DNA from: Aquamicrobium sp.
GTDB taxonomy: Bacteria > Pseudomonadota > Alphaproteobacteria > Rhizobiales > Rhizobiaceae
DNA: 64,000 nt
NCBI GenBank assembly: GCA_019739225.1
Contig: JAHHDT010000005.1
Location: 1,302,001 to 1,366,000 of the forward strand
Direction of reading: 5' to 3'
In this document: positions 1 to 64,000 of the stretch, piece after piece
How the letters are laid out: every line of letters starts with the position of its first letter
Position numbering within the stretch: position 1 is the first letter of the stretch
Position numbers and translations under genes: made by a program
Notes under the pieces: model-generated
Told to the model about the DNA's origin: nothing
What the model saw: only the letters and a program-made list of their open reading frames with translations
Database searches by the model: none

Positions 1-925
1 ATCTTCGGTGAACCGCTCCAAGGCGCGCCAATAGGTGCCGCCGTTCATCAGCGTGAAATGCAGGCCGATCTGCAGCGGCACGCGATCACCTTCAAGCTCT
101 GCGTCAAGCGCGGCGCGAAGTGCCGAGAGCGTCCGCTCCTCGAAAGCGCCATCGGCATCCTCGGTTTCCACGGCGTTGGAGTGGCGCACGAAAAGGTTGT
201 AGTCCATCGCGATCACCGCCCGGCCTTTCGGGCCCTCGGGGATCATCGGCAGCGCGAAGCGCCTGACCGGGCCTTCCGTTGCCATCGCCGGTCCGCTCGA
301 TACTGTGCTTGCATCATAGGCGAATCCGGTTTGCGCCAGCGCATCGAAGAGACCCGGCCCGGTGGAGAGGTAAGGCGCGCGGAACCCGACGACTTCGCTT
401 TCTACGAAGCCTTTCCAGTCGTCCGGTTCCTGTTCGCCGACACCGTTTCGCTGCCAGGCGTCGGCCAGCAGCGCGGAGAACTGGCCGAATTCGTTTTTTC
501 CAGTCGGCCGCGCTCCAGTCACCGCCGTCGAAATGGCCGCAGCCGTGGCTGGCGATCTCGTGGCCTTCCGCCCGGGCGGTCCATATCTGATTAAGCCGCT
601 GGGCCGCATCTTTGCGCGATTCTGCAAAACCGACATTCGAGCGGCCCGCTCCATGGCGCGGCGGCTGGTAGATTGCCCGGTCCTCGCGCGCAACGACATA
701 CACGCAGGACAGAAAATAGGTGAACCGCGCGCCCGTGCGCTCCGCCAACTCGCGGCTGCGTTCCCACTGGTCGATCGGTCCCGCTCCGTCGAAGGAGATC
801 ATCACATATTGGGGAGCGCGACCGCTCGTTTCGCCGGCAAAAGCCGGAACGGCACTCAGGCAGGCGATGAAGGCGAGGGCAGGGTAACGGAGAGGCGACA
901 TCGGAGAACGCAACGCAATACGCAT
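1..925 (-). pseudogene. polysaccharide deacetylase (NodB fold), frameshifted and cut by the window edge
   Basis: This reads as a secreted NodB-type polysaccharide deacetylase. The N-terminus has a signal peptide ending near AFAGET. The sequence then shows the metal/acid motif FDGAGP, the HGCGHFDG motif (HxxxH metal ligands) and, after a frame change, GFRAPY (the RxPY motif). The reading frame breaks at a run of six T at 494-499 (AAAAAA on the coding strand). With five, translation runs on cleanly as DWKNEFGQFS and stays open to base 1, where the gene leaves the window. All catalytic blocks survive across the two frames, so this is either a very recent inactivation or a homopolymer error in the assembly. 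I chose the ATG at 925 because it opens directly on the signal peptide; an ATG at 901 is possible. The gene is divergent from the TPR gene at 1117. Confidence 0.8.
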
Positions 926-1116
926 ATTGAGGGTTCCCGTTCCTCGCAGGCGAATATGGCACGCGTGGGACGTCGCGCCCCGGTCCTGGTGGCCGGACAC
1001 AATTGCCCTTTTTGCCAAAGCCCCTTCCATGGCCACGAAATTTCGCTAAAACCCATGCCCATATGGGCGGGATGTGCAAGAATCCATGCCCGACTTCCCC
1101 TAGATGCCGGTGACCG

Positions 1117-1782
1117 ATGTCGGACGACAGTTTCATTCGCGAAGTAAACCAGGAACTCCGCCAGGATCAGGCGAAGGCGCTGTGGGACCGCTTCGGCCCC
1201 ATCACCATCGCCGTTGCGGTGGCTGTGGTGCTGGTTACCGCTGCATGGGTTGCATGGGACTACTGGACGCAGACGCAGGCAAACAGCTCGGGCGACGCCT
1301 ATTCTCAGGCGCTGTCTCTGGCGGGCGAGGGCCGTACCGAGGAAGCGACCGCCGCACTCGAGCAGCTCGAGGCCGACGGCTATGGCGCTTATCCGGTTCT
1401 GGCGCGCATGCGCGGCGCGACCGTGCTGGCCCAGGCGGGTGACTATGAAGGCGCCGTGGCAGCCTTCGACAGCGTCGCGGCCGACGGCTCCGTCCCCGGC
1501 GCGATCCGCGACATGGCGAAGTTGCGCGCCGGACTGCTTCTGGTCGACCACGGTTCCTACGAGGACGTTTCGGCCCGCGTCGAGGCGCTGGCTGTGGAGA
1601 CCAACACGCTGCGCCACTCGGCGCGCGAGGCGCTGGCGCTTTCCGCCTGGAAGCAGGGGCGCACGCAGGATGCAACGACGCTGTTTGACCAGATCATCGA
1701 TGACGAGGGCGCGCCTCAGAATATGCGCCAGCGCGCAGAACTCATGTCCGAACTGATCCGCGGTTCGGACTCGTCGTCGTGA
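1117..1782 (+). CDS. YfgM-like membrane-anchored TPR protein
   Basis: The protein has 221 residues: a short charged N-terminus, one transmembrane helix at about residues 28-48, and a periplasmic helical part built of TPR-like repeats (TPR_21 / YfgM family). YfgM of E. coli is an ancillary SecYEG-associated protein next to bamB and der. Here the gene lies 9 bases before der, which supports the family call, although no bamB intervenes. It is probably co-transcribed with der. Function beyond a membrane-bound scaffold or chaperone partner is inference. Confidence 0.8.
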   Translation: MSDDSFIREVNQELRQDQAKALWDRFGPITIAVAVAVVLVTAAWVAWDYWTQTQANSSGDAYSQALSLAGEGRTEEATAALEQLEADGYGAYPVLARMRGATVLAQAGDYEGAVAAFDSVAADGSVPGAIRDMAKLRAGLLLVDHGSYEDVSARVEALAVETNTLRHSAREALALSAWKQGRTQDATTLFDQIIDDEGAPQNMRQRAELMSELIRGSDSSS

Positions 1783-1791
1783 CGAATCCGG

Positions 1792-3228
1792 ATGCGCTTC
1801 AAGGTCTCGATCATCGGCCGTCCAAACGTCGGCAAGTCAACATTGTTCAACCGGCTGGCCGGTCGCAAGCTCGCGCTGGTTGACGATACGCCCGGCGTCA
1901 CCCGCGACCGTCGCGTGCATCCGGCAAAACTATTCGATCTCCGCTTCGACGTGATCGACACGGCCGGTCTCGAGGACGCGGCCGCGTCTTCGCTTGAAGG
2001 GCGTATGCGTGCCCAGACGGAAACCGCGATCGACGAAGCGGATCTCGTGCTGTTCCTCATCGATGCCCGGACAGGGTTGATGCCGGACGACCGCACCTTC
2101 GCCGAGGTCGTACGGCGTACCGGCAAGCCCGTGGTGCTGGTGGCCAACAAGGCCGAGACGCGCGGCGCGCAGGGTGGAATGCTGGAGGGCTGGGAACTGG
2201 GCCTCGGCGAGCCGATCCCGATTTCCGCCGAGCACGGCGAAGGCATGCCCGATCTGCGCGAGGCGATCATCGAAGCGCTCGGCGAGGAGCGGACGCTGGG
2301 CGACGACGAGGAAGAGGCCGCTGCAGTTGCCGCCACGGATGTGCTGATCGGCGAGGACATCGATGATCCCGATGCCGAGACGGTGCCCGAATATGACGCG
2401 ACCAAGCCATTGCGTATCGCGGTCGTCGGCCGTCCGAATGCCGGCAAGTCGACGCTCATCAACACCCTGCTTGGCGAGGAGCGGCTCCTGACCGGCCCGG
2501 AAGCGGGCATCACGCGCGATTCGATCTCGGTCGACTGGGATTGGCGCGGTCGCCGCATCAAGCTGTTCGACACTGCGGGCATGCGCCGCAAGGCGCGGGT
2601 TCAGGAAAAGCTGGAAAAGCTGTCCGTCGCGGACGGGCTGCGCGCCATCCGCTTCGCCGAGGTCGTGGTGATCGTCTTCGACGCAACGATTCCCTTCGAG
2701 AAGCAGGATCTGCAGATCGCCGACCTCATCATCCGGGAAGGACGAGCACCGGTTCTGGCTTTCAACAAATGGGACCTGATCGAGAACCGGCAGGAGCTGT
2801 TGGCCGAACTGCGCGAGAAGACCGAGCGGCTGCTGCCGCAGGTGCGCGGTCTGCAGGCCGTGCCGGTTTCCGCCGAAACGGGCAGGGGTCTCGACAAGCT
2901 GATGGAGGCGATCGAAAAGACGCACCGCGTCTGGAACCGCCGCGTCTCCACCGGCAAGCTCAATCGCTGGCTGGAAGGGGTGCTTGCGCATCATCCGCCG
3001 CCGGCTGTCGCCGGCCGGCGGCTCAAGATCAAATACATCACTCAGGCCAAGACGCGCCCGCCGGGTTTCGTGCTTTCCTGCTCGCGCCCTGATGCGATGC
3101 CGCAATCCTATATCCGCTACCTGGTGAATGGTCTGCGCGAGACGTTCGAGATGCCGGGCGTGCCGATCCGCATGGCGCTGCGCGCTCCGGACAACCCGTT
3201 CGCCAACAAGGCCAAGAAGCGCCGCTGA
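1792..3228 (+). CDS. der: ribosome biogenesis GTPase Der (EngA)
   Basis: Der is a double-GTPase needed for 50S subunit maturation. Two Walker A loops are visible, GRPNVGKS at residues 9-16 and GRPNAGKS near residue 213, each followed by a switch region with DTAG. The second G4 motif is NKWD; the first is the NKAE variant. A C-terminal KH-like domain (about 385-470) ends in a basic tail, KKRR. At 478 residues it has the usual length for alphaproteobacterial Der, which carry an acidic linker between the G domains (here about residues 165-205). It follows the YfgM-like gene directly. Confidence 0.97.
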
Positions 3229-3237
3229 GGCGCTTTG
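3217..3237 (+). terminator. hairpin across the der stop codon
   Basis: The inverted repeat AAGCGCC / GGCGCTT flanks the der stop codon with a 5-base loop and is followed by only a short T run. It could act as a weak terminator or 3' stabiliser. The call rests on base pairing alone. Confidence 0.3.
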
Positions 3238-3352
3238 ACGCGCATCGGCCGCTCGTCATGATCCTGCCTTGCCCGCACTGTTAACGCTCCATCAAGGTTA
3301 ATGCCCGACTATCGCTGCTTGTTCGGTTGAGTTGGGTTTCTGGAGAGAATTC

Positions 3353-4531
3353 GTGCTGCGTCGAAAGGTTTTGCGCCGACAGGATGTCGTCGGCAGCATG
3401 CGTTCCCTTGCTGTCCCTTTCATGGTCGGCCTCGGCATTTGGGTCTGTTCGCCGACCCAGGCCGCTTATCAGGATATTGCGAGCTATGTGTCCGGAGTGG
3501 AGCGGGGCGGGGAGCGTTGGGGCTCCTTCGTCGAGCGCGCCGTGGCGGGTTCGGTTCATCAGGCGGAAATGCCGTTTCTCGATTCCACGACCACCGGCTC
3601 GATTTCCGGCGGAGGTCTGAACGCGGCAGGTCTCGGCTCCGTCGCGTTCCGCGGCAAGGGCGCGGCCAGCGAAACGCCTGACGAGGCGCGCATCAACCGG
3701 GCAGACAAGCGCGGCCGAATCGTCAACGTCGCGCCTGTGGCTCCGCCCAAACTGTTCAACGCCGGTTCGGTCTTCGAGCGCACCAGTTCGCTGATCGACC
3801 TGAAGGTCGAGCCCGACGTGGCGATGGCGTTCGCGGTGCCTGACATCAAGGGCAAGGAAATCCAGATCGCCGGCGCCTTCCACATCAAGGAAGACAAGGT
3901 CGATCCCGGCGTTCCGGCTTTCCTTGCCTCGCTCGTCACCAACGCAAAGGCGGACGTACTGGCCACTGCCTATGCACCCCCTGAGCCCGACTATGCGACG
4001 GCCTCGCCGTTTGCCAGCCTGCTCAAACATGAACAGGACGCGACGGCCGGGCGGTTCATTCCGCCGGTAGCCGCCGGCGACCATGAATGGATGAGCAAGC
4101 CGTTGCCGGCGAGCGTGTTTTCGTCCGCCGAGCAGAAGTGCCTCGCCGAAGGCATCTATTTCGAAGCGCGGGGGGAAGATGTGAAGGGGCAGGCCGCCGT
4201 CGCGCAGGTTATCCTCAACCGTGTCCGCAACCCGACCTATCCTTCGACGATCTGCGGTGTGGTCTACCAGAACCGTAGCTGGCGCAATCGCTGCCAGTTC
4301 TCGTTTGCCTGCGACGGCTCGCGCCCGCGCGTGCGCAGCGCATCTCACTACAAGGTGGCGCAGGAGGTGGCCATGGCCGTCACCGCCGGCAAGATCTTCA
4401 TTCCGGAAGTGGGGTCGGCCACGCACTATCATGCCACCTATGTCCACCCCGGTTGGGCGCGAACCATGGAAAAGATGAAGAAGATTGGCCTCCACATCTT
4501 CTACCGCACCTATGGCGGCGGCTGGAGCTGA
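3353..4531 (+). CDS. cell wall hydrolase, SleB family
   Basis: This is a secreted peptidoglycan hydrolase. The N-terminus is basic and then hydrophobic (signal peptide ending near SPTQAA). A long low-complexity linker follows, and the C-terminal domain (about residues 258-390) carries the Hydrolase_2 / SleB signature AEGIYFEARGE with the likely catalytic glutamate near residue 271, plus QVILNRV and the conserved CQFSFACDG. SleB enzymes of spore-formers are lytic transglycosylases; in Rhizobiales such proteins are common and act in wall remodelling. I set the start at a GTG preceded by GGAGAG six bases upstream; an in-frame TTG exists at 3332. It stands alone between der and the atp operon. 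Confidence 0.85.
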   Translation: MLRRKVLRRQDVVGSMRSLAVPFMVGLGIWVCSPTQAAYQDIASYVSGVERGGERWGSFVERAVAGSVHQAEMPFLDSTTTGSISGGGLNAAGLGSVAFRGKGAASETPDEARINRADKRGRIVNVAPVAPPKLFNAGSVFERTSSLIDLKVEPDVAMAFAVPDIKGKEIQIAGAFHIKEDKVDPGVPAFLASLVTNAKADVLATAYAPPEPDYATASPFASLLKHEQDATAGRFIPPVAAGDHEWMSKPLPASVFSSAEQKCLAEGIYFEARGEDVKGQAAVAQVILNRVRNPTYPSTICGVVYQNRSWRNRCQFSFACDGSRPRVRSASHYKVAQEVAMAVTAGKIFIPEVGSATHYHATYVHPGWARTMEKMKKIGLHIFYRTYGGGWS

Positions 4532-4739
4532 GGCCGCCCTGGCGCGGGGATTCGCGCCGATCCGTCCGACTTTGCCTGACGACGCATTGTCGCATATAGT
4601 CAAGTAATTGAAATTATTTGGCAAATAAGTTCCCCCAAGCTGTCTCGACCCGGCTTGACTGGGGACATACCCCTAACTATGTTGCGCGCGACTTTGAAAG
4701 CGGAGAGCCGATACCGGTTGTCCGGGCAGGAGGTTCGCG
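4532..4739. other. leader region of the F0 ATP synthase operon
   Basis: No gene is seen here. An AT-rich stretch at about 4600-4630 stands out against the GC-rich background and is the most likely place for the atp promoter. An imperfect inverted repeat (CCCCAAGC ... GGCTTGACTGGGG) lies at about 4632-4664. AGGAGG just before 4740 is the ribosome binding site of atpI. No promoter boxes could be assigned with confidence. Confidence 0.4.
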
Positions 4740-5144
4740 ATGGCCGGCTCGAACAGGCCAGACGAAACCGGAGACGAAAAGCCCGGCGCAGCGGCAGGAT
4801 CGGACAACCGCGAGCAAGATCTCGTCCGCCGCAGCCGTGAACTGGAAGCGGCTCTGGCAGCCAGGAAACCGGCGCGGGACGAAACCGAGAGTAAACCCGC
4901 GACCGGCGGCATGGCTGGTTTCGGACAGGCGCTGAAGCTGTCGAGCGAATTCATCGCGGGGATAGCGGTAGGGGCGGGCCTGGGATGGCTGATCGATCGC
5001 TTGGCGGGTACGTCGCCCTGGGGTCTCATCATCTTCCTGCTTCTGGGGTTTGCCGCTGGCGTGCTCAATGTCCTGCGTTCAGTGGGCATGGTCGCCGAGG
5101 GAGGGCCGGGAAAGGCGCGGAATGGCGCCGGACGGCCCGATTGA
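4740..5144 (+). CDS. atpI: ATP synthase protein I (AtpI)
   Basis: AtpI assists assembly of the c-ring of the F0 sector. The protein has 134 residues: a charged, probably cytoplasmic N-terminal half of about 65 residues and two transmembrane helices (about 72-92 and 98-118) with the glycine-rich GVGAGLGWLIDR-like turn of the AtpI/Mg2+-transporter-like family (here GAGLGWLIDR). A strong AGGAGG site precedes the ATG. It is the first gene of the F0 operon, 48 bases before atpB. Confidence 0.9.
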   Translation: MAGSNRPDETGDEKPGAAAGSDNREQDLVRRSRELEAALAARKPARDETESKPATGGMAGFGQALKLSSEFIAGIAVGAGLGWLIDRLAGTSPWGLIIFLLLGFAAGVLNVLRSVGMVAEGGPGKARNGAGRPD

Positions 5145-5192
5145 GATTGAATTGCGCCGCGTGGCGCGCGTGACGCATCGAGGGGGTCCAGG

Positions 5193-5942
5193 TTGGCCAA
5201 CGATCCAATTCACCAGTTTCAGATCTCGAAACTGATTCCGATCGAAATCGGTGGGCTCGATTTTTCGTTCACCAACTCGTCGCTGTTCATGGTCGCCACC
5301 GTGGCGACCGCCGGCGCGTTTCTCTATCTCACGACCTCGAGCCGCGGTCTGGTTCCCAGCCGCCTGCAGTCGGTTTCGGAGATGTCGTACGAATTCGTCG
5401 CCAACATGTTGCGCGACGCTGCCGGCACGCACGGCATGAAGTTCTTCCCGCTGGTGTTTTCGCTGTTCATGTTCGTTCTGGTGGCGAACCTGCTCGGCAT
5501 GTTCCCCTACTTCTTCACCGTCACCAGCCACATCATCGTCACCTTCGCCCTGTCGATGCTGGTGATGGGCACCGTGGTCATCTACGGTTTCTGGAAGCAC
5601 GGTCTCAAGTTCCTCGGCCTTTTCGTACCCGAAGGTGTGCCCGCCATTCTGGTGCCGCTGGTGGTGCTGATCGAGGTGATCTCGTTCCTGTCCCGCCCGA
5701 TCAGCCTTTCGGTGCGTCTCTTCGCCAACATGCTGGCCGGCCACATCACGCTCAAGGTCTTCGCGGGCTTCGTTGTTTCGCTTGGTTCGCTGGGCGCGCT
5801 CGGCATCGGCGGTGCCTTGCTGCCCCTGCTCATGACCATCGCGCTGACCGGCCTGGAATTCCTGGTCTCGTTCCTGCAGGCCTACGTCTTCGCGGTCCTG
5901 ACCTGCATGTACCTCAACGACGCGCTTCACCCGTCGCACTGA
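5193..5942 (+). CDS. atpB: F0F1 ATP synthase subunit a
   Basis: Subunit a forms the proton half-channels next to the c-ring in the inner membrane. It has 249 residues with five to six hydrophobic helices, and the essential arginine helix is visible as [14 protein letters not shown]. The start is a TTG preceded by GAGGGGG; the resulting N-terminus [10 protein letters not shown] matches the conserved start of rhizobial AtpB, which decides the choice. It is the second gene of the operon. Confidence 0.97.
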
Positions 5943-6016
5943 CACGTTCACCGGCGGGCCATACCGCCAACTTCGAAACCGCATAAATCTCAAAGTTCCA
6001 TTGAAGGAGTTCTACC

Positions 6017-6244
6017 ATGGAAGCGGAAGCAGCAAAGTTCATCGGCGCCGGTATTGCCTGCCTTGGCATGGGCGGCGCGGGCATTGGTCTCGGCCACATC
6101 TTCGGCAACTACCTCGCTGGCGCCCTGCGCAACCCTTCGGCTGCTGACGGCCAGTTCGGCCGCCTGATCTTCGGCTTCGCGGTGACGGAAGCGCTCGGCA
6201 TCTTCTCGCTGCTGGTCGCACTGCTGCTGCTGTTCGCCGTCTAA
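6017..6244 (+). CDS. atpE: F0F1 ATP synthase subunit c
   Basis: This is the rotor-ring proteolipid of 75 residues with two transmembrane helices joined by a short polar loop (RNPSAADGQ). The proton-binding carboxylate is the glutamate in the second helix (AVTEALGIF). An AAGGAG site lies eight bases before the ATG. The 74-base gap after atpB may help set the high c-subunit yield, as in other atp operons (inference). Confidence 0.97.
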
Positions 6245-6306
6245 GACCGAAGCCGTGTATGCCGGCCGTCTCGTACGGCCGGCCACTCTCTAGACAGGGG
6301 TAGCCC

Positions 6307-6888
6307 ATGTTCGTGGCGCCTGCATTCGCGCAGGAATTGGAAACGGAAGCGCACGGCGAGACGCATTCCGAAGTTGGCGTCGACCATGGCGCCGGCGGCG
6401 GCTCGTTCCCGCCCTTCGATTCTTCCACATATCCGTCGCAGCTTCTCTGGCTGGCGATTACCTTCGGCCTGTTCTACCTCTTTCTCCAGAAGGTGGTTCT
6501 GCCGCGAATCGGTGGCATTCTCGAGGTGCGCAGCGATCGCATCGCGCAGGATCTCGACCAGGCCGCCAAGCTGAAGGAAGAGGCCGACGCAGCGCTCGCC
6601 GCTTACGAGCAGGAGCTTGCCGACGCCAAGTCCAAGGCCAACGCGATCGGGCAGGACGCCCGCGAAGCGGCCAAGGCGGAAGCCGAGGCTGAACGCAAGC
6701 AGGTCGAGGCATCGTTGGAATCAAAGCTGTCCGAGGCCGAGGCGCGCATTGCGCTCATCAAGGACGCCGCAATGCGCGACGTCGGCCAGATCGCCGAGGA
6801 GACCACGGGGCTGATCGTCAAGGAACTGATCGGCACCACGATGGACAAGTCCGCCGTGTCGTCCGCCGTCAAGGCTTCGAGGAGGTAG
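6307..6888 (+). CDS. atpG: F0F1 ATP synthase subunit b'
   Basis: This is the first of two peripheral-stalk subunits, 193 residues. The N-terminus is followed by a poorly conserved acidic/histidine-rich segment and a [15 protein letters not shown] entry into the single transmembrane helix (about 43-63), then a long alanine/glutamate/lysine-rich coiled coil that contacts F1. Alphaproteobacteria carry divergent b and b' genes in tandem, which fits the next gene 4 bases downstream. The b' gene is also called atpF2. Confidence 0.93.
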
Positions 6889-6892
6889 GACC

Positions 6893-7372
6893 ATGGATGC
6901 TACATTCTGGGCCACAGCCGCCCTGCTCATCTTCCTGGCGCTCATGGCCTATCTGCGCGTGCCGGGGATGATCTCGAAGTCGCTCGACGCCCGCGCCGAG
7001 CGTATTCGCAACGATCTCGAGGAAGCACGCCGTCTGCGCGAGGAGGCCCAGCAGTTGCTGGCCGAGTACCAGCGCAAGCGCAAGGAAGCCGAGCAGGAAG
7101 CGGGCGACATCGTCGCCGCCGCGAAGCGCGAAGCCGAGCTTCTGCTCGCTGACGCCAAGCAGAAGACCGAGGACTACGTGGTTCGCCGTACGGCACTGGC
7201 CGAGCAGAAGATCGCCCAGGCCGAGCGTGACGCGGTCAACGAAGTGCGCAGCAGCGCCGTCGACATCGCGATCGAGGCTGCCGGCAAGTTGCTCGCAGAC
7301 AAGGTCGACGCCCGCGCCGACACCGCACTCTTCAAGTCGACGCTCGATGACGTCAAGGCGAAGCTGAACTGA
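6893..7372 (+). CDS. atpF: F0F1 ATP synthase subunit b
   Basis: This is the second peripheral-stalk subunit, 159 residues, with an N-terminal transmembrane helix (about 5-25) and a heptad-like charged coiled coil. It is the last gene of the F0 operon and is followed 25 bases later by a clear terminator. The F1 genes are not here, as usual in alphaproteobacteria where F0 and F1 operons are separate. Confidence 0.95.
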   Translation: MDATFWATAALLIFLALMAYLRVPGMISKSLDARAERIRNDLEEARRLREEAQQLLAEYQRKRKEAEQEAGDIVAAAKREAELLLADAKQKTEDYVVRRTALAEQKIAQAERDAVNEVRSSAVDIAIEAAGKLLADKVDARADTALFKSTLDDVKAKLN

Positions 7373-7397
7373 TCGCTTCTACCGGTTTGAACCTAAA

Positions 7398-7419
7398 GGC
7401 CGCCCCCGGGCGGCCTTTT
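7398..7419 (+). terminator. rho-independent terminator of the atp F0 operon
   Basis: A perfect 7-bp GC stem (GGCCGCC / GGCGGCC) with a 4-base loop is followed by TTTTG. It lies 26 bases after the atpF stop. Confidence 0.85.
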
Positions 7420-7425
7420 GTTATG

Positions 7426-7603
7426 GTGCGTCCTTCGAGGCTCGCTGCGCTCGCGCCTCAGGATGAGGGCGGTGGGTTGATCAGACTATCTCACGGTCGG
7501 TTCGATAGACGTCAAAAACGCCCCTCAAGCCCGCAGCATCGCCGAGTGGTGCACAACCGTCCTCATCCTGAGGTGCGAGCGCAGCGAGCCTCGAAGGACG
7601 CAC
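7426..7603. repeat. inverted pair of a 43-bp interspersed repeat
   Basis: A 43-base element beginning GTGCGTCCTTCGAGGCTCGC occurs at 7426-7468 and again, reverse-complemented and nearly identical, at 7561-7603, about 92 bases apart. Each copy holds its own short palindrome (GCGAGCGCAGCGAGC-like core). An 18-base remnant of the same element is found at 53611-53628. Similar elements are widespread between genes in rhizobia. The pair could fold into one long hairpin between the atp terminator and the 3' end of rnhB. Confidence 0.85.
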
Positions 7604-7637
7604 GACGGCAACCAGACTTTTGATAGGCAACTGCTCT

Positions 7638-8288
7638 TTATGTGCGGAATGGCGCGAAGGACAGCCTGTGGAGTCGCGTCACCGGTCCGTGCTCGATGAT
7701 AGCGGTTCGATGCCGGACCGTTGCGTAGCCCATATGCACCTCGAAGCCGTAGCGCATGTCGCATGCGCCGGCGCGCGCCATCATCCGGTCGCGCATCACC
7801 TTGGCGACGATGGAGGCGGCCGCGATCGACTGCGAGCGCTGATCGCCCTTGACGACCGCGCGGCCGAGGCACGGAAGCCCGGGCGGAACATCCCGGCCGT
7901 CGGCAAGAACCAGCAGCGGTTTCACCGTGAGCGTGGCGACCGAGCGCCGCATGGCCTCGAGGCTCGCCTTGCGGATGTCGCCGCCGTCGATCGAACTCGC
8001 GCATACGGCCGAAAACGAAACGGCCCTCGCACGGGTGAGAATTTCGGTGAAGACGCCTTCGCGCGCCGCTGCATCCATCCGCTTCGAATCGTCCAGCCCA
8101 TCCGGAATGTTCTCAGGATCGAGGACGACGGCGGCCGCAACCACCGGGCCTGCGAGAGGCCCCCGGCCAGCCTCGTCGGTGCCGGCCACGGGCCAGCGGC
8201 TATCGCGCAGGGCCTCCCTCTCCAGCGAGAAATCGGGTCGCACGGGCAGGTCGAACAGAAGCTGGGAATCGGGCTGTGGTCGTGGCAT
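7638..8288 (-). CDS. rnhB: ribonuclease HII
   Basis: RNase HII cleaves RNA in RNA-DNA hybrids and starts ribonucleotide excision repair. The signature [19 protein letters not shown] near residues 35-55 carries the first catalytic Asp-Glu pair, and later blocks include [26 protein letters not shown]-type helices and [10 protein letters not shown]. Length is 216 residues from the ATG at 8288. It lies downstream of a radical SAM gene on the same strand; the leader between them holds several hairpins. Confidence 0.95.
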
Positions 8289-8299
8289 GGCCTGTCGAT

Positions 8300-8329
8300 G
8301 CTTGCACCGGCTGAGGCCCCGGTGCAAGC
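8300..8329 (-). other. perfect 11-bp hairpin in the rnhB leader
   Basis: GCTTGCACCGG and its exact reverse complement CCGGTGCAAGC enclose an 8-base loop, ending 11 bases before the rnhB ATG. There is no T tract, so a terminator is unlikely; it could mask or space the ribosome binding site. Confidence 0.5.
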
Positions 8330-8383
8330 AGCGAACTATTCCACAGCGAACGTATCCACTTGTCGTCGGGAAAAAAGCAAAGC

Positions 8384-8476
8384 GGAGAACCGGAGCGCGG
8401 GCGAGGCACGTTGCGGCGATGCTCGCGGGGCTCCGGTTCTCCAGTCCTTCCCGCCGGATGGGGCGGGGCGGGAAGG
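8384..8476 (-). other. two further inverted repeats between radical SAM gene and rnhB
   Basis: A 12-base inverted repeat GGAGAACCGGAG (8384-8395) / CTCCGGTTCTCC (8431-8442) is directly followed by a 10-base one, CCTTCCCGCC (8446-8455) / GGCGGGAAGG (8467-8476). Both are perfect. They make the intergenic RNA strongly structured whichever strand is transcribed. No coding potential is evident. Confidence 0.5.
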
Positions 8477-8541
8477 CTCCGTCGCGCGCCAGGGGACGGG
8501 GCAGGCCGGACGGAATTCGCTGTCACGGTCGATGCTTGCCG

Positions 8542-9696
8542 CTAAAGCAGCATCAACTGCTCGCCTTTCTGCACCGGTGGCTTGAACAGGTCGGTTCGCA
8601 GCCGGCGCTTCTCGACATTCAGCTCCAGCCGCTTGGCCGCTATCTCGAAACGCCGTCCGATCTGCCATGCATAGGGACCGGCCCCCTTCATGCGCTTCCC
8701 CCACTCGGCGTCGTAATCCTTGCCGCCGCGCATCGAGCGTATCAGCGAGATCACGTGGCGGTAGCGGTCGGGATAGTGCCGCAGCAGCCAGTCCTTGAAG
8801 ATCGGCGCTACCTCCAGCGGCAGCCGCAGGATGATATAGCCTGCCTCGCGGGCGCCGGCCGCCTGGGCGGAGTCGAGAATGCGCTCGATCTCCTGGTCGT
8901 TCAGCGCCGGGATTACAGGGCCGATCATCACCGAGACCGGCACGCCTGCATCCGCCAGCGTGCGCAAGGCCTCCAGCCGCTTCGGTGGCGTGGCCGCGCG
9001 CGGCTCCATCATCCGTGCCAGCTTGCGGTCGAGCGTGGTGATCGAAAGCGCCACCTTGGCCAGCCCCTTCTCGGCCATGCGCCCGAGAATGTCGGCATCG
9101 CGCGTCACCAATGCCGACTTGGTGACGATGCCGACAGGGTGGTTATGCGCCTCCAGCACTTCGAGAATTTCGCGCATGATGCGCCACTGTTTCTCGACCG
9201 GCTGGTAGGGATCGGTGTTGGTGCCGATCGCGATCGTTCTGGGCTCGTAGCCGGGTTTTGCCAGTTCTCGCTCCAGCAATCGGGCCGCGTCCGGCTTGGC
9301 AAACAGCTTCGCCTCGAAATCCAGCCCCGGCGACAACCCCATGAAGGCGTGGGTCGGTCGTGCGAAGCAATAGACGCACCCGTGCTCGCACCCGCGATAA
9401 GGGTTGATGGAGCGGTCGAAGGAGATGTCCGGCGATGTGTTGCGGGTGATGATGTTGCGCGGCTTCTCCACCTGCACCTGGGTGTTGAAAGGCGGCAACT
9501 CCTCGAGGCTGTTCCAGCCGTCGTCGAACACATGCCGCGTCAGCGGTTCGTAGCGGCCAGACGGGTTGACGCCCGCCGCGCGGCCGCGCCGCCTGTCGAA
9601 GCCGACGCGTAGTCCGCTTTCATCGACCAGCGCGTTTGCCGCGGCCGCGCCGCCACCTGCAAATGCTGCCATATCCGCTTGTCTGATCGGTTCCAT
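8542..9696 (-). CDS. PA0069-family radical SAM protein
   Basis: The protein has 384 residues. The cluster-binding CxxxCxxC motif is CEHGCVYC at residues 103-110, in the context NPYRGCEHGC typical of the SplB-like PA0069 group. GTNTDPYQP and a TIM-barrel pattern follow. The reaction is not established for this family; similarity to spore photoproduct lyase suggests radical chemistry on nucleic acid, but that is inference. Its frequent pairing with rnhB in Rhizobiales agrees with the order here. Confidence 0.88.
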   Translation of the reverse strand: MEPIRQADMAAFAGGGAAAANALVDESGLRVGFDRRRGRAAGVNPSGRYEPLTRHVFDDGWNSLEELPPFNTQVQVEKPRNIITRNTSPDISFDRSINPYRGCEHGCVYCFARPTHAFMGLSPGLDFEAKLFAKPDAARLLERELAKPGYEPRTIAIGTNTDPYQPVEKQWRIMREILEVLEAHNHPVGIVTKSALVTRDADILGRMAEKGLAKVALSITTLDRKLARMMEPRAATPPKRLEALRTLADAGVPVSVMIGPVIPALNDQEIERILDSAQAAGAREAGYIILRLPLEVAPIFKDWLLRHYPDRYRHVISLIRSMRGGKDYDAEWGKRMKGAGPYAWQIGRRFEIAAKRLELNVEKRRLRTDLFKPPVQKGEQLMLL

Positions 9697-9831
9697 GTCT
9701 GGCTCCGTAGGCGAGCGACTCGCCTGTTCGTGATGAAACTATTCCTATTTGTGCGGATGGAACAAAGCAAGAACTTTTTCTGTTGCAGTGCAACACTGGC
9801 GTTGGCCGGCGCTTTCGGCTATGCGGGTTGC

Positions 9832-10359
9832 ATGCTGTCCGTCCTGATCGAGACGCGGAATCATGAAGATGCGCTGGCGCGCACGCTCGCCTCGCTCGTT
9901 GGCGGGGCCGTCGAAGGCGTCGTGCGCGAGGTGATCGTCTGCGACCGAGGCTCGTCGGACCGCACCCACACCGTCGCCGATCATGCAGGCTGCAGCTATC
10001 TGGCCGGTGCCGATGCGCTGTCCGGCATCAGGCAGGCGCGCAGCGAATGGATACTAATTCTGGAGCCGGGCGCGCGGCTGCTTGAAGGATGGATGGACGC
10101 CGTTCTCAGCCACGCGGAAGTGGCTGCCGGCGCGGCCCGCTTCACACGCGCGCGCCAGTCGAGGCAGCCGTTCCTCGCGCGCATATTTTCGGGGCGTCGA
10201 CCGCTGGCGGACGGTCTGATGATAACCAAGCGACAGGCACTGTCGCTAGCGCGAACGGACGGGTCGGCTATCGCGCGCGCGGTCGCTGCGCGGCGGCTGC
10301 CTGCCGAAATCGTGGTTGCGAGCCCGGCCGCGCCTGCTGGCGGCCGGGCAGCGACCTGA
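9832..10359 (+). CDS. short family 2 glycosyltransferase-like protein
   Basis: A 175-residue protein that opens like a GT-A glycosyltransferase: MLSVLIETRNHED, then VIVCDRGSSDRT (nucleotide-sugar binding region) and an acidic segment LILEPGARL near where the DxD motif would lie. It is shorter than complete GT2 enzymes and ends in an Ala/Arg-rich tail, so activity is uncertain. I chose the ATG at 9832 because it starts right at the conserved first strand; upstream in-frame starts add a poorly conserved Cys-rich stretch. It is convergent with the DUF7282 gene. Confidence 0.7.
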   Translation: MLSVLIETRNHEDALARTLASLVGGAVEGVVREVIVCDRGSSDRTHTVADHAGCSYLAGADALSGIRQARSEWILILEPGARLLEGWMDAVLSHAEVAAGAARFTRARQSRQPFLARIFSGRRPLADGLMITKRQALSLARTDGSAIARAVAARRLPAEIVVASPAAPAGGRAAT

Positions 10360-10366
10360 TTGCTGA

Positions 10367-10789
10367 TTACATGGCGCCGACGCTGAACGGCAGCGCGTAG
10401 GCAGTGTTGTCCGGACGCATTCCCGGCGTGTCGACGTCGGTCGATCCCTCGCCGAAATCATACGTACCGTTGCCATTCGTCTCGTAGTGGATCATGGCAA
10501 CGTAGTCGGTGCCATCCATCGCGCCACCCTCGACCTCTACCGATACGTTCTCGGTCGTGCCGGCCATCACGGCCGTATGGCCGATGGAAGCCGGAATGAC
10601 GGCTTCGCCGTTCTGAACTGCATGGATAACGACGTATCCGTCCTTGTCGATGAGAACCGAAGGGAAGACGATCGCTCCGTTTTCGATCTTTGCGCCGTCA
10701 ACGTCGATGTTGAGATGGTCCGCAAGCGCGACGCTCGCGCTCGATGCCGCAATGGCAACTGCGGCGGCAATGGTTGGTATCCTGAACAT
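10367..10789 (-). CDS. secreted DUF7282 domain protein
   Basis: The protein has 140 residues: a signal peptide (MFRIPTIAAAVAIAASSASVA) and one small beta-rich domain with VVIHAVQNGE, a sentence-like acidic middle and MIHYETNGNGTYDFGEGSTD. That order (a V-I-H-(A/D) strand, then HxDTNGNGxYDF-like motif) fits the DUF7282 fold best known from haloarchaeal surface proteins. Function is unknown; the Asn/Asp-rich C-terminal loop looks suited to metal binding (inference). It is probably periplasmic or extracellular. Confidence 0.65.
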   Translation of the reverse strand: MFRIPTIAAAVAIAASSASVALADHLNIDVDGAKIENGAIVFPSVLIDKDGYVVIHAVQNGEAVIPASIGHTAVMAGTTENVSVEVEGGAMDGTDYVAMIHYETNGNGTYDFGEGSTDVDTPGMRPDNTAYALPFSVGAM

Positions 10790-10860
10790 CTGAAACTCCC
10801 TTTTTCACGTTAACCGTCGAAGCGGTCCCAACGAGTTACGAAAGACACGCGATAAAAGTT

Positions 10861-11412
10861 TCAGCGTTGTGTTCCACCACGCTTCAGGTGTTCGTCCAGC
10901 CGCGGCATGATCTCCACGAAATTGCATGGCATGTGGCGGTAGTCGAGCTGCGCCTTGAGGATATGGTCCCAGGCGTCGCGGCAGGCCCCTGGCGAACCGG
11001 GGAGCACGAACACGAAGGTGGCGTCCACCAAGCCGCCGGTCGCGCGCGACTGGATCGTCGACGTGCCGATCTTGTCGTAGGAAATCCGGTGGAAGACTTC
11101 GGAGAAGCCGTCCATGCGCTTCTCGAATATGGGCTCCAGCGCTTCCGGCGTCACGTCGCGGCCGGTGAAGCCGGTGCCCCCGGTGGTAATCACCACGTCC
11201 ACCGCCTCGTCTTTCGCCCAACCACGCACGACGGACCGGATCGCTTCGACGTCGTCCTGCACTATCTCGCGCGCCGCGAGCCGATGGCCGGCCGTTTCGA
11301 TCCGCTCGACCAGTGTTTGCCCGGACTTGTCGTCCTGCAGCGTTCGGGTGTCCGAGACGGTGAGCACGGCGATGCCGACGGGCAGGAAGGGTCGGTTCTC
11401 GTCAAGTGGCAT
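10861..11412 (-). CDS. moaB: molybdenum cofactor biosynthesis protein B
   Basis: MoaB belongs to the MogA/MoaB fold that adenylylates molybdopterin in Mo-cofactor synthesis. It has 183 residues with the conserved TVSDTR near the N-terminus, TTGGTGFTGRDVTPEA (MPT-binding loop), and LPGSPGACRDAW near the C-terminus. It overlaps the 3' end of ispE by 11 bases, which points to translational coupling. Confidence 0.93.
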   Translation of the reverse strand: MPLDENRPFLPVGIAVLTVSDTRTLQDDKSGQTLVERIETAGHRLAAREIVQDDVEAIRSVVRGWAKDEAVDVVITTGGTGFTGRDVTPEALEPIFEKRMDGFSEVFHRISYDKIGTSTIQSRATGGLVDATFVFVLPGSPGACRDAWDHILKAQLDYRHMPCNFVEIMPRLDEHLKRGGTQR

Positions 11413-12274
11413 CTGCTCGAGCCCTTTCGATCGTTCGCGTCGCCGTGACGTACCATGCAGGGTACCGTGCGGCGATGGCGGATGCGGCGGCCTCTGCCTC
11501 GGCGGGCGAGTTGAACAGGCCGAAACAGGTTGCCCCGGAGCCTGACATACGCGCCAGCGCCGCGCCGTTGGCGGTGAGCGCCGACAGCACCTCGCCAATC
11601 TCCGGCGCGAGCGCTTGAGCCGGTGTTTCCAGGTCGTTGCGTGTGTCCGAAAGCCACGCAGGCAATGCCTGCGGTCCTGGCAGCGCCGGCAGAGGCGGGT
11701 TGTCGCGGCTGGCAAGCGCGCGGAATATCGCCGGGGTCGGTACGGCTACGCCGGGGTTGGCCAGCACCATATGAAGCGGCGGAATGCCCTCGACCGGCTC
11801 GATTTCCTCTCCGATCCCGCGTGCTACGAGCGTCCGTGCATAGATGCACATCGGCAAATCTGCACCCAGCCGCAGAGCCGCTGCCGCCAGCGCATCGGCG
11901 GAAAGCTCGATGCCCCACAATCGCATCAGTGCCCGCAGCGTCGCAGCTGCATCGCTTGAGCCGCCGCCGATGCCCGAGGCGACAGGCAGGTTCTTTTCCA
12001 GCGTGATCGCGACCGGCGGCAGGCCGTCGTAGATGCGCCGCAGCAGGTCGCGCGCCCGCAGCACCAGGTTGTCAGCCGCGTCATCGAGCAAACCGGCGAA
12101 CGGACCGTCGATCGTGAAGCTGTCCTGCGTCGCCGTTGCGACCGAAACCCTATCGCCTGCCTCGGTGAACACCACGAGCGTGTCGAGCAGGTGATAGCCA
12201 TCCGCCCGGCGACCGGTGACATGCAGCGCAAGGTTCACCTTGGCCGGCGCGTGCTCGACGATTTCTGCAGGCAT
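11402..12274 (-). CDS. ispE: 4-(cytidine 5'-diphospho)-2-C-methyl-D-erythritol kinase
   Basis: IspE phosphorylates CDP-ME in the MEP isoprenoid pathway; dxs and ispH of the same route are also in this window. It has 290 residues of the GHMP kinase family: APAKVNLAL at residues 9-17, the ATP loop PVASGIGGGSSDAAATL at about 97-113, and a C-terminal MSGSGATCFGLF loop. It overlaps moaB by 11 bases. Confidence 0.96.
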   Translation of the reverse strand: MPAEIVEHAPAKVNLALHVTGRRADGYHLLDTLVVFTEAGDRVSVATATQDSFTIDGPFAGLLDDAADNLVLRARDLLRRIYDGLPPVAITLEKNLPVASGIGGGSSDAAATLRALMRLWGIELSADALAAAALRLGADLPMCIYARTLVARGIGEEIEPVEGIPPLHMVLANPGVAVPTPAIFRALASRDNPPLPALPGPQALPAWLSDTRNDLETPAQALAPEIGEVLSALTANGAALARMSGSGATCFGLFNSPAEAEAAASAIAARYPAWYVTATRTIERARADAT

Positions 12275-12284
12275 GGACCGGCGT

Positions 12285-12470
12285 TCAGTCCTTCAGGAGG
12301 TGGTATTCGCCGGTCTTGGGGTCTTTCACCAGCGTGCCCTGCGAGCCCGTGCGCTGCTCCGCCTCGGCGCGCCGCGCCTTCGCAGTCAGCCGCTCTGCCT
12401 CGCGGATGAAGGAACGGTAGCCGACATATGCGACGATGCCGAGCGCCGCGAAGAAGATGAGCTGGGGCAT
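12285..12470 (-). CDS. small membrane-anchored conserved protein
   Basis: A 61-residue protein: one N-terminal hydrophobic helix (about residues 3-17), a charged coiled-coil-like stretch (REAERLTAKARRAEAEQR), and a C-terminal TLVKDPKTGEYHL, a pattern common in small rhizobial proteins of unknown function. It lies 10 bases upstream of ispE on the same strand, and is probably in the same operon. Confidence 0.7.
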   Translation of the reverse strand: MPQLIFFAALGIVAYVGYRSFIREAERLTAKARRAEAEQRTGSQGTLVKDPKTGEYHLLKD

Positions 12471-12550
12471 TTTCCGGTCTCCTCCCGGATTGGGATGCTA
12501 AGGGTCACGGTGCCAGTACAGAACCAATTCTAGTGCCTTTTCCCGCGTCG

Positions 12551-13408
12551 TCAAAGGCCGAACCGGCTCCAAAGGGCGCGTTCTTCCGCCGCATCGAAAA
12601 GCCCATCCGCCGCCGAGGCCGCGATCCCGTTCGCCTGTGAGCTGAACACGCCGAGCTTGCGCCCGAACAGCCCGCGGGGCATCGATACAAGTTGCAACCG
12701 CGTCTTTTCGCCATATCGCTGCTTGAGAAACGAGCGCATGTCGCCGAGCGCGTCGACAAGGCCAAGCTCCAGGCCCTTTTTCCCGGTCCAGAACATGCCG
12801 GTGAACAGGTCGGGGTCATCGGCAAGCTTGGCGCCGCGCCGCCCCTTGACCAGGTCGATGAAGGTCTCGTGGATTTCGAGCTGAAGGGCCTTCAGCCGCT
12901 CCACGTCCTCCTTCTTCTCCGGGCTGAACGGATCGAGGATGGACTTGTTGCGCCCGGCGGTGTGGACGCGGCGTTCCACTCCAATCTTCTTGATCATTTC
13001 CTGGAAGCCGAAACCCGCTGATACGACGCCGATGGAGCCGACGATGGAGGAAGGGTCCGCGACAATCTCGTCGCCGGCCACCGCGATCATATAGCCGCCG
13101 GATGCCGCAATATCCTCGACGAAGACGATGACGCGCTTGTTCTTTTCCTCCGCGAGGTCTCGAATGCGCCGGAAGATCAGACGCGACTGAACCGGCGAGC
13201 CGCCGGGCGAGTTGATGGAGATCGCGACCGCAGGTGCGTCCTTTATCGCGAAAGCCTTCTCTATCAGCCCCGCTGTCGAGGCCAGCGACAAGGCTGGTCG
13301 GAACTGGTTGCCGCCCGTCATGATCGCGCCATGCAGGCGGATGACGGGAATCGTGATGGCGCCGGAGCGCATGGAGCGGGGAAGAAGGCGGCTGAAAAGT
13401 CGTCTCAA
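12551..13408 (-). CDS. S49 family serine peptidase (SohB/SppA type)
   Basis: This is a signal peptide peptidase-like ClpP-fold protease. Visible blocks are RLHGAIM, SINSPGGSPVQS, VEDIAASGGYMIA (with the likely nucleophile Ser before GGY), SIGVVSAGFG, and AGRNKSILDPF with the candidate catalytic Lys. Length from the TTG at 13408 is 285 residues. I prefer that TTG because GGAGA lies eight bases upstream; other in-frame starts are the TTG at 13459 and ATG at 13372. No clear transmembrane anchor precedes the domain. Confidence 0.88.
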   Translation of the reverse strand: MRRLFSRLLPRSMRSGAITIPVIRLHGAIMTGGNQFRPALSLASTAGLIEKAFAIKDAPAVAISINSPGGSPVQSRLIFRRIRDLAEEKNKRVIVFVEDIAASGGYMIAVAGDEIVADPSSIVGSIGVVSAGFGFQEMIKKIGVERRVHTAGRNKSILDPFSPEKKEDVERLKALQLEIHETFIDLVKGRRGAKLADDPDLFTGMFWTGKKGLELGLVDALGDMRSFLKQRYGEKTRLQLVSMPRGLFGRKLGVFSSQANGIAASAADGLFDAAEERALWSRFGL

Positions 13409-13488
13409 AGGGGCAGGTCTCCACTGTTCCTTGTGGATGTAGGCATTTGCAGCGCGCAAGCAATAAGGCGCGCCGCGCCTTTCTGCGC

Positions 13489-14283
13489 TCAGTCGCCGAA
13501 AAGTGTAGCCCGGCCGTTGTTGATCGCATCCGCTTGCTGCGAGAAGCGGTGCCCCGCCGGTTCGTGGATCGCCAGCGCCGGCATCAGAACCAGCCCGGCG
13601 CGCGAGCCTCGGATGGCGCGGACGACGATGCGTATCGCGTGCTCATGCGCCCGCGGTTGAATGGGCATTATCTGCGCGCCTCCGAACCGCCCCTGCATGG
13701 CGGTCAGGATTTCCGGCAGCGAGCCGGGGCGTGCAATGATCGAGAGCCCACCACGCGGGCGTACGATTGCGGCGGCTGTGCGCAACCAGCGCTCGAAAAG
13801 ACCGTCCTCCATCACATGGGCGGAGCGGCGAAGCACGTCGGGCGAGGGGCGGTCGATGGGCGCATTGAAGGGCGGGTTCATCAGCGCGAAATCAAACGCC
13901 CCGTCGACAAGACCGGCCGCAAGCCGCGCCTTGCCCGTCAACGTCACATCGGCTTCGATCACGCGGGCGCGGTCGCGCAAGCCAGCATTGGCCTCATGCG
14001 CGATCGAACGTCGCGCGTAAACGGCCATCCCGGCATCGCGTTCGACCAGCGCCACAGAGGCGTCCGGACAGCGCGCGGCGACTGCTAGCCCCGCCGCACC
14101 AGCCCCGGCTCCCAGATCGGCCAGCCGCCCTGCAAACGATCCCGGCACGCTTGCCGCCAGCATCATTGCATCCATGCCGGCGCGGTGGCCTCGCCGTGGC
14201 TGCACCAGATGAAACGCGCCCCTGTGGAATGCATCCAGCGTGGACTCGCCGGCCTTGTCTGCGGTGTCGGCGGACGACGTCAT
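13489..14283 (-). CDS. TrmN6-like tRNA1(Val) adenine-N6 methyltransferase
   Basis: A class I SAM-dependent methyltransferase of 264 residues with DLGAGAGAAGLAVAAR (SAM loop), VERD, and the catalytic NPPF motif of N6-adenine methylases. The YfiC/TrmN6 family modifies A37 of tRNA1(Val); specificity here is inferred from family layout. Its start overlaps the DUF2007 stop by four bases (ATGA). Confidence 0.85.
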   Translation of the reverse strand: MTSSADTADKAGESTLDAFHRGAFHLVQPRRGHRAGMDAMMLAASVPGSFAGRLADLGAGAGAAGLAVAARCPDASVALVERDAGMAVYARRSIAHEANAGLRDRARVIEADVTLTGKARLAAGLVDGAFDFALMNPPFNAPIDRPSPDVLRRSAHVMEDGLFERWLRTAAAIVRPRGGLSIIARPGSLPEILTAMQGRFGGAQIMPIQPRAHEHAIRIVVRAIRGSRAGLVLMPALAIHEPAGHRFSQQADAINNGRATLFGD

Positions 14284-14504
14284 TGCTTGCCCAGTTCACC
14301 CGCTATGCCGGCTTCGTCCAGCAAGTTCCGCGCAGCGTTCAGGTCGTCTTCGGAGACCATGACACGACGCGGCAGGATTCCGAGCGATCCCTCGATGACG
14401 CTCATGTTCTCGTCGGCCACGAAGCACGAGAGCCCTGCGTCGCGCATCAGCGCCTCGACGAAGGAGATCAGCACGGCGTCGTTGGTACGCATCAGTTCTA
14501 TCAT
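14280..14504 (-). CDS. DUF2007 domain protein
   Basis: A 74-residue cytoplasmic protein with the DUF2007 pattern: MIELMRTNDAVLISFVEALM, an Asp/Glu-containing centre ADENMSVIEG, and a C-terminal DLNAARNLLDEAG helix. Members often bind or modulate partner proteins (some are PII-uridylylation-like signal proteins); function unknown here. It is translationally coupled to the methyltransferase gene. Confidence 0.78.
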   Translation of the reverse strand: MIELMRTNDAVLISFVEALMRDAGLSCFVADENMSVIEGSLGILPRRVMVSEDDLNAARNLLDEAGIAGELGKQ

Positions 14505-14640
14505 GGCGGCGAGGCTTTCAGGTTGCAGCGCGAAAGTAAACGACAAACCGCGCCAATTCGCCACTTGCCGCGCATCATGTGCCTGCCTAGAGTCGCGCAA
14601 CAAAGTTACGGGCGGTGGGCCGCGCTCAAGGGAGTTTCAT

Positions 14641-15660
14641 GTGGTGGGTGTCGTAGTCAATCTGGAGGGCGGTAAGCGCGAGAACGCCTCAATCGAGGCA
14701 CTGATCGGGCTGACGCGCGCGGATATGGGCCGCGTCAACGAACTCATCCTGTCGAAGGCCGGCTCTGATGTGGAGATGATCCCGGAAGTCGCAAACCACC
14801 TGATCTCGTCGGGTGGCAAGCGGCTTCGTCCCATGCTCACCCTCGCGGCCGCGCAGATGTTCGGCTATCAGGGCGACGGCCATGTCAAGCTGGCGACCAG
14901 CGTCGAGTTCATGCACACTGCGACCCTGCTCCACGACGATGTCGTCGACGAGAGCGATCTGCGTCGCGGCAAGCGCACCGCGCGCATGATCTGGGGCAAC
15001 CAGGCGAGCGTGCTCGTCGGCGACTTCCTGCTTGGTCAGGCCTTCCGCATGATGGTCGAGGTCGGCTCGCTCGACGCTCTCGACATTCTCTCCACCGCGG
15101 CGTCGATCATCGCCGAAGGCGAGGTGATGCAGCTCGGCGTGGCGAAGAACCTGGAGACCACCGAGGATGACTATCTCGCCGTCATCAAGGCGAAGACGGC
15201 AGCCTTGTTCTCCGCAGCCGCCGAGGTCGGGCCGATCGTGGCGGGGGCGTCCAAGACCGATCGCGCCGCGCTGCGCTCCTATGGCGTCAATCTCGGGCTC
15301 GCATTCCAGCTCATCGACGATGCGCTAGACTACGGCGGCGATTCGAAGAATCTTGGCAAGAACGTCGGCGACGACTTCCGCGAGGGCAAAGTCACGCTGC
15401 CGGTCATCCTCAGCTACCGTCGCGGCTCGGCGGAGGAACGCGAGTTCTGGAAGGCGGCGATCGAGAACGACCACACCGACGACGAATCGCTCGATCGGGC
15501 CCGTGGCCTGATGACGAAGCACGGCGCGATCGGCGACACTATCGGCCGGGCACGGCACTTCGGCGAGATTGCCCGCGACGCGCTGGCGCCGCTCAAGCAG
15601 ACGCCGCAAAAGCAGGCGATGCTCGACGTGATCGACTTCTGCATCAGCCGCGTGAGCTGA
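14641..15660 (+). CDS. ispB: all-trans polyprenyl (octaprenyl/decaprenyl) diphosphate synthase
   Basis: The enzyme makes the side chain of ubiquinone. It has 339 residues; the first aspartate-rich motif is HDDVVDE at about 98-104 and the second is LIDDALDYGGD at about 224-234, with GGKRLRPML and GEVMQL between. Chain length cannot be read directly; most relatives in this group make Q-10. The start is a GTG after AAGGGAG (6 bases); the next codon is also GTG and could serve. UbiA, which uses the product, is encoded at 27.9 kb. Confidence 0.94.
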   Translation: MVGVVVNLEGGKRENASIEALIGLTRADMGRVNELILSKAGSDVEMIPEVANHLISSGGKRLRPMLTLAAAQMFGYQGDGHVKLATSVEFMHTATLLHDDVVDESDLRRGKRTARMIWGNQASVLVGDFLLGQAFRMMVEVGSLDALDILSTAASIIAEGEVMQLGVAKNLETTEDDYLAVIKAKTAALFSAAAEVGPIVAGASKTDRAALRSYGVNLGLAFQLIDDALDYGGDSKNLGKNVGDDFREGKVTLPVILSYRRGSAEEREFWKAAIENDHTDDESLDRARGLMTKHGAIGDTIGRARHFGEIARDALAPLKQTPQKQAMLDVIDFCISRVS

Positions 15661-15837
15661 GGGTTCGCGGCTATTCCGGCGCCTGATTGACGCGTGCGGA
15701 CACGCATTTCGATCCCACCTGTCCTGATCGTGAAGGAAGGCGGATTGAACCCCGACCGCAAAAAGGCCATGCTTTGTGCCTTCAAAGTCTGGCATGGTCG
15801 CCGTGTCGGGCGCGGCGGACCGACAGGAAGGGAACCA

Positions 15838-17838
15838 ATGCGGCTTAGGACTGGACGCTGGATTTTGGCTGCGGGGTTGGCGGCCGGCATCGCTACGGGC
15901 AATGCGTGGGCAGCGCCGGAAACGGACGAAACGGTATCGATCAAGACGCTGTCGGGTGCCTATCTCGCAGCACGGGTTGCCGAGACTGACAACGATCTAG
16001 CATCGGCCATCAACTATTATCGCCGGGCCATCTCGTTCGACGCCGACAATCAGACCCTGCAGCAGAGCCTGATGCTCGGCCTGATTTCGCAGGGCAGCTT
16101 CGACGAGGCGCTGCCCTATGCCGAAAAGCTGAAGGAAGTGCCCGAGGTCGAACGGTTCTCGCGACTCGCACTTGCCGTCGACTCCATCCGCGGCGAGCGC
16201 TACGCCGAGGCCGAGACTTGGCTCAAGTTGACGCTCGAATCGGACCTGGACAGACTGATCACCGGTCTCATGACCGCCTGGGCGAAACTTGGCGCTGGTG
16301 ACGGCGCGGGCGCGCTTGCCTTCGTCGACCAGCTTTCCGGCCCCGAATGGTACGACCTCTTCATCGGCTACCATCGAGCCCTGATCGCCGAGCAGGCCGG
16401 GGAGATGGAGACGGCGCGCACGGCCTTCGAGGCGACGAAGACCAATGTCTCGGCTGGCGGTGCTGCGCCGGAAGTCTTCTTGCGTAGCCTAGAGGCCTAT
16501 GCGGGGCTGCTGTCACGCGAGGGCGAAAACGACAAGGCGCTTGAGGTGCTTTCCACCGCCGAGGAGTTCGCGCCCGGCCGCGTCACCATCCAGGCGCTGC
16601 GCGAGGTGATCGAGGGCGGCGAGGAGGCCACGGCCCTGGTGCCGGATGCGCAGGCGGGTGCCGCCGAAGCGCTGCTCAACCTCGCAACGGCCCTGAACCG
16701 CAGCGGCGGTGAATCCTTCGTGCGGCTCTACCTGCAATATGCGGTGGCGCTGCGGCCGGACAGCGATGCGATCCTCGTCCAGCTTGCAGGCATCGCCGAG
16801 CAGCAGAGCAATGCCGAAGCAGCCATCGCAAACTACGAGAAGGTGCCCACGTCTTCGCCGATGCGGCGCATCGCAGAATTGCAGCTCGGTCTCAACCTTG
16901 CCGATCTCGAGCGCTTCGACGAGGCGGAGGCGCACCTGAAGGCCGCGCTTTCCGAAGATGAGAACGACATGCGTGCCTATCTGGCGCTGGGTGGCGTCTA
17001 TGCCAGGCAGGAGAACTACCAGGCTGCCGCGGACCTCTACGATCGGGCGGTCGCACGCATGGGAGAGCCCACGCGCGCCGAATGGAACATCTTCTACCAG
17101 CGCGGCATCGCTTATGAGCGCCTGAAGGAATGGGACAAGGCTGAGCCCAACTTTCACAAGGCGCTGGAACTCTTTCCCGACCAGCCACAGGCACTGAACT
17201 ATCTCGGCTATTCCTGGGTCGACATGAACATGAACCTCGACGAAGGGCTGGCGATGATCCAGCGCGCCGTCGAGTTGCGACCGAGCGACGGCTACATCGT
17301 CGACTCGCTCGGCTGGGCATTCTACCGGCTCGGCCGCTTCGAGGACGCCGTGCGCGAACTCGAGCGCGCTGTGGGCCTTATGCCGGCGGATCCGATCCTC
17401 AACGATCATCTCGGCGACGCCTATTGGCGTGTTGGCCGCAAGCGTGAGGCCACGTTCCAGTGGCGGCACGCGCTCGCCCTGGAGCCGGACGACGAGGTGA
17501 AAGCCGACGCCGAGCGCAAGCTGGCCGAAGGCATGCCGCCGGTGGAACAACGCGCGGAAGCGGAGGAGCCTTCTGAAGAAGCGCAGCCTGCGAACCTGGT
17601 GCCGCTGCCCGACGGCGCGGACGAGCGCAGTGCCGACGAGCCTCAGGTCGAAACCGTATCCGCCGATCGCGTGATCCATGTCGTGTTGCCCGGCCAGTCG
17701 CTCTGGTCGATTGCCGCCGAACTGCTTGGCGACGGCAACCGGTACAACGAGCTGCTGGACCTCAATCCCGACCTTCGTGGAGACCCTGGCCGCATCGTGC
17801 CCGGCTACCGGCTGAACCTGCCGCAGCCGGCAAACTGA
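15838..17838 (+). CDS. secreted TPR protein with C-terminal LysM domain
   Basis: A 666-residue protein with a signal peptide (MRLRTGRWILAAGLAAGIATG, cleaved near NAWAAPE), then about 14 TPR-like helical repeats (clearest between residues 380 and 560, for example PQALNYLGYSWVDMN and DSLGWAFYRLGRFEDAV). An acidic Glu/Pro linker (about 565-610) leads to a LysM domain at 612-662 (VIHVVLPGQSLWSIA ... NPDLRGDPGRIVPGYRL). TPRs mediate protein contacts and LysM binds peptidoglycan, so a periplasmic scaffold bound to the wall is a reasonable inference. GGAAGGGA precedes the ATG, which also opens the signal peptide. It follows the polyprenyl synthase gene by 177 bases. Confidence 0.88.
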   Translation: MRLRTGRWILAAGLAAGIATGNAWAAPETDETVSIKTLSGAYLAARVAETDNDLASAINYYRRAISFDADNQTLQQSLMLGLISQGSFDEALPYAEKLKEVPEVERFSRLALAVDSIRGERYAEAETWLKLTLESDLDRLITGLMTAWAKLGAGDGAGALAFVDQLSGPEWYDLFIGYHRALIAEQAGEMETARTAFEATKTNVSAGGAAPEVFLRSLEAYAGLLSREGENDKALEVLSTAEEFAPGRVTIQALREVIEGGEEATALVPDAQAGAAEALLNLATALNRSGGESFVRLYLQYAVALRPDSDAILVQLAGIAEQQSNAEAAIANYEKVPTSSPMRRIAELQLGLNLADLERFDEAEAHLKAALSEDENDMRAYLALGGVYARQENYQAAADLYDRAVARMGEPTRAEWNIFYQRGIAYERLKEWDKAEPNFHKALELFPDQPQALNYLGYSWVDMNMNLDEGLAMIQRAVELRPSDGYIVDSLGWAFYRLGRFEDAVRELERAVGLMPADPILNDHLGDAYWRVGRKREATFQWRHALALEPDDEVKADAERKLAEGMPPVEQRAEAEEPSEEAQPANLVPLPDGADERSADEPQVETVSADRVIHVVLPGQSLWSIAAELLGDGNRYNELLDLNPDLRGDPGRIVPGYRLNLPQPAN

Positions 17839-18325
17839 GGCCTGGCGCCATCGTCGTCCCGGCCGATCGGGGCAGCGAGGGAGAACCGGGACTTATCGGC
17901 CGTAAGGCCGTGGAGCGTACCCCCGTCCTTGCGTTCGCCCGCGTCACCACCGCCGAGTGAACCCGCAACCCGGCCGCGCCTCTCAATGGGTCCCGGCTCC
18001 GCGGTCGCTTCGCTCCCTTGGCCGGGATGACGGCGGGAAGGTCGCGGTTCGGCCTTCAGCGTCAACAACTGGCGGATAACACAGCGCCGACGATTGATGG
18101 GAAACGTCCATGAAGGCGTCATCCCGGCCGAGCGGAGCGAGAGCCGGGACCCATTGGTGGCAAGATCGTGTGGCGCGGCCCGGTTCAGAAGCTGGCGCGT
18201 GTCGGTCGCGGCGCAACCGCCACCCCGCCGGTCCGTTCGGTATCTGCAAGGGCTTCGCCTTGACGCTCACCGGCCGCCGCACTAGGACGTGCCACGTCCC
18301 GCCACTGGCCGTAAGAGGCACGCAC
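17839..18325. repeat. 487-bp gene-free gap with three copies of a palindromic repeat
   Basis: No gene is seen. A repeat of the form GTCATCCCGGCCGAGCG ... GAGCCGGGACCCA occurs at 17987-18032 (reverse) and 18117-18153 (forward), so the two face each other. A more diverged copy is at about 17854-17892. The element resembles the intergenic palindromes common in Mesorhizobium-like genomes. The region ends at the glyQ ribosome binding site (AAGAGG, about 18312-18317). Confidence 0.75.
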
Positions 18326-19282
18326 GTGAACGCCGAACAGTCCGCCATGCACCCCAGCCGCTCGTTCCAGGGGCTGATCCTGACCCTGCACCGATACTGG
18401 GCGGATTACGGCTGCGTCATCCTGCAGCCCTACGACATGGAAGTCGGTGCGGGGACGTTCCATCCGGCCACCACCTTGCGCGCGCTCGGACCCCGGCCGT
18501 GGAACGCGGCCTATGTGCAGCCCTCGCGCCGGCCGAAGGATGGCCGCTACGGCGAGAACCCGAACCGGCTGCAGCACTACTACCAATACCAGGTGATCCT
18601 GAAGCCCAACCCGTCGAACCTGCAGGAGCTTTACCTGGGCTCGCTCGCAGCGATCGGCATCGATCCGCTGCTGCACGACATCCGCTTCGTGGAAGACGAC
18701 TGGGAAAGCCCGACGCTGGGTGCCTGGGGGCTCGGCTGGGAATGCTGGTGCGACGGCATGGAGGTCTCGCAATTCACCTATTTCCAGCAGGTCTGCGGTA
18801 TCGAGTGCGCGCCAGTGGCCGGCGAGCTGACCTATGGCCTCGAACGGCTGGCCATGTATGTCCAGGGCGTCGACAACGTCTACGACCTGAACTTCAACGG
18901 CCGCGAGGGTGCGGAGAAGGTGACCTATGGCGATGTGTTCCTGCAGGCCGAGCAGGAGTATTCGCGGCATAATTTCGAACATGCCGACACGGCGATCCTG
19001 TTTCGTCACTTCGAGGACGCGGAACGCGAGTGCAAGGCGCTGCTGGCCGCGGGAGCGCCGAAGGAAGGCGACAACAACCCGATGCACAAGATGGTGCTGC
19101 CAGCTTACGACCAGTGCATCAAGGCTTCACACGCTTTCAACCTGCTCGACGCGCGTGGCGTGATCTCGGTCACCGAGCGGCAAAGTTACATCCTGCGGGT
19201 GCGTAATCTTGCCAAGGCATGTGGCGAGGCGTTCCTGGCGACGGATGCGGGCGGCTACGCCTTCGATACGAAAGCTGCCTGA
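18326..19282 (+). CDS. glyQ: glycyl-tRNA synthetase alpha subunit
   Basis: GlyQ holds the class II catalytic core of the tetrameric bacterial glycyl-tRNA synthetase. It has 318 residues and opens with the family block [18 protein letters not shown]; further blocks are [31 protein letters not shown] and FTYFQQ. The start is set at a GTG with AAGAGG upstream; an ATG at 18347 would remove seven residues. The stop is one base before the first copy of the glyS start. Confidence 0.96.
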
Positions 19283-19283
19283 C

Positions 19284-19406
19284 ATGCCTGATCTTTTTCT
19301 TGAACTCCGCTCCGAGGAAATCCCGGCCCGCCCGCGCGCCCACAGCGCCGCAGGCGCGAGGACGTGCAAACAGAAGGCATGCGGCATGGAGAGCACCGAT
19401 GCCTGA
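19284..19406 (+). pseudogene. leader ORF 1: truncated copy of the glyS start, 40 codons
   Basis: It begins one base after the glyQ stop and reads [16 protein letters not shown], the GlyS N-terminus, then runs into spacer-encoded PRAHSAAGARTCKQ and ends at a TGA that overlaps the next ATG (ATGCCTGA). It may be translated, coupling ribosomes from glyQ onward, or may be a dead duplicate. Confidence 0.4.
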
Positions 19407-19524
19407 TCTGCTTCTTGAACTCCGCTCCGAGGAAATCCCCGCCCGCCCGCGCGCCCGCAGCGCTGTAGGCGCGAGGACGCGCAGACAGGAAAAGGCATGC
19501 GGCATGGAGAACACCGATGCCTGA
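19399..19524 (+). pseudogene. leader ORF 2: truncated copy of the glyS start, 41 codons
   Basis: It is a second copy, [16 protein letters not shown] followed by [26 protein letters not shown] site lies five bases before its ATG. Its TGA at 19522 overlaps the true glyS ATG by the same eight-base ATGCCTGA arrangement. The peptide tail is clearly related to that of leader ORF 1. Confidence 0.4.
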
Positions 19525-21805
19525 TCTGCTTCTCGAACTTCGCTCCGAGGAAATCCCCGCCCGCATGCAGCGCAAGGCTGCCGGCGATCTGAGGAAGATG
19601 GTTACCGATGGTCTGGTCGAGGCCGGTCTGACATACGAGGCGGCGACGGAATACTGGACGCCGCGCCGGCTGACGCTCGACATTCGTGGCCTGACGGCGC
19701 GATCGAAGGATGTGCGCGAGGAGCGCAAGGGCCCGTCGACCAAGGCGCCCGAGCAGGCGATTCACGGGTTCCTGCGCTCCGCCGGGCTTTCCTCCGTCGA
19801 GGAGGCGCAGATCCAGTCCGACCCGAAGAAGGGCGATTTCTACGTCGCGGTGATCGAGCGGCCGGGCCGTCCGGCCGAGGAGATCATCGCGGACCTGATG
19901 CCCGGCATCGTCCGCGGCTTTCCGTGGCCGAAATCGATGCGCTGGGGTGCTGCCTCGGCGAAGCCCGGCTCGCTGCGCTGGGTGCGCCCGCTGCAATCGA
20001 TCCTCTGCACCTTCGGGCCGGAGACCGAGGAGCCGGTGGTGGTCGATTTCGAGGTCGACGGCATCCGCGCCGGCAACGTCACCTACGGCCATCGCTTCCA
20101 TGCGCCGGGTGAGATCACCGTGCGCCGCTTCGACGATTATGTCTCCAAGCTGGAGGCCGCGAAGGTCGTGCTCGACGCCGAGCGGCGCAAGAGCATCATC
20201 CTCGACGACGCGAAGAACCTCGCATTCGCCGCAGGGCTCGAACTGGTCGACGACGAGGGCCTGCTGGAAGAGGTCTCCGGCCTCGTCGAATGGCCGGTGG
20301 TGCTGATGGGCGAGTTCGAGCAGGCCTTTCTCGACATTCCGCCGGAGGTCATCCGGCTCACCATCCGCGCCAACCAGAAGTGTTTCGTCACGCGTCCGCA
20401 GGGCGATGGTAACAGGCTGTCCAACCGCTTCGTGCTCGTTTCCAACATCGAAGCGAAGGATGGCGGCGTGGAGATCGCCCACGGCAACGGCAAGGTCGTG
20501 CGGGCGCGCCTGTCGGACGCGGTCCATTTCTGGAAGACCGACCAGGTCGACCTGCCGGACCTGGCCACGCTGGAGGCTTCGGCCGCAAAATTCGGGCTCG
20601 ATCTCAGGAAGCCGCTCGACCAGCGCATGGCACGGCTCGACCATCTCGGCGTCACCTTCCATGCCAAGCTCGGCACGCAGGGGGAGCGCGTGGAGCGCAT
20701 TCGCAGGCTCGCGCGCAAACTGGCACCGCTGGTCGGTGCCGACCCCGATCTGGCCGACCGCGCGGCGGTACTTGCCAAGGCCGATCTCCAGACCGAAGTC
20801 GTCGGCGAGTTTGCCGAACTACAGGGCGCGATGGGCCGCAAATATGCGCTGTTGCAGGGCGAGGATGCTTCCGTCGCTGCAGCGCTTGAGGAACACTACC
20901 GCCCGCAGGGGCCGTCCGACGTCGTCCCGACCGATCCAGTCTCTGTGGCGGTGGCGCTGGCCGACAAGCTCGACACGTTGACCGGCTTCTGGGCCATCGA
21001 CGAAAAGCCGACCGGGAGCAAGGACCCGTATGCGCTCAGGCGAGCGGCGCTGGGCGTGATCCGGATTGTTGTTGAGAATGGGGTTCAGATCCCGCTCAGG
21101 GTATACTTAGATGATGCGGGTTCCAACGTGTTGGACGACACACTCGCATATCACTACGTAGGAAGCGAACTCATTGAAGCTGGATCATATAGGACCATTA
21201 AAGGGAAATATGATCTTGTTGAAATAGTGAGAGCTGGAGCTAAAAATCCCACAATCCACAGCGCGCTCTTTGACGAGCAAGTTGTGTTGGACCTCCTCTC
21301 CTTCTTCCACGATCGTCTGAAGGTCTATCTCCGCGACAAGGGCGCTCGGCACGATCTCATCGACGCGGTGATCTCCCCCGAAGCGGACGACCTTCTCCTA
21401 GTCACTAGCCGCGTCGCGGCGCTCGGCATCTTCCTCGATTCCGACGACGGCAAGAACCTGCTCGCCGGCACCAAGCGCGCGGCCAACATTCTGGCTGCCG
21501 AGGAGAAGAAGGGCACGACCGTGGCTGAGGCCGTCGATCCGGCGCTTCTGCGCGAGCCGGCCGAGAAAAAGCTGTTCGATGCGGTGAATCAGGCTGAGAA
21601 GAACGTCGGCGAAGCGATTCGGAAACAAGACTTTTCCGCTGCCATGCTCGCACTTAGCGTGCTGCGTGAACCAGTTGATTCATTCTTTGAAGCGGTTCTC
21701 GTGAACGATGAGGACGAGGCGGTGCGGGCCAACCGGCTGGCGCTGCTCGCCCGCATCCGCGAGGCGACCGGCCAGGTCGCCGATTTCTCGAAGATCGCGG
21801 GTTAG
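19517..21805 (+). CDS. glyS: glycyl-tRNA synthetase beta subunit
   Basis: GlyS binds tRNA(Gly) and completes the enzyme with GlyQ. It has 762 residues: [18 protein letters not shown] start, HD-like domain around the middle, and a C-terminal anticodon-binding part ending in [15 protein letters not shown]. The region around 515-590 (bases 21062-21290) is visibly richer in A/T than the rest and encodes an extra block between [10 protein letters not shown] and the conserved [22 protein letters not shown]; a second softer patch is at 21600-21710. The frame stays open, so the gene is probably functional. The start is copy 3 of the repeated leader. Confidence 0.95.
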
Positions 21806-21830
21806 ATAAACAGACGTCTGAGCGGCATAG

Positions 21831-21940
21831 CCCCTCACCCTTACCCTCTCCCCGTAAACGGGGAGAGGGGGACGTCAGCGTTGCGGCCAGCCTTCCTCTC
21901 CCCGCTTGCGGGGAGAGGATGCCGGCAGGCAGGTGAGGGG
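21831..21940. repeat. intergenic palindromic element, two hairpins inside an outer inverted repeat
   Basis: Outer arms CCCCTCACC (21831-21839) and GGTGAGGGG (21932-21940) enclose two strong hairpins: CCCTCTCCCCGT / ACGGGGAGAGGG (21844-21869) and CCTCTCCCCGC / GCGGGGAGAGG (21895-21918). It lies in the convergent gap after glyS. Such elements are common repeats in Hyphomicrobiales and may also stop transcription. Confidence 0.8.
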
Positions 21941-21978
21941 CAGCGCCAACATTGCCCGTTTCGGCTGGTGTTCTGACC

Positions 21979-22407
21979 CTAGATAAACACCCACACGCCG
22001 AGTGCCATCGCGATCAGCGTCAGCACCGGCGTCGTTATGCCGAGCTTCGGCAGCCAGGCGGGCGGCGGCGTGCCTGTCTTCGCCGCACGCGCATTGATGC
22101 GGTTGATGGCAAGGATCACGCCGAGCAGCACCAGCGCCGTCAACAGCTTCAACGAATAAGCAGCGCCGAGATCGACGAAGTCGTAGCGAAACATCCACAG
22201 CCCCAGCCCGCTCAGCCAAAGAAGCGTGATTCCGGTCAGAGCCATAGTCGAGAAGACGGACCGCAGGGCGGCAAGATCGGGCGAGGGCGCACCGGCCCGC
22301 CGGGCCTGCCGCGCGACGACCATGGCGCCGAAGCCGGCGGCCGCGCCCAGCATCAGGCCCAATATGTGCAGGAACTTGAAGACGAAATTGACGGTTAGTT
22401 CGATCAC
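21979..22407 (-). CDS. four-helix membrane protein of unknown function
   Basis: A 142-residue integral membrane protein with four hydrophobic helices (about 6-28, 46-66, 76-94, 122-141) and short polar loops; the last helix runs to the C-terminus (MALGVWVFI). The GTG start at 22407 follows GGAGG by about five bases and begins directly with the first helix. I do not recognise a characterised family; the size and HILGLMLG first helix resemble the DUF2269/CopD-like small membrane proteins, but no motif settles it. Confidence 0.75.
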   Translation of the reverse strand: MIELTVNFVFKFLHILGLMLGAAAGFGAMVVARQARRAGAPSPDLAALRSVFSTMALTGITLLWLSGLGLWMFRYDFVDLGAAYSLKLLTALVLLGVILAINRINARAAKTGTPPPAWLPKLGITTPVLTLIAMALGVWVFI

Positions 22408-22467
22408 GTTGCCTCCGCCGGCTGAAATGGTGGCCAGCGAGATGGCCCTCGTCAAACGACCGCGATA

Positions 22468-22857
22468 CTAGTCGACGAGAGAGACAAGTCCATCGCCGTC
22501 GGTGCCGCGAATAGCCAGAGGCATCGCGTCGGCCACATCCTCAGGAGCAGGCACTTCATCGGCCGTGATGGAGGCGACCTCGTCTGACAAGACGGGAATG
22601 GCGTCTGCGCCGAAGGCGATGACCGAGGTGCTGATTGCCAGAGGGGCCTCGCCATTGTCCTGCAGTGAAGGCGTCTCCGTCTCCAAGGCCTCGATCGGCT
22701 TCGCTTCCGGTTCTCCGTGCGCGATGAACGAGGGAAGCGCGGCCGGCTCCACCTCCGGCAATGCGATGACCGAATCCGCGGCACTGGCGCCGGCCGTCGC
22801 GGCAAGGATCAATGAAACACGCAGGAATGACCCGACAGGAACTCGAAACGCAAACAT
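22468..22857 (-). CDS. secreted acidic protein of unknown function
   Basis: A 129-residue protein with a signal peptide (VPVGSFLRVSLILAATAGASA) and a mature part rich in Ala, Glu, Pro and Val without cysteines or recognisable motifs. Low complexity suggests a disordered periplasmic protein. It lies 60 bases upstream of the membrane protein gene on the same strand and is divergent from the Sua5 gene. Confidence 0.6.
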   Translation of the reverse strand: MFAFRVPVGSFLRVSLILAATAGASAADSVIALPEVEPAALPSFIAHGEPEAKPIEALETETPSLQDNGEAPLAISTSVIAFGADAIPVLSDEVASITADEVPAPEDVADAMPLAIRGTDGDGLVSLVD

Positions 22858-23020
22858 ACCCAACCCGCCTTGCTTGCCGCCGGCGTTAGACACGCCGCAC
22901 GGACGGCCGGCACCCTACCGGCCGGGGATTAACAAATCGGTGACGCAACGGCACTTGTCGCGTGGTCCCGGGCGGGGTAGGCAATCGGCTCCATCAAACC
23001 AACGCTGCGGGGGAGCGCTC

Positions 23021-23977
23021 TTGGCCCGGATATTGCCGCTCGAGGAAGCCTTCGATCCTGCGCTCGACCTTCTGGAGGCCGGCGACGTGGTCGCGCTTCC
23101 CACCGAGACCGTCTATGGCCTCGCCGCCGATGCGACCAATGGCGAGGCGGTCGCGCGCATCTTCGAGGTCAAGGGCAGGCCACACTTCAATCCACTGATC
23201 GTGCATGTCAGCGACATGGCGATGGCGCAGAAGATCGCCGTATTCGATGACATTTCCTTGCGGCTTGCGGCTGGCTTCTGGCCGGGCCCGCTGACGCTGG
23301 TTCTGCCCTTGCGCGAAGGTCACGGCATACATCCGCTGGTCACGGCCGGGCTCGATACGGTAGCCCTGCGCATGCCGCGCGAATTCGCCCGCGAGGTGAT
23401 AGACGAGCTGCGGCATCCGCTTGCCGCCCCGTCGGCCAATTCTTCGGGACGCATCAGCGCCACCACGGCGCAGGCGGTGGAAGACGATCTGGGCGACAGG
23501 ATCAAGCTGATCGCTGATGGCGGGCCGACGCATGTCGGGGTGGAATCGACGATCCTCAAGGTCACGCCTCAGGCGGTCTATATGTTGCGGCCGGGTGGCG
23601 TTACGGCGGGCGAGATCCGCAACGCCATCGGCGTCGACGTGGTGCGCGGCGGCGGCAAGGGCATCGAGGCGCCCGGCATGCTTGCCTCGCACTATGCGCC
23701 GAACGCGGCGGTACGGCTCGACGCGAGCGAGCTGCGCGAGGGCGAGGCACTGCTGGCCTATGGCCCGAACCGCATCCCCGGCGCGGAGAAGGCCATGGCG
23801 ATGCTGAACCTTTCGGAAAAGGGGCACATGCGCGAGGCGGCCGCCAATCTCTACGCGCATCTGCAGGCGCTCGACCGCTCCGGTGCAGCGACCATCGCGG
23901 TTGAGCCGATCCCCGAGGACGGGCTGTGCGAGGCGATCAACGATCGGCTGCGCCGCGCCGCCGCGCCGCGATCCTGA
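23021..23977 (+). CDS. L-threonylcarbamoyladenylate synthase (Sua5 type)
   Basis: This enzyme makes threonylcarbamoyl-AMP for the t6A37 modification of ANN-decoding tRNAs. It has 318 residues: a YrdC domain (KGRPHFNPLIVHV, LPTETVYGLAADA, PSANSSGRIS) and a C-terminal Sua5 domain beginning after GMLASHYAPNA, which separates it from short YrdC proteins. The TTG start has GGGGGAG five bases upstream. The 3' end is 14 bases from the next gene's ATG. Confidence 0.94.
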   Translation: MARILPLEEAFDPALDLLEAGDVVALPTETVYGLAADATNGEAVARIFEVKGRPHFNPLIVHVSDMAMAQKIAVFDDISLRLAAGFWPGPLTLVLPLREGHGIHPLVTAGLDTVALRMPREFAREVIDELRHPLAAPSANSSGRISATTAQAVEDDLGDRIKLIADGGPTHVGVESTILKVTPQAVYMLRPGGVTAGEIRNAIGVDVVRGGGKGIEAPGMLASHYAPNAAVRLDASELREGEALLAYGPNRIPGAEKAMAMLNLSEKGHMREAAANLYAHLQALDRSGAATIAVEPIPEDGLCEAINDRLRRAAAPRS

Positions 23978-23991
23978 ACGAGGCGAGCGCG

Positions 23992-25422
23992 ATGCAGACC
24001 GAGCAGCATTTTCTCGATCCGGCGATTCTCGACCGCTTCGCGGCGATCGTCGGCGAAAGCCACGCACTTCGCGATCCCGCCGACATCGCGCCCTACGTGA
24101 CAGAGCGGCGCGGCCTCTGGCCGGGCGCCACCGCGCTGGTGCTGCGGCCGGGCAGCGTGGAGGCGGTGAGCGCGATCATGCGGCTCGCCACCGAAACCGG
24201 CACCCCCGTTGTGCCGCAGGGGGGCAATACCGGACTGGTCGGCGGGCAATCGCCCGACATTGGCGGCGGCGAGATTGTCCTGTCGCTGTCGCGGCTGAAC
24301 CGCATCCGCGAAGTCGACCTTGCATCGAACACCATCACGGTAGAGGCCGGTGTGGTGCTACAGACACTGCGCGACAAGGCAGACGAACTCGACAGGCTCT
24401 TTCCGCTCTCGCTGGGCTCGCAGGGTACCGCGCAGATCGGCGGCAACCTCTCGTCCAACGCTGGCGGTACCGGGGTTCTGGCGTATGGCAACACGCGCGA
24501 ACTCTGCCTCGGCGTCGAGGTGGTGCTGCCCACCGGCGAAGTGTTCGACGACCTGCGCAAGCTCAAGAAGGACAATACCGGCTACGACCTCAAGAACCTG
24601 TTCGTCGGCGCCGAGGGCACGCTGGGCGTCATCACGGCGGCGGTGATGAAGCTGTTTCCCAAGCCCAAGGGCAGGGAGGTGGCTTGGGTCGGTCTGCAAA
24701 GCCCGAAGGATGCGCTTGCGCTGTTTGCCCTCGCCTCGGACCGCGCCGGCGCCAGCCTCACCGCGTTCGAGCTGATCGTCGATGCGCCGCTCGCCTTCGT
24801 GCTCAAGCACATTCCGGGTTCGGTCGCCCCCCTGTCTTCGCCCCACCCCTGGCATGTGATGCTCGAAATCTCATCCGGCCGCTCGGCGGAAGATGCGCGC
24901 GGCCTGATCGAGGAAATCCTGTCGGAAGGGTTCGAGGCCGGAACCGTGTCGGATGCGGTGATCGCGGCAAGCCTTGCGCAGGCGGAAGCGTTCTGGCGGA
25001 TCCGGGAATCGATGTCCGACGCGCAGCGACCGGAAGGCGGCTCCATCAAGCACGATATTTCCGTGCCGGTTGCTTCCATCCCCGATTTCATCGATGCCGC
25101 ATGGCAGGCCGTGCTGGCCGTGGAGCCCGGCGCGCGCATGGTCTGCTTCGGCCACATGGGCGACGGCAACCTGCACTACAACATTTCCCAGCCCGTGGGC
25201 GGCGACAAGGATGCGTTTCTGGCGCTTTACCGCCCGATCAATGACGCGGTCCATGCCGTCGTGCGCGCGTTCGACGGGTCGATCTCGGCCGAGCACGGCA
25301 TCGGCCGCATGAAGCGCGACGAGCTGATCGCCACCGCCCCGCCGGTCGCCATCGACCTGATGCGCCGCGTCAAGGCCGCCTTCGACCCGGCCGGCATCAT
25401 GAACCCGGGCAAGGTGATTTAG
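23992..25422 (+). CDS. FAD-linked D-2-hydroxyacid / D-lactate dehydrogenase-like oxidoreductase
   Basis: A 476-residue flavoprotein of the GlcD/DLD2 family. The FAD-binding PCMH domain shows VVPQGGNTGLVGGQSPD, GSQGTAQIGGNLSSNAGG and GAEGTLGVITA; the C-terminal domain has HMGDGNLHYNI and SAEHGIGRMK, which hold the substrate and metal ligands. Substrate could be D-lactate, D-2-hydroxyglutarate or a related acid; the sequence does not decide. It is co-oriented with the Sua5 gene and probably co-transcribed. Confidence 0.88.
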   Translation: MQTEQHFLDPAILDRFAAIVGESHALRDPADIAPYVTERRGLWPGATALVLRPGSVEAVSAIMRLATETGTPVVPQGGNTGLVGGQSPDIGGGEIVLSLSRLNRIREVDLASNTITVEAGVVLQTLRDKADELDRLFPLSLGSQGTAQIGGNLSSNAGGTGVLAYGNTRELCLGVEVVLPTGEVFDDLRKLKKDNTGYDLKNLFVGAEGTLGVITAAVMKLFPKPKGREVAWVGLQSPKDALALFALASDRAGASLTAFELIVDAPLAFVLKHIPGSVAPLSSPHPWHVMLEISSGRSAEDARGLIEEILSEGFEAGTVSDAVIAASLAQAEAFWRIRESMSDAQRPEGGSIKHDISVPVASIPDFIDAAWQAVLAVEPGARMVCFGHMGDGNLHYNISQPVGGDKDAFLALYRPINDAVHAVVRAFDGSISAEHGIGRMKRDELIATAPPVAIDLMRRVKAAFDPAGIMNPGKVI

Positions 25423-25495
25423 GGGCGCGTCTGGCCGCAATCTGGGCACGTCCACTAGATGGGCAACAAACCGACAACCGGTTGGCACCCTTCGT

Positions 25496-25837
25496 CTAAA
25501 ACGGGCTTAAGCCCCAACTGCGTGTCATGGTAGGCATTGATGGAACCGATGCGCGATCGCCGATCTGTGGAAAGGGTTGCTTTTCCCCTTTTGAAGGCTT
25601 CGTTATTCGAGTTGGCAAAGTGGGACCGGCCCTCGAATCGGCCTGCGGCGTAAACAGGAGGCAATCGCCGGTCATCCCGACCACGTACCCATGTTTAAGC
25701 CAGCCGACCAATTGACCGGATAACCGGAATAGCCGCTCCTTGCGCATGGTGCCCAAGGGTCTTCCGTCCCATGAATACACCCGGTCATTGTCCGTCACAT
25801 AACAGACGACATTCCCACTGGGATCGTAGAATTCCAT
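25496..25837 (-). CDS. 4-fold beta flower domain protein
   Basis: A 113-residue protein. The N-terminal 65 residues repeat a short pattern of aromatic/glycine strands (MEFYDPSGNVVCYV, DRVYSWDGRPLG, RLSGQLVGWLKHGYVVG), which is the 4-fold beta flower domain, a small propeller-like fold of unknown function. The C-terminus is Pro/Ser/Thr-rich and less ordered. Base composition is less GC-rich than the neighbours, and it stands alone between unrelated operons, so recent gain is possible. The ATG at 25837 starts the first strand exactly. Confidence 0.7.
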   Translation of the reverse strand: MEFYDPSGNVVCYVTDNDRVYSWDGRPLGTMRKERLFRLSGQLVGWLKHGYVVGMTGDCLLFTPQADSRAGPTLPTRITKPSKGEKQPFPQIGDRASVPSMPTMTRSWGLSPF

Positions 25838-26126
25838 GCCTGGCCCCCGCCGCTGGCAAGTGAAAAACACGAATTGCTTAGCGCGTCGGCATTTTCCCGG
25901 TCAGCTCCCAAATGGGACGACTAGTACATCGTCGCGTGGGTTTAGAAATCATTGCACGCGGTTGCAAAGCGATAACCATCCTCCAAGGCGACGAAACCTT
26001 AACCCTGCTTCTTAAGCCGGTCGGAACGGGCCGGCGCCTAGTCTCACACACATAACGAGGCGGGATAACCCGCCCGCGGGAGACCGGAAAACCGGCTCTC
26101 AGGAGAGACAGGAAGGCAGTGCAACC

Positions 26127-26690
26127 ATGAACACCCGGTTGAAACCCGTCTGGGCTGGCAGCGACCTGCGGCTCGACCCGTTCCGTCTGCCGCAGGCCGT
26201 GAGCTATGCGGCGCGGGACGATCTCGGCGACGTTACCTTCACCATCGACCGTCGCGGCGTGAGCCTGCGCCGTGTGCTGGAAAACAGCCGCCTGCCGATG
26301 TCCATCGTCCTCCCGGCGAAGGCGTTTCGCGGTGTTGCCGCACGCGCCATCGAGGATGGCGACGGCTGTGTCACGGTGACGCTCGAACTCATGCACAGCG
26401 ACCCGATGCTGTCGGTGCCGCTGCTGGTCGCCCACAACCTCGACGATGTGGCCGCCGACTGGCGTGCCTGGTCGGAGGCCTATGGCCTGCCGATGCTGCT
26501 GGTGGAAGCCGATGGCGTCGCCCGCACGCTCGAGGAATCGGTCGGCCTTGTGAAGAAGGGCCAGCCGATCGAGCGCCGGAAGGGCCGCGTCTCGATGCAT
26601 CGCCGTCCGCGTTTCCTGGCGCGCCGCCGCACTGGCACTCTAGGCCTGCGGCTGGTGGTCAACGGCGAGGAGATCATCGCCCGCAAATAG
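26127..26690 (+). CDS. DUF6101 family protein
   Basis: A 187-residue soluble protein with the DUF6101 pattern: RLDPFRLPQAVSYAA near the N-terminus, IDRRGVSLRR, and VPLLVAHNLDDVAADWRAW in the middle, then LPMLLVEADGVARTLEE. The C-terminus is strongly basic (RRKGRVSMHRRPRFLARRR). The family is found mainly in Hyphomicrobiales and has no assigned role. A leader of about 290 bases precedes it, with short hairpins but no gene; AGGAAGG is the likely ribosome binding site. Confidence 0.72.
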   Translation: MNTRLKPVWAGSDLRLDPFRLPQAVSYAARDDLGDVTFTIDRRGVSLRRVLENSRLPMSIVLPAKAFRGVAARAIEDGDGCVTVTLELMHSDPMLSVPLLVAHNLDDVAADWRAWSEAYGLPMLLVEADGVARTLEESVGLVKKGQPIERRKGRVSMHRRPRFLARRRTGTLGLRLVVNGEEIIARK

Positions 26691-26786
26691 GCCGTACCGG
26701 CCTGTTGTTCGGCGAATTGAGACGAGCGGCGCGACACCCTACATTCGGGGTCCGCCGCTTCGTCCCATCTCACTGTCGCAATCTTA

Positions 26787-27935
26787 ATGACAATCGAACA
26801 GTCCGCGCCTGAATCCCAATCCTCCGCCGCGCGGTTCGCGGTCAAGGTCGACCTCGTCGTCATCGGGGCAGGGCAGGCAGGGCTCTCTTCTGCCTATCAT
26901 CTTCGCCGGCTTGGCTTCGCTCCCGACCGCGATTTCGTGGTGCTCGACCGGGCACCGGCGCCTGGCGGCGCATGGCAGTTCCGCTGGCCGTCGCTCACGC
27001 TTGCTACCGTCAATCGCGTGCACGACCTGCCGGGCATGCGCTTCGAGGAGATCGTCGGCACCGAAAGCGAAACCGTGCAGGCCTCCGTGGCAGTGCCGCG
27101 CTATTACGCGGCCTACGAAGAACGCCACGATCTCCGCGTCCACCGGCCCGTGACGGTGAAGGTCGTCTGCGATCGGGGCGAGCGGCTGCGCGTCGAAACC
27201 GATGCCGGCGCTTTCTCCGCACGCGGCATCGTCAACGCAACCGGCACCTGGGAATCGCCCTACATCCCAGAATATCCTGGCGCTGACAGGTTTCGCGGAC
27301 GGCAGCTTCATACGAGGGACTATCGCACTGCCGACGCGTTCCGGGGCCAACATGTCATCGTGGTCGGAGGCGGTATTTCAGCCATCCAGTTACTCGACGA
27401 GATTTCGCAGGCAACCACCACCACCTGGGTCACGCGGCGCGAGCCGCAGTTTCGCGAAGGGCCGTTCACCGAGGAGTTCGGCCGGCGCATCGTCGCGATG
27501 GTCGAGGACAGGGTTCGCCAGGGCTTGCCGCCGGGGTCCGTGGCCTCCAACACCGGCAGTCTGCCGCTCACACCCGCCGTCCGCGCGATGCGCGACCGAG
27601 GGGTGCTCAACAGGTTGCCGATGTTTTCCGAGATCACCGAGACCGGCATTCGCTGGGCGGACGGGACGGAACAGCGCGCCGACGTGATCCTCTGGTGCAC
27701 AGGTTTCCGCAGCTCGCTGGACCATCTTGCGCCGCTGCGATTGCGCGAGGAAGGCGGCGGCATCACCATGACCGGCAGGCTTGCCACGCAGGTCACGCAC
27801 GATCCGCGCATCCATCTGGTCGGCTACGGTCCATCCGCTTCGACCATCGGGGCGAACCGGGCAGGCGCCGCTGCCGCCCGCGAGCTGACGCAGTATCTTA
27901 AAATGTCGCCCGCCGAGGTCAGAAGCTCGGGCTGA
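26787..27935 (+). CDS. FMO-like FAD/NAD(P)-dependent oxidoreductase
   Basis: A 382-residue two-dinucleotide flavoprotein (CzcO / flavin monooxygenase-like). The FAD GxGxxG is VIGAGQAGLSSAY near residue 25, followed by PAPGGAWQFRW. A second Rossmann motif VVGGGISAIQLL near residue 192 binds NADPH. DVILWCTGFRSSLDHL and LVGYGPSASTIGANRAG close the fold. The substrate is not evident. Its 3' end overlaps the 3' end of ubiA by 17 bases in convergent orientation. Confidence 0.85.
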   Translation: MTIEQSAPESQSSAARFAVKVDLVVIGAGQAGLSSAYHLRRLGFAPDRDFVVLDRAPAPGGAWQFRWPSLTLATVNRVHDLPGMRFEEIVGTESETVQASVAVPRYYAAYEERHDLRVHRPVTVKVVCDRGERLRVETDAGAFSARGIVNATGTWESPYIPEYPGADRFRGRQLHTRDYRTADAFRGQHVIVVGGGISAIQLLDEISQATTTTWVTRREPQFREGPFTEEFGRRIVAMVEDRVRQGLPPGSVASNTGSLPLTPAVRAMRDRGVLNRLPMFSEITETGIRWADGTEQRADVILWCTGFRSSLDHLAPLRLREEGGGITMTGRLATQVTHDPRIHLVGYGPSASTIGANRAGAAAARELTQYLKMSPAEVRSSG

Positions 27936-28902
27936 TCGTCGCCCAGACGCCGCCGCCCATCAGGCCAAGGAAGATCAGCCAGCCGACAACGCTGTTGGAC
28001 TTGAAAAGTGCAAGGCATTGGTCCGGATCGTCGATGTCGAGCACGCGGATCTGCCGCGCCATGTGGGCCGCCGCCGCGACCAGCCCCGCCAGCGCCGGCA
28101 TAGGCACCGCGGCATTGGCAAAGGCGACGACGAAGAACAACAGCGCGCCGCCATAAAGTGCGACCAGCCATTGCTTGGTCTTGTCGCCGAACAGCCGTGC
28201 GGTCGAGCGGACCCCAACCAGCGCGTCGTCTTCCTTGTCCTGGTGGGCGTAGAGCGTGTCGTAGCCGATCACCCACAGGATGGAGCCGAAATAGAGCAGC
28301 AGCGGTGCCAGCTCCAGCGAGCCGAAATGCGCGGCCCATCCCATCAGCGCGCCCCAAGAGAAGGCCAGGCCGAGGAAGAGCTGCGGCCAGTCTGTGAAGC
28401 GCTTCATGAACGGATAGATCGCGACGGTCGCCAACGACGCGATGCCCACGACGATCGCGAAGCCGTTGAACTGCAGGAGCACCACGAGCCCAACGAGGCT
28501 TTGCAGCATCAGGAAGGTCCACGCCTGCCGGCGCGTGACCTTGCCGGATGGCAGCGGCCGTGAGCGGGTGCGCGCGACCTGCTCGTCAATATCGGTGTCG
28601 ACGATGTCGTTATAGGTGCAACCCGCGCCACGCATTGCGACCGCACCGGCCAGGAACAGAAAAAGGTGCCACGGGGAGGGGAGCACGCTGGCGATGCTGT
28701 CGCCCGGCTGCGCATGAGCGGCGGCTGCCATCGCCGCCGACCACCAGCACGGCCACATCAGCAGCCACCAGCCGATCGGCCTGTCCCAGCGTGCGAGTTG
28801 CGCATAGGGCCACAGGCCGCGGGGCAGCACGCGGTAGACCCAATGGCCGGACGGGGCGTCGGCGACGCGGCCCTGACTCTGCTTCGACTGGATCTCTTCC
28901 AT
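27919..28902 (-). CDS. ubiA: 4-hydroxybenzoate polyprenyltransferase
   Basis: UbiA attaches the polyprenyl tail to 4-hydroxybenzoate in ubiquinone synthesis at the inner membrane. It has 327 residues with eight to nine helices. The two aspartate-rich motifs are YNDIVDTDIDEQVARTRSRPLPSG and YDTLYAHQDKEDD (Mg/pyrophosphate sites, in part shown here). The ATG at 28902 is favoured because rhizobial UbiA starts shortly before PSGHWVYRVLP. The polyprenyl donor would come from the synthase at 14.6 kb. Confidence 0.94.
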   Translation of the reverse strand: MEEIQSKQSQGRVADAPSGHWVYRVLPRGLWPYAQLARWDRPIGWWLLMWPCWWSAAMAAAAHAQPGDSIASVLPSPWHLFLFLAGAVAMRGAGCTYNDIVDTDIDEQVARTRSRPLPSGKVTRRQAWTFLMLQSLVGLVVLLQFNGFAIVVGIASLATVAIYPFMKRFTDWPQLFLGLAFSWGALMGWAAHFGSLELAPLLLYFGSILWVIGYDTLYAHQDKEDDALVGVRSTARLFGDKTKQWLVALYGGALLFFVVAFANAAVPMPALAGLVAAAAHMARQIRVLDIDDPDQCLALFKSNSVVGWLIFLGLMGGGVWATISPSF

Positions 28903-28973
28903 GCCCCGTGCAGTGGCAGGGGCCGCCGCCGCCGTCAAGGCGCGGCGATGTCGCAAGGCTAGGCTGGTGGCCG

Positions 28974-29342
28974 CTATTCGATGCCTGCGAGAAGCTCCAG
29001 TTCGCCGGCTGCTGACAGGAGTCTTTTGTCACGTGTCCAGAGTTTGGTGCCCGACGTCAGCATGGTTGCTGCCAGAAGGTGGGCATCCACATACCCGATC
29101 CCGCGCCCGAAGAGTTGCCGACGGTCGATAAGCGTGTACACCTCCTCGTCGCTGGCGACTGCCGCGCCGGGAAGGTTTTGCAGATGCTCGAGCAGCGTCT
29201 TTCTTTGGCGAAGGTTCCCCAGCGCGATCTCGCCGATCACGAACGGGTGGCCAAGCACACGCCGGTCCTGCAATGCCTCGACCAATTGTCGGTCCCCGTG
29301 ATTGAGATGGTCGACCCAAACAGAGGTGTCGACCAGAAGCAT
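28974..29342 (-). CDS. vapC: VapC-type PIN-domain RNase toxin
   Basis: A 122-residue PIN domain ribonuclease. The acidic catalytic residues fall at D5 (LLVDTSVW), E38 (VIGEIAL), D86 (GYVDAHLL) and D105 (LWTRDKRL). VapC toxins cut tRNA or rRNA; target unknown here. It begins two bases after the VapB stop, so the pair is translationally coupled. Confidence 0.9.
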   Translation of the reverse strand: MLLVDTSVWVDHLNHGDRQLVEALQDRRVLGHPFVIGEIALGNLRQRKTLLEHLQNLPGAAVASDEEVYTLIDRRQLFGRGIGYVDAHLLAATMLTSGTKLWTRDKRLLSAAGELELLAGIE

Positions 29343-29344
29343 CG

Positions 29345-29533
29345 TCACGGCCTCCGCCTCGGCGCAGCCTCGAGTTGAGGTTCGGTGCCGCCAAGCAGAG
29401 CCAGCCGCAACGCGCTTTCGCGCTCGATCAGGGCTTTCAGCCCTTCCCTCACAAGCGAGGATTTCTCTTTCAGTCCGGTCAGGGACTGCGCCTTGGAAAG
29501 TAGTTCTTCGTCCAACGCGATTGTAGTGCGCAT
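29345..29533 (-). CDS. vapB: VapB-type antitoxin
   Basis: A 62-residue protein starting MRTTIALDEELLSKAQ, the ribbon-helix-helix DNA-binding start of VapB antitoxins, then VREGLKALIERE (dimer helix) and a Pro/Arg-rich tail for toxin binding. Three in-frame ATGs occur at 29545, 29539 and 29533; the last has GGAG six bases upstream and starts at the conserved residue. It should repress its own operon. Confidence 0.88.
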   Translation of the reverse strand: MRTTIALDEELLSKAQSLTGLKEKSSLVREGLKALIERESALRLALLGGTEPQLEAAPRRRP

Positions 29534-29676
29534 GTACATCTCCATCGATGCATGAAAATGGCATCGTCTGATGCGCATTTCAATGCCATGATCTCGAACG
29601 CCCGTCTTGTCTTGACCCGCGCCCGCTGTCGCCCTACCGGGAAGCGCATCCGAAGGGACAACAGGGAATCGCCGCC

Positions 29677-30963
29677 ATGAACGTACTTCTGATCGGATCG
29701 GGCGGGCGCGAACATGCGCTGGCGTGGAAGATCGCGGCCTCGCCCCTCCTGACGAAGCTTTACGCGGCGCCCGGCAACCCCGGCATTGCCGAAGAAGCCG
29801 AATGCGTGCCCCTCGACATTGCCGACCATGCGGCAATCGTGGCTTTCGCCCGCGATAACCGGATCGACCTCGTCGTCGTGGGCCCAGAAGCGCCCTTGGT
29901 CGCCGGCCTCGCCGATGATCTCGCCAGCGCCGGCATCCGCGTCTTCGGGCCTTCCGCCGATGCCGCGCGCCTCGAAGGCTCCAAGGGGTTCACTAAGGAT
30001 TTCTGCGCTCGTTACAACATCCCAACGGCCGCTTACGGCCGCTTCAACAATGCGCCCAAGGCCAAGGCCTATGCCCGATCGGTGGACGCGCCCATCGTGG
30101 TCAAGGCCGACGGCCTCGCGGCCGGCAAGGGCGTCACCGTCGCGATGACGCTGGAAGAAGCGCTCGATGCCATCGACCAGTGTTTCGAAGGCGCGTTCGG
30201 CGAGGCTGGCGCGGAGGTGGTGGTCGAGGAATTCCTGGAGGGCGAGGAGGCGAGCTTCTTCTGCCTCTGCGACGGCAAGAATGCGCTGCCTTTCGGAACC
30301 GCACAGGATCACAAACGGGTAGGCGAGGGCGACACCGGACCCAACACCGGCGGTATGGGCGCCTATTCACCGGCGCCGGTGCTTTCCGACGACATGGTCG
30401 AGCGCGTCATGGCCGAGATCGTGCGGCCGACCATGATTGGCATGGCCGAGATGGGCACGCCTTTCGTCGGCGTGCTGTTCGTCGGTCTGATGATCGGGGC
30501 GGATGGCCCCAAGCTCATCGAATACAATGTCCGGTTCGGCGACCCCGAGTGCCAGGTGCTGATGATGCGCCTCAAGGACGATCTTCTGGTGCTCATGAAC
30601 GCTGCCGTCGATGGCCAGCTCGGCCACCTTTCGGTGCGCTGGCGCGATGATGTGGCGCTGACGGTCGTGCTTGCCGCGAAAGGTTATCCGGCGGCACCGG
30701 AAAATGGCAGCGTGATCGGTGGCGTCGCCGATGCGGTGGGCGACGACGGCGCAGCCAAGGTCTTCCATGCAGGGACCCGGCTTGACGGCGACCGCCTTCT
30801 GGCCGCAGGCGGCCGGGTGCTTAACGTCACCGCCTTGGGCGAGACCGTTTCCCAGGCTCAGCGGAGAGCCTATGAAACGGTTGATCGCATTGACTGGCCC
30901 GAAGGCTTCTGCCGCCGGGATATTGGCTGGCGCGCGGTCGAGCGCGAAGCCGCAAAGGGCTGA
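29677..30963 (+). CDS. purD: phosphoribosylamine-glycine ligase
   Basis: PurD (GARS) joins glycine to phosphoribosylamine in purine synthesis. It has 428 residues of the ATP-grasp fold: [18 protein letters not shown], a central ATP-grasp domain ([25 protein letters not shown]), [10 protein letters not shown] and [11 protein letters not shown]. It is divergent from the VapBC pair, with 140 bases between. Confidence 0.97.
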
Positions 30964-31042
30964 CGCCGTCATCAGACCTGCCGTTGAAGTCACGTAGTTC
31001 CGGGGGCGATCCTTTCAGATGCTATCTCGTGGAGTGCCAACG

Positions 31043-31060
31043 TTTGACGTTTACGTAAAA
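31043..31060 (+). promoter_or_regulatory. MerR-type (LiuR/FadP-like) palindromic operator candidate
   Basis: TTTGACGTTTACGTAAAA is an inverted repeat (TTgACGT-TT-ACGTaAA) of the form bound by MerR-family regulators of fatty acid and branched-chain acid degradation (LiuR/FadP). It lies about 90 bases before the acyl-CoA dehydrogenase start. Presence of the palindrome is seen; the regulator is inferred. Confidence 0.5.
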
Positions 31061-31148
31061 AGGAAATAGCACTCGGCGTTGAAAAAGGATGGACGGGGCG
31101 GCTGCCATGCAGGCAGGGTCCCGGGATGCAGCAGGAGGAGAAGCACGG

Positions 31149-32924
31149 ATGTATCGCGCGCCGGTAGACGAGATCGCTCACACCCTCAAGCATGTTGCCG
31201 GCCTTGGCGCCGCACTGGACGCGGGTCGGTTGGGCGATCTGTCGGAAGACCTCGTCGACGCCATCTTGGGAGAGGCCGGTCGTTTCGCGACCGACGAGGT
31301 CACGCCGCTGCGCAAGATCGGCGACGAGCACGGCGCGGTGCTCAAGGACGGGGCAGTCACCACGCCGCCCGGCTGGAAGGATCTTTACCGCCGCTGGACG
31401 GAAGGTGGCTGGAACGCGCTCACCGGGCCGGAAGACTTTGGCGGGCAGGGCCTGCCGCAGATGTTGTCGGTTGCAGCACTTGAGATGTGGAACTCGGGAT
31501 CGATGGCCTTCGCAATCGGCCCTACGCTCACCATGGGCGCGGTCGAGGCGCTGGAAAAGCACGGCTCGGACGAGCTCAAGGCGACCTATCTCGAAAAGCT
31601 CGTCTCCGGCGAGTGGATGGGCACTATGAACCTGACGGAGCCGCAGGCGGGCTCCGACCTCGCCGCTCTGCGTTCACGCGCCGAGCCGGTTGGCGACGGC
31701 ACCTACCGTATCTTCGGCCAAAAGATATTCATCACCTATGGCGAGCACGATTTCACCGACAACATCGTGCATCTTGTGCTCGCGCGCCTTCCCGATGCAC
31801 CTGCGGGCACGCGTGGCATCTCGCTCTTTCTTGTGCCGAAATTCTTCGTCAACGAGGATGGCTCGCTCGGCGCGCGCAACGACGCGTTTTGCTCTTCCAT
31901 TGAGCACAAGCTTGGCATTCACGCCTCCCCGACCTGTACGATGATCTATGGCGATGGCTTCGCGAAGGATCGCGAGCCCGGCGCGATCGGCTGGCTGATC
32001 GGCGAGGAGAACAAGGGACTCGCCTGCATGTTCACCATGATGAACAATGCCCGCCTTGCGGTCGCCATGCAGGGCGTGGCCATCGCGGAAGCGGCGCGCC
32101 AACAGGCGCTTGCCTATGCGCAGGATCGCCGTCAGGGCAAGGCGCTGGGCTTCGACGGCGAGGGGATGGCGCCGATCGTCCACCACGCCGACGTCAAGCG
32201 CAACCTGCTGACCATGAAGGCGCTGACCCAGGTCGCGCGCTCGATCGCGTACTCATGCGCGCATGCGCTCGACATGGCTCGCACCGGCGAGGGCGACGAT
32301 GCCCGCCACTGGCAGGAACGCGCGAACCTTTTGACCCCGGTTGCCAAGGCCTTCGCCACCGACGTCGGCGTCGACGTCGCCTCGATTGGTGTGCAGGTGC
32401 ATGGCGGCATGGGCTATATCGAGGAGACCGGTGCGGCTGCGCTGCTGCGCGACGCGCGTATCGCCCCGATCTACGAAGGCACCAACGGCATCCAGGCCAT
32501 CGACCTCGTCACCCGCAAGCTGCCGCTGTCCGGTGGCGAGCACGTGAAAGGCTATATCGGTGAGTTGCGCGCCGACATCGAGGCCCTGCGCAAGTCCAAC
32601 GCCGATGGTTTCGGTGCCACTGCGGAACGGTGCGACGCCGCGCTCAACGACCTCGCCGAGGCCACCGATTTCCTCCAGCGTGCGCTGGCGGATGGCCGGC
32701 AGGAGGAAGCGCTGGCCGGCGCGACGCCCTATCTGCGGCTGTTCGCGCTTGCAGCGGGCGGCGGGTATCTTGTGCGCGGCGCGCTTGCTGGCGAAGACAA
32801 TGCCCGCGTGGCGCTGGCCCGTTTCTTTGCCGAAAACCTGGTCGACGAAGCCTCGGCTCTCAAGTGGCGTGTGATCGCCGGCGCTGAAAGCCTGGTGTCC
32901 GCCGACGCCGCGCTGGCGTCCTGA
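31149..32924 (+). CDS. acyl-CoA dehydrogenase, long DmdC-like type
   Basis: A 591-residue FAD acyl-CoA dehydrogenase with the extra C-terminal domain of the DmdC / AcdA-long group. Seen are LTEPQAGSDLAAL, KIFITYGEHDFTDNIVHLVLAR, QVHGGMGYIEE, and ARIAPIYEGTNGIQAIDL with the catalytic-base Glu in the YEG position. The start has AGGAGGAG upstream; an earlier in-frame ATG at 31089 gives an unconserved extension. The enoyl-CoA hydratase gene follows by 10 bases, forming a beta-oxidation pair. DmdC members act on 3-methylmercaptopropionyl-CoA, but ordinary acyl-CoA substrates are as likely. Confidence 0.92.
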   Translation: MYRAPVDEIAHTLKHVAGLGAALDAGRLGDLSEDLVDAILGEAGRFATDEVTPLRKIGDEHGAVLKDGAVTTPPGWKDLYRRWTEGGWNALTGPEDFGGQGLPQMLSVAALEMWNSGSMAFAIGPTLTMGAVEALEKHGSDELKATYLEKLVSGEWMGTMNLTEPQAGSDLAALRSRAEPVGDGTYRIFGQKIFITYGEHDFTDNIVHLVLARLPDAPAGTRGISLFLVPKFFVNEDGSLGARNDAFCSSIEHKLGIHASPTCTMIYGDGFAKDREPGAIGWLIGEENKGLACMFTMMNNARLAVAMQGVAIAEAARQQALAYAQDRRQGKALGFDGEGMAPIVHHADVKRNLLTMKALTQVARSIAYSCAHALDMARTGEGDDARHWQERANLLTPVAKAFATDVGVDVASIGVQVHGGMGYIEETGAAALLRDARIAPIYEGTNGIQAIDLVTRKLPLSGGEHVKGYIGELRADIEALRKSNADGFGATAERCDAALNDLAEATDFLQRALADGRQEEALAGATPYLRLFALAAGGGYLVRGALAGEDNARVALARFFAENLVDEASALKWRVIAGAESLVSADAALAS

Positions 32925-32934
32925 GGAGATTGCG

Positions 32935-33687
32935 ATGAGCCAGCATATCAAAATCGAGCGCAAGGGCGCGGTGCAGATTATCCGCATGAACCGCCCGGAC
33001 AAGAAAAACGCCATAACCCGCGACATGTATGCTGCAATGGCCACGGGACTGACGGCCGCCGATAACGACCCGCAGGTTCGTGTCCATCTGATCTTCGGCG
33101 TTCCCGGCGCTTTCTCGTCCGGCAACGACCTGGCGGATTTCATGGCTGTCGCGACAGGCGGCGACGGCGGTATGGAGGTCTACGACTTCCTGCTCGCGCT
33201 CGCGAAATCACAAAAGCCGATCGTGTCCGGGGTCGACGGCATTGCCGTTGGCATCGGCACCACCATCAACCTGCATTGCGATCTCACCATCGCCACGCCG
33301 CGCACTGAGTTCCGCACGCCGTTCGTCGATCTTGGTCTGGTACCCGAAGCCGGCTCCAGCCTGCTAGCACCCGCCGTGCTCGGACGTCAGCAGGCCTTTG
33401 CGTTGCTGGGTCTCGGCGAAGGCTTTTCGGCGGAGCGCGCAAAGGCTGCCGGCCTCATCTACGAGGTCGTTTCCGAGGACAAGCTTGAGGCTGCGGCCCT
33501 CGAAGCAGCCGAGCGTATCGCGGAAAAGCCGCCGGAAGCACTGAAGATCGCACGTGATCTCATGCTCGGCGACCGCGAGGCGCTGGTTGCCCGCATCAAG
33601 GAGGAAGGCGCGCATTTCAGAGCCCGGCTGAAGTCTGACGAAGCGCGAAACGCCTTCGTCGCCTTCATGAACCGGAAGAAGGGGTAA
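32935..33687 (+). CDS. enoyl-CoA hydratase/isomerase family protein (crotonase)
   Basis: A 250-residue crotonase-fold protein. GAFSSGNDLADF forms the oxyanion hole region, and DGIAVGIGTTINLHCDL plus FVDLGLVPEAGSS carry the second half with the Glu that acts as catalytic acid/base in many members. It is co-transcribed with the acyl-CoA dehydrogenase and would take the next step of acyl-CoA breakdown. It ends near the convergent NTF2-like gene. Confidence 0.9.
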   Translation: MSQHIKIERKGAVQIIRMNRPDKKNAITRDMYAAMATGLTAADNDPQVRVHLIFGVPGAFSSGNDLADFMAVATGGDGGMEVYDFLLALAKSQKPIVSGVDGIAVGIGTTINLHCDLTIATPRTEFRTPFVDLGLVPEAGSSLLAPAVLGRQQAFALLGLGEGFSAERAKAAGLIYEVVSEDKLEAAALEAAERIAEKPPEALKIARDLMLGDREALVARIKEEGAHFRARLKSDEARNAFVAFMNRKKG

Positions 33688-33696
33688 CCGGCCGGC

Positions 33697-34146
33697 TCAG
33701 GCCAGCCCGTGCTCTTCCATCGCAGCCTGCTCATCGGGCGTAATGAAGGCGAAAATCTTGGGATCGCCATCAGCGAAGTTCAGGAAATAGATGTTCTGGA
33801 AGGTGATTTCGCCCTCTTTGCCATCGGTCTTTCGGCTGTAGCCGAATGCCCAGTCGGTTCGCGCCATAACGTTGAAGGGGTCGAGCACCGTCACCTCTAT
33901 GCCGGTCATCTCGAAGCGCGTGCCGCCGACGGCACGGTAATGCTCGTATCCCCTTGGGATCATCTGGCGTAGCGTCTCGTCATTGGCGCCGCCCGTGACG
34001 CCCCTGGGATTCGCACCGACAAAGAAAGGCGCGAAGCAAGCAACCGTTTCTTCGATGTCTTCCTGCGGCGGGTCCTGCAGCGCCTGCGTGTTACGCGCGC
34101 TGTAGGCCCGGAAGAATGCGCGGGTCTTCGTTTCGAGGTCAGTCAT
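33697..34146 (-). CDS. NTF2-like (SnoaL/ketosteroid isomerase fold) protein
   Basis: A 149-residue protein with the small alpha+beta NTF2-like fold pattern: an N-terminal helix (TRAFFRAYSARN), FAPFFVGANP, then beta strands TRFEMTGIEVTVLDPFNVMARTDW-type (shown in part) and FQNIYFLNFADG. The family includes enzymes and ligand-binding proteins; the active-site residues are not diagnostic here. It lies 70 bases downstream of pdxH on the same strand. Confidence 0.75.
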   Translation of the reverse strand: MTDLETKTRAFFRAYSARNTQALQDPPQEDIEETVACFAPFFVGANPRGVTGGANDETLRQMIPRGYEHYRAVGGTRFEMTGIEVTVLDPFNVMARTDWAFGYSRKTDGKEGEITFQNIYFLNFADGDPKIFAFITPDEQAAMEEHGLA

Positions 34147-34216
34147 CCAAACTCCGAACGATTAGCAGTGTTTGGCCAACGCGCCACCTTGCATGATCGT
34201 TCCGAGTTCGACCGCG

Positions 34217-34831
34217 TCACGGGTAAAGCCGTGTCTTCTTCCAGCTGTCTCCCTCGACGTCGAACTTTACGCGATCGTGGAGGCGGAAGGGGCGGTCGTG
34301 CCAGAACTCGATCGACACCGGCTTGAGCCGGAACCCTGACCAGTGGGCAGGCCGCGGAATCTCGCCGATCGCGTAGCGCGCCGTATATTCGGCCACCGCC
34401 TTTTCCAGCGCAAAGCGGCTTTCCAGCGGCCGTGACTGTGCCGAAGCCCATGCACCGATGCGGCTGCCGCGCGCACGCGTCACAAAATAGGCGTCGGCTT
34501 CGGCGGCGGTGACCTTCTCCACAAGACCCCGCACGCGTACCTGCCTGCGCAGGCTTTTCCAGTGGAAGCACATGGCCGCCTTCATCGAGGCGAGGATTTC
34601 CCGCCCCTTGGTGCTCTCGTAGTTGGTGTAAAAAACGAACCCGCCTTCGTCGAAGCCCTTCAGCAGCACCATGCGCACATTCGGCAGGCCGTCGGGATCG
34701 ACAGTCGCCAGCGCCAGCGCGTTGGGATCGTTCGGTTCGGCCGCGGTGGCATCGTTCAGCCAGCGGGCAAAAAGCGCATAGGGCTCGGCGCTCTGGGTGA
34801 AATCACCGTCCGTTAACCCTGTCTCGGTCAT
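34217..34831 (-). CDS. pdxH: pyridoxamine 5'-phosphate oxidase
   Basis: PdxH oxidises PNP/PMP to the cofactor PLP with FMN. It has 204 residues: [23 protein letters not shown] (FMN site, in part), [13 protein letters not shown], and the C-terminal [11 protein letters not shown] ... RLHDRV ... LYP that closes the PLP site. The ATG at 34831 is set by family length. It is divergent from the surface lipoprotein gene across a 41-base gap. Confidence 0.96.
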
Positions 34832-34872
34832 AATCTTGTCCTGACGTATTGGGATAGACGGGAGAATGCCCA

Positions 34873-35346
34873 TTGGCGCGCCCGGCGCAACCTTTCGCTG
34901 GATGGGACAGGCAGGTTTTCCGTTGGCTCAGCGCACGCGGGGCGCTTGTGCTGCTTGCCGTTTTCGCGCTTTCGGGGTGTGGCGCCAGAGGCTTTTCCAT
35001 CGACGATGCCGTGCCGGACCGTTCGATCGTCACCGGATCCATCTCCCGTGATTCAGCGGCACCGGCCAGCGACGTGGCCGCGACCTCCGATGAAATGACC
35101 ATTCGCAACGCCGTCTCGTCCGCCCTCGTCGAGGAGTTGAGCGCGGAGGGTATCGGATGGGCCAATGTCGAGACCGGTTCTCGCGGAGCGATCCGCGCCA
35201 TCACCGAAAGCCGCGACAGCGGTTATCTCTGCCGCGCCTTCACCGCCTCCCGCGAGAGCTTCGACGGTGTCCGCCTCTATCGCGGCGAAACCTGCCTTGG
35301 ATCGGCGAAGCTTTGGGTGATGAAATCCTTCGTCCCTGTCGATTAG
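34873..35346 (+). CDS. RT0821/Lpp0805-type surface lipoprotein
   Basis: A 157-residue protein. A hydrophobic segment ([15 protein letters not shown]) ends in the lipobox LSGC, so Cys near residue 36 should be lipidated. The C-terminal domain ([14 protein letters not shown] ... [27 protein letters not shown]) matches the surface-antigen-type domain with its two conserved cysteines. The start is a TTG with GGGAGAA six bases upstream. It precedes the DnaJ-like gene, as in other Rhizobiales. Confidence 0.75.
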
Positions 35347-35441
35347 CGCTGGAAATGCTGCATCGCACTGGAATTTCTTCCTAGCCATACGCATATTAGC
35401 GGCGGAAGACCTCACAACGCTTTTTCGGCAGACAGGACACT

Positions 35442-36386
35442 ATGCGCGATCCCTATGACGTCTTGGGCGTTGCGAAGAACGCCTCTGCGAAAGACATCAA
35501 GTCGGCGTTCCGCAAGCTCGCGAAGAAATATCACCCGGACCAGAATCCGGACGACCCGAAGGCCAAGGAGCGATTCGCCGAGGCGAATCAGGCCTATGAG
35601 GTAGTGGGCGACGAGACCAAGCGCGCCCAGTTCGACCGCGGCGAGATCGACGCCAGCGGCAAGCCTCGCTTTGCCAATTTTGAGGGCGCGGGCGGTGGCG
35701 ACCCGTTCGAGGCGTTCCGTCGCGCAGGCGGGCGAGGGCCCGGCGGCGCCCGTTTCGAATTCCGTGGCGGCGGTTTCGATGGAGATGCCGGCGACATATT
35801 CAGCGAGATTTTCGGCCAGTCGTTCAGGCGTGGCGCGGGTGGAGCGGGAGGCCCCGGTGCGGGCGCGCGGCAGGCCCCGGCAGGCGCCGATCTCAATGCC
35901 ACGCTCGACGTCACCGTCGAGGAGGTGGCCACGGCCGCCAAGGTGACGGCGGCGTTTCCCGATGGCCGGAAGCTGGGCATCAAGCTGCCGGTCTTCGTTG
36001 AGGACGGCCAGACCATACGGCTCAAGGGGCAGGGGTCTCAGTCGCCGCTTGGAGGTGCGCCGGGCGATGCCCTGGTCAAGGTGCGGCTGGCAAGGCATCC
36101 GCTCTATCGCGTGGACGGGCGTGACCTGCATGTCGACGTTCCGGTCCCGCTGGCCGACGCCGTGCTTGGTGCGAAGGTCGCCGTCGAGACGCCGTACGGG
36201 CGGCTCGCCGTCTCCATTCCCGCCTGGTCGAGTTCCGACCGCAAGCTGCGCCTCAAGGGCAAGGGCCTGCCGCTGAAGGGCGGCGGCCACGGCGATCTCT
36301 ACGCGCATGTGCGCATCATGCTGCCCGAAGGTGGCGATGCGGACCTTGAAGCGCTTATGCGCGCCACGAAGGCCGGCACGGCTTAG
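35442..36386 (+). CDS. CbpA-like DnaJ-family co-chaperone
   Basis: A 314-residue J protein: J domain at residues 2-66 with the HPD tripeptide (YHPDQNPDD), then a Gly/Arg/Phe-rich linker, and two C-terminal substrate-binding beta domains (about 150-300, with [15 protein letters not shown] and [14 protein letters not shown]). The zinc-finger region of true DnaJ is absent, as in CbpA. It should stimulate DnaK. fabI follows by 84 bases. Confidence 0.92.
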
Positions 36387-36470
36387 GCGGGAGCCGTCAC
36401 CGTTCAGCTTGAAGCATCCATGCGGCTGTGCGATAGGCAGCCAACGGCAGAAGATGCGGAGAGATGTCAC

Positions 36471-37289
36471 ATGTCGGCAGGAAACGGCCTATTGGCGGGT
36501 AAACGCGGCCTCATCATGGGTGTCGCCAACAACAGGTCGATAGCCTGGGGCATAGCAAAGGCGTGCGCCGATCAGGGCGCGGAATTGGCGCTGACCTATC
36601 AGGGTGAAGCGTTCCGCAAGCGTGTCGAGCCGTTGGCCGCCGATCTCGGCGCCGTTGTGGCCGGCGATTGCGACGTCACCGACATGTCGAGCGTGGATGC
36701 TGTTTTCGACGGTCTGCGCGAGAAGTGGGGCAAGCTCGACTTCCTCGTTCACGCCATCGCCTTTTCCGACAAGGACGAGCTCGACGGCCGTTATGTCGAG
36801 ACCACGCGCGAGAATTTCCAGCGCACGATGGATATTTCCGTCTATTCGCTGACGGCCGTTGCCCAGCGCGCCGAGAAGTTGATGACCGAAGGCGGCTCGA
36901 TCCTCACGCTGACCTATTACGGCGCCGAAAAGGTCATGCCGCACTACAACGTCATGGGCGTCGCCAAGGCCGCGCTGGAGGCGAGCGTGCGTTATCTGGC
37001 AGTCGACCTCGGTGGCTCGGGCATCCGCGTCAACGCCATTTCCGCCGGCCCGATCAAGACGCTTGCGGCATCTGGCATCGGCGATTTCCGCTATATTCTG
37101 AAGTGGAACGAATACAACGCTCCGCTGAAGAAGACCGTCTCGATCGAGGAGGTCGGCGGTTCAGGCCTGTACCTTCTTTCCGATCTTTCCAAAGGCGTCA
37201 CGGGTGAGGTGCACCACGTCGATTCGGGCTACCACGTCGTCGGCATGAAGGCCGTCGACGCGCCCGATATTTCCGTCGTCAAGGAATGA
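36471..37289 (+). CDS. fabI: enoyl-[acyl-carrier-protein] reductase (NADH)
   Basis: FabI reduces enoyl-ACP in the last step of fatty acid elongation. It has 272 residues of the SDR fold with the FabI-type cofactor loop GVANNRSIAWGIA, LVHAIAFSDKDEL, and the active-site region LTYYGAEKVMPHYNVMGVAKAALE with the Tyr-x6-Lys spacing of FabI. GGAGAG precedes the ATG at 36471. Its stop overlaps the histidine phosphatase start by four bases. Confidence 0.95.
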   Translation: MSAGNGLLAGKRGLIMGVANNRSIAWGIAKACADQGAELALTYQGEAFRKRVEPLAADLGAVVAGDCDVTDMSSVDAVFDGLREKWGKLDFLVHAIAFSDKDELDGRYVETTRENFQRTMDISVYSLTAVAQRAEKLMTEGGSILTLTYYGAEKVMPHYNVMGVAKAALEASVRYLAVDLGGSGIRVNAISAGPIKTLAASGIGDFRYILKWNEYNAPLKKTVSIEEVGGSGLYLLSDLSKGVTGEVHHVDSGYHVVGMKAVDAPDISVVKE

Positions 37290-37876
37290 TGCCCCGCACC
37301 GTCTATTTCGTTCGCCACGGACAAACCGACTGGAACGCGGAAGGCAGGCTTCAGGGACAGGCCGACACCGACCTGAACGACACCGGCCGGGCTCAGGCGA
37401 CGCGCAATGGTGAGCTTTTGCGCGGGCTGGTTGGCGACCCGGCGGCTTTCGACTTCGTATCAAGCCCGTTGCGTCGTACGCGCGAGACGATGGAGCGCAT
37501 TCGCGTTGCCATAGGTATGGCGCCAGATGGCTACCGGCTCGACCCGCGGCTGGTGGAGGTGCATTTCGGCGACTGGCAGGAACACACCTTCGCCGAGCTT
37601 GAAGCCAGTGATTCCGGCTGCTTTGCGCGCCGCGAAGAAGACAAGTGGAACTTCGTGCCGCCGGGCGAGGGGGCGGAGAGCTATGCGATCCTGACGGAGC
37701 GCATCCGGCCTGTGCTGGAAGAGATGGAGCGTGACACGATCTGCGTCACGCATGGCGGCATCATCCGTTCGATCTTCCGGCTGACCGACACACTGTCGCC
37801 TGCCGAATGCGCTGCCCTTATCGTGCCGCAGGATCGCGTGCTGCGTTTGCGCAATGGCACGCTGGAATGGCTTTGA
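37286..37876 (+). CDS. histidine phosphatase family protein
   Basis: A 196-residue member of the phosphoglycerate mutase-like family: the phospho-acceptor motif RHGQTDWN near residue 10, SSPLRRTRET, a Glu-containing LVEVHFGDW, and the second histidine in CVTHGGIIRS. The substrate is unknown (cofactor-type sugar or acid phosphatases, or a PhoE/CobC-like role). It overlaps fabI by ATGA and is convergent with the DUF1344 gene. Confidence 0.85.
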   Translation: MMPRTVYFVRHGQTDWNAEGRLQGQADTDLNDTGRAQATRNGELLRGLVGDPAAFDFVSSPLRRTRETMERIRVAIGMAPDGYRLDPRLVEVHFGDWQEHTFAELEASDSGCFARREEDKWNFVPPGEGAESYAILTERIRPVLEEMERDTICVTHGGIIRSIFRLTDTLSPAECAALIVPQDRVLRLRNGTLEWL

Positions 37877-37879
37877 AGC

Positions 37880-38149
37880 CTATTCGTAGATAATCAGGTC
37901 GGTCACGGTCTTCACGCCACCGATCGTGTCGTAGGCCAGTACGACGTCGACGCCTTCCTGAAGCGATTCGACGTCGAATTCTCCCGACAGCTTGTAGGTG
38001 TTGCCATTGTCCAGCGTGATCGTCAGGCCTTCGCGGTCGACCGTGGCGATCGTGCCTTCATCGTCGTCGGCGGCGAATGCGGTCATCGGCGACAGCGCGA
38101 TGCCGGTTGCGATCAGAAAAGCGGAAACAGCCCTTGTCACCTTACGCAT
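37880..38149 (-). CDS. DUF1344 family periplasmic protein
   Basis: An 89-residue protein with a signal peptide (MRKVTRAVSAFLIATGIAL, cleaved near AFAAD) and a small domain TIATVDREGLTITLDNGNTYKL ... VVLAYDTIGGVKTVTDL (in part). The pattern is that of DUF1344, a small rhizobial periplasmic family with no assigned role. It is a monocistronic gene. Confidence 0.8.
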   Translation of the reverse strand: MRKVTRAVSAFLIATGIALSPMTAFAADDDEGTIATVDREGLTITLDNGNTYKLSGEFDVESLQEGVDVVLAYDTIGGVKTVTDLIIYE

Positions 38150-38299
38150 TGTCGTTCCTTGCAACTGGCCTCGCACCGGCGAGGCGACCTACGAGCTTGT
38201 GGCGCGACCAAAGCAGAAACAGGCTGACTGTGTCAAAACTTTAACCGCGCCCGGTGGCAACTGTTCCACCGTATATTCCGGCTCGCAGGTCGGGCCTGT

Positions 38300-38902
38300 T
38301 CAGGCCGCCACGCCGAGCAGTTCCTGCTCTTCGGCTGCAAGGACCGTCCGGACCGCATCGCGGGCCTCGACCAGCCGCGCAAGTGCTCGCAGCCTTTCCG
38401 GGACTTCCAGTTCGACCATCGCCGCCCAGCGCAGCATGACATAGCCAAAGGCGTCCGACGCCGAGAAGTGCTCACCTAGAATGTGGCGCCCCCGCATGAC
38501 GGAACCGATCCATGCGAAGCGCTGTGCCAGGACTTGGCGCAAATAGGTCTTTTCGTCTTCGCTCTCGGTGAAGAACAGTCGCACGAACGGCTTGTGCACC
38601 TCGGTGGACAGGAAGGCGAGCATCTGGAGGTGCCGGTAGCGCTCCATCGGCGTTGGCGAACTAGCATCCGCGCGTTGTGCATCGATCCAGTCGAGCAGGG
38701 CGACGTTTTCCGTCAGCAGCGTCCCGTCGTCGAGCGCGATTGCCGGCACATAACCGTTCGGGTTGATCGCCCTGTAGTTGCTGCCGTCATCAACCTTGCC
38801 GGAAAAGATGTCGACCTTGTGCGCGCGAAATGCCAGCCCTGCCTCGCGAAGCAGGATGTGGGCAGCCTGGCTGCAGGTTCCCGGGGTGTAGAAGAAATCC
38901 AT
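38300..38902 (-). CDS. glutathione S-transferase family protein
   Basis: A 200-residue protein with an N-terminal thioredoxin-like domain (MDFFYTPGTCSQAAHILLREAG; PNGYVPAIALDDG; LLTENVALLDWI, with the cis-Pro and the Glu-Asn that bind glutathione) and an all-helical C-terminal domain. The TPGTCS segment places it near the beta-class GSTs with a catalytic Cys. Of several ATGs, the one at 38902 has GGAGG at the best spacing. Confidence 0.88.
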   Translation of the reverse strand: MDFFYTPGTCSQAAHILLREAGLAFRAHKVDIFSGKVDDGSNYRAINPNGYVPAIALDDGTLLTENVALLDWIDAQRADASSPTPMERYRHLQMLAFLSTEVHKPFVRLFFTESEDEKTYLRQVLAQRFAWIGSVMRGRHILGEHFSASDAFGYVMLRWAAMVELEVPERLRALARLVEARDAVRTVLAAEEQELLGVAA

Positions 38903-39009
38903 CATTGCCTCCATCTGGTGAGCGGGCGCCGTGCCCGATGCGGTGATGGTGGCTTAGCCGCAGCTTTCGCGTCAGTGGCGAAACGGCAGCGAACAGGGCA
39001 AACGAGCCA

Positions 39010-40014
39010 TCATTGGGCGAGCCCGCGAAACCGGTTGCGCTGCCGGTATTGTGCGGGCGTCACGCCGACTCGACGTCTGAACAGCTTGCGGAAGAAGGTC
39101 GGATCGCTGTAGCCGACCTCGGCGCCGATTTCCTCGATGGCGCTGTCCTCCGTTTCAAGCATCTGCTTCGCTTCCTCGATGCGCAGCGCCTGCACATATT
39201 CGACCGGCGTGTAGCCGGTGGCTGCCTTGAACCTGCGCTTGAGCGTGCGCTCGGGCAGGCCGGAGCGTTCCACCATTGCGGTGACGGGATTTTGTGTGGC
39301 GTAATTATCCACCAGCCAGGCCTGCATCCTGCTCACGACGGCGTCGCTATGCTGGCGCGGCCGGGCCATTGAGGCGAAGGGAAGCTGGCCGTAGCCGCGG
39401 TCGCCCAGCAGAAACAGCCGCGCCACCCGTGCAGCTTCCTCTGCCCCGCAGAAGCGTCCGATCAGGTATAGCGCGAGGTCCTGCCACGACGAGGCGCCTC
39501 CTGTCGTGACGATCTGGCCGCCGTGCCCGCTGTCGCACAGGATGCGTTCCGGCCTGAACGTCACGCTCGGATAGCGGTCGCGGAAGAGATCGGCCATCGT
39601 CCAGTGCGACGCTGCCTCAGCTCCGTCCAGCAGCCCCGCTTCGGCGAGAAGCACGGCGCCGCTGCAGGTCGAGCAGACGAGAGCGCCGCTGTCGAGGTGG
39701 CCGCGCACCCAGGTGATCTCTTCGGCCCAGCGGCCTTCCGGCGAGTCGCTCTGGTCGAGATGGATGTCGCAGACGATAACCACGTCCGCGCGTTCGGCGC
39801 CGAGATCCTGCTGCGGCGTGACGCGCAGCCCCGTGCTGGAATTGAACGCTTGCGCGCGCCGGGCGGTCAGCCGGGCCTCCAGCGGACGCGCGCCATGGCC
39901 CCTGCCGGCATCGTTCAGCACCTCATGCAAGCCGAAGGCGGCCATCGTCCCGCTTTCCGGCAGGGAAAGGATGGACACGCGCAGAGGCTCTGTCGGGCGA
40001 GGCTGAAATGGCAT
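39010..40014 (-). CDS. GlxA-type AraC-family transcriptional regulator
   Basis: A 334-residue regulator: an N-terminal DJ-1/PfpI-like amidase domain (about 10-190; nucleophile-elbow region VCSTCSGAVLLAEAGLL) and a C-terminal AraC double helix-turn-helix (ERSGLPERTLKRRFKAATGYTP; IEEIGAEVGYSDPTFFRKLFRR, in part). It is divergent from the SRPBCC gene across 109 bases, so it may control it (inference). Confidence 0.87.
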   Translation of the reverse strand: MPFQPRPTEPLRVSILSLPESGTMAAFGLHEVLNDAGRGHGARPLEARLTARRAQAFNSSTGLRVTPQQDLGAERADVVIVCDIHLDQSDSPEGRWAEEITWVRGHLDSGALVCSTCSGAVLLAEAGLLDGAEAASHWTMADLFRDRYPSVTFRPERILCDSGHGGQIVTTGGASSWQDLALYLIGRFCGAEEAARVARLFLLGDRGYGQLPFASMARPRQHSDAVVSRMQAWLVDNYATQNPVTAMVERSGLPERTLKRRFKAATGYTPVEYVQALRIEEAKQMLETEDSAIEEIGAEVGYSDPTFFRKLFRRRVGVTPAQYRQRNRFRGLAQ

Positions 40015-40123
40015 GAGAGGAGAATGGCACGAATGCCCCGGTTTTGTCGATACGCGCTCTGGCGGCCTGGCACTGCTTTGCCGATGCTGGCCTCGTCAAA
40101 CACCCGGCAGGAAAGGAAAAATC

Positions 40124-40582
40124 ATGAAACTTGAAGAAGGCACCGTCGATCTGACGAAGGAGTACCATCAACCCGTCGCTGCGGTATTCGCGGCCTGGTC
40201 GCAGGAGGAAGCGCAACGGCAGTGGGGCCATCCCGGCCCGGGCTGGCATATGGATTTCGACCGCTTCAGCTTCGCTGCCGGTGGCACCGACATCTGCCGG
40301 TTCGGCCCGGAGGGCGGCGACGAATATCTGAACGAGAACCGCTATCTGGAGATCGAGCCCGAACATCGAATCGTCTACGCCACATCGCTGCGGTCCAACG
40401 GTGTTTTGACTTTCGCAGGTACGGTAACCGTCGCCTTTGACAGCCACGACGATGGCACACGCATGCGGCTGGTGGAACAGGGGCTCTATTTCGACGGTCA
40501 CGACAGCGTCGAGGGTCATCGCGAAGGCTGGCAGCATATGCTGACATCCATCGAGGCTTGGCTGGACGGCAAGGCGAAGTAG
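40124..40582 (+). CDS. SRPBCC / AHSA1-domain protein
   Basis: A 152-residue protein of the START-like SRPBCC fold: TVDLTKEYHQPVAAVFAAWS, HPGPGWHMDFDRFSF, and a C-terminal helix GHREGWQHMLTSIEAWL typical of AHSA1 proteins. The family binds hydrophobic ligands. AGGAAAGG precedes the ATG. It is likely expressed under the divergent GlxA-type regulator. Confidence 0.82.
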   Translation: MKLEEGTVDLTKEYHQPVAAVFAAWSQEEAQRQWGHPGPGWHMDFDRFSFAAGGTDICRFGPEGGDEYLNENRYLEIEPEHRIVYATSLRSNGVLTFAGTVTVAFDSHDDGTRMRLVEQGLYFDGHDSVEGHREGWQHMLTSIEAWLDGKAK

Positions 40583-40668
40583 GTATGGACACAGGCGCCA
40601 TGGGCGTCGTTTGACGCCCATGGCAAACGACAATAGAAGCGACGCGAAACCTCTCCGCGGGCTGTCGC

Positions 40669-41775
40669 ATGTCGCACAATACATTCGGTCATCTGTTTCG
40701 CGTCACGACCTGGGGCGAAAGCCACGGGCCGGCGCTCGGCTGCGTCGTTGATGGCTGCCCGCCCGGTATCCGTTTCACGCTGGCCGAGATCCAGGCGGAA
40801 CTCGACCGGCGACGCCCTGGCCAGTCGCGCTTCGTCACCCAGCGCCGCGAGCCGGATCAGGTCAAGGTGCTCTCCGGCGTGGTCCCCGACGACGCGGATG
40901 CCGAGATACTGATTACCACCGGCACGCCTGTCTCGATGATGATCGACAACGTCGACCAGCGGTCCAAGGATTATGGCGAGATCGCCCGCCAGTACCGGCC
41001 GGGCCATGCCGACTACACCTATGACGTCAAATACGGCATCCGCGACTATCGCGGCGGCGGCCGATCCTCAGCGCGGGAGACGGCGGCACGGGTGGCAGCC
41101 GGCGCGCTGGCGCGCAAGGTCGTGCCGGGCATGGTCGTGCGCGGTGCTCTGGTGGCGATGGGCTCGAAAGAGATCGACCGCGCGAACTGGAACTGGGATT
41201 TCATCGAGAGCGCCGACAATCCGTTCTTCACGCCCGATCCGGCATCCGTGGCCGTCTTCACCGACTATCTGGATGAGGTGCGTAAAGCCGGCTCTTCCGT
41301 CGGCGCATTGATCGAGATCGTCGCCGAGGGTGTGCCCGTCGGTCTCGGCGCGCCGGTCTATGCCAAGCTCGATCAGGACATCGCCTCCGGATTGATGTCG
41401 ATCAATGCGGTCAAGGGTGTGGAGATCGGCGACGGTTTCGCTACCGCGCGCATGACGGGTGAGCAAAACGCAGACGAGATGCGCATCGGCAACGATGGGA
41501 AGCCGCTGTTCCTGGACAACCATGCTGGTGGTATCCTTGGCGGCATCTCCACGGGCCAGCCTGTCGTCGCCCGCTTCGCAGTCAAACCAACATCGTCGAT
41601 CCTGACGCCCCGCCGCTCCGTCGACGTCGACGGAAAGGATGTCGATGTTCGGACCAAGGGCCGTCACGACCCCTGCGTCGGCATCCGCGCCGTGCCGATC
41701 GGCGAGGCCATGGTTGCCTGCGCAATCGCGGACCATTATCTGCGACATCGCGGCCAGACCGGCCGCATTGCCTGA
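40669..41775 (+). CDS. aroC: chorismate synthase
   Basis: AroC makes chorismate from EPSP, using reduced FMN. It has 368 residues with the family blocks [62 protein letters not shown] (in part), and [20 protein letters not shown]. It is followed by ribB after 25 bases. Confidence 0.97.
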
Positions 41776-41800
41776 CCGGACATAGCGAGGGGCAGCCTGC

Positions 41801-42901
41801 ATGGCATACGACCAGAAGAAGATCGTTGAGGCGCTGCGCGCCTTCGAGCGCGGCGAGATCGTCGTCGTCATGGACGATGATGGACGCGAGAACGAAGGCG
41901 ATCTGATCGTGGCCGCCGTGCACTGCACGCCGGAGAAGATGGCCTTCATCGTGCGCCACACCTCGGGCATCGTCTGCACGCCGATGCCGCGCGAGGAGGC
42001 CAAGCGGCTCAATCTTCAGCCGATGGTGGCCGACAACGACGCGCCGCACTCGACGGCCTTCACGATCAGCGTCGACTTCAAGCACGGCACCACGACCGGC
42101 ATTTCTGCCGAGGACCGCACGCTGACTGTGCGCAATCTTGCCAACGGCAATGTCGGTGCTGCCGATTTCGTGCGCCCGGGCCACATCTTTCCGCTGGTCG
42201 CGCGCGAGGGCGGCGTACTCATGCGCTCGGGCCATACCGAGGCCGCGGTGGACCTGTGCAAGCTGGCCGGTCTGCCGCCGGTCGGCGTCATCTGCGAACT
42301 GGTAAACGACGACGGCACGGTCATGCGCGGCCCGCAGGTTTCGGCCTTTGCCGAAAAGCACGGCCTCCGGCAGGTCTCGGTCGCCGATCTCATCGCCTAC
42401 AGGCAACGGCAGGAAACGCTGATCGAGCGCGTCGCCTGTTTCGACGTCGACACGGTCGCCGGCCCTGCCAAGGCCTACACATATCGGCTGCCATGGGATG
42501 CCATGCAACACTTCGCGCTGGTCTTCGGCGACATCCGCGACGGCACCGACGTGCCGGTGCGTCTGCATCCCGAAGACGTGGTGACCGACGTGTTCGGTCC
42601 CGACAGCCGCCTGGACGAACTCATGCGCCGCATGGGCGAAAGCAGGCGCGGCGTCATTGTCTATCTGCGCGAGGGCTCCGTCGGCGTCGGCCAGAAGACG
42701 CGCAATCGCCCAGCTCACGAAGGCAGCGAAGCGCATGAGGAGGCGCTGCGGCGCGAGAGCGAGTGGCGCGAGATCGGCCTCGGCGCGCAGATACTGCGCG
42801 ACCTCGGCATCGCCTCCATCCAGCTCATTACCTCGCGCGAAAAGCACTATGTCGGGCTGGAAGGCTTCGGCATCGAGATCAGCTCGACCGAAATCCTGTA
42901 G
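41801..42901 (+). CDS. ribB: 3,4-dihydroxy-2-butanone 4-phosphate synthase with degenerate GTP cyclohydrolase II domain
   Basis: A 366-residue RibBA-like protein. The N-terminal RibB domain (1-205) is intact: DDDGRENEGDLI (acidic active site), HTSGIVCTPM, RPGHIFPLVAREGGVLMRSGHTEA. The C-terminal GCHII-like domain (about 210-366) has lost the zinc ligands: where active enzymes have a Cys-x10-Cys-x-Cys set, this reads RLHPEDVVTDVFGPDSRLDE with no cysteine. It should make the four-carbon riboflavin precursor only; the C-terminal part may be structural or regulatory (inference). Confidence 0.93.
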   Translation: MAYDQKKIVEALRAFERGEIVVVMDDDGRENEGDLIVAAVHCTPEKMAFIVRHTSGIVCTPMPREEAKRLNLQPMVADNDAPHSTAFTISVDFKHGTTTGISAEDRTLTVRNLANGNVGAADFVRPGHIFPLVAREGGVLMRSGHTEAAVDLCKLAGLPPVGVICELVNDDGTVMRGPQVSAFAEKHGLRQVSVADLIAYRQRQETLIERVACFDVDTVAGPAKAYTYRLPWDAMQHFALVFGDIRDGTDVPVRLHPEDVVTDVFGPDSRLDELMRRMGESRRGVIVYLREGSVGVGQKTRNRPAHEGSEAHEEALRRESEWREIGLGAQILRDLGIASIQLITSREKHYVGLEGFGIEISSTEIL

Positions 42902-42933
42902 CCGCTTTCGCCTGCAAGTGCCTGAACGGAAAA

Positions 42934-42955
42934 GAGCCCCGCGACTGCGGGGCTC
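42934..42955. terminator. bidirectional hairpin between ribB and the MFS gene
   Basis: A perfect 9-bp stem GAGCCCCGC / GCGGGGCTC with a GACT loop lies 32 bases after ribB and 15 bases after the end of the convergent MFS gene. AAAA on the left and a short pyrimidine run on the right suit termination from both sides. Confidence 0.75.
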
Positions 42956-42970
42956 CTCGTTTCCGGTGGG

Positions 42971-44188
42971 CTACTCTGCCGGCTGAGCCAGCGAGGCAGC
43001 TGATGCCCGCCTTTCGCCGGCAAGGCTGCGCTGGCCGATGAGGACGGTCGTGAATGCCGCCGCGCCGGCGATGACCGATACCCAGAAGCCGTTCCGGGCT
43101 CCGAAATTGTCGACCACCCATCCCGTCGCGAATGCGCCGAACGCCATGCCGATGCCGATGCCGGTCATGACCCAGGTGACGCCCTCGGTGAGCATGTTGG
43201 CCGGCACGCGCCGCTCGATCAGGCCGAAGGCCGTGATGAAGGTCGGCGAGATCGCCACGCCGCTGAGGAAGACCGCAAGTGCCAGCAGGGTGACGGTGTC
43301 TGCGAAGAGAAGCGGAACCGTGGTGGCGCCGACGATCGACAGCGCGATCAGAAGCTGGCGGTGCAGCGGCGTCTTCAGGCTGAGCGCGCCCATGATGAGC
43401 CCGACGACGAACGAGCCCAGCGCATAGACGCCGATGACGAGCGTGGCGGCGTTCGGCTGGCCGAGTTCTTCCGTGATGGCCACCGAGCTGACTTCGGCGG
43501 TGGCGAAGATGGCGCCGACGAAGATGAGCGCCAGTGTCACGATCTGCACCGGGCGCTGCCGGATCGCCGAATGTGTCGACACGTCTTCGGCGGGCTGAAG
43601 TGCCGGCTCGGTGGAACGCTGCAACAGGAAGACGGCGGTGCCGACGATCAGCAGGACGGTGCTGGTCAGCATGCCTGCTTCGGGAAACAGCGCGACGCTG
43701 AGACCGACGGAGACCGAAGCGCCGGCGATGTAGACCAGCTCGTCGGCTGCCGATTCGAAGGCGAAGGCGGTGTTGAGCTCCGGCCTGTCACGGAAGAGCT
43801 CCGTCCAGCGCGCCCGCACCATGGCCGGCATGCTCGGCATGAAGCCTGCGAGAAAGGCCGAAACGAACAGCGTCCAGTTCGCCCAGCCCTGGTTGGTCGC
43901 GGCAAGCAGAGCCAGGAACGCTAGCGCGGAGACGATCGTGGCCGGCGTGGCAACGGCCGTCTGCCCGAACCGGTCGATGAAACGCGATATCTGCGGCGCG
44001 ATGAACGCGTTGGTGAGCGCGAAGGTGGCCGAGACGGCTCCGGCCAGCCAATATTCGCCATGGGTTTGGGACAGCATCGCCACGATGCCGATCGGCGCCA
44101 TCGCGATCGGCAGGCGGGCGAAGAAGGCCGCGGAGGAAAAGCCCTTGGCTCCCCGCGCACTGAAAATTACGCCATATGGATTTGCCAT
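42971..44188 (-). CDS. MFS transporter
   Basis: A 405-residue membrane protein with about 12 hydrophobic helices. The cytoplasmic loop 2-3 shows ISRFIDRFGQ, a variant of the MFS G-x-x-x-D-R motif. Substrate is unknown; the divergent TetR gene and shared operators suggest inducible efflux. AGGAG lies seven bases before the ATG. Confidence 0.87.
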   Translation of the reverse strand: MANPYGVIFSARGAKGFSSAAFFARLPIAMAPIGIVAMLSQTHGEYWLAGAVSATFALTNAFIAPQISRFIDRFGQTAVATPATIVSALAFLALLAATNQGWANWTLFVSAFLAGFMPSMPAMVRARWTELFRDRPELNTAFAFESAADELVYIAGASVSVGLSVALFPEAGMLTSTVLLIVGTAVFLLQRSTEPALQPAEDVSTHSAIRQRPVQIVTLALIFVGAIFATAEVSSVAITEELGQPNAATLVIGVYALGSFVVGLIMGALSLKTPLHRQLLIALSIVGATTVPLLFADTVTLLALAVFLSGVAISPTFITAFGLIERRVPANMLTEGVTWVMTGIGIGMAFGAFATGWVVDNFGARNGFWVSVIAGAAAFTTVLIGQRSLAGERRASAASLAQPAE

Positions 44189-44224
44189 CGGGAAACTCCT
44201 CGATTTTCGGCATGAGTTGACTTA

Positions 44225-44293
44225 CATACGCATCGTATGAATGTGCACGTAAGTTCATACGTCTCGTATGTCAATTGGCATACGAGACGTATG
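44225..44293. promoter_or_regulatory. three TetR-type operators in the MFS-tetR gap
   Basis: Three 15-base palindromic half-conserved boxes are seen: CATACGCATCGTATG (44225-44239), CATACGTCTCGTATG (44256-44270) and CATACGAGACGTATG (44279-44293). The last two are exact reverse complements around CAATTG, so together they form a near-perfect 38-bp palindrome. They lie between the two divergent start codons. Confidence 0.85.
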
Positions 44294-44327
44294 TCGATTG
44301 GTACAGAAGCTGACAGGAAACCTGACC

Positions 44328-44933
44328 ATGGCGCACAGACCGCGCAGTGAGATGATCGCAGAAACCAGAGGCAAGCTGATCGTGGCTGCGCGGAAGGCCT
44401 TCGGAACAGTCGGTTATGCGGAAGCGTCGATGGACGATTTCACGGCCGAGGCAGGGCTGACGCGGGGCGCGCTCTACCATCATTTCGGTGGCAAGAAAGG
44501 GCTGCTCGAAGCCGTCATTGCCCAGCTCGACAGCGAGATGTCGGCGCGGCTGAACGAGATTTCCAGCAGGGCGGATAATCCCTGGCAGGGCTTCGTGGAC
44601 GAATGCACCGCCTATATCGAGATGGCGCTCGAGCCCGAAATCCAGCGCATCGTCCATCGCGACGGGCCGGCGGTGCTGGGCGACCCGTTCCAATGGGCCA
44701 ACCAGGATGGTTGCATCGCTTCGCTGATAAGGAACTTGACCGCGCTGAAGGCGGCGGGCTTCTTGCGGCCGGACGTCGAAGCGGACGCAGCCGCGCGCAT
44801 GATCAATGGTGCGTCGGTGCAGGCAGCTATCTGGATCGCCAATTCCGACGATCCAGAGGCCACTTCTGCAAGGGCAGTCGTAGCCTTCAGGGCAATGCTG
44901 GAGGGGTTGCGACTAGTCCATCGCTCTCAGTGA
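44328..44933 (+). CDS. TetR/AcrR family transcriptional regulator
   Basis: A 201-residue repressor with an N-terminal helix-turn-helix (AARKAFGTVGYAEASMDDFTAEAGLTRGALYHHFGGK, in part; residues about 17-55) and a helical ligand-binding domain. It is divergent from the MFS gene and its own promoter region carries three matching palindromes, so it most likely represses both. AGGAAA precedes the ATG at 44328; the ATG at 44268 lies inside an operator and gives an unconserved extension. Confidence 0.9.
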   Translation: MAHRPRSEMIAETRGKLIVAARKAFGTVGYAEASMDDFTAEAGLTRGALYHHFGGKKGLLEAVIAQLDSEMSARLNEISSRADNPWQGFVDECTAYIEMALEPEIQRIVHRDGPAVLGDPFQWANQDGCIASLIRNLTALKAAGFLRPDVEADAAARMINGASVQAAIWIANSDDPEATSARAVVAFRAMLEGLRLVHRSQ

Positions 44934-44991
44934 CGTTGCGGAAGTGCCGCCGCTATACTTCGCCCCTGTGATTCGTTTCAGGGGCTTTGGG

Positions 44992-45966
44992 ATGTGGGAT
45001 TTCGATATTGGCAGGACGCTCGGCATCATGGCGAGAACCTGGCCGTTCATAGCGCTTAGGCTCGTCGTCTATTTCGGCATTACCGTGGCTTACATCGTCG
45101 CGACGGGAGCAGGCGCAGGCGTTGGCTACGGTGTCGGCCACATCTCCGACAGCCCCGGCAGCTTCGCGCTCTGGGGCGGCATCGCCGGCTTCGGGCTGGT
45201 TTCGGTCATCGTCTACTGGATCCGCGAATACATCCTCTACGTGGTCAAGGCCGGCCACATCGCGGTGATGGTGCACCTGATCGACGGGCGCGAGGTTCCG
45301 GGCGGGCAGGGGCAGATCTCCTACGCGACCGACACGGTCAAGGCGCGCTTTGCGGAGGCCAATGTCCTTTTCGTCGTCGACCAGCTCATCAAGGGCGTTG
45401 TTCGGGTGATTACCGGGCTGATCGGCGGCACGGCCGCGCTCCTGCCGATACCCGGCCTGCAGGGCATCGCCAACTTCGTCAACACGGTCGTGCGCATCTC
45501 GCTCACCTATGTCGACGAGATCATCCTCGGCTACAACATCCGCACAAACAGCAGCGCGCCGTTCGAAAGCGCCCGGCAGGGCGTCGTGCTCTACGCACAG
45601 AATGGCACGGTGATGATAAAGAACGCCGTCTGGCTTGCGGTCTTCATGTGGGTGCTGGCGGCTGCGGTCTTCCTCGTCATGCTCGCGCCAGCGGCCGCGA
45701 TCCTCTATGTGATGCCGGGCCAGCTAGCGGGGTGGTCTTTCGTGCTGGCGCTTGTCTTCGCTTGGGCGGTCAAGGCAGCGCTGATCGAGCCCTTTGTCAT
45801 CGCCGCCCTCATGCAGGTCTATTTCCGCGCGATCGAGGGGCAGGCCCCCAATCCGGAATGGGATCGCAAGCTCGCAGGCGCTTCTCGTCACTTCCGCGAC
45901 CTCAAGGACAAGGCTGCCGCTTCCATGGGCATGGGGCGGGGCAGCGAGGCAGGCGCGCCGGCATAA
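44992..45966 (+). CDS. multi-pass membrane protein of unknown function
   Basis: A 324-residue protein with about six hydrophobic segments, several glycine-rich (GAGAGVGYGVGH; VIVYWIREYILYVVKAGH), an amphipathic part and a polar, basic C-terminal tail. No known transporter or enzyme motif is visible. I prefer the ATG at 44992, which starts MWDFDIGRTL; a GTG slightly upstream is possible. It stands between tetR and the HDAC-like gene in the same direction. Confidence 0.75.
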   Translation: MWDFDIGRTLGIMARTWPFIALRLVVYFGITVAYIVATGAGAGVGYGVGHISDSPGSFALWGGIAGFGLVSVIVYWIREYILYVVKAGHIAVMVHLIDGREVPGGQGQISYATDTVKARFAEANVLFVVDQLIKGVVRVITGLIGGTAALLPIPGLQGIANFVNTVVRISLTYVDEIILGYNIRTNSSAPFESARQGVVLYAQNGTVMIKNAVWLAVFMWVLAAAVFLVMLAPAAAILYVMPGQLAGWSFVLALVFAWAVKAALIEPFVIAALMQVYFRAIEGQAPNPEWDRKLAGASRHFRDLKDKAAASMGMGRGSEAGAPA

Positions 45967-46037
45967 AGCCTGTTGAACACAGGCTCTGTTTCGGCTCGCG
46001 ACATGGTCATTTTGCGCGACTGCGCCTATATCGGGGC

Positions 46038-46964
46038 ATGACCACGAGGCTCTATACCCACCCGATCTATCTTGAGCACCTGACGCCGGCCGGTCACCCG
46101 GAGCGGCCGGACAGGCTGCGCGCCATAGAGCGGGTGCTGGCGGATGAGGCCTTTGCCGATCTGGACAGGCAGCAGTCGCCGGAGGGCGATCCGGCGACGA
46201 TCCTCTATGCGCATCCTGAACAGTTCGTGGAGAAGGTTCGCTCACGCATTCCCGAGGAAGGCATCGCCCGCATCGATACAGACACTTCGGCGAGCCCGAA
46301 GAGCTGGCAGGCGGCACTGACGGCTATCGGCGCGGCCAATGCCGCCGTGGACGACGTTTTCTCCGGTACAGCCGACAACGTGTTCGTCGCCGCCCGCCCG
46401 CCCGGTCATCACGCCGAGAAGGTGACGGCGATGGGCTTCTGCCTTTTCAACAATGCGGCGATTGCGGCCCGCCACGCGCAGCGTGCGCACGGTGCAGAGC
46501 GCGTGGCCATTGTCGATTGGGACGTGCACCACGGCAACGGCACGCAGGACATCTTCTGGGACGATCCGTCCGTGCTCTACTGCTCCACGCACCAGATGCC
46601 GCTTTACCCAGGCACCGGCGCGAAGGACGAGACGGGCGTGGGCAACATCGTCAATGCACCGCTGACGGCCGGAACGGGCAGCGACGCCTTCCGCGACGCG
46701 TTTCTCTCGCGTGTCCTGCCGGAAATCGACCGTTTCCAGCCTGACCTCATTATCATCTCGGCCGGCTTCGACGCCCACCACCGCGACCCGCTGGCCGAAA
46801 TCAATCTCGATGAGGACGATTTCGACTGGGCGACCGGCGAGTTGATGGACAAGGCTGGACGATGGTCCAGCAATCGGCTCGTCAGCCTGTTGGAAGGCGG
46901 CTACGACCTGCACGGGCTGGCCTTCTCGGTCGCTGCCCACGTACGCCGCCTGATGAAGGGATGA
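46038..46964 (+). CDS. histone deacetylase-family protein (acetylpolyamine/acetoin type)
   Basis: A 308-residue zinc hydrolase of the arginase/deacetylase fold. The active site is clear: RPPGHHAE (H124-H125), [12 protein letters not shown] (Asp160, Asp162, His164), [13 protein letters not shown] with the third zinc Asp, and LEGGYDL. Bacterial members deacetylate acetylpolyamines or other acetamides; the substrate is not fixed by sequence. Its stop overlaps the xseB start region. Confidence 0.9.
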
Positions 46965-46968
46965 TGTG

Positions 46969-47223
46969 ATGAACCAGGATGCGGCCAACGAGGACATCAA
47001 GGCGCTGAGCTTCGAGCAGGCGCTTGAGGCGCTGGAGCGTATCGTCGACGATCTGGAGCGCGGAGACGTGCCGCTCGAACAGTCGATCCGCATTTACGAG
47101 CGCGGCGAAGCGCTCAAGGCGCATTGCGAGAAGCTGCTGAAGGCGGCCGAGGACAAGGTGGAGAAGATCCGCCTGTCGCGCGACGGTGCGCCTGTCGGCA
47201 CCGAGCCGCTCGATCCCGAATAG
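46969..47223 (+). CDS. xseB: exodeoxyribonuclease VII small subunit
   Basis: XseB is the helical small subunit that caps the XseA nuclease. It has 84 residues: [28 protein letters not shown] and [15 protein letters not shown], the complete signature. The ATG is 5 bases after the HDAC-like stop, indicating an operon. Confidence 0.95.
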
Positions 47224-47557
47224 GCGATTTTAACCGCTCAGGCCTGCAGCGCCAATGTCGTCGGACGTTGCGGCACAGAAGCGCTCCGGCGCTTTGCGCC
47301 GACATCATAACTGGCGTACTGCAATGCCCGCGCCGGGCATGATCGGTACTACGGCGCTCTTCTCGCGGACGCGTGCGGGCTGGCCTCCGGCTAGGAGCCG
47401 ATAGACCGGCGGATTGGCCGTTTCGACATCGTTCCAGGTGGCGAGGAAGAGTTTATCCCGTCCCCCGAAGGCCGAAACAGGTCAAAGGCCGCATTTACTT
47501 TCGTGGCTCAACGGCCTATTTCGGGCTCAATAGCACAATGGATGAAACGGCGAGCCT
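47224..47557. other. 334-bp gap between xseB and dxs, with a gene remnant on the minus strand
   Basis: No intact gene is seen. The minus strand holds a frameshifted coding remnant at about 47305-47500 (listed separately). The 3' part near 47500-47557 holds the dxs leader; no clear promoter could be assigned. Confidence 0.5.
47305..47505 (-). pseudogene. remnant of an unrecognised gene, frameshifted
   Basis: On the minus strand a 58-codon frame reads GGRDKLFLATWNDVETANP, then [18 protein letters not shown] and IMPGAGIAVRQL before a TGA at 47305. Upstream a different frame reads KVNAAFDLFRPSG. One missing G in the run GGGGG at about 47464-47468 would join them into KVNAAFDLFRPSGGRDKLF. A stop lies just before, so the 5' part is gone. 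Residue composition looks like real coding sequence, but I do not recognise the family. Confidence 0.4.
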
Positions 47558-49471
47558 GTGACGCCAGCCCCCGATACCCCGCTCCTCGACAAGGTCCGAA
47601 TTCCTGCCGACCTGCGCGACCTGCCCGAAGGCGAACTGCCGCAACTGGCTTCCGAGCTGCGGGCGGAACTGATCGACGCGGTTTCGCAGACCGGCGGCCA
47701 TCTGGGAGCCGGCCTCGGCGTGGTCGAGCTGACGGTGGCGCTTCACTACGTCTTCGACACCCCCGCCGACCGCATCATCTGGGATGTCGGCCACCAAGCC
47801 TATCCGCACAAGATCCTGACCGGCCGGCGCGACCGTATTCGCACGCTGCGGCAGGAGGGTGGCCTTTCCGGCTTCACCAAGCGGACCGAGAGCGAATACG
47901 ATCCTTTCGGAGCGGCCCATTCATCGACTTCGATTTCCGCTGGTCTCGGCATGGCCGTAGCGCGCGATCTCAAGGGCGGCGCCAATAACGTGATTGCCGT
48001 GATCGGCGACGGCGCCATGTCGGCCGGCATGGCCTATGAGGCGATGAACAACGCCGGCGCGCTCGACGCGCGGCTGATCGTCATCCTCAACGACAACGAC
48101 ATGTCGATCGCACCACCGTCCGGCGCGATGAGCCATTATCTGGCACGGCTGGCGTCTGGCTCGACCTATGCCGGCATCCGGGATTTCGGCAAGAAACTGA
48201 CGTCCTATCTCGGCAAGCGCGTCGACCGTGCTGTTACGCGCGCCGTCGAACATGCGCGCGGCTACGTCACCGGCGGCACGCTTTTCGAGGAAATGGGTTT
48301 CTTTCACATCGGCCCCATCGACGGGCACGACCTTGAGCACCTCGTGCCCGTGCTGCGCAACGTGCGCGACAACGGTACCGGTCCCGTTCTCATCCATGTC
48401 GTCACCCAGAAGGGCAAGGGCTATGCGCCGGCCGAACAGGCCGCCGACAAGTATCACGGCGTCAACAAGTTCGATGTCATCAGCGGCGCGCAGGCCAAGG
48501 CGCCGGCCAATGCGCCGAGCTATACCAAGGTGTTTGCCGAAAGCCTCGTGCGCGAGGCGCAGGAGGACGAACGCATCGTCGCCGTTACCGCCGCGATGCC
48601 CAGCGGCACGGGCCTCGATCTTTTCGGGGAAGCGTTCCCGTCACGCACGTTCGACGTCGGTATCGCCGAGCAGCATGCGGTCACCTTCGCGGCTGGTCTG
48701 GCGACCGAGGGCCTGAAGCCGTTTGCGGCGATCTATTCGACCTTCCTCCAGCGCGCCTACGACCAGGTTGTGCATGACGTCGCGATCCAGAAGCTGCCGG
48801 TGCGCTTTCCGATCGACCGTGCCGGCTTCGTCGGCGCCGACGGCCCGACTCATTGCGGCGCGTTCGACGTGACCTATCTGGCTTCGCTGCCGGACTTCGT
48901 CGTCATGGCGGCCGCCGACGAGGCGGAACTGCGGCACATGGTGCGCACTGCAGCCGATTTCGATGAGGGTCCTATCGCCTTCCGCTATCCGCGCGGCAAT
49001 GGCGTTGGCGTCGAGATGCCCGAGCGTGGCCAGCCGCTGGAGATCGGTCGTGGCCGCATCGTTAAGCAGGGCACAAAGGTGGCGCTGCTGTCTTTCGGCA
49101 CCCGCCTTGCGGATTGCCTGCTTGCCGCCGAGGAGCTGGATGCCGCCGGCCTCTCCACGACGGTCGCCGACGCCCGCTTCGCCAAGCCGCTCGACGCCGA
49201 TCTGGTGCGTCGCCTGGCGCGCGAGCACGAGGTGCTGATCACCGTCGAGGAAGGCGCGATTGGCGGCTTCGCGACACATGTCCTGCACCAACTCGCCCAT
49301 GAGGGCCTGCTGGAGAGCGGGCTCAAGGTCAGGCCGTTGATCCTGCCGGACGCCTTCGTCGATCACGCCAAGCCTGAGAAGATGTATGCGGATGCGGGCC
49401 TCGACACGGCCGGCATCGTGCGTGCCGTATTCGGCGCGCTCGGTCGCTCGGTGGGTGCCGCAAGCGCCTGA
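47558..49471 (+). CDS. dxs: 1-deoxy-D-xylulose-5-phosphate synthase
   Basis: Dxs makes DXP from pyruvate and glyceraldehyde 3-phosphate with thiamine diphosphate, the entry step of the MEP pathway. It has 637 residues: [29 protein letters not shown], the ThDP-binding [25 protein letters not shown], and the pyrimidine-domain [17 protein letters not shown] (catalytic Glu). The start is a GTG ([12 protein letters not shown]). Confidence 0.97.
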
Positions 49472-49603
49472 TTGAGGCCAATGAATGCCCGCCTTCCAGG
49501 CTTTGGTGCGCGCGTCGCGCATACGTTTCGCTAACCCTTCCGCTTGGCGCTTCCTTAGGTCCGCTGCGATAGAACCGCGCCCGAACGCGAATGGGGTTTC
49601 GGG

Positions 49604-49888
49604 ATGCGCAGGCTGGCGTCTGCCTTGCTGGTGGCGATGACCTTCGGCGGTGAAGCAGCCGCCGACGAGCGATATGACCGTCGCCTCGACCAGGCAGCCG
49701 CCAATATCGTTGCATCCCGCTTGGGGGGGGCGTTGCGTGGCGCCTTCGACCTTGGCGAGGAGGCCAGACTGTCCACGCGCGCGCAGGAGACACCGCCCCC
49801 GCGACCGAAGGACCGGCGTCGCGGTGTATGGCAGGACGGGCTCGCGATCGCGGTCGAGAAAAGGCCGCGCGCCTCGCCCGAACTCTGA
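49604..49888 (+). CDS. small secreted protein of unknown function
   Basis: A 94-residue protein with a short signal peptide (MRRLASALLVAMTFGGEAAA) and a polar Arg/Pro-rich mature part (DQAAANIVASRLGGALRGAF early, then charged). It lies between dxs and tlyA, where small secreted proteins are common in Rhizobiales. No motif was recognised. A run of seven G at about 49724-49730 could hide a frame error. Confidence 0.5.
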   Translation: MRRLASALLVAMTFGGEAAADERYDRRLDQAAANIVASRLGGALRGAFDLGEEARLSTRAQETPPPRPKDRRRGVWQDGLAIAVEKRPRASPEL

Positions 49889-49939
49889 CGATCCCCGATC
49901 CGCCTTGCCTTGAACGCCCGCTTGGCCCAAGGAGGGCGT

Positions 49940-50704
49940 ATGAACACGCCGAACCAAACTGCCGGCAGACTTCGGCTTGACGAACTGCTCGTCCGGCGCG
50001 GGCTTTTTGCCAGCCGCTCTCGGGCGCGAGACGCGATCACGCGGGGCGCGGTTGCGGTGGATGGCGTGACTGCCGCGAAGCCGGGACAGGCGACCGCTGA
50101 AACGGCCGAGATTGCCGTCGACGATCCGGCGCGCGCCTACGTCTCGCGCGCGGCGCTTAAGCTGGTGGCGGGGCTCGACGCATTCGGCATCGATCCGGCG
50201 GGGCTGCATGCGCTCGACATCGGCGCATCCACGGGCGGTTTCACGCAGGTGCTGCTGGAGCGTGGCGCCGCGCATGTGGTTGCGGTCGATGTCGGACATG
50301 GTCAGCTCGACCCGGCGCTGGCAGCCGATCCGCGCGTCACCTCGCTGGAAAAGCTTAACGCGCGCGATCTCGATGCCAGCCATTTCGGCGCCGTCGGCCC
50401 AGGCCTCGTGGTCTCCGATGTCAGCTTTATCTCGCTGAAGCTCGCTTTGCCGCCGGCGCTCGATCTTGCCGCGCCCGGCGCGCGCTGCGTGCTGCTGGTC
50501 AAGCCGCAGTTCGAGGCAGGCCGGGAAGCGATCGGCAAGGGCGGCCTGCTCCGCGACCCCGCGATGGGCGAGCAGATTGCGCACGACCTTGAAACCTGGC
50601 TCGACGCGCTGCCCGGATGGCGCGCGCTTGGCTTCGTGCCGTCGCCGATCGAAGGTGGCGATGGCAACCGGGAATTCTTGCTGGCAGGCGTGAAGGACAG
50701 ATGA
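49940..50704 (+). CDS. tlyA: TlyA family rRNA 2'-O-methyltransferase
   Basis: A 254-residue protein with an N-terminal S4 RNA-binding domain (RLDELLVRRGLFASRSRARDAITRGAV, in part) and an FtsJ-type SAM domain (DIGASTGGFTQVLLERGA; VVSDVSFISL; LLVKPQFEAG). TlyA 2'-O-methylates 16S and/or 23S rRNA; it is also called a hemolysin, but the enzyme role is the established one. AGGAGGG lies just before the ATG at 49940. Its stop overlaps the next start by ATGA. Confidence 0.93.
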   Translation: MNTPNQTAGRLRLDELLVRRGLFASRSRARDAITRGAVAVDGVTAAKPGQATAETAEIAVDDPARAYVSRAALKLVAGLDAFGIDPAGLHALDIGASTGGFTQVLLERGAAHVVAVDVGHGQLDPALAADPRVTSLEKLNARDLDASHFGAVGPGLVVSDVSFISLKLALPPALDLAAPGARCVLLVKPQFEAGREAIGKGGLLRDPAMGEQIAHDLETWLDALPGWRALGFVPSPIEGGDGNREFLLAGVKDR

Positions 50705-51945
50705 GCGGCATTCTTACCATTTCGCGTCTCGGCGCCCAGGGCGACGGCATCGCCGAAACCCGGCAGGGACAGGTCTTCGTGCCGTTCGCGCTGCCCGGCG
50801 AAAAGGTCAACGCCTCGCTGGACGGAAAGAAGGCCGACCTTGTCTCGGTCATCGAGCCGTCGCCGCTGCGCGTCAAGCCGCCGTGCCGTCATTTCGGCGA
50901 TTGCGGCGGCTGCGCGCTGCAGCATCTGGAGGAAACTGCCTACCGCGACTGGAAACGCGAAAAGCTGGTTGAGGCGCTGCGGTCGAAAGGGCTGGAGGTG
51001 CCCGTCGACGATCTGGTTCCCTGCCAGCCGTACACGCGCCGCCGCGCGGCGTTTACCGCCCGCACGACGGACAAGGGCGTGCTGCTCGGCTTCAACGCCG
51101 CGCTCTCGCACCGCATCGTGGATGTCGAGGAATGCCCGATCCTTCTGCCGTCGATCGTCGAGAGCCTGCCGATGCTCCGCGATCTGACGGCGTTGATCGC
51201 ACGCAGCTTCAAGCCTTTCCGGCTCAACGTCACGCACACCGCCTCCGGTCTCGATGTGGCTGCCGAAGGCAGCGGGTCGCTGGAAGGCAAGGCGCGCCAG
51301 GCAGTGGTCGAATTCGTCGTGCGCAGCGGTCTCGCCCGCCTTTCCATAGACGGCGAGATCATCGTCGAGCCAAAGAAGCCGCTCATCATGGCCGGTGAAG
51401 TCGCGGTGCTGCCGCCACCGGGCGCCTTTCTGCAGGCGGTCGCCGAGGCGGAGACGACCATGGCCGGACTGGTTGGCGCGCATCTGGCGAAGGCAAAGCG
51501 CGTGGCCGACCTTTTCGCCGGCGTCGGCACCTTCGCCCTGCGGCTGGCGCGCAACAGCGAGGTCCATGCGGTGGAGGGCGACGCGGCGGCGATTGCAAGC
51601 CTCGATCGCGCCTACCGTTTCGGCGAAGGGCTCAAGAAGGTTACGGTGGAAAAGCGCGACCTGTTCGTGCGCCCGCTGACCTTCAAGGAACTCGACGCGA
51701 CCTTCGACGGGCTGGTCTTCGATCCGCCGCGTGCCGGCGCGGAAGATCAGGCCAAGCAGATAGCCCGCAGCCAGGTCCGCTTCGTCGCAGCCGTTTCGTG
51801 CAATCCGGTGACTTTGGCGCGCGACCTGCGCATCCTCGTCGATGGCGGCTATCGCCTCACGCGTGTTGTGCCGGTAGACCAGTTCCTGTGGTCGCCGCAT
51901 CTCGAAGCGGTGGCGCTGCTGGAGAAGCCGCGGAAGAGGCGATAG
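50701..51945 (+). CDS. class I SAM-dependent RNA m5U methyltransferase (RlmD/TrmA group)
   Basis: A 414-residue enzyme with a short N-terminal TRAM-like domain, a 4Fe-4S cluster set C62, C68, C71 (CRHFGDCGGC) and C145 (VEECPILL), and a C-terminal methyltransferase domain (ADLFAGVGTFAL; FDPPRAGAEDQ; catalytic Cys in SCNPVTLARD). This is the RlmCD/RumA type that makes m5U in 23S rRNA. It is translationally coupled to tlyA. Confidence 0.93.
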   Translation: MSGILTISRLGAQGDGIAETRQGQVFVPFALPGEKVNASLDGKKADLVSVIEPSPLRVKPPCRHFGDCGGCALQHLEETAYRDWKREKLVEALRSKGLEVPVDDLVPCQPYTRRRAAFTARTTDKGVLLGFNAALSHRIVDVEECPILLPSIVESLPMLRDLTALIARSFKPFRLNVTHTASGLDVAAEGSGSLEGKARQAVVEFVVRSGLARLSIDGEIIVEPKKPLIMAGEVAVLPPPGAFLQAVAEAETTMAGLVGAHLAKAKRVADLFAGVGTFALRLARNSEVHAVEGDAAAIASLDRAYRFGEGLKKVTVEKRDLFVRPLTFKELDATFDGLVFDPPRAGAEDQAKQIARSQVRFVAAVSCNPVTLARDLRILVDGGYRLTRVVPVDQFLWSPHLEAVALLEKPRKRR

Positions 51946-52647
51946 TCAGGCCAGCAGCCGGTCGACGAACGCCGGCACGGTTTCCGTTGCCGGCCCTCGG
52001 ATCGTTTCGTCAAACAATTCGGTATTTTCCGACTGTTCGAGGTTAAGTTCCACCGTGCGCGCACCTGCGGTCCGCGCCTCCTCGACGAAAGCCGCGGCCG
52101 GATAGACATTCCCGGACGTACCGATGGCAATGAAAAGCTCCGCCTCACGCAGCGCGCGGTAGATGCGGTCCATCTGGTATGGCATCTCGCCGAACCACAC
52201 GACGTCGGGCCGCAGGCGCCCGATGGTCCCGCACAAGGTGCACTGGGAGTTCACGGTCATGTCGCCGCGCCAGCGCATGCGCATGCCGCATGCCTCGCAC
52301 AGCGCCGACCCGTGCTCGCCATGCATGTGGATCAGTTTCCTCGATCCAGCCGATTCGTGCAGGTCGTCGACATTCTGCGTCACCAGCAGGAATTCACCTT
52401 TGAACCCACCTTCCAGCCGCGCCAGCGCGTGATGCGCTTCGTTGGGGTAGACGTTGGCCAGGTTGCGTCGGCGCATGTTGTAGAATTCGAGCACTTTGCC
52501 GGGATTGCGCGCATAGCCCTCGGGTGTCGCGTAATCGCGATAGTCGATCTTCGACCAGAGGCCGTTTTTGTCGCGAAAGCTCGGAATGCCGGATTCGACG
52601 GAAATGCCTGCGCCGGTGAGGATAACGATGGAAGAGGGGGGCGTCAT
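51946..52647 (-). CDS. cobB: NAD-dependent protein deacylase, sirtuin class
   Basis: A 233-residue class III sirtuin. The NAD-binding loop GAGISVESGIPSFRDKNGLW, TQNVDDLHESAGS, and the catalytic His in HMHGEHG (H109) are all present, with the structural zinc set C117, C120, C136, C139. The spacing of a Tyr-x2-Arg acyl-pocket pair (YNMRR, about 57-61) suggests desuccinylase-type activity as in E. coli CobB. It diverges from the RES-Xre pair across about 77 bases. Confidence 0.94.
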   Translation of the reverse strand: MTPPSSIVILTGAGISVESGIPSFRDKNGLWSKIDYRDYATPEGYARNPGKVLEFYNMRRRNLANVYPNEAHHALARLEGGFKGEFLLVTQNVDDLHESAGSRKLIHMHGEHGSALCEACGMRMRWRGDMTVNSQCTLCGTIGRLRPDVVWFGEMPYQMDRIYRALREAELFIAIGTSGNVYPAAAFVEEARTAGARTVELNLEQSENTELFDETIRGPATETVPAFVDRLLA

Positions 52648-52673
52648 AGGCGGCTCAGCTTGAAATGGGCGAC

Positions 52674-52692
52674 TATTGAGCGCATATTGAGC
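52674..52692. promoter_or_regulatory. direct repeat in the sirtuin / RES-Xre gap
   Basis: TATTGAGC occurs at 52674-52681 and 52685-52692, 11 bases apart (one helical turn). It sits about 35-50 bases before the antitoxin ATG and is a candidate site for autoregulation by the Xre-type antitoxin. The repeat is seen; the binder is inferred. Confidence 0.4.
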
Positions 52693-52724
52693 ATACAAAT
52701 GTCAAAATACGCAAGGATGTTGTC

Positions 52725-53096
52725 ATGTCCATGATGGCGTTGGAAAGCTCCGCACAGAAGTTCGGCGAGGGCGGCACGCCGTTCCTGTCGGCGCGGCGCG
52801 TGGCCGATCTGCTCGGGGTGACGATGACCGAACTGGCCGGCCTGATCGGTGTTGCCCGCAACACGCTGGCAGCCAAGGGCGGCGCACGCAAGGTCGACGC
52901 CGCCTTGAGCCCGGTGGTGCGGGTGCTGACGATGGCCGGCGAGATGGCCGGCGGCGAGGAACGCGCGGCGATCTGGTTCAAGCATCAGCCGATTCCGGGC
53001 TGGGCCGGCAAGACCGCCTACGATCTCGTCCGCGAAGGCAAGGCCGACAAGGTTCTGGCCTATCTGGAGGCAGTGCGTTCCGGCGTCTATGCCTGA
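52725..53096 (+). CDS. Xre-type antitoxin with MbcA/ParS toxin-binding domain
   Basis: A 123-residue antitoxin: an N-terminal Xre-like helix-turn-helix (FLSARRVADLLGVTMTELAGLIGVARNTLAAK, in part) and a C-terminal DUF2384/MbcA domain (AAIWFKHQPIPGWAGKTAYDLVREG; VLAYLEAVRSGVYA). It should block the RES toxin and repress its own promoter. The coding end overlaps the toxin start by eight bases (ATGCCTGA). Confidence 0.9.
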   Translation: MSMMALESSAQKFGEGGTPFLSARRVADLLGVTMTELAGLIGVARNTLAAKGGARKVDAALSPVVRVLTMAGEMAGGEERAAIWFKHQPIPGWAGKTAYDLVREGKADKVLAYLEAVRSGVYA

Positions 53097-53601
53097 CGGA
53101 AAGCCACCGCTGACCCTGTGGCGCGCTTTCGTTCCGCGCTGGGCGCATCTGCCGCTGTCGGGCGAAGGCGCCGCGCGCTTCGGTGGACGGTGGAATCCCG
53201 AAGGCGAGCCGACGATCTATGCCGCGCGCGAGCTCTCGACAGCCTGGGCAGAGTACAATCAGGGCTTCGTCCAGCATCCGGCCCTCATCGCCCGGCTCGA
53301 GCTGGAGGGCGCCGACCTCGCCGACCTGACCCTGCCGACCATGCTGGAGGCGTTCGCGCTGCAGGGTGGCATCCACCGATGCGAGTGGCGCGCAGCGCTC
53401 GATATGGGTGACGTCCCGCAAACGCATGCTGTGCGCGAACGACTGCTTGCCGAAGGGTTCCACGGCGTTGTCTATCCGTCCTTCATGTCGCCAGGCGGCA
53501 CCTGTGTGGCCCTGTGGCGCTGGAACGGACCTGACGAGCCCAGGCTGACGGTGGTCGATCCCGAAGGCCGCCTGCCGAAAACTCCGGCGTCATGGCTCTG
53601 A
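53089..53601 (+). CDS. RES-domain toxin (NAD-depleting)
   Basis: A 170-residue RES domain protein, the toxin of a RES-Xre type II system. The name-giving Arg, Glu and Ser are visible in GAARFGGRWNPEG, ARELSTAWAEYNQG and MSPGGTCVA. Characterised RES toxins degrade NAD+ by phosphorolysis or hydrolysis and stop growth. It is translationally coupled to the antitoxin and lies next to a sirtuin, another NAD consumer. Confidence 0.9.
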   Translation: MPDGKPPLTLWRAFVPRWAHLPLSGEGAARFGGRWNPEGEPTIYAARELSTAWAEYNQGFVQHPALIARLELEGADLADLTLPTMLEAFALQGGIHRCEWRAALDMGDVPQTHAVRERLLAEGFHGVVYPSFMSPGGTCVALWRWNGPDEPRLTVVDPEGRLPKTPASWL

Positions 53602-53610
53602 CAGTTAGGG

Positions 53611-53628
53611 GAGCCTCGAAGGACGCAC
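53611..53628. repeat. fragment of the interspersed repeat seen at 7426-7603
   Basis: The 18 bases GAGCCTCGAAGGACGCAC match bases 7586-7603 exactly, so a truncated copy of that element lies just after the RES toxin gene. Confidence 0.8.
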
Positions 53629-53636
53629 GAAAGGAG

Positions 53637-55052
53637 TTACGTCCGCGTGCCGCCCACGGTCATCTGGTTCATGCGCAGATGCGGCTGGCCGACGCCGACC
53701 GGCACGCCCTGGCCGGCCTTGCCGCACATGCCGATGCCGTTGTCGAGCTTCATGTCGTTGGCGATCATGCTCACGCGGTGCATCGCATCCGGGCCGTTGC
53801 CGATCAGCATCGCCCCCTTGATCGGCTGGGTCACCTTGCCGTCTTCGATCATGTAGGCCTCGGTGCAGCCGAACACGAACTTGCCAGAGGTGATGTCGAC
53901 CTGCCCGCCGCCGAACGATACGGCATAGATGCCGTTCTTGACCGAAGAGATGATCTCCTCGGGCGTATGTTCGCCGGCCGTCATGTAGGTGTTCGTCATG
54001 CGCGGCATCGGCGCATGGGCGTAGGATTCGCGCCGCCCGTTGCCGGTCGGGCGCATGCCCATCAGCCGCGCATTCTGCCGGTCCTGCATGTAGCCGACAA
54101 GCTTGCCGTCCTCGATCAGGACCGTGCGGTTGGTGGCCGTACCCTCGTCGTCGATCGTCAGCGAACCCCGGCGGTCTGTAATCGTGCCGTCGTCCACCAC
54201 GGTGACGCCTTTGGCCGCCACCTGCTGGCCCATCAGGCCCGCAAAGGCGGACGTCTTCTTGCGGTTGAAGTCGCCCTCGAGCCCGTGGCCGACCGCCTCA
54301 TGCAGCATCACGCCCGGCCAGCCTGCCGAAAGCACGATGTCGAACGTGCCTGCGGGGGCGGGTACCGCCTCGAGGTTTACAAACGCCTGGCGCAGTGCCT
54401 CCTCGGCCGCATGCTTCCACGATTCCTCGGCGATGAACTCGCCGAAACCCTTGCGCCCGCCCATGCCGTAGGAGCCACTCTCCTGGCGGTCGCCCTCGCC
54501 GACGACGACCGCGACATTGACGCGGACCAGAGGCCGGACGTCATGGGCGACGCGGCCGTCGGCGCGCAGGATTTCCACCTGCTGCCATGAGGCCGCCAGC
54601 GACGCGGTGACCTGGCGCACGCGCGGATCGCGATCGCGAACCCATGCGTCGATCTCCTGCAGCAGCTTTGCCTTTTCGCCAAACACCGGTTCCGAGGTCG
54701 GGTTTTCGTCGCCATAGAGCTTGCGGTTGGTGCCGGCCGGCGCATCGGCCAGCCTGCCGCTGTAGCCCGCCTTGACCGCGGAAACCGCATCGGAAGCCCG
54801 CAGAAGTGCCGCATGCGAGAATTCGCTTGCATGCGCGTAGCCAGCCGCTTCACCGGCGACCGCGCGCAGCCCGAAACCACGGTCGGCGTTGAAACTTGCC
54901 GTTTTCAGGCGGCCGTTGTCGAAGACGAGCGCTTCGCCCTCGCGATGTTCCAGGAAGAGCTCTCCGTCGTCGGCGCCATCGATGGTTTCGGCGACGATGC
55001 GGCGAATGGTGTCTTCGGAGACGTCGAACTGTTCGAGAAGGCTGGCTGGCAC
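53637..55052 (-). CDS. tldD: metalloprotease TldD
   Basis: TldD pairs with TldE (PmbA) to degrade unfolded or modified peptides; TldE is not seen here. It has 471 residues: the zinc motif HEAVGHGLEGD in the middle, and C-terminal blocks FGGGQVDITSGKFVFGCTEAY and GNGPDAMHRVSMIA. The GTG start at 55052 follows GGAG by seven bases and gives the usual family length; a longer in-frame start at 55127 is less likely. Confidence 0.93.
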   Translation of the reverse strand: MPASLLEQFDVSEDTIRRIVAETIDGADDGELFLEHREGEALVFDNGRLKTASFNADRGFGLRAVAGEAAGYAHASEFSHAALLRASDAVSAVKAGYSGRLADAPAGTNRKLYGDENPTSEPVFGEKAKLLQEIDAWVRDRDPRVRQVTASLAASWQQVEILRADGRVAHDVRPLVRVNVAVVVGEGDRQESGSYGMGGRKGFGEFIAEESWKHAAEEALRQAFVNLEAVPAPAGTFDIVLSAGWPGVMLHEAVGHGLEGDFNRKKTSAFAGLMGQQVAAKGVTVVDDGTITDRRGSLTIDDEGTATNRTVLIEDGKLVGYMQDRQNARLMGMRPTGNGRRESYAHAPMPRMTNTYMTAGEHTPEEIISSVKNGIYAVSFGGGQVDITSGKFVFGCTEAYMIEDGKVTQPIKGAMLIGNGPDAMHRVSMIANDMKLDNGIGMCGKAGQGVPVGVGQPHLRMNQMTVGGTRT

Positions 55053-55139
55053 TGTGCGGCTCCGTTCCTGACTGACACTGGCCGCTATATAGTCGCGCGG
55101 TCGTAAAGTTGCACCCGCCGCAAGCAAATGCCCGAAAGA

Positions 55140-55655
55140 TCAGGGAAGTGCGTCGAAGCCCTCGCCGAAGCCGTCGAGTTCGACCGGAATGCCGATACCT
55201 TCCTCGGGCGTCTGGAAGACGATGAAGGTTGCCGCATCGCCGTTGCGCAGCATGTCGAGCAGCGGCTGTTCGAGAATCACCTCGGCGTAGCAACCGTCCT
55301 GGAAGCAGCGCACGAAATAGGCGCGGCCGACGTCGTTGCCGTCGACATTGAGGCCGAGACCGTTGGGAAGAAGTACCCCGAGCGGTGCCAGCACCCTCAG
55401 GATCTCCGCGCGATCGTCCGCTGTGCGCAGGACAACGACCGACAGGCCGACCTCAGGCCTGTCTTCTGCGATCACGTTCTGCATCAGCGCGCATTGCTCG
55501 GTGGCGGCGCCGCCGGGCGTGTCGCAGATGACCGACCACGCGCCGTGAGTCGACTTTACAGCCCCGGACGGCGCTTGCTGCTGCGCAGCGGCCGGAAGGC
55601 AAAAGGCGATCGCACCGAGGGCGGCCGCAACCGGCATTGTCCAACGAAACGGCAT
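55140..55655 (-). CDS. invasion-associated locus B (IalB) family protein
   Basis: A 171-residue periplasmic protein: signal peptide (VAAALGAIAFCLPAAA), then the IalB domain starting at HGAWSVICDT, with further blocks ECALMQNV-like (here QCALMQNVIA), YFVRCFQDGCYAEVILE (conserved Cys pair) and VFQTPEEGIG. IalB in Bartonella helps erythrocyte entry, but the family is common in free-living Rhizobiales and its role there is unknown. Confidence 0.88.
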   Translation of the reverse strand: MPFRWTMPVAAALGAIAFCLPAAAQQQAPSGAVKSTHGAWSVICDTPGGAATEQCALMQNVIAEDRPEVGLSVVVLRTADDRAEILRVLAPLGVLLPNGLGLNVDGNDVGRAYFVRCFQDGCYAEVILEQPLLDMLRNGDAATFIVFQTPEEGIGIPVELDGFGEGFDALP

Positions 55656-56101
55656 TGATCCTACCCCTTGCATCCTGTCGCACTCTGGTCGCACGGCACT
55701 GTCAGCCGCACCGCAACCCGGCGGCCCAAATCACATCGATGGGGCATGATCGTGTCCGAAACCGGCTTCGCACCTGCATTTCGCGATCATGCCTTCGCGA
55801 ATCACGACAATCTAGCCCGAGAGTACGCCCACGCAAACAAGACTGTGCGTTGGTCCTTGCAATGGCTGAGATTGCGTGTGCCCGATGCGCATCGTGGCCG
55901 CACTCATGTGCATTTCCCGCAAGTTGAGCGAAATCAAGGCGTGTGGGGCAGGATGCAGCCTGCGCGCGCAAAAATGCCGCAGATATCCCGCGATGCCTTT
56001 CTTGCGGTTGATATGAGAGTATGGTTTGAACGCGCGATAACGGCCCGGCGCATGTCCGCCAGCCGGCATTGTGATTTCGTCGAGACGTTTCGACCGGGGA
56101 G
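55656..56101. repeat. 446-bp gap before coxB with a palindromic repeat
   Basis: No gene is seen. An intergenic palindrome with arms GGCATGATCG (55743-55752) and CGATCATGCC (55784-55793) encloses about 31 bases including GAAACCGG; such elements recur in rhizobial genomes. The rest presumably carries the coxB promoter, which could not be assigned. Confidence 0.55.
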
Positions 56102-56983
56102 ATGAAGAGGGTTATGAAGAAGTTCCTTGCGGGCCTGGGCGCCGTTTCGCTGGTTCTTGCCGCTTCGAGCGCATTCGCGGGGCAGGCGGTTCCTTGGCAG
56201 CTGAGCTTCCAGGAGCCGGCTTCCGATATGATGGAAGCGATCATCTGGTTCGAGCGCTATACGCTCTGGTTCATCGTGCCGATCACCTTCCTGGTGCTGG
56301 CGCTTCTGGCCTGGTGCATCATCAAGTTCCGCGCGAGCGTCAATCCGACACCGTCGCGCACCAGCCACAACACGATGATCGAGGTGATCTGGACAGTCGG
56401 TCCGGTCGTCATTCTGCTTTTCCTCGCGGTGCCGTCGTTCCAGCTTCTGACGTCGCAGTACAATCCGCCGGAAGAGCCGACCATGACCATCAAGGCCACC
56501 GGCTACCAGTGGAACTGGGAATACGAGTACCAGGACGAGGAGCCGCTGACGTTTGCCTCCTTCATGCTTCAGGAAGGCGATCGTGCGGAAGCCGGCAAGG
56601 AAGACATGGGCGAGTTCCCACGTCTGCTGGCTGTCGACAACGAAGTGGTGGTCCCGGTCAACACCACCGTGCGCGTGCTGGTCACCGCGGCCGACGTGCT
56701 CCACGCCTTTGCGATGCCGTCCTTCGGCATCAAGGTCGACGCCGTGCCGGGACGCATCAACGAGACCTGGTTCAACGCCACGCGTGAAGGCATCTTCTAC
56801 GGCCAGTGCTCGGAGCTCTGCGGCAAGGACCACGCCTACATGCCGATCGGCATCCGCGTCGTCAGCCAGGAGCAGTACGATGCTTGGCGCGCCGAGGCGC
56901 AGGCCAGCCTAGAAGATGCCAACAAGTCGCTGATGGCCTCGATTCGCGGCCAGGAAATGAATGTAGCGAACGCCGGCAACTGA
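56102..56983 (+). CDS. coxB: cytochrome c oxidase subunit II
   Basis: Subunit II takes electrons from cytochrome c into the CuA centre. It has 293 residues: signal peptide (LAGLGAVSLVLAASSAFA), two transmembrane helices (about 55-75 and 93-113), and a periplasmic cupredoxin domain with the CuA ligands CSELCGKDH (Cys236, Cys240, His244) and the acidic electron-entry region. The ATG at 56102 is used; one four codons later is also possible. It starts the oxidase cluster. Confidence 0.95.
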   Translation: MKRVMKKFLAGLGAVSLVLAASSAFAGQAVPWQLSFQEPASDMMEAIIWFERYTLWFIVPITFLVLALLAWCIIKFRASVNPTPSRTSHNTMIEVIWTVGPVVILLFLAVPSFQLLTSQYNPPEEPTMTIKATGYQWNWEYEYQDEEPLTFASFMLQEGDRAEAGKEDMGEFPRLLAVDNEVVVPVNTTVRVLVTAADVLHAFAMPSFGIKVDAVPGRINETWFNATREGIFYGQCSELCGKDHAYMPIGIRVVSQEQYDAWRAEAQASLEDANKSLMASIRGQEMNVANAGN

Positions 56984-56994
56984 AGTCTGCGTGA

Positions 56995-58671
<1,677 letters not shown>

Positions 58672-58734
58672 GGCAGCAGCCGCAACAGAATGGAAACCGC
58701 CGGCCCGGCCGGCGGTTTCGGCCAGACGGAAAGA

Positions 58735-59691
58735 ATGGACCGCGTACGCATGGCCCTCGTCGAGAAGAATGGATATGAGGACGCCGCCTTCCGCGTGTCG
58801 GAAGCGCAGGCTGGCGACTATCTCGCGCTGCTCAAGCCGCGGGTGATGTCGCTGGTCGTCTTCACCGCCTTCGTCGGGCTCGTGACGGCGCAGGTGCCAG
58901 TCAACCCGATCATCGCGGTGGTCTCGATCCTCGCCATCGCCGTCGGTGCCGGCGCCTCGGGCGCGCTCAACATGTGGTACGACGCCGACATCGACGCCGT
59001 CATGTCGCGCACTGCCGACAGGCCGGTACCATCCGGCCGGGTGCTGCCTGGCGAGGCGCTGGCTTTCGGCCTGTTCCTTTCCGCGTTCTCGGTGATGACG
59101 CTCGGCCTCGTCGCCAACTGGCTGGCGGCCAGCCTGCTCGCCTTCACCATCTTCTTCTACGCTGTCGTCTATACGATGTGGCTCAAGCGCTGGACGCCGC
59201 AGAACATCGTCATCGGCGGTGCCGCCGGTGCGTTCCCGCCCATGATCGGCTGGGCGGCCGTCACGGGCCAGATCGGCCTCGAAAGCGTAATCCAGTTCCT
59301 CATCATCTTCCTGTGGACTCCGCCGCACTTCTGGGCGCTGGCGCTGTTCAAGTCCGGTGACTACGGCCGCGCCGGCATCCCGATGATGCCGAATGTGGCG
59401 GGCGAGGCGTCCACCAAGCGGCAGATTTTCGCCTATGCGGTGCTGGTGGCGGTCGTCGGCATATTGCCATCGGTTCTCGGCCAGGCGAGCGCAACTTACG
59501 GCGTTTTCGCCGCAGCGCTCGGCGCGGGTTTCGTGTGGTATTCGTGGAAGGTGCTTCGCATGCCCGACGTCGATCGCGTCATGCGGCCGGCCAAGGCGCT
59601 GTTCGGCTACTCTCTGCTGTATCTGTTCGCAATCTTCGCGGCTCTGCTGCTCGATTCCGTGGCGGCGCGCCTCGGGGCGCCGGTCTGGTGA
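58735..59691 (+). CDS. ctaB: protoheme IX farnesyltransferase (heme O synthase)
   Basis: CtaB farnesylates heme b on the way to heme a for the oxidase. It has nine or so helices and the UbiA-family motifs [23 protein letters not shown] and a second acidic block [17 protein letters not shown]. The ATG at 58735 has GGAAAG close upstream; MALVEKNG at 58750 matches the usual rhizobial start and is the main alternative. Confidence 0.93.
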
Positions 59692-59696
59692 ATGTG

Positions 59697-59852
59697 ATGG
59701 AAGACGACAAGGTCAACCTCACGGATACGCAGAAGAAGGCGCGGCGCGGCCGTTCGGTCGCCATCGCCGTGGCGCTGGTGGCTTTCGTGGTCATCATCTA
59801 TGTGGTGACCATCGTGAAGATGGGCCCTTCGATTCTCGAGCGGCCGATGTGA
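59697..59852 (+). CDS. CoxF-like small membrane protein
   Basis: A 51-residue protein with a basic segment ([12 protein letters not shown]) and one transmembrane helix ([22 protein letters not shown]). Such a short gene between ctaB and ctaG is a constant feature of rhizobial oxidase clusters and is presumed to assist assembly. An upstream GTG at 59688 overlapping the ctaB stop is an alternative start. Confidence 0.8.
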
Positions 59853-59860
59853 GCGTATCG

Positions 59861-60493
59861 ATGAGCGAACTCGACAACACTGTCAGCGAAAAGACCCACC
59901 GCTCCAACCGCACGATTGCGGTTGTGTGCGTGGCGTTTTTTGCCAGCATGGTCGGCGCCGCATATGCGGCGGTGCCGCTGTACCAGCTTTTCTGCCAGGT
60001 CACCGGCTATGGCGGCACTACGCAGCGGGTCACGCAGTATTCGCAGACCGTGCTCGACCGCGAGATCAAGGTCCGTTTCGACGCAAATACCGCCGGAGGC
60101 CTGCCGTGGGACTTCAAGCCGGTCCAGCGCGATGTGACCATGAAGATCGGCGAGACCACGCAGATTTCCTACAAGGCGAAGAACACCTTCTCGCGCCCGA
60201 CATCGGGCAAGGCGTCGTTCAACGTCACGCCTCAGCTCGCCGGCGCCTACTTCATGAAGGTGGAGTGCTTCTGCTTCACCGACACGGAGTTGCAGCCCGG
60301 CGAAGAGATGGATATGCCGGTCGTCTTCTACGTCGACCCGGAGATCGTGAACGTGCCCGAGCTGAAGAATATCGGCACGATCACGCTTTCCTACACCTTC
60401 TTCCCGCTCGCCGAGGGCAAGCCGCAGGAATCTGCGGCCGCAGGCGGGCAATTGAACAGCAATACGGACGCCGACACCGAAATCGGGGGATGA
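59861..60493 (+). CDS. ctaG: cytochrome c oxidase assembly protein CtaG (Cox11)
   Basis: CtaG delivers copper to the CuB site. It has 210 residues: one N-terminal transmembrane helix (about 24-44) and a periplasmic domain with the copper-binding CFCF motif ([12 protein letters not shown]) and [14 protein letters not shown]. It sits in the usual place between ctaB and coxC. A GTG at 59849 overlapping the previous stop is an alternative start. Confidence 0.95.
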
Positions 60494-60494
60494 C

Positions 60495-61373
60495 ATGGCA
60501 GACGCACACGCAAAGAACCACGACTATCATATCATCGACCCCAGCCCGTGGCCTTTCCTCGGCTCGGCCGGCGCGCTCGTCATGGCGATCGGTGGCATCG
60601 GCTGGATGCAGGCGCTGAAGGGCAACGATTTCTCGCTGCTCGGCATTCCACTGGCATCTCCGTGGCCGTTCTTCATCGGCCTGGCGCTGGTGCTCTACGT
60701 GATGTTCGGCTGGTGGAGCGACACCATCAAGGAAGCCCATGAGGGCCACCATACGCGCGTCGTCTCGCTGCACCTGCGCTACGGCATGATCATGTTCATC
60801 GCCTCCGAGGTGATGTTCTTCGCGGCGTGGTTCTGGGCGTTCTTCGACGCCAGCCTGTTCCCCAATGAGGCGGCGCAGGTCGCGCGGTCGGAATTCCTCG
60901 GTGGCCAGTGGCCTCCGGCCGGCGTCGAGGTTCTCGATCCCTTCCACCTGCCGCTCTACAACACCATCATCCTGCTGCTCTCCGGCACCACTGTGACGTG
61001 GGCGCACCACGCGCTCCTGCACGACGACCGCAAGGGCCTCATCTGGGGCCTGGGCATCACGGTGGCGCTCGGCGTTCTGTTCAGCTTCGTGCAGGCCTAC
61101 GAATACTCGGTTGCCCCGTTCAGCTTCTCCGGCTCGATCTACGGCGCCACCTTTTTCATGGCCACCGGTTTCCACGGCTTCCATGTGCTGATCGGCACCA
61201 TCTTCCTGCTGGTATGCCTGCTGCGCGCCATGGCCGGACACTTCACGCCCAAGCAGCATTTCGGCTTCGAGGCGGCTGCCTGGTACTGGCATTTCGTCGA
61301 CGTGGTGTGGCTGTTCCTGTTTACCTGCATCTACGTCTGGGCATCTGCCGGCGCGCCGATCGCGCATCACTGA
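60495..61373 (+). CDS. coxC: cytochrome c oxidase subunit III
   Basis: Subunit III stabilises the oxidase and keeps the proton uptake path fast. It has 292 residues with seven helices; conserved blocks are [37 protein letters not shown]-like (in part) and [13 protein letters not shown] with the lipid-binding histidines. It starts one base after ctaG. Confidence 0.96.
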
Positions 61374-61400
61374 CAAGCGCGGAACTGAAGATGTGGGAGG

Positions 61401-61435
61401 AGGCGGCCGTGGCGACATGGCCGCCTTCTTTCTTT
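61401..61435 (+). terminator. terminator after coxC
   Basis: AGGCGGCC (61401-61408) pairs perfectly with GGCCGCCT (61419-61426) across a 10-base loop and is followed by TCTTTCTTT, a good rho-independent terminator 28 bases after coxC. Confidence 0.8.
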
Positions 61436-61481
61436 GGCCCGGTTCGCATGCGATAGCGGTCCCGATGCAAGAGGCGAAACA

Positions 61482-61877
61482 ATGACCGAGGAGCGAAGGC
61501 CCGACAGCGCCATATGGGCGCCGATCGATCCGGTGAAGGCCGGCCTTTCCGGCCGCTGCCCGCGCTGCGGCGAGGGCCGGCTGTTTCGCGGTTTCCTCTC
61601 CGTCGGCGATCGCTGCAACAATTGCGGGCTCGACTATTCCTTTGCCGATGCGGGTGACGGACCGGCGGTTTTCGTCATCCTCATCATCGGCTTCGTGGTC
61701 GTCGGCCTGGCACTGTGGATGGAGGTTTCGCTCAACCCGCCGCTGTGGCTGCATTTCCTGCTGTGGATACCGCTGACGCTCGTGCTGAGCCTGGTGGCCT
61801 TACGGCTCATCAAGGGACTGCTGATCGTGCTGCAATACCGCAACAAGGCGGCGGAAGGCCGATTGGACGACCGATGA
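61482..61877 (+). CDS. DUF983 membrane protein
   Basis: A 131-residue protein with two CxxC zinc-like pairs in the soluble N-terminus (GRCPRCGEG; CNNCGLDY) and two transmembrane helices (about 58-80 and 87-107). DUF983 genes sit in cytochrome oxidase clusters of alphaproteobacteria, and a role in assembly is inferred. The stop overlaps the SURF1 start (ATGA). Confidence 0.85.
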   Translation: MTEERRPDSAIWAPIDPVKAGLSGRCPRCGEGRLFRGFLSVGDRCNNCGLDYSFADAGDGPAVFVILIIGFVVVGLALWMEVSLNPPLWLHFLLWIPLTLVLSLVALRLIKGLLIVLQYRNKAAEGRLDDR

Positions 61878-62644
61878 GTGCCAGCGAGAGCCAGGTTCCT
61901 GCCCGCAAGCCGGGCATCAGCGTGCTGTTGGTCACCCTTTCTCTAGCAGCGCTGGCCGTCCTGCTGGCGCTCGGTACCTGGCAGGTGCAGCGGCTTCACT
62001 GGAAGGAAGACCTGATCGCCACCATTGACGCGCGCATCAACTCCGAGCCGCGCTCGCTGGAAGACGTGCAGGCGCGGCTGACGACGACCGGCGACGTCGA
62101 CTACTGGCCGGTGACCGTCAGTGGCGAATTCCGCCACGAGGGCGAGCGTCACTTCTTCGCCACGCACCAGGGGCAGTCCGGCTATTTCGTCTATACCCCT
62201 ATGGCGCTCGAAAACGGGCAGTTTGTCCTCGTCAATCGAGGCTTCGTGCCATTCGAGCTGAAGGAGCCAGAAACACGCCCTGAAGGGCAGGTCGAGGATC
62301 CCCAGACCGTCACCGGCCTCGCGCGCAACAGGCTCGACGCCAAGCCCTCGCTCATCGTGCCCGACAACGATCCGGCCAAGAACATCTTCTACTGGAAGGA
62401 CCTCGACGTCATGGCGGCGACATCGGGCGTGGGCGACCAGGGAGGCTACCTGCCGTTCTTCATCGATGCGAACGATGCGCCCAATCCCGGTGGGCTTCCG
62501 GTCGGCGGTGTGACGCTGATCGATCTGCCAAACAATCATCTCCAGTATGCCGTTACTTGGTACGGGCTTGCCGGCGCGCTCGTGGCGGTGCTCGGCGCGT
62601 GGTTGTTGCGACAGCGCCGCACGCGCGCCGCCGATGCGGGTTGA
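61874..62644 (+). CDS. SURF1 family cytochrome oxidase assembly protein
   Basis: SURF1 assists heme a insertion into subunit I. It has 256 residues: N-terminal transmembrane helix (about 15-35), a periplasmic domain with FFATHQGQSGYFVYTP and VLVNRGFVPFELK, the conserved NHLQYAVTWYGLAG, and a second helix at the end. It is coupled to DUF983. Confidence 0.92.
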   Translation: MSASESQVPARKPGISVLLVTLSLAALAVLLALGTWQVQRLHWKEDLIATIDARINSEPRSLEDVQARLTTTGDVDYWPVTVSGEFRHEGERHFFATHQGQSGYFVYTPMALENGQFVLVNRGFVPFELKEPETRPEGQVEDPQTVTGLARNRLDAKPSLIVPDNDPAKNIFYWKDLDVMAATSGVGDQGGYLPFFIDANDAPNPGGLPVGGVTLIDLPNNHLQYAVTWYGLAGALVAVLGAWLLRQRRTRAADAG

Positions 62645-62692
62645 CAGGGCAGGGCCTCAACCGCCATCTGCACACGACGGATCACGGGTAGA

Positions 62693-63691
62693 ATGATGAA
62701 GCGACCATTGACGATCAGGCTTTGCGGCCCGCGCGGTTTCTGCGCAGGCGTCGACCGTGCGATCCAGATCGTGGTGCTGGCGCTTAAGAAATACGGCGCG
62801 CCGGTCTATGTGCGCCACGAGATCGTGCACAATCGTTACGTGGTCGAGGGGCTGCAGGCGCGGGGTGCCGTCTTCGTCGAGGAACTGGACGAGATCCCGC
62901 CCGAACACCATGCCCAGCCGGTGGTGTTTTCCGCCCACGGCGTTCCCAAGTCGGTGCCCGCGGATGCCGAGGCGCGCAACCTGTTCTATCTCGACGCCAC
63001 CTGTCCGCTGGTTTCCAAGGTGCACAAGCAGGCGATGCGCCATCAGCGCCAGGGGCGTCATGTGCTGCTGATCGGCCATGCGGGCCACCCGGAGGTGATC
63101 GGTACCATGGGACAGTTGCCGGAAGGTGCGGTCACCCTCGTGGAGACCGAGGAAGATGCCGCGCGTATCCAGCCGGCCGACCCGGCCGCGCTCGGTTTCG
63201 TCACGCAGACGACGCTGTCCGTGGAGGACACGGCAGGAATCATCAGCGCTCTTCAGGCGCGTTTCCCGCAGATGCAGGCACCTGCCGCCGAATCGATCTG
63301 CTACGCCACCACCAACCGTCAGGACGCGGTGAAGGAAGCCGCGCCCGGCGCGGACCTCTTCCTGATCGTCGGCGCGCCGAACTCGTCCAACTCCATGCGG
63401 CTGGTCGAGGTCGCCGAGCGCGCGGGTGCGAAGCGCGGCCTGCTGGTGCAGCGCGCATCCGAGATTCCCTGGGACGAGATAGACGACATCGGCACGCTCG
63501 GCCTGTCGGCTGGTGCTTCGGCGCCGGAGATCATCGTCGACGAGATCATCGATGCCTTCCGCGAACGGTTCGACGTCACCGTCGATCTCGCCGTCACTGC
63601 CGAGGAGACGGAGAACTTCCCCGTCAACCGTGTCCTGCGCGACATCGAACTCACCACGGCCGACATGGCATTCGTCAACGGGAACGCCTGA
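62693..63691 (+). CDS. ispH: 4-hydroxy-3-methylbut-2-enyl diphosphate reductase
   Basis: IspH reduces HMBPP to IPP/DMAPP with a 4Fe-4S cluster. It has 332 residues; the cluster cysteines are in [21 protein letters not shown] and a third near [21 protein letters not shown] is the conserved substrate loop. It completes the pathway begun by dxs in this window. Two adjacent ATGs are possible starts. Confidence 0.96.
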
Positions 63692-63695
63692 ACAC

Positions 63696-64000
63696 ATGGC
63701 CGTCTACACCGACATCACCGAGATGGAACTCGGCGCGTTCCTGCGCGGCTACGCCATCGGCGACCTGCTGTCCTACAAGGGCATCGCCGAAGGCACTGAG
63801 AACTCCAACTTCATCCTGCACACAAGCGGCGGTTCGTTCATCCTCACGCTGTATGAAAAGCGGGTGGAAAAGCGCGATCTCCCGTTCTTCCTCGGCCTGA
63901 TGGAGCATCTTGCCCGGCAGGGCATCTCCTGTCCGTTGCCGGTTCATCGCCGCGACGGCGAAATCATCGGCGAGCTTGCCGGCAGGCCCGCGGCCATCAT
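63696..64000 (+). CDS. thrB: homoserine kinase (partial, runs off the window)
   Basis: The frame opens at ATG 63696, four bases after ispH, and stays open to the window end (101 codons). It reads [27 protein letters not shown] and a C-terminal part [18 protein letters not shown], which is the start of the choline-kinase-fold homoserine kinase (ThrB) of Rhizobiales. In these genomes thrB follows ispH and precedes rnhA; the rest lies outside. Confidence 0.9.

Follow-up and report, generated by a model that had tools for sequence, protein, structure and literature searches.

Results and discussion

Three copies of the glyS start

At the junction between the glyQ and glyS genes (both assigned by NCBIfam) of an Aquamicrobium species, the beginning of glyS stands three times in a row, which raises the question of what sort of event or function would give a housekeeping gene two spare starts. 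The window analyzed is a stretch of 64,000 nucleotides (nt), and all features given here by coordinate lie on its forward strand. A repeat finder places the copies at 19284-19373, 19399-19488 (91%) and 19517-19606 (64% over the whole 90 nt), the last value being low because the shared stretch comprises only the first 48 nt. Each copy-to-copy spacing (115 and 118 nt) is made up of these 48 nt of glyS start (copy 1, the duplicated gene end, at 19284-19331; copy 2 at 19399-19446) and a spacer of 67 or 70 nt, and the intact gene (NCBIfam TIGR00211) occupies 19517-21805. A single base separates the TGA stop codon of glyQ (19280-19282) from the first repeated ATG. The initial annotation had described this triple start, at 19284, 19399 and 19517 with both spacers, and the repeat finder confirms it as an arrangement that is not due to chance. 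The triplicated region is single-copy in the 5.35 Mb genome.

That annotation had also read two overlapping leader frames from the sequence, and both are there. Leader ORF 1 (19284-19406, 40 codons) ends with a TGA at 19404-19406 that lies within the ATGCCTGA of copy 2, and leader ORF 2 (19399-19524, 41 codons) ends with a TGA at 19522-19524 within the ATGCCTGA of glyS itself. The ribosome binding sites proposed for the spacer ends are likewise present as Shine-Dalgarno-like motifs, with GGAGAG (19388-19393) ahead of the second ATG and GGAGAA (19506-19511) ahead of the third.

An assembly artefact is an unlikely source of the triplication because other genomes of the same genus carry one or two units and still others carry none. 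Inspection by eye of seven such genomes gave one unit at glyS in G003, one in G002, two in G005, and zero in G004, G007, G001 and G006, where the insertion site GCCCGC^ATGC (between 19564 and 19565 of the window) is uninterrupted. The unit region of G003 recurs without change in Mesorhizobium sediminum KCTC 42205. Comparison of the glyQ-glyS junction across relatives, which had been proposed at the outset, bears out a unit number that varies (0, 1 or 2 within the genus). The cause is not a glyS-specific duplication, since the hairpin stands with a duplicated gene end at other genes too (see below). In G005 and G006 (loci L004 and L009) we also observed an extra gene between glyQ and glyS; the one in G005 matches the Pfam Isochorismatase family, and the two glyS units of this genome come after it.

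The spacer is a covarying hairpin

The spacer between the glyS starts forms a hairpin whose two stems covary and whose internal loop, CCCGCA/GAGGA, is conserved. Hairpin core 1 (19329-19378) has stem P1 at 19334-19338 and 19363-19367, stem P2 at 19345-19349 and 19353-19357, and the GAGGA strand of the loop at 19358-19362; core 2 lies at 19444-19493. Fifty cores were aligned, both for the analysis of covariation and for building a covariance model, R1. In this alignment 91.8% of cells pair and 34 cells are changed on both sides, a count that takes in related sequences, and none of 500 shuffles scored as high. Pairing falls to 16.6-49.9% when the partner strand is slid by one to three columns, and compensatory stem types such as GCGCC/GGCGC, GCGGC/GCCGC and GCGGT/ACCGC are evident. 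The two window cores, which are both among the 50 sequences used to build R1, score 62.8 bits (E = 1.3e-13) and 71.2 bits (E = 1e-15). These two spacers are the only matches in the window, where the next best has an E value of 0.19, and a model search of the whole genome (G000; 20 candidates scored) likewise gives two element copies, both at glyS.

The complete element measures approximately 55-85 nt and consists of the hairpin and an A-rich stretch, usually followed by an inverted target copy 7-12 nt long. A role that depends on unusual RNA stability was rejected: the four sequences folded have predicted stabilities no better than those of shuffled sequences (z from -0.59 to +0.70). When positions 18900-19900 of the window were searched against Rfam, no riboswitch or T-box matched, and the best hit (E = 0.011) was the microRNA model MIR8670 at 26.8 of 150 gathering bits. 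On seven other loci with the same hairpin loop, Rfam returned only tRNA.

The same hairpin at the ends of unrelated genes

R1 matches 103 of 297 genomes of the same family at E<=0.001, 37 of 347 genomes of the same order (Hyphomicrobiales) at E<=1e-4, 28 of these outside the family, and 3 of 385 genomes of the class, one of them the window's own; all of these counts are lower bounds because 15-20 candidates were scored per genome. When one unit was used as the query against the 297 family genomes, 27 of the best 30 loci, the window included, carried a unit (the exceptions being L051, L054 and L055). The 27 loci are scattered over many genera, and another unit is found in a different family of the order (G048). 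A search with the spacer alone in 25 chosen genomes found the hairpin at the starts of hisF and hisA and likewise where ilvC and mmsA end on the 3' side, in each case beside a gene end that occurs in two copies.

Altogether, the element stands at the 5' ends of glyS, hisF, hisA, cimA, rnhA and tRNA-Met genes and at the 3' ends of ilvC, mmsA and sdhB, with a tRNA-Leu gene and a CoA-transferase gene as further neighbors. Protein targets were named by NCBIfam on one example each: HisF, HisA, IlvC, methylmalonate-semialdehyde dehydrogenase, SdhB and RNase HI score above the cut-off, and citramalate synthase (CimA, whose protein is cut by the end of the locus) and the CoA-transferase score below it. 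Classification of 95 last units by target-site pattern gave 37 at glyS, 17 at mmsA, 15 at hisF, 11 at ilvC, three at tRNA-fMet, two at hisA, one each at cimA and sdhB, and eight unclassified. Insertion sites recur unchanged from genus to genus. Tandem arrays occur at other targets too, as in Jiella mangrovi (L207), where four copies stand at ilvC.

ARAGORN identified tRNA-Met genes at six loci. Among the loci inspected, L164, L165, L174-L176, L178 and L377 have tRNA-Met (CAT) genes, which we take to be of the initiator type, preceded by a partial 5' copy and the hairpin. In genome G100, three separate tRNA-Met copies have identical cores and repeats.

The glyS triplication consists of two head-to-tail units that belong to a broad family of short hairpin elements found at gene ends in Hyphomicrobiales. 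No earlier description of a gene-end-duplicating hairpin was found in the open-access PMC literature, and with subscription papers outside this scope the novelty of the family is provisional.

A duplicated gene end beside the element

To R1, the window locus and 80 further regions that were fetched yield 117 hits in 81 loci, and a significant direct repeat accompanies 103 of them. The 14 hits that have none we put down, by conjecture, to outer copies that have decayed or been replaced. Over all loci there are 122 distinct elements with a direct repeat, in a tally that left out rows with no repeat. For 76 last or single units the repeat has a median length of 49 nt (quartiles 44 and 63, range 26-97); the longest are at sdhB (86 and 97), and the upper end of this distribution is raised by tandem arrays.

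For most elements, both flanks carry the gene end that runs outward from the insertion site, and the neighboring gene stays whole because its end is duplicated in this way. Read in one orientation, the Hyphomicrobiales elements inspected have the gene body on the right and the spare end on the left, at 5' and 3' ends alike, and at 5' ends the native upstream region stays with the outer copy. The repeat can stop abruptly at the start codon even though the copies are identical, as at hisF in L195 (46 of 46 positions). The hisF repeat in L182 matches at 43 of 43 positions, its ATG changed to GTG, and the glyS repeat in L179 matches at 50 of 50, including two bases ahead of the ATG. The start codon is not always the boundary, since the repeats in L376 and L160 extend further upstream.

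A further hallmark is a short reverse complement of the target, which lies between the core and the intact gene end and spans the insertion point. In the first unit of the window this is GCATGCGG (19377-19384), the reverse complement of CCGCATGC in glyS (19561-19568), and the second unit has its own inverted copy at 19495-19502. The inverted copy is GCATGCGG for glyS, GCGGCCGTCC for hisF and CCGTGGATCGCC for ilvC. Family-wide, these sequences score 8.30 on average, versus 4.49 for other windows taken from their loci. With 24 units set aside, 71 had enough sequence for the comparison, and 54 of these outscore all control windows from the locus concerned; a looser count gives 52 of 94. The fit is to the host's own gene rather than to the gene in other genomes for mmsA (8.53 versus 6.10; 0 of 5000), ilvC (9.82 versus 8.60; 0/5000) and hisF (8.87 versus 8.05; 26/5000). 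At glyS, where the target hardly varies, tracking of the own target is not significant (483/5000).

Leader frames could hand ribosomes on to glyS

Each of the 48 distinct glyS units has an open frame that begins at the outer ATG and stops within 12 nt of the next ATG, versus 13.7 of 48 expected when the bases of the spacer are shuffled. The frame is kept although unit length ranges from 112 to 134 nt. Stops fall at position -2 relative to the next ATG in 29 units (TGATG), at +5 in 17 (ATGCCTGA), and at -3 and -4 in one unit each; expressed as spacing between the two frames, 29 are at -1, 17 at -8, one abuts and one is a single base apart. According to a review (PMC12548453), spacings of -1 and -8 are enriched among overlapping gene pairs. 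An SD-like motif precedes the next ATG in 42 of the 48 units. These units are related and do not amount to 48 independent events; nonetheless, two frame solutions have been retained.

Because all 48 units keep the stop-start layout when 13.7 would be expected, ribosome hand-over at glyS looks to be under selection. Frame counts cover glyS and hisF (the start pattern matched no hisA), and hisF adds little to the case because its 15 coupled units of 15 barely exceed the 12.0 expected. The idea, put forward when the locus was first annotated, that ribosomes could pass through two small peptides to glyS thus gains support from the layout, and the leader frames are best read as what would keep glyS expressed despite the insertion. 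The accompanying suggestion of a dedicated glyS switch, or of control over the subunit ratio, is not supported: the same hairpin and duplicated end occur at unrelated genes, including at 3' ends and at tRNA genes, where there is no start codon for such a switch to act on.

Insertions appear old and largely inherited

The outer glyS copy matches the glyS of its own genome at 91.2%, versus 80.4% for the glyS of others (n=36; 0/5000), and the own gene is the best or tied match in only 22 of the 36. Either the outer copy was made from the local gene or recombination has kept the two alike. The core most similar to a given one shares its target in 56 of 66 cases and is found at another target of the same genome in 0 of 66. 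Recent jumping from gene to gene is therefore not seen, and recent spread within a genome was rejected. Core similarity also declines as glyS divergence grows (Mantel r 0.368, 19/2000).

Empty sites occur in congeners. In genus g78, one genome carries a glyS unit whose copies agree at every position over 50 nt; G329, G174, G084 and G237 have no unit at the glyS loci inspected, and the units of G328 sit on another contig. On a tree of 85 hand-chosen glyS proteins (37 with the element, 48 without), presence requires 18 changes versus 27.8 for shuffled labels, and well-supported branches force four of them. Our reading is that insertions are old at each target and mostly inherited, that they are often lost via the direct repeats, and that the copies have been homogenized or renewed.

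Candidate mobilizers and related loops

Searches for a mobilizer covered the Y1 transposase and Rep_trans families. Y1 (IS200-type) transposase (PF01797) has no match in the window genome and is present in 6 of 22 genomes searched; it is absent from 14 of 18 Rhizobiaceae genomes and from both Bordetella genomes tested. Mobilization by a RAYT, as for REP elements, is therefore unlikely.

A wider scan that required the exact loop pointed to Rep_trans, and the findings that follow are from among the matches listed. On five IMG/VR contigs (L317, L321, L324, L327 and L331) and in Undibacterium (L240), the hairpin lies in the 5' part of a replication-initiation gene. The ORFs that bear it encode 430-500 amino acids, all six of those tested match Pfam Rep_trans, and the outer stem varies. 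Both neighboring integrase-like ORFs tested match Phage_integrase. There is no gene-end duplication around the hairpins in Rep_trans genes. Since the hairpin sits within such genes in six of six ORFs, its position suggests that it is, or derives from, a rolling-circle replication origin. A direct role for Rep_trans as the mobilizer was rejected: the hairpin is within these six genes on phage-like contigs, but the family is found in none of 64 genomes searched (30 Rhizobiaceae with elements, 30 from the glyS search, two Bordetella and two Halieaceae). The likeness of the loops may instead be convergence or reflect a shared feature of single-stranded DNA (ssDNA).

The same matches include intergenic hairpins with the exact loop in Bordetella genomosp. 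13 and B. ansorpii, where they have no repeat. Many of the listed loci are of this Bordetella type (L216:7336-7518, L259, L287 and others), with long hairpins that combine the CCCGCA/GAGGA loop with a second internal loop, GGAGAA/CGCAG; they have a trailing CAAGAAC, some form inverted pairs, and none has a gene-end duplication. In Halieaceae and a gammaproteobacterial metagenome-assembled genome (L203, L229, L244), a tRNA-Lys or tRNA-Val gene is followed by the hairpin. Behind it, L203 and L229 have a second copy of the tRNA 3' end and terminator, and Litorirhabdus has three units of 189 bp. The orientation of the Halieaceae tRNA cases is opposite to that of the Hyphomicrobiales elements.

Comparison with known systems

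The closest known system in effect is the mycobacterial interspersed repetitive unit (MIRU), whose unit number is variable; the likeness rests on layout. A review describes MIRUs as mobile units that sit at start codons, bear a coupled ORF and insert with little effect on expression (PMC12548453), and a small ORF coupled to the downstream gene is what the layout of all 48 glyS units would provide. The MIRU spacing, however, is -4 (NTGA), whereas glyS units mostly use -1 (TGATG) or -8 (ATGCCTGA), and the element described here differs further in its duplicated gene end, its inverted target copy, and its 3'-end and tRNA targets.

Other small palindromes share fewer features. RAYT-mobilized GTAG REPs and REPINs are likewise miniature non-autonomous hairpins, but the foot of our hairpin has no GTAG tag and the window genome has no Y1 transposase. 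Rickettsia palindromic elements, which coexist with coding sequence in alphaproteobacteria, sit inside reading frames, whereas the gene product here is unchanged because the gene end is duplicated. We know of no duplicated gene end for the hairpin-forming elements of sponge mitochondria, which furthermore belong to organelle genomes. The resemblance there is to short hairpin repeats that are said to invade genomes (PMC2800124). MITEs are defined by terminal inverted repeats and a short target duplication, in contrast to the direct repeats here, with their median of 49 nt, and to the inverted repeat, which lies outside the hairpin and has the target as its pairing partner.

Weighing the explanations

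We favor the explanation that the window contains copies of an old, presumably once mobile hairpin element that keeps its neighboring gene whole by duplicating the end of that gene, and we assign this a probability of roughly 0.78. The element would once have been mobile, and its insertion would have made a long target duplication. Ribosomes starting at the outer copy would be handed to the real gene by termination-reinitiation, and the 48-bp direct repeats would let recombination add, drop and homogenize units, giving 0, 1 or 2 in close relatives. Set against this is the proposal of a regulatory leader specific to glyS, which would work as a variable-number translational switch, fixing the GlyQ/GlyS ratio or responding to glycine or to charging. 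Such a switch would agree with the coupling in all 48 units, with unit numbers that differ among congeners, and with some predicted folds, in which the Shine-Dalgarno motif lies within sequence able to pair with the glyS start. We nevertheless consider it improbable, given that the same element also adjoins tRNA genes and the 3' ends of ilvC, mmsA and sdhB, that element-free glyS sites are common, congeners included, and that Rfam offers no riboswitch or T-box match. Moreover, the leader tail is rich in Arg and Ala with 10% Gly, three glycines in succession occur in none of the 48 peptides, another gene stands between glyQ and glyS in G005, and in several carriers the sequence before the units is, by eye, unlike the end of glyQ. 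Replication slippage that simply duplicated the glyS start in tandem would need no special element and would account for tandem units and highly identical copies, but the spacer of 67-70 nt is foreign to glyS and is found again, its stems covarying, at genes of other kinds, which makes this explanation extremely unlikely.

Two further proposals also start from a small hairpin. One holds that the element is a branch of the CGTC-tagged REP palindromes whose transposase is unknown or lost, with gene-end duplication as a side effect. PMC3733652 describes CGTC-tagged REPs as small, mainly alphaproteobacterial hairpins that have no dedicated or known transposase, and the foot of our hairpin, read on the opposite strand of the core, is CGTCCTCG. 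The REP tag is an unpaired CGTC, TGTC or CCTC at one end; a CGTC is present on that strand of the core, and its CG lies in the outer stem of the model. However, the window copies have GC stems and no CCA tail in place of the 8-9 bp AT-led stem and CCA tail given for REPs in that paper, in whose main text the string 'duplicat' is absent. REPs are also dispersed in many copies; here copy number is low, the position is at gene ends, the end is duplicated, and the window genome has two copies, both at glyS, and no dispersed family. We judge this derivation unlikely. The other proposal is a minimal homing element guided by RNA or ssDNA, in which the inverted target copy is the guide for repeated insertion at the same conserved site. 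Such guidance would fit an inverted copy that covers the point of insertion and, for three of four genes, agrees with the target in its own host, as well as insertion sites that recur across genera in conserved genes; an imprint left by template switching accounts for the match to the target equally well, and a working guide would cut its own host because the target remains intact beside the element. Guided homing is thus quite doubtful.

Beyond the favored explanation of an old, gene-sparing hairpin, we tentatively entertain a stronger claim, namely that these sequences represent a new class of selfish element: an ssDNA or RNA hairpin that inserts near the ends of essential or tRNA genes, copies the end, leaves an inverted imprint of the target and at 5' ends supplies ribosome hand-over, with the wider occurrences of its loop hinting at derivation from rolling-circle replication origins. 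If still active, the element would mean an unusual insertion mechanism, and it raises the question of what inserts a hairpin together with a duplication of tens of bases and an inverted copy of the target. The duplicated end and the stop-start overlap at glyS indicate how a tiny insertion can occupy the ends of housekeeping genes and leave them unbroken, and the 48 distinct glyS units, with two main overlap solutions, constitute natural experiments in translational coupling. The family also accounts for odd short ORFs ahead of glyS and hisF in various Hyphomicrobiales genomes. One locus has a different arrangement: L355 (G345:C10:244670-244903) packs at least five cores closely together, at intervals of 46 nt, and has no long gene-end unit.
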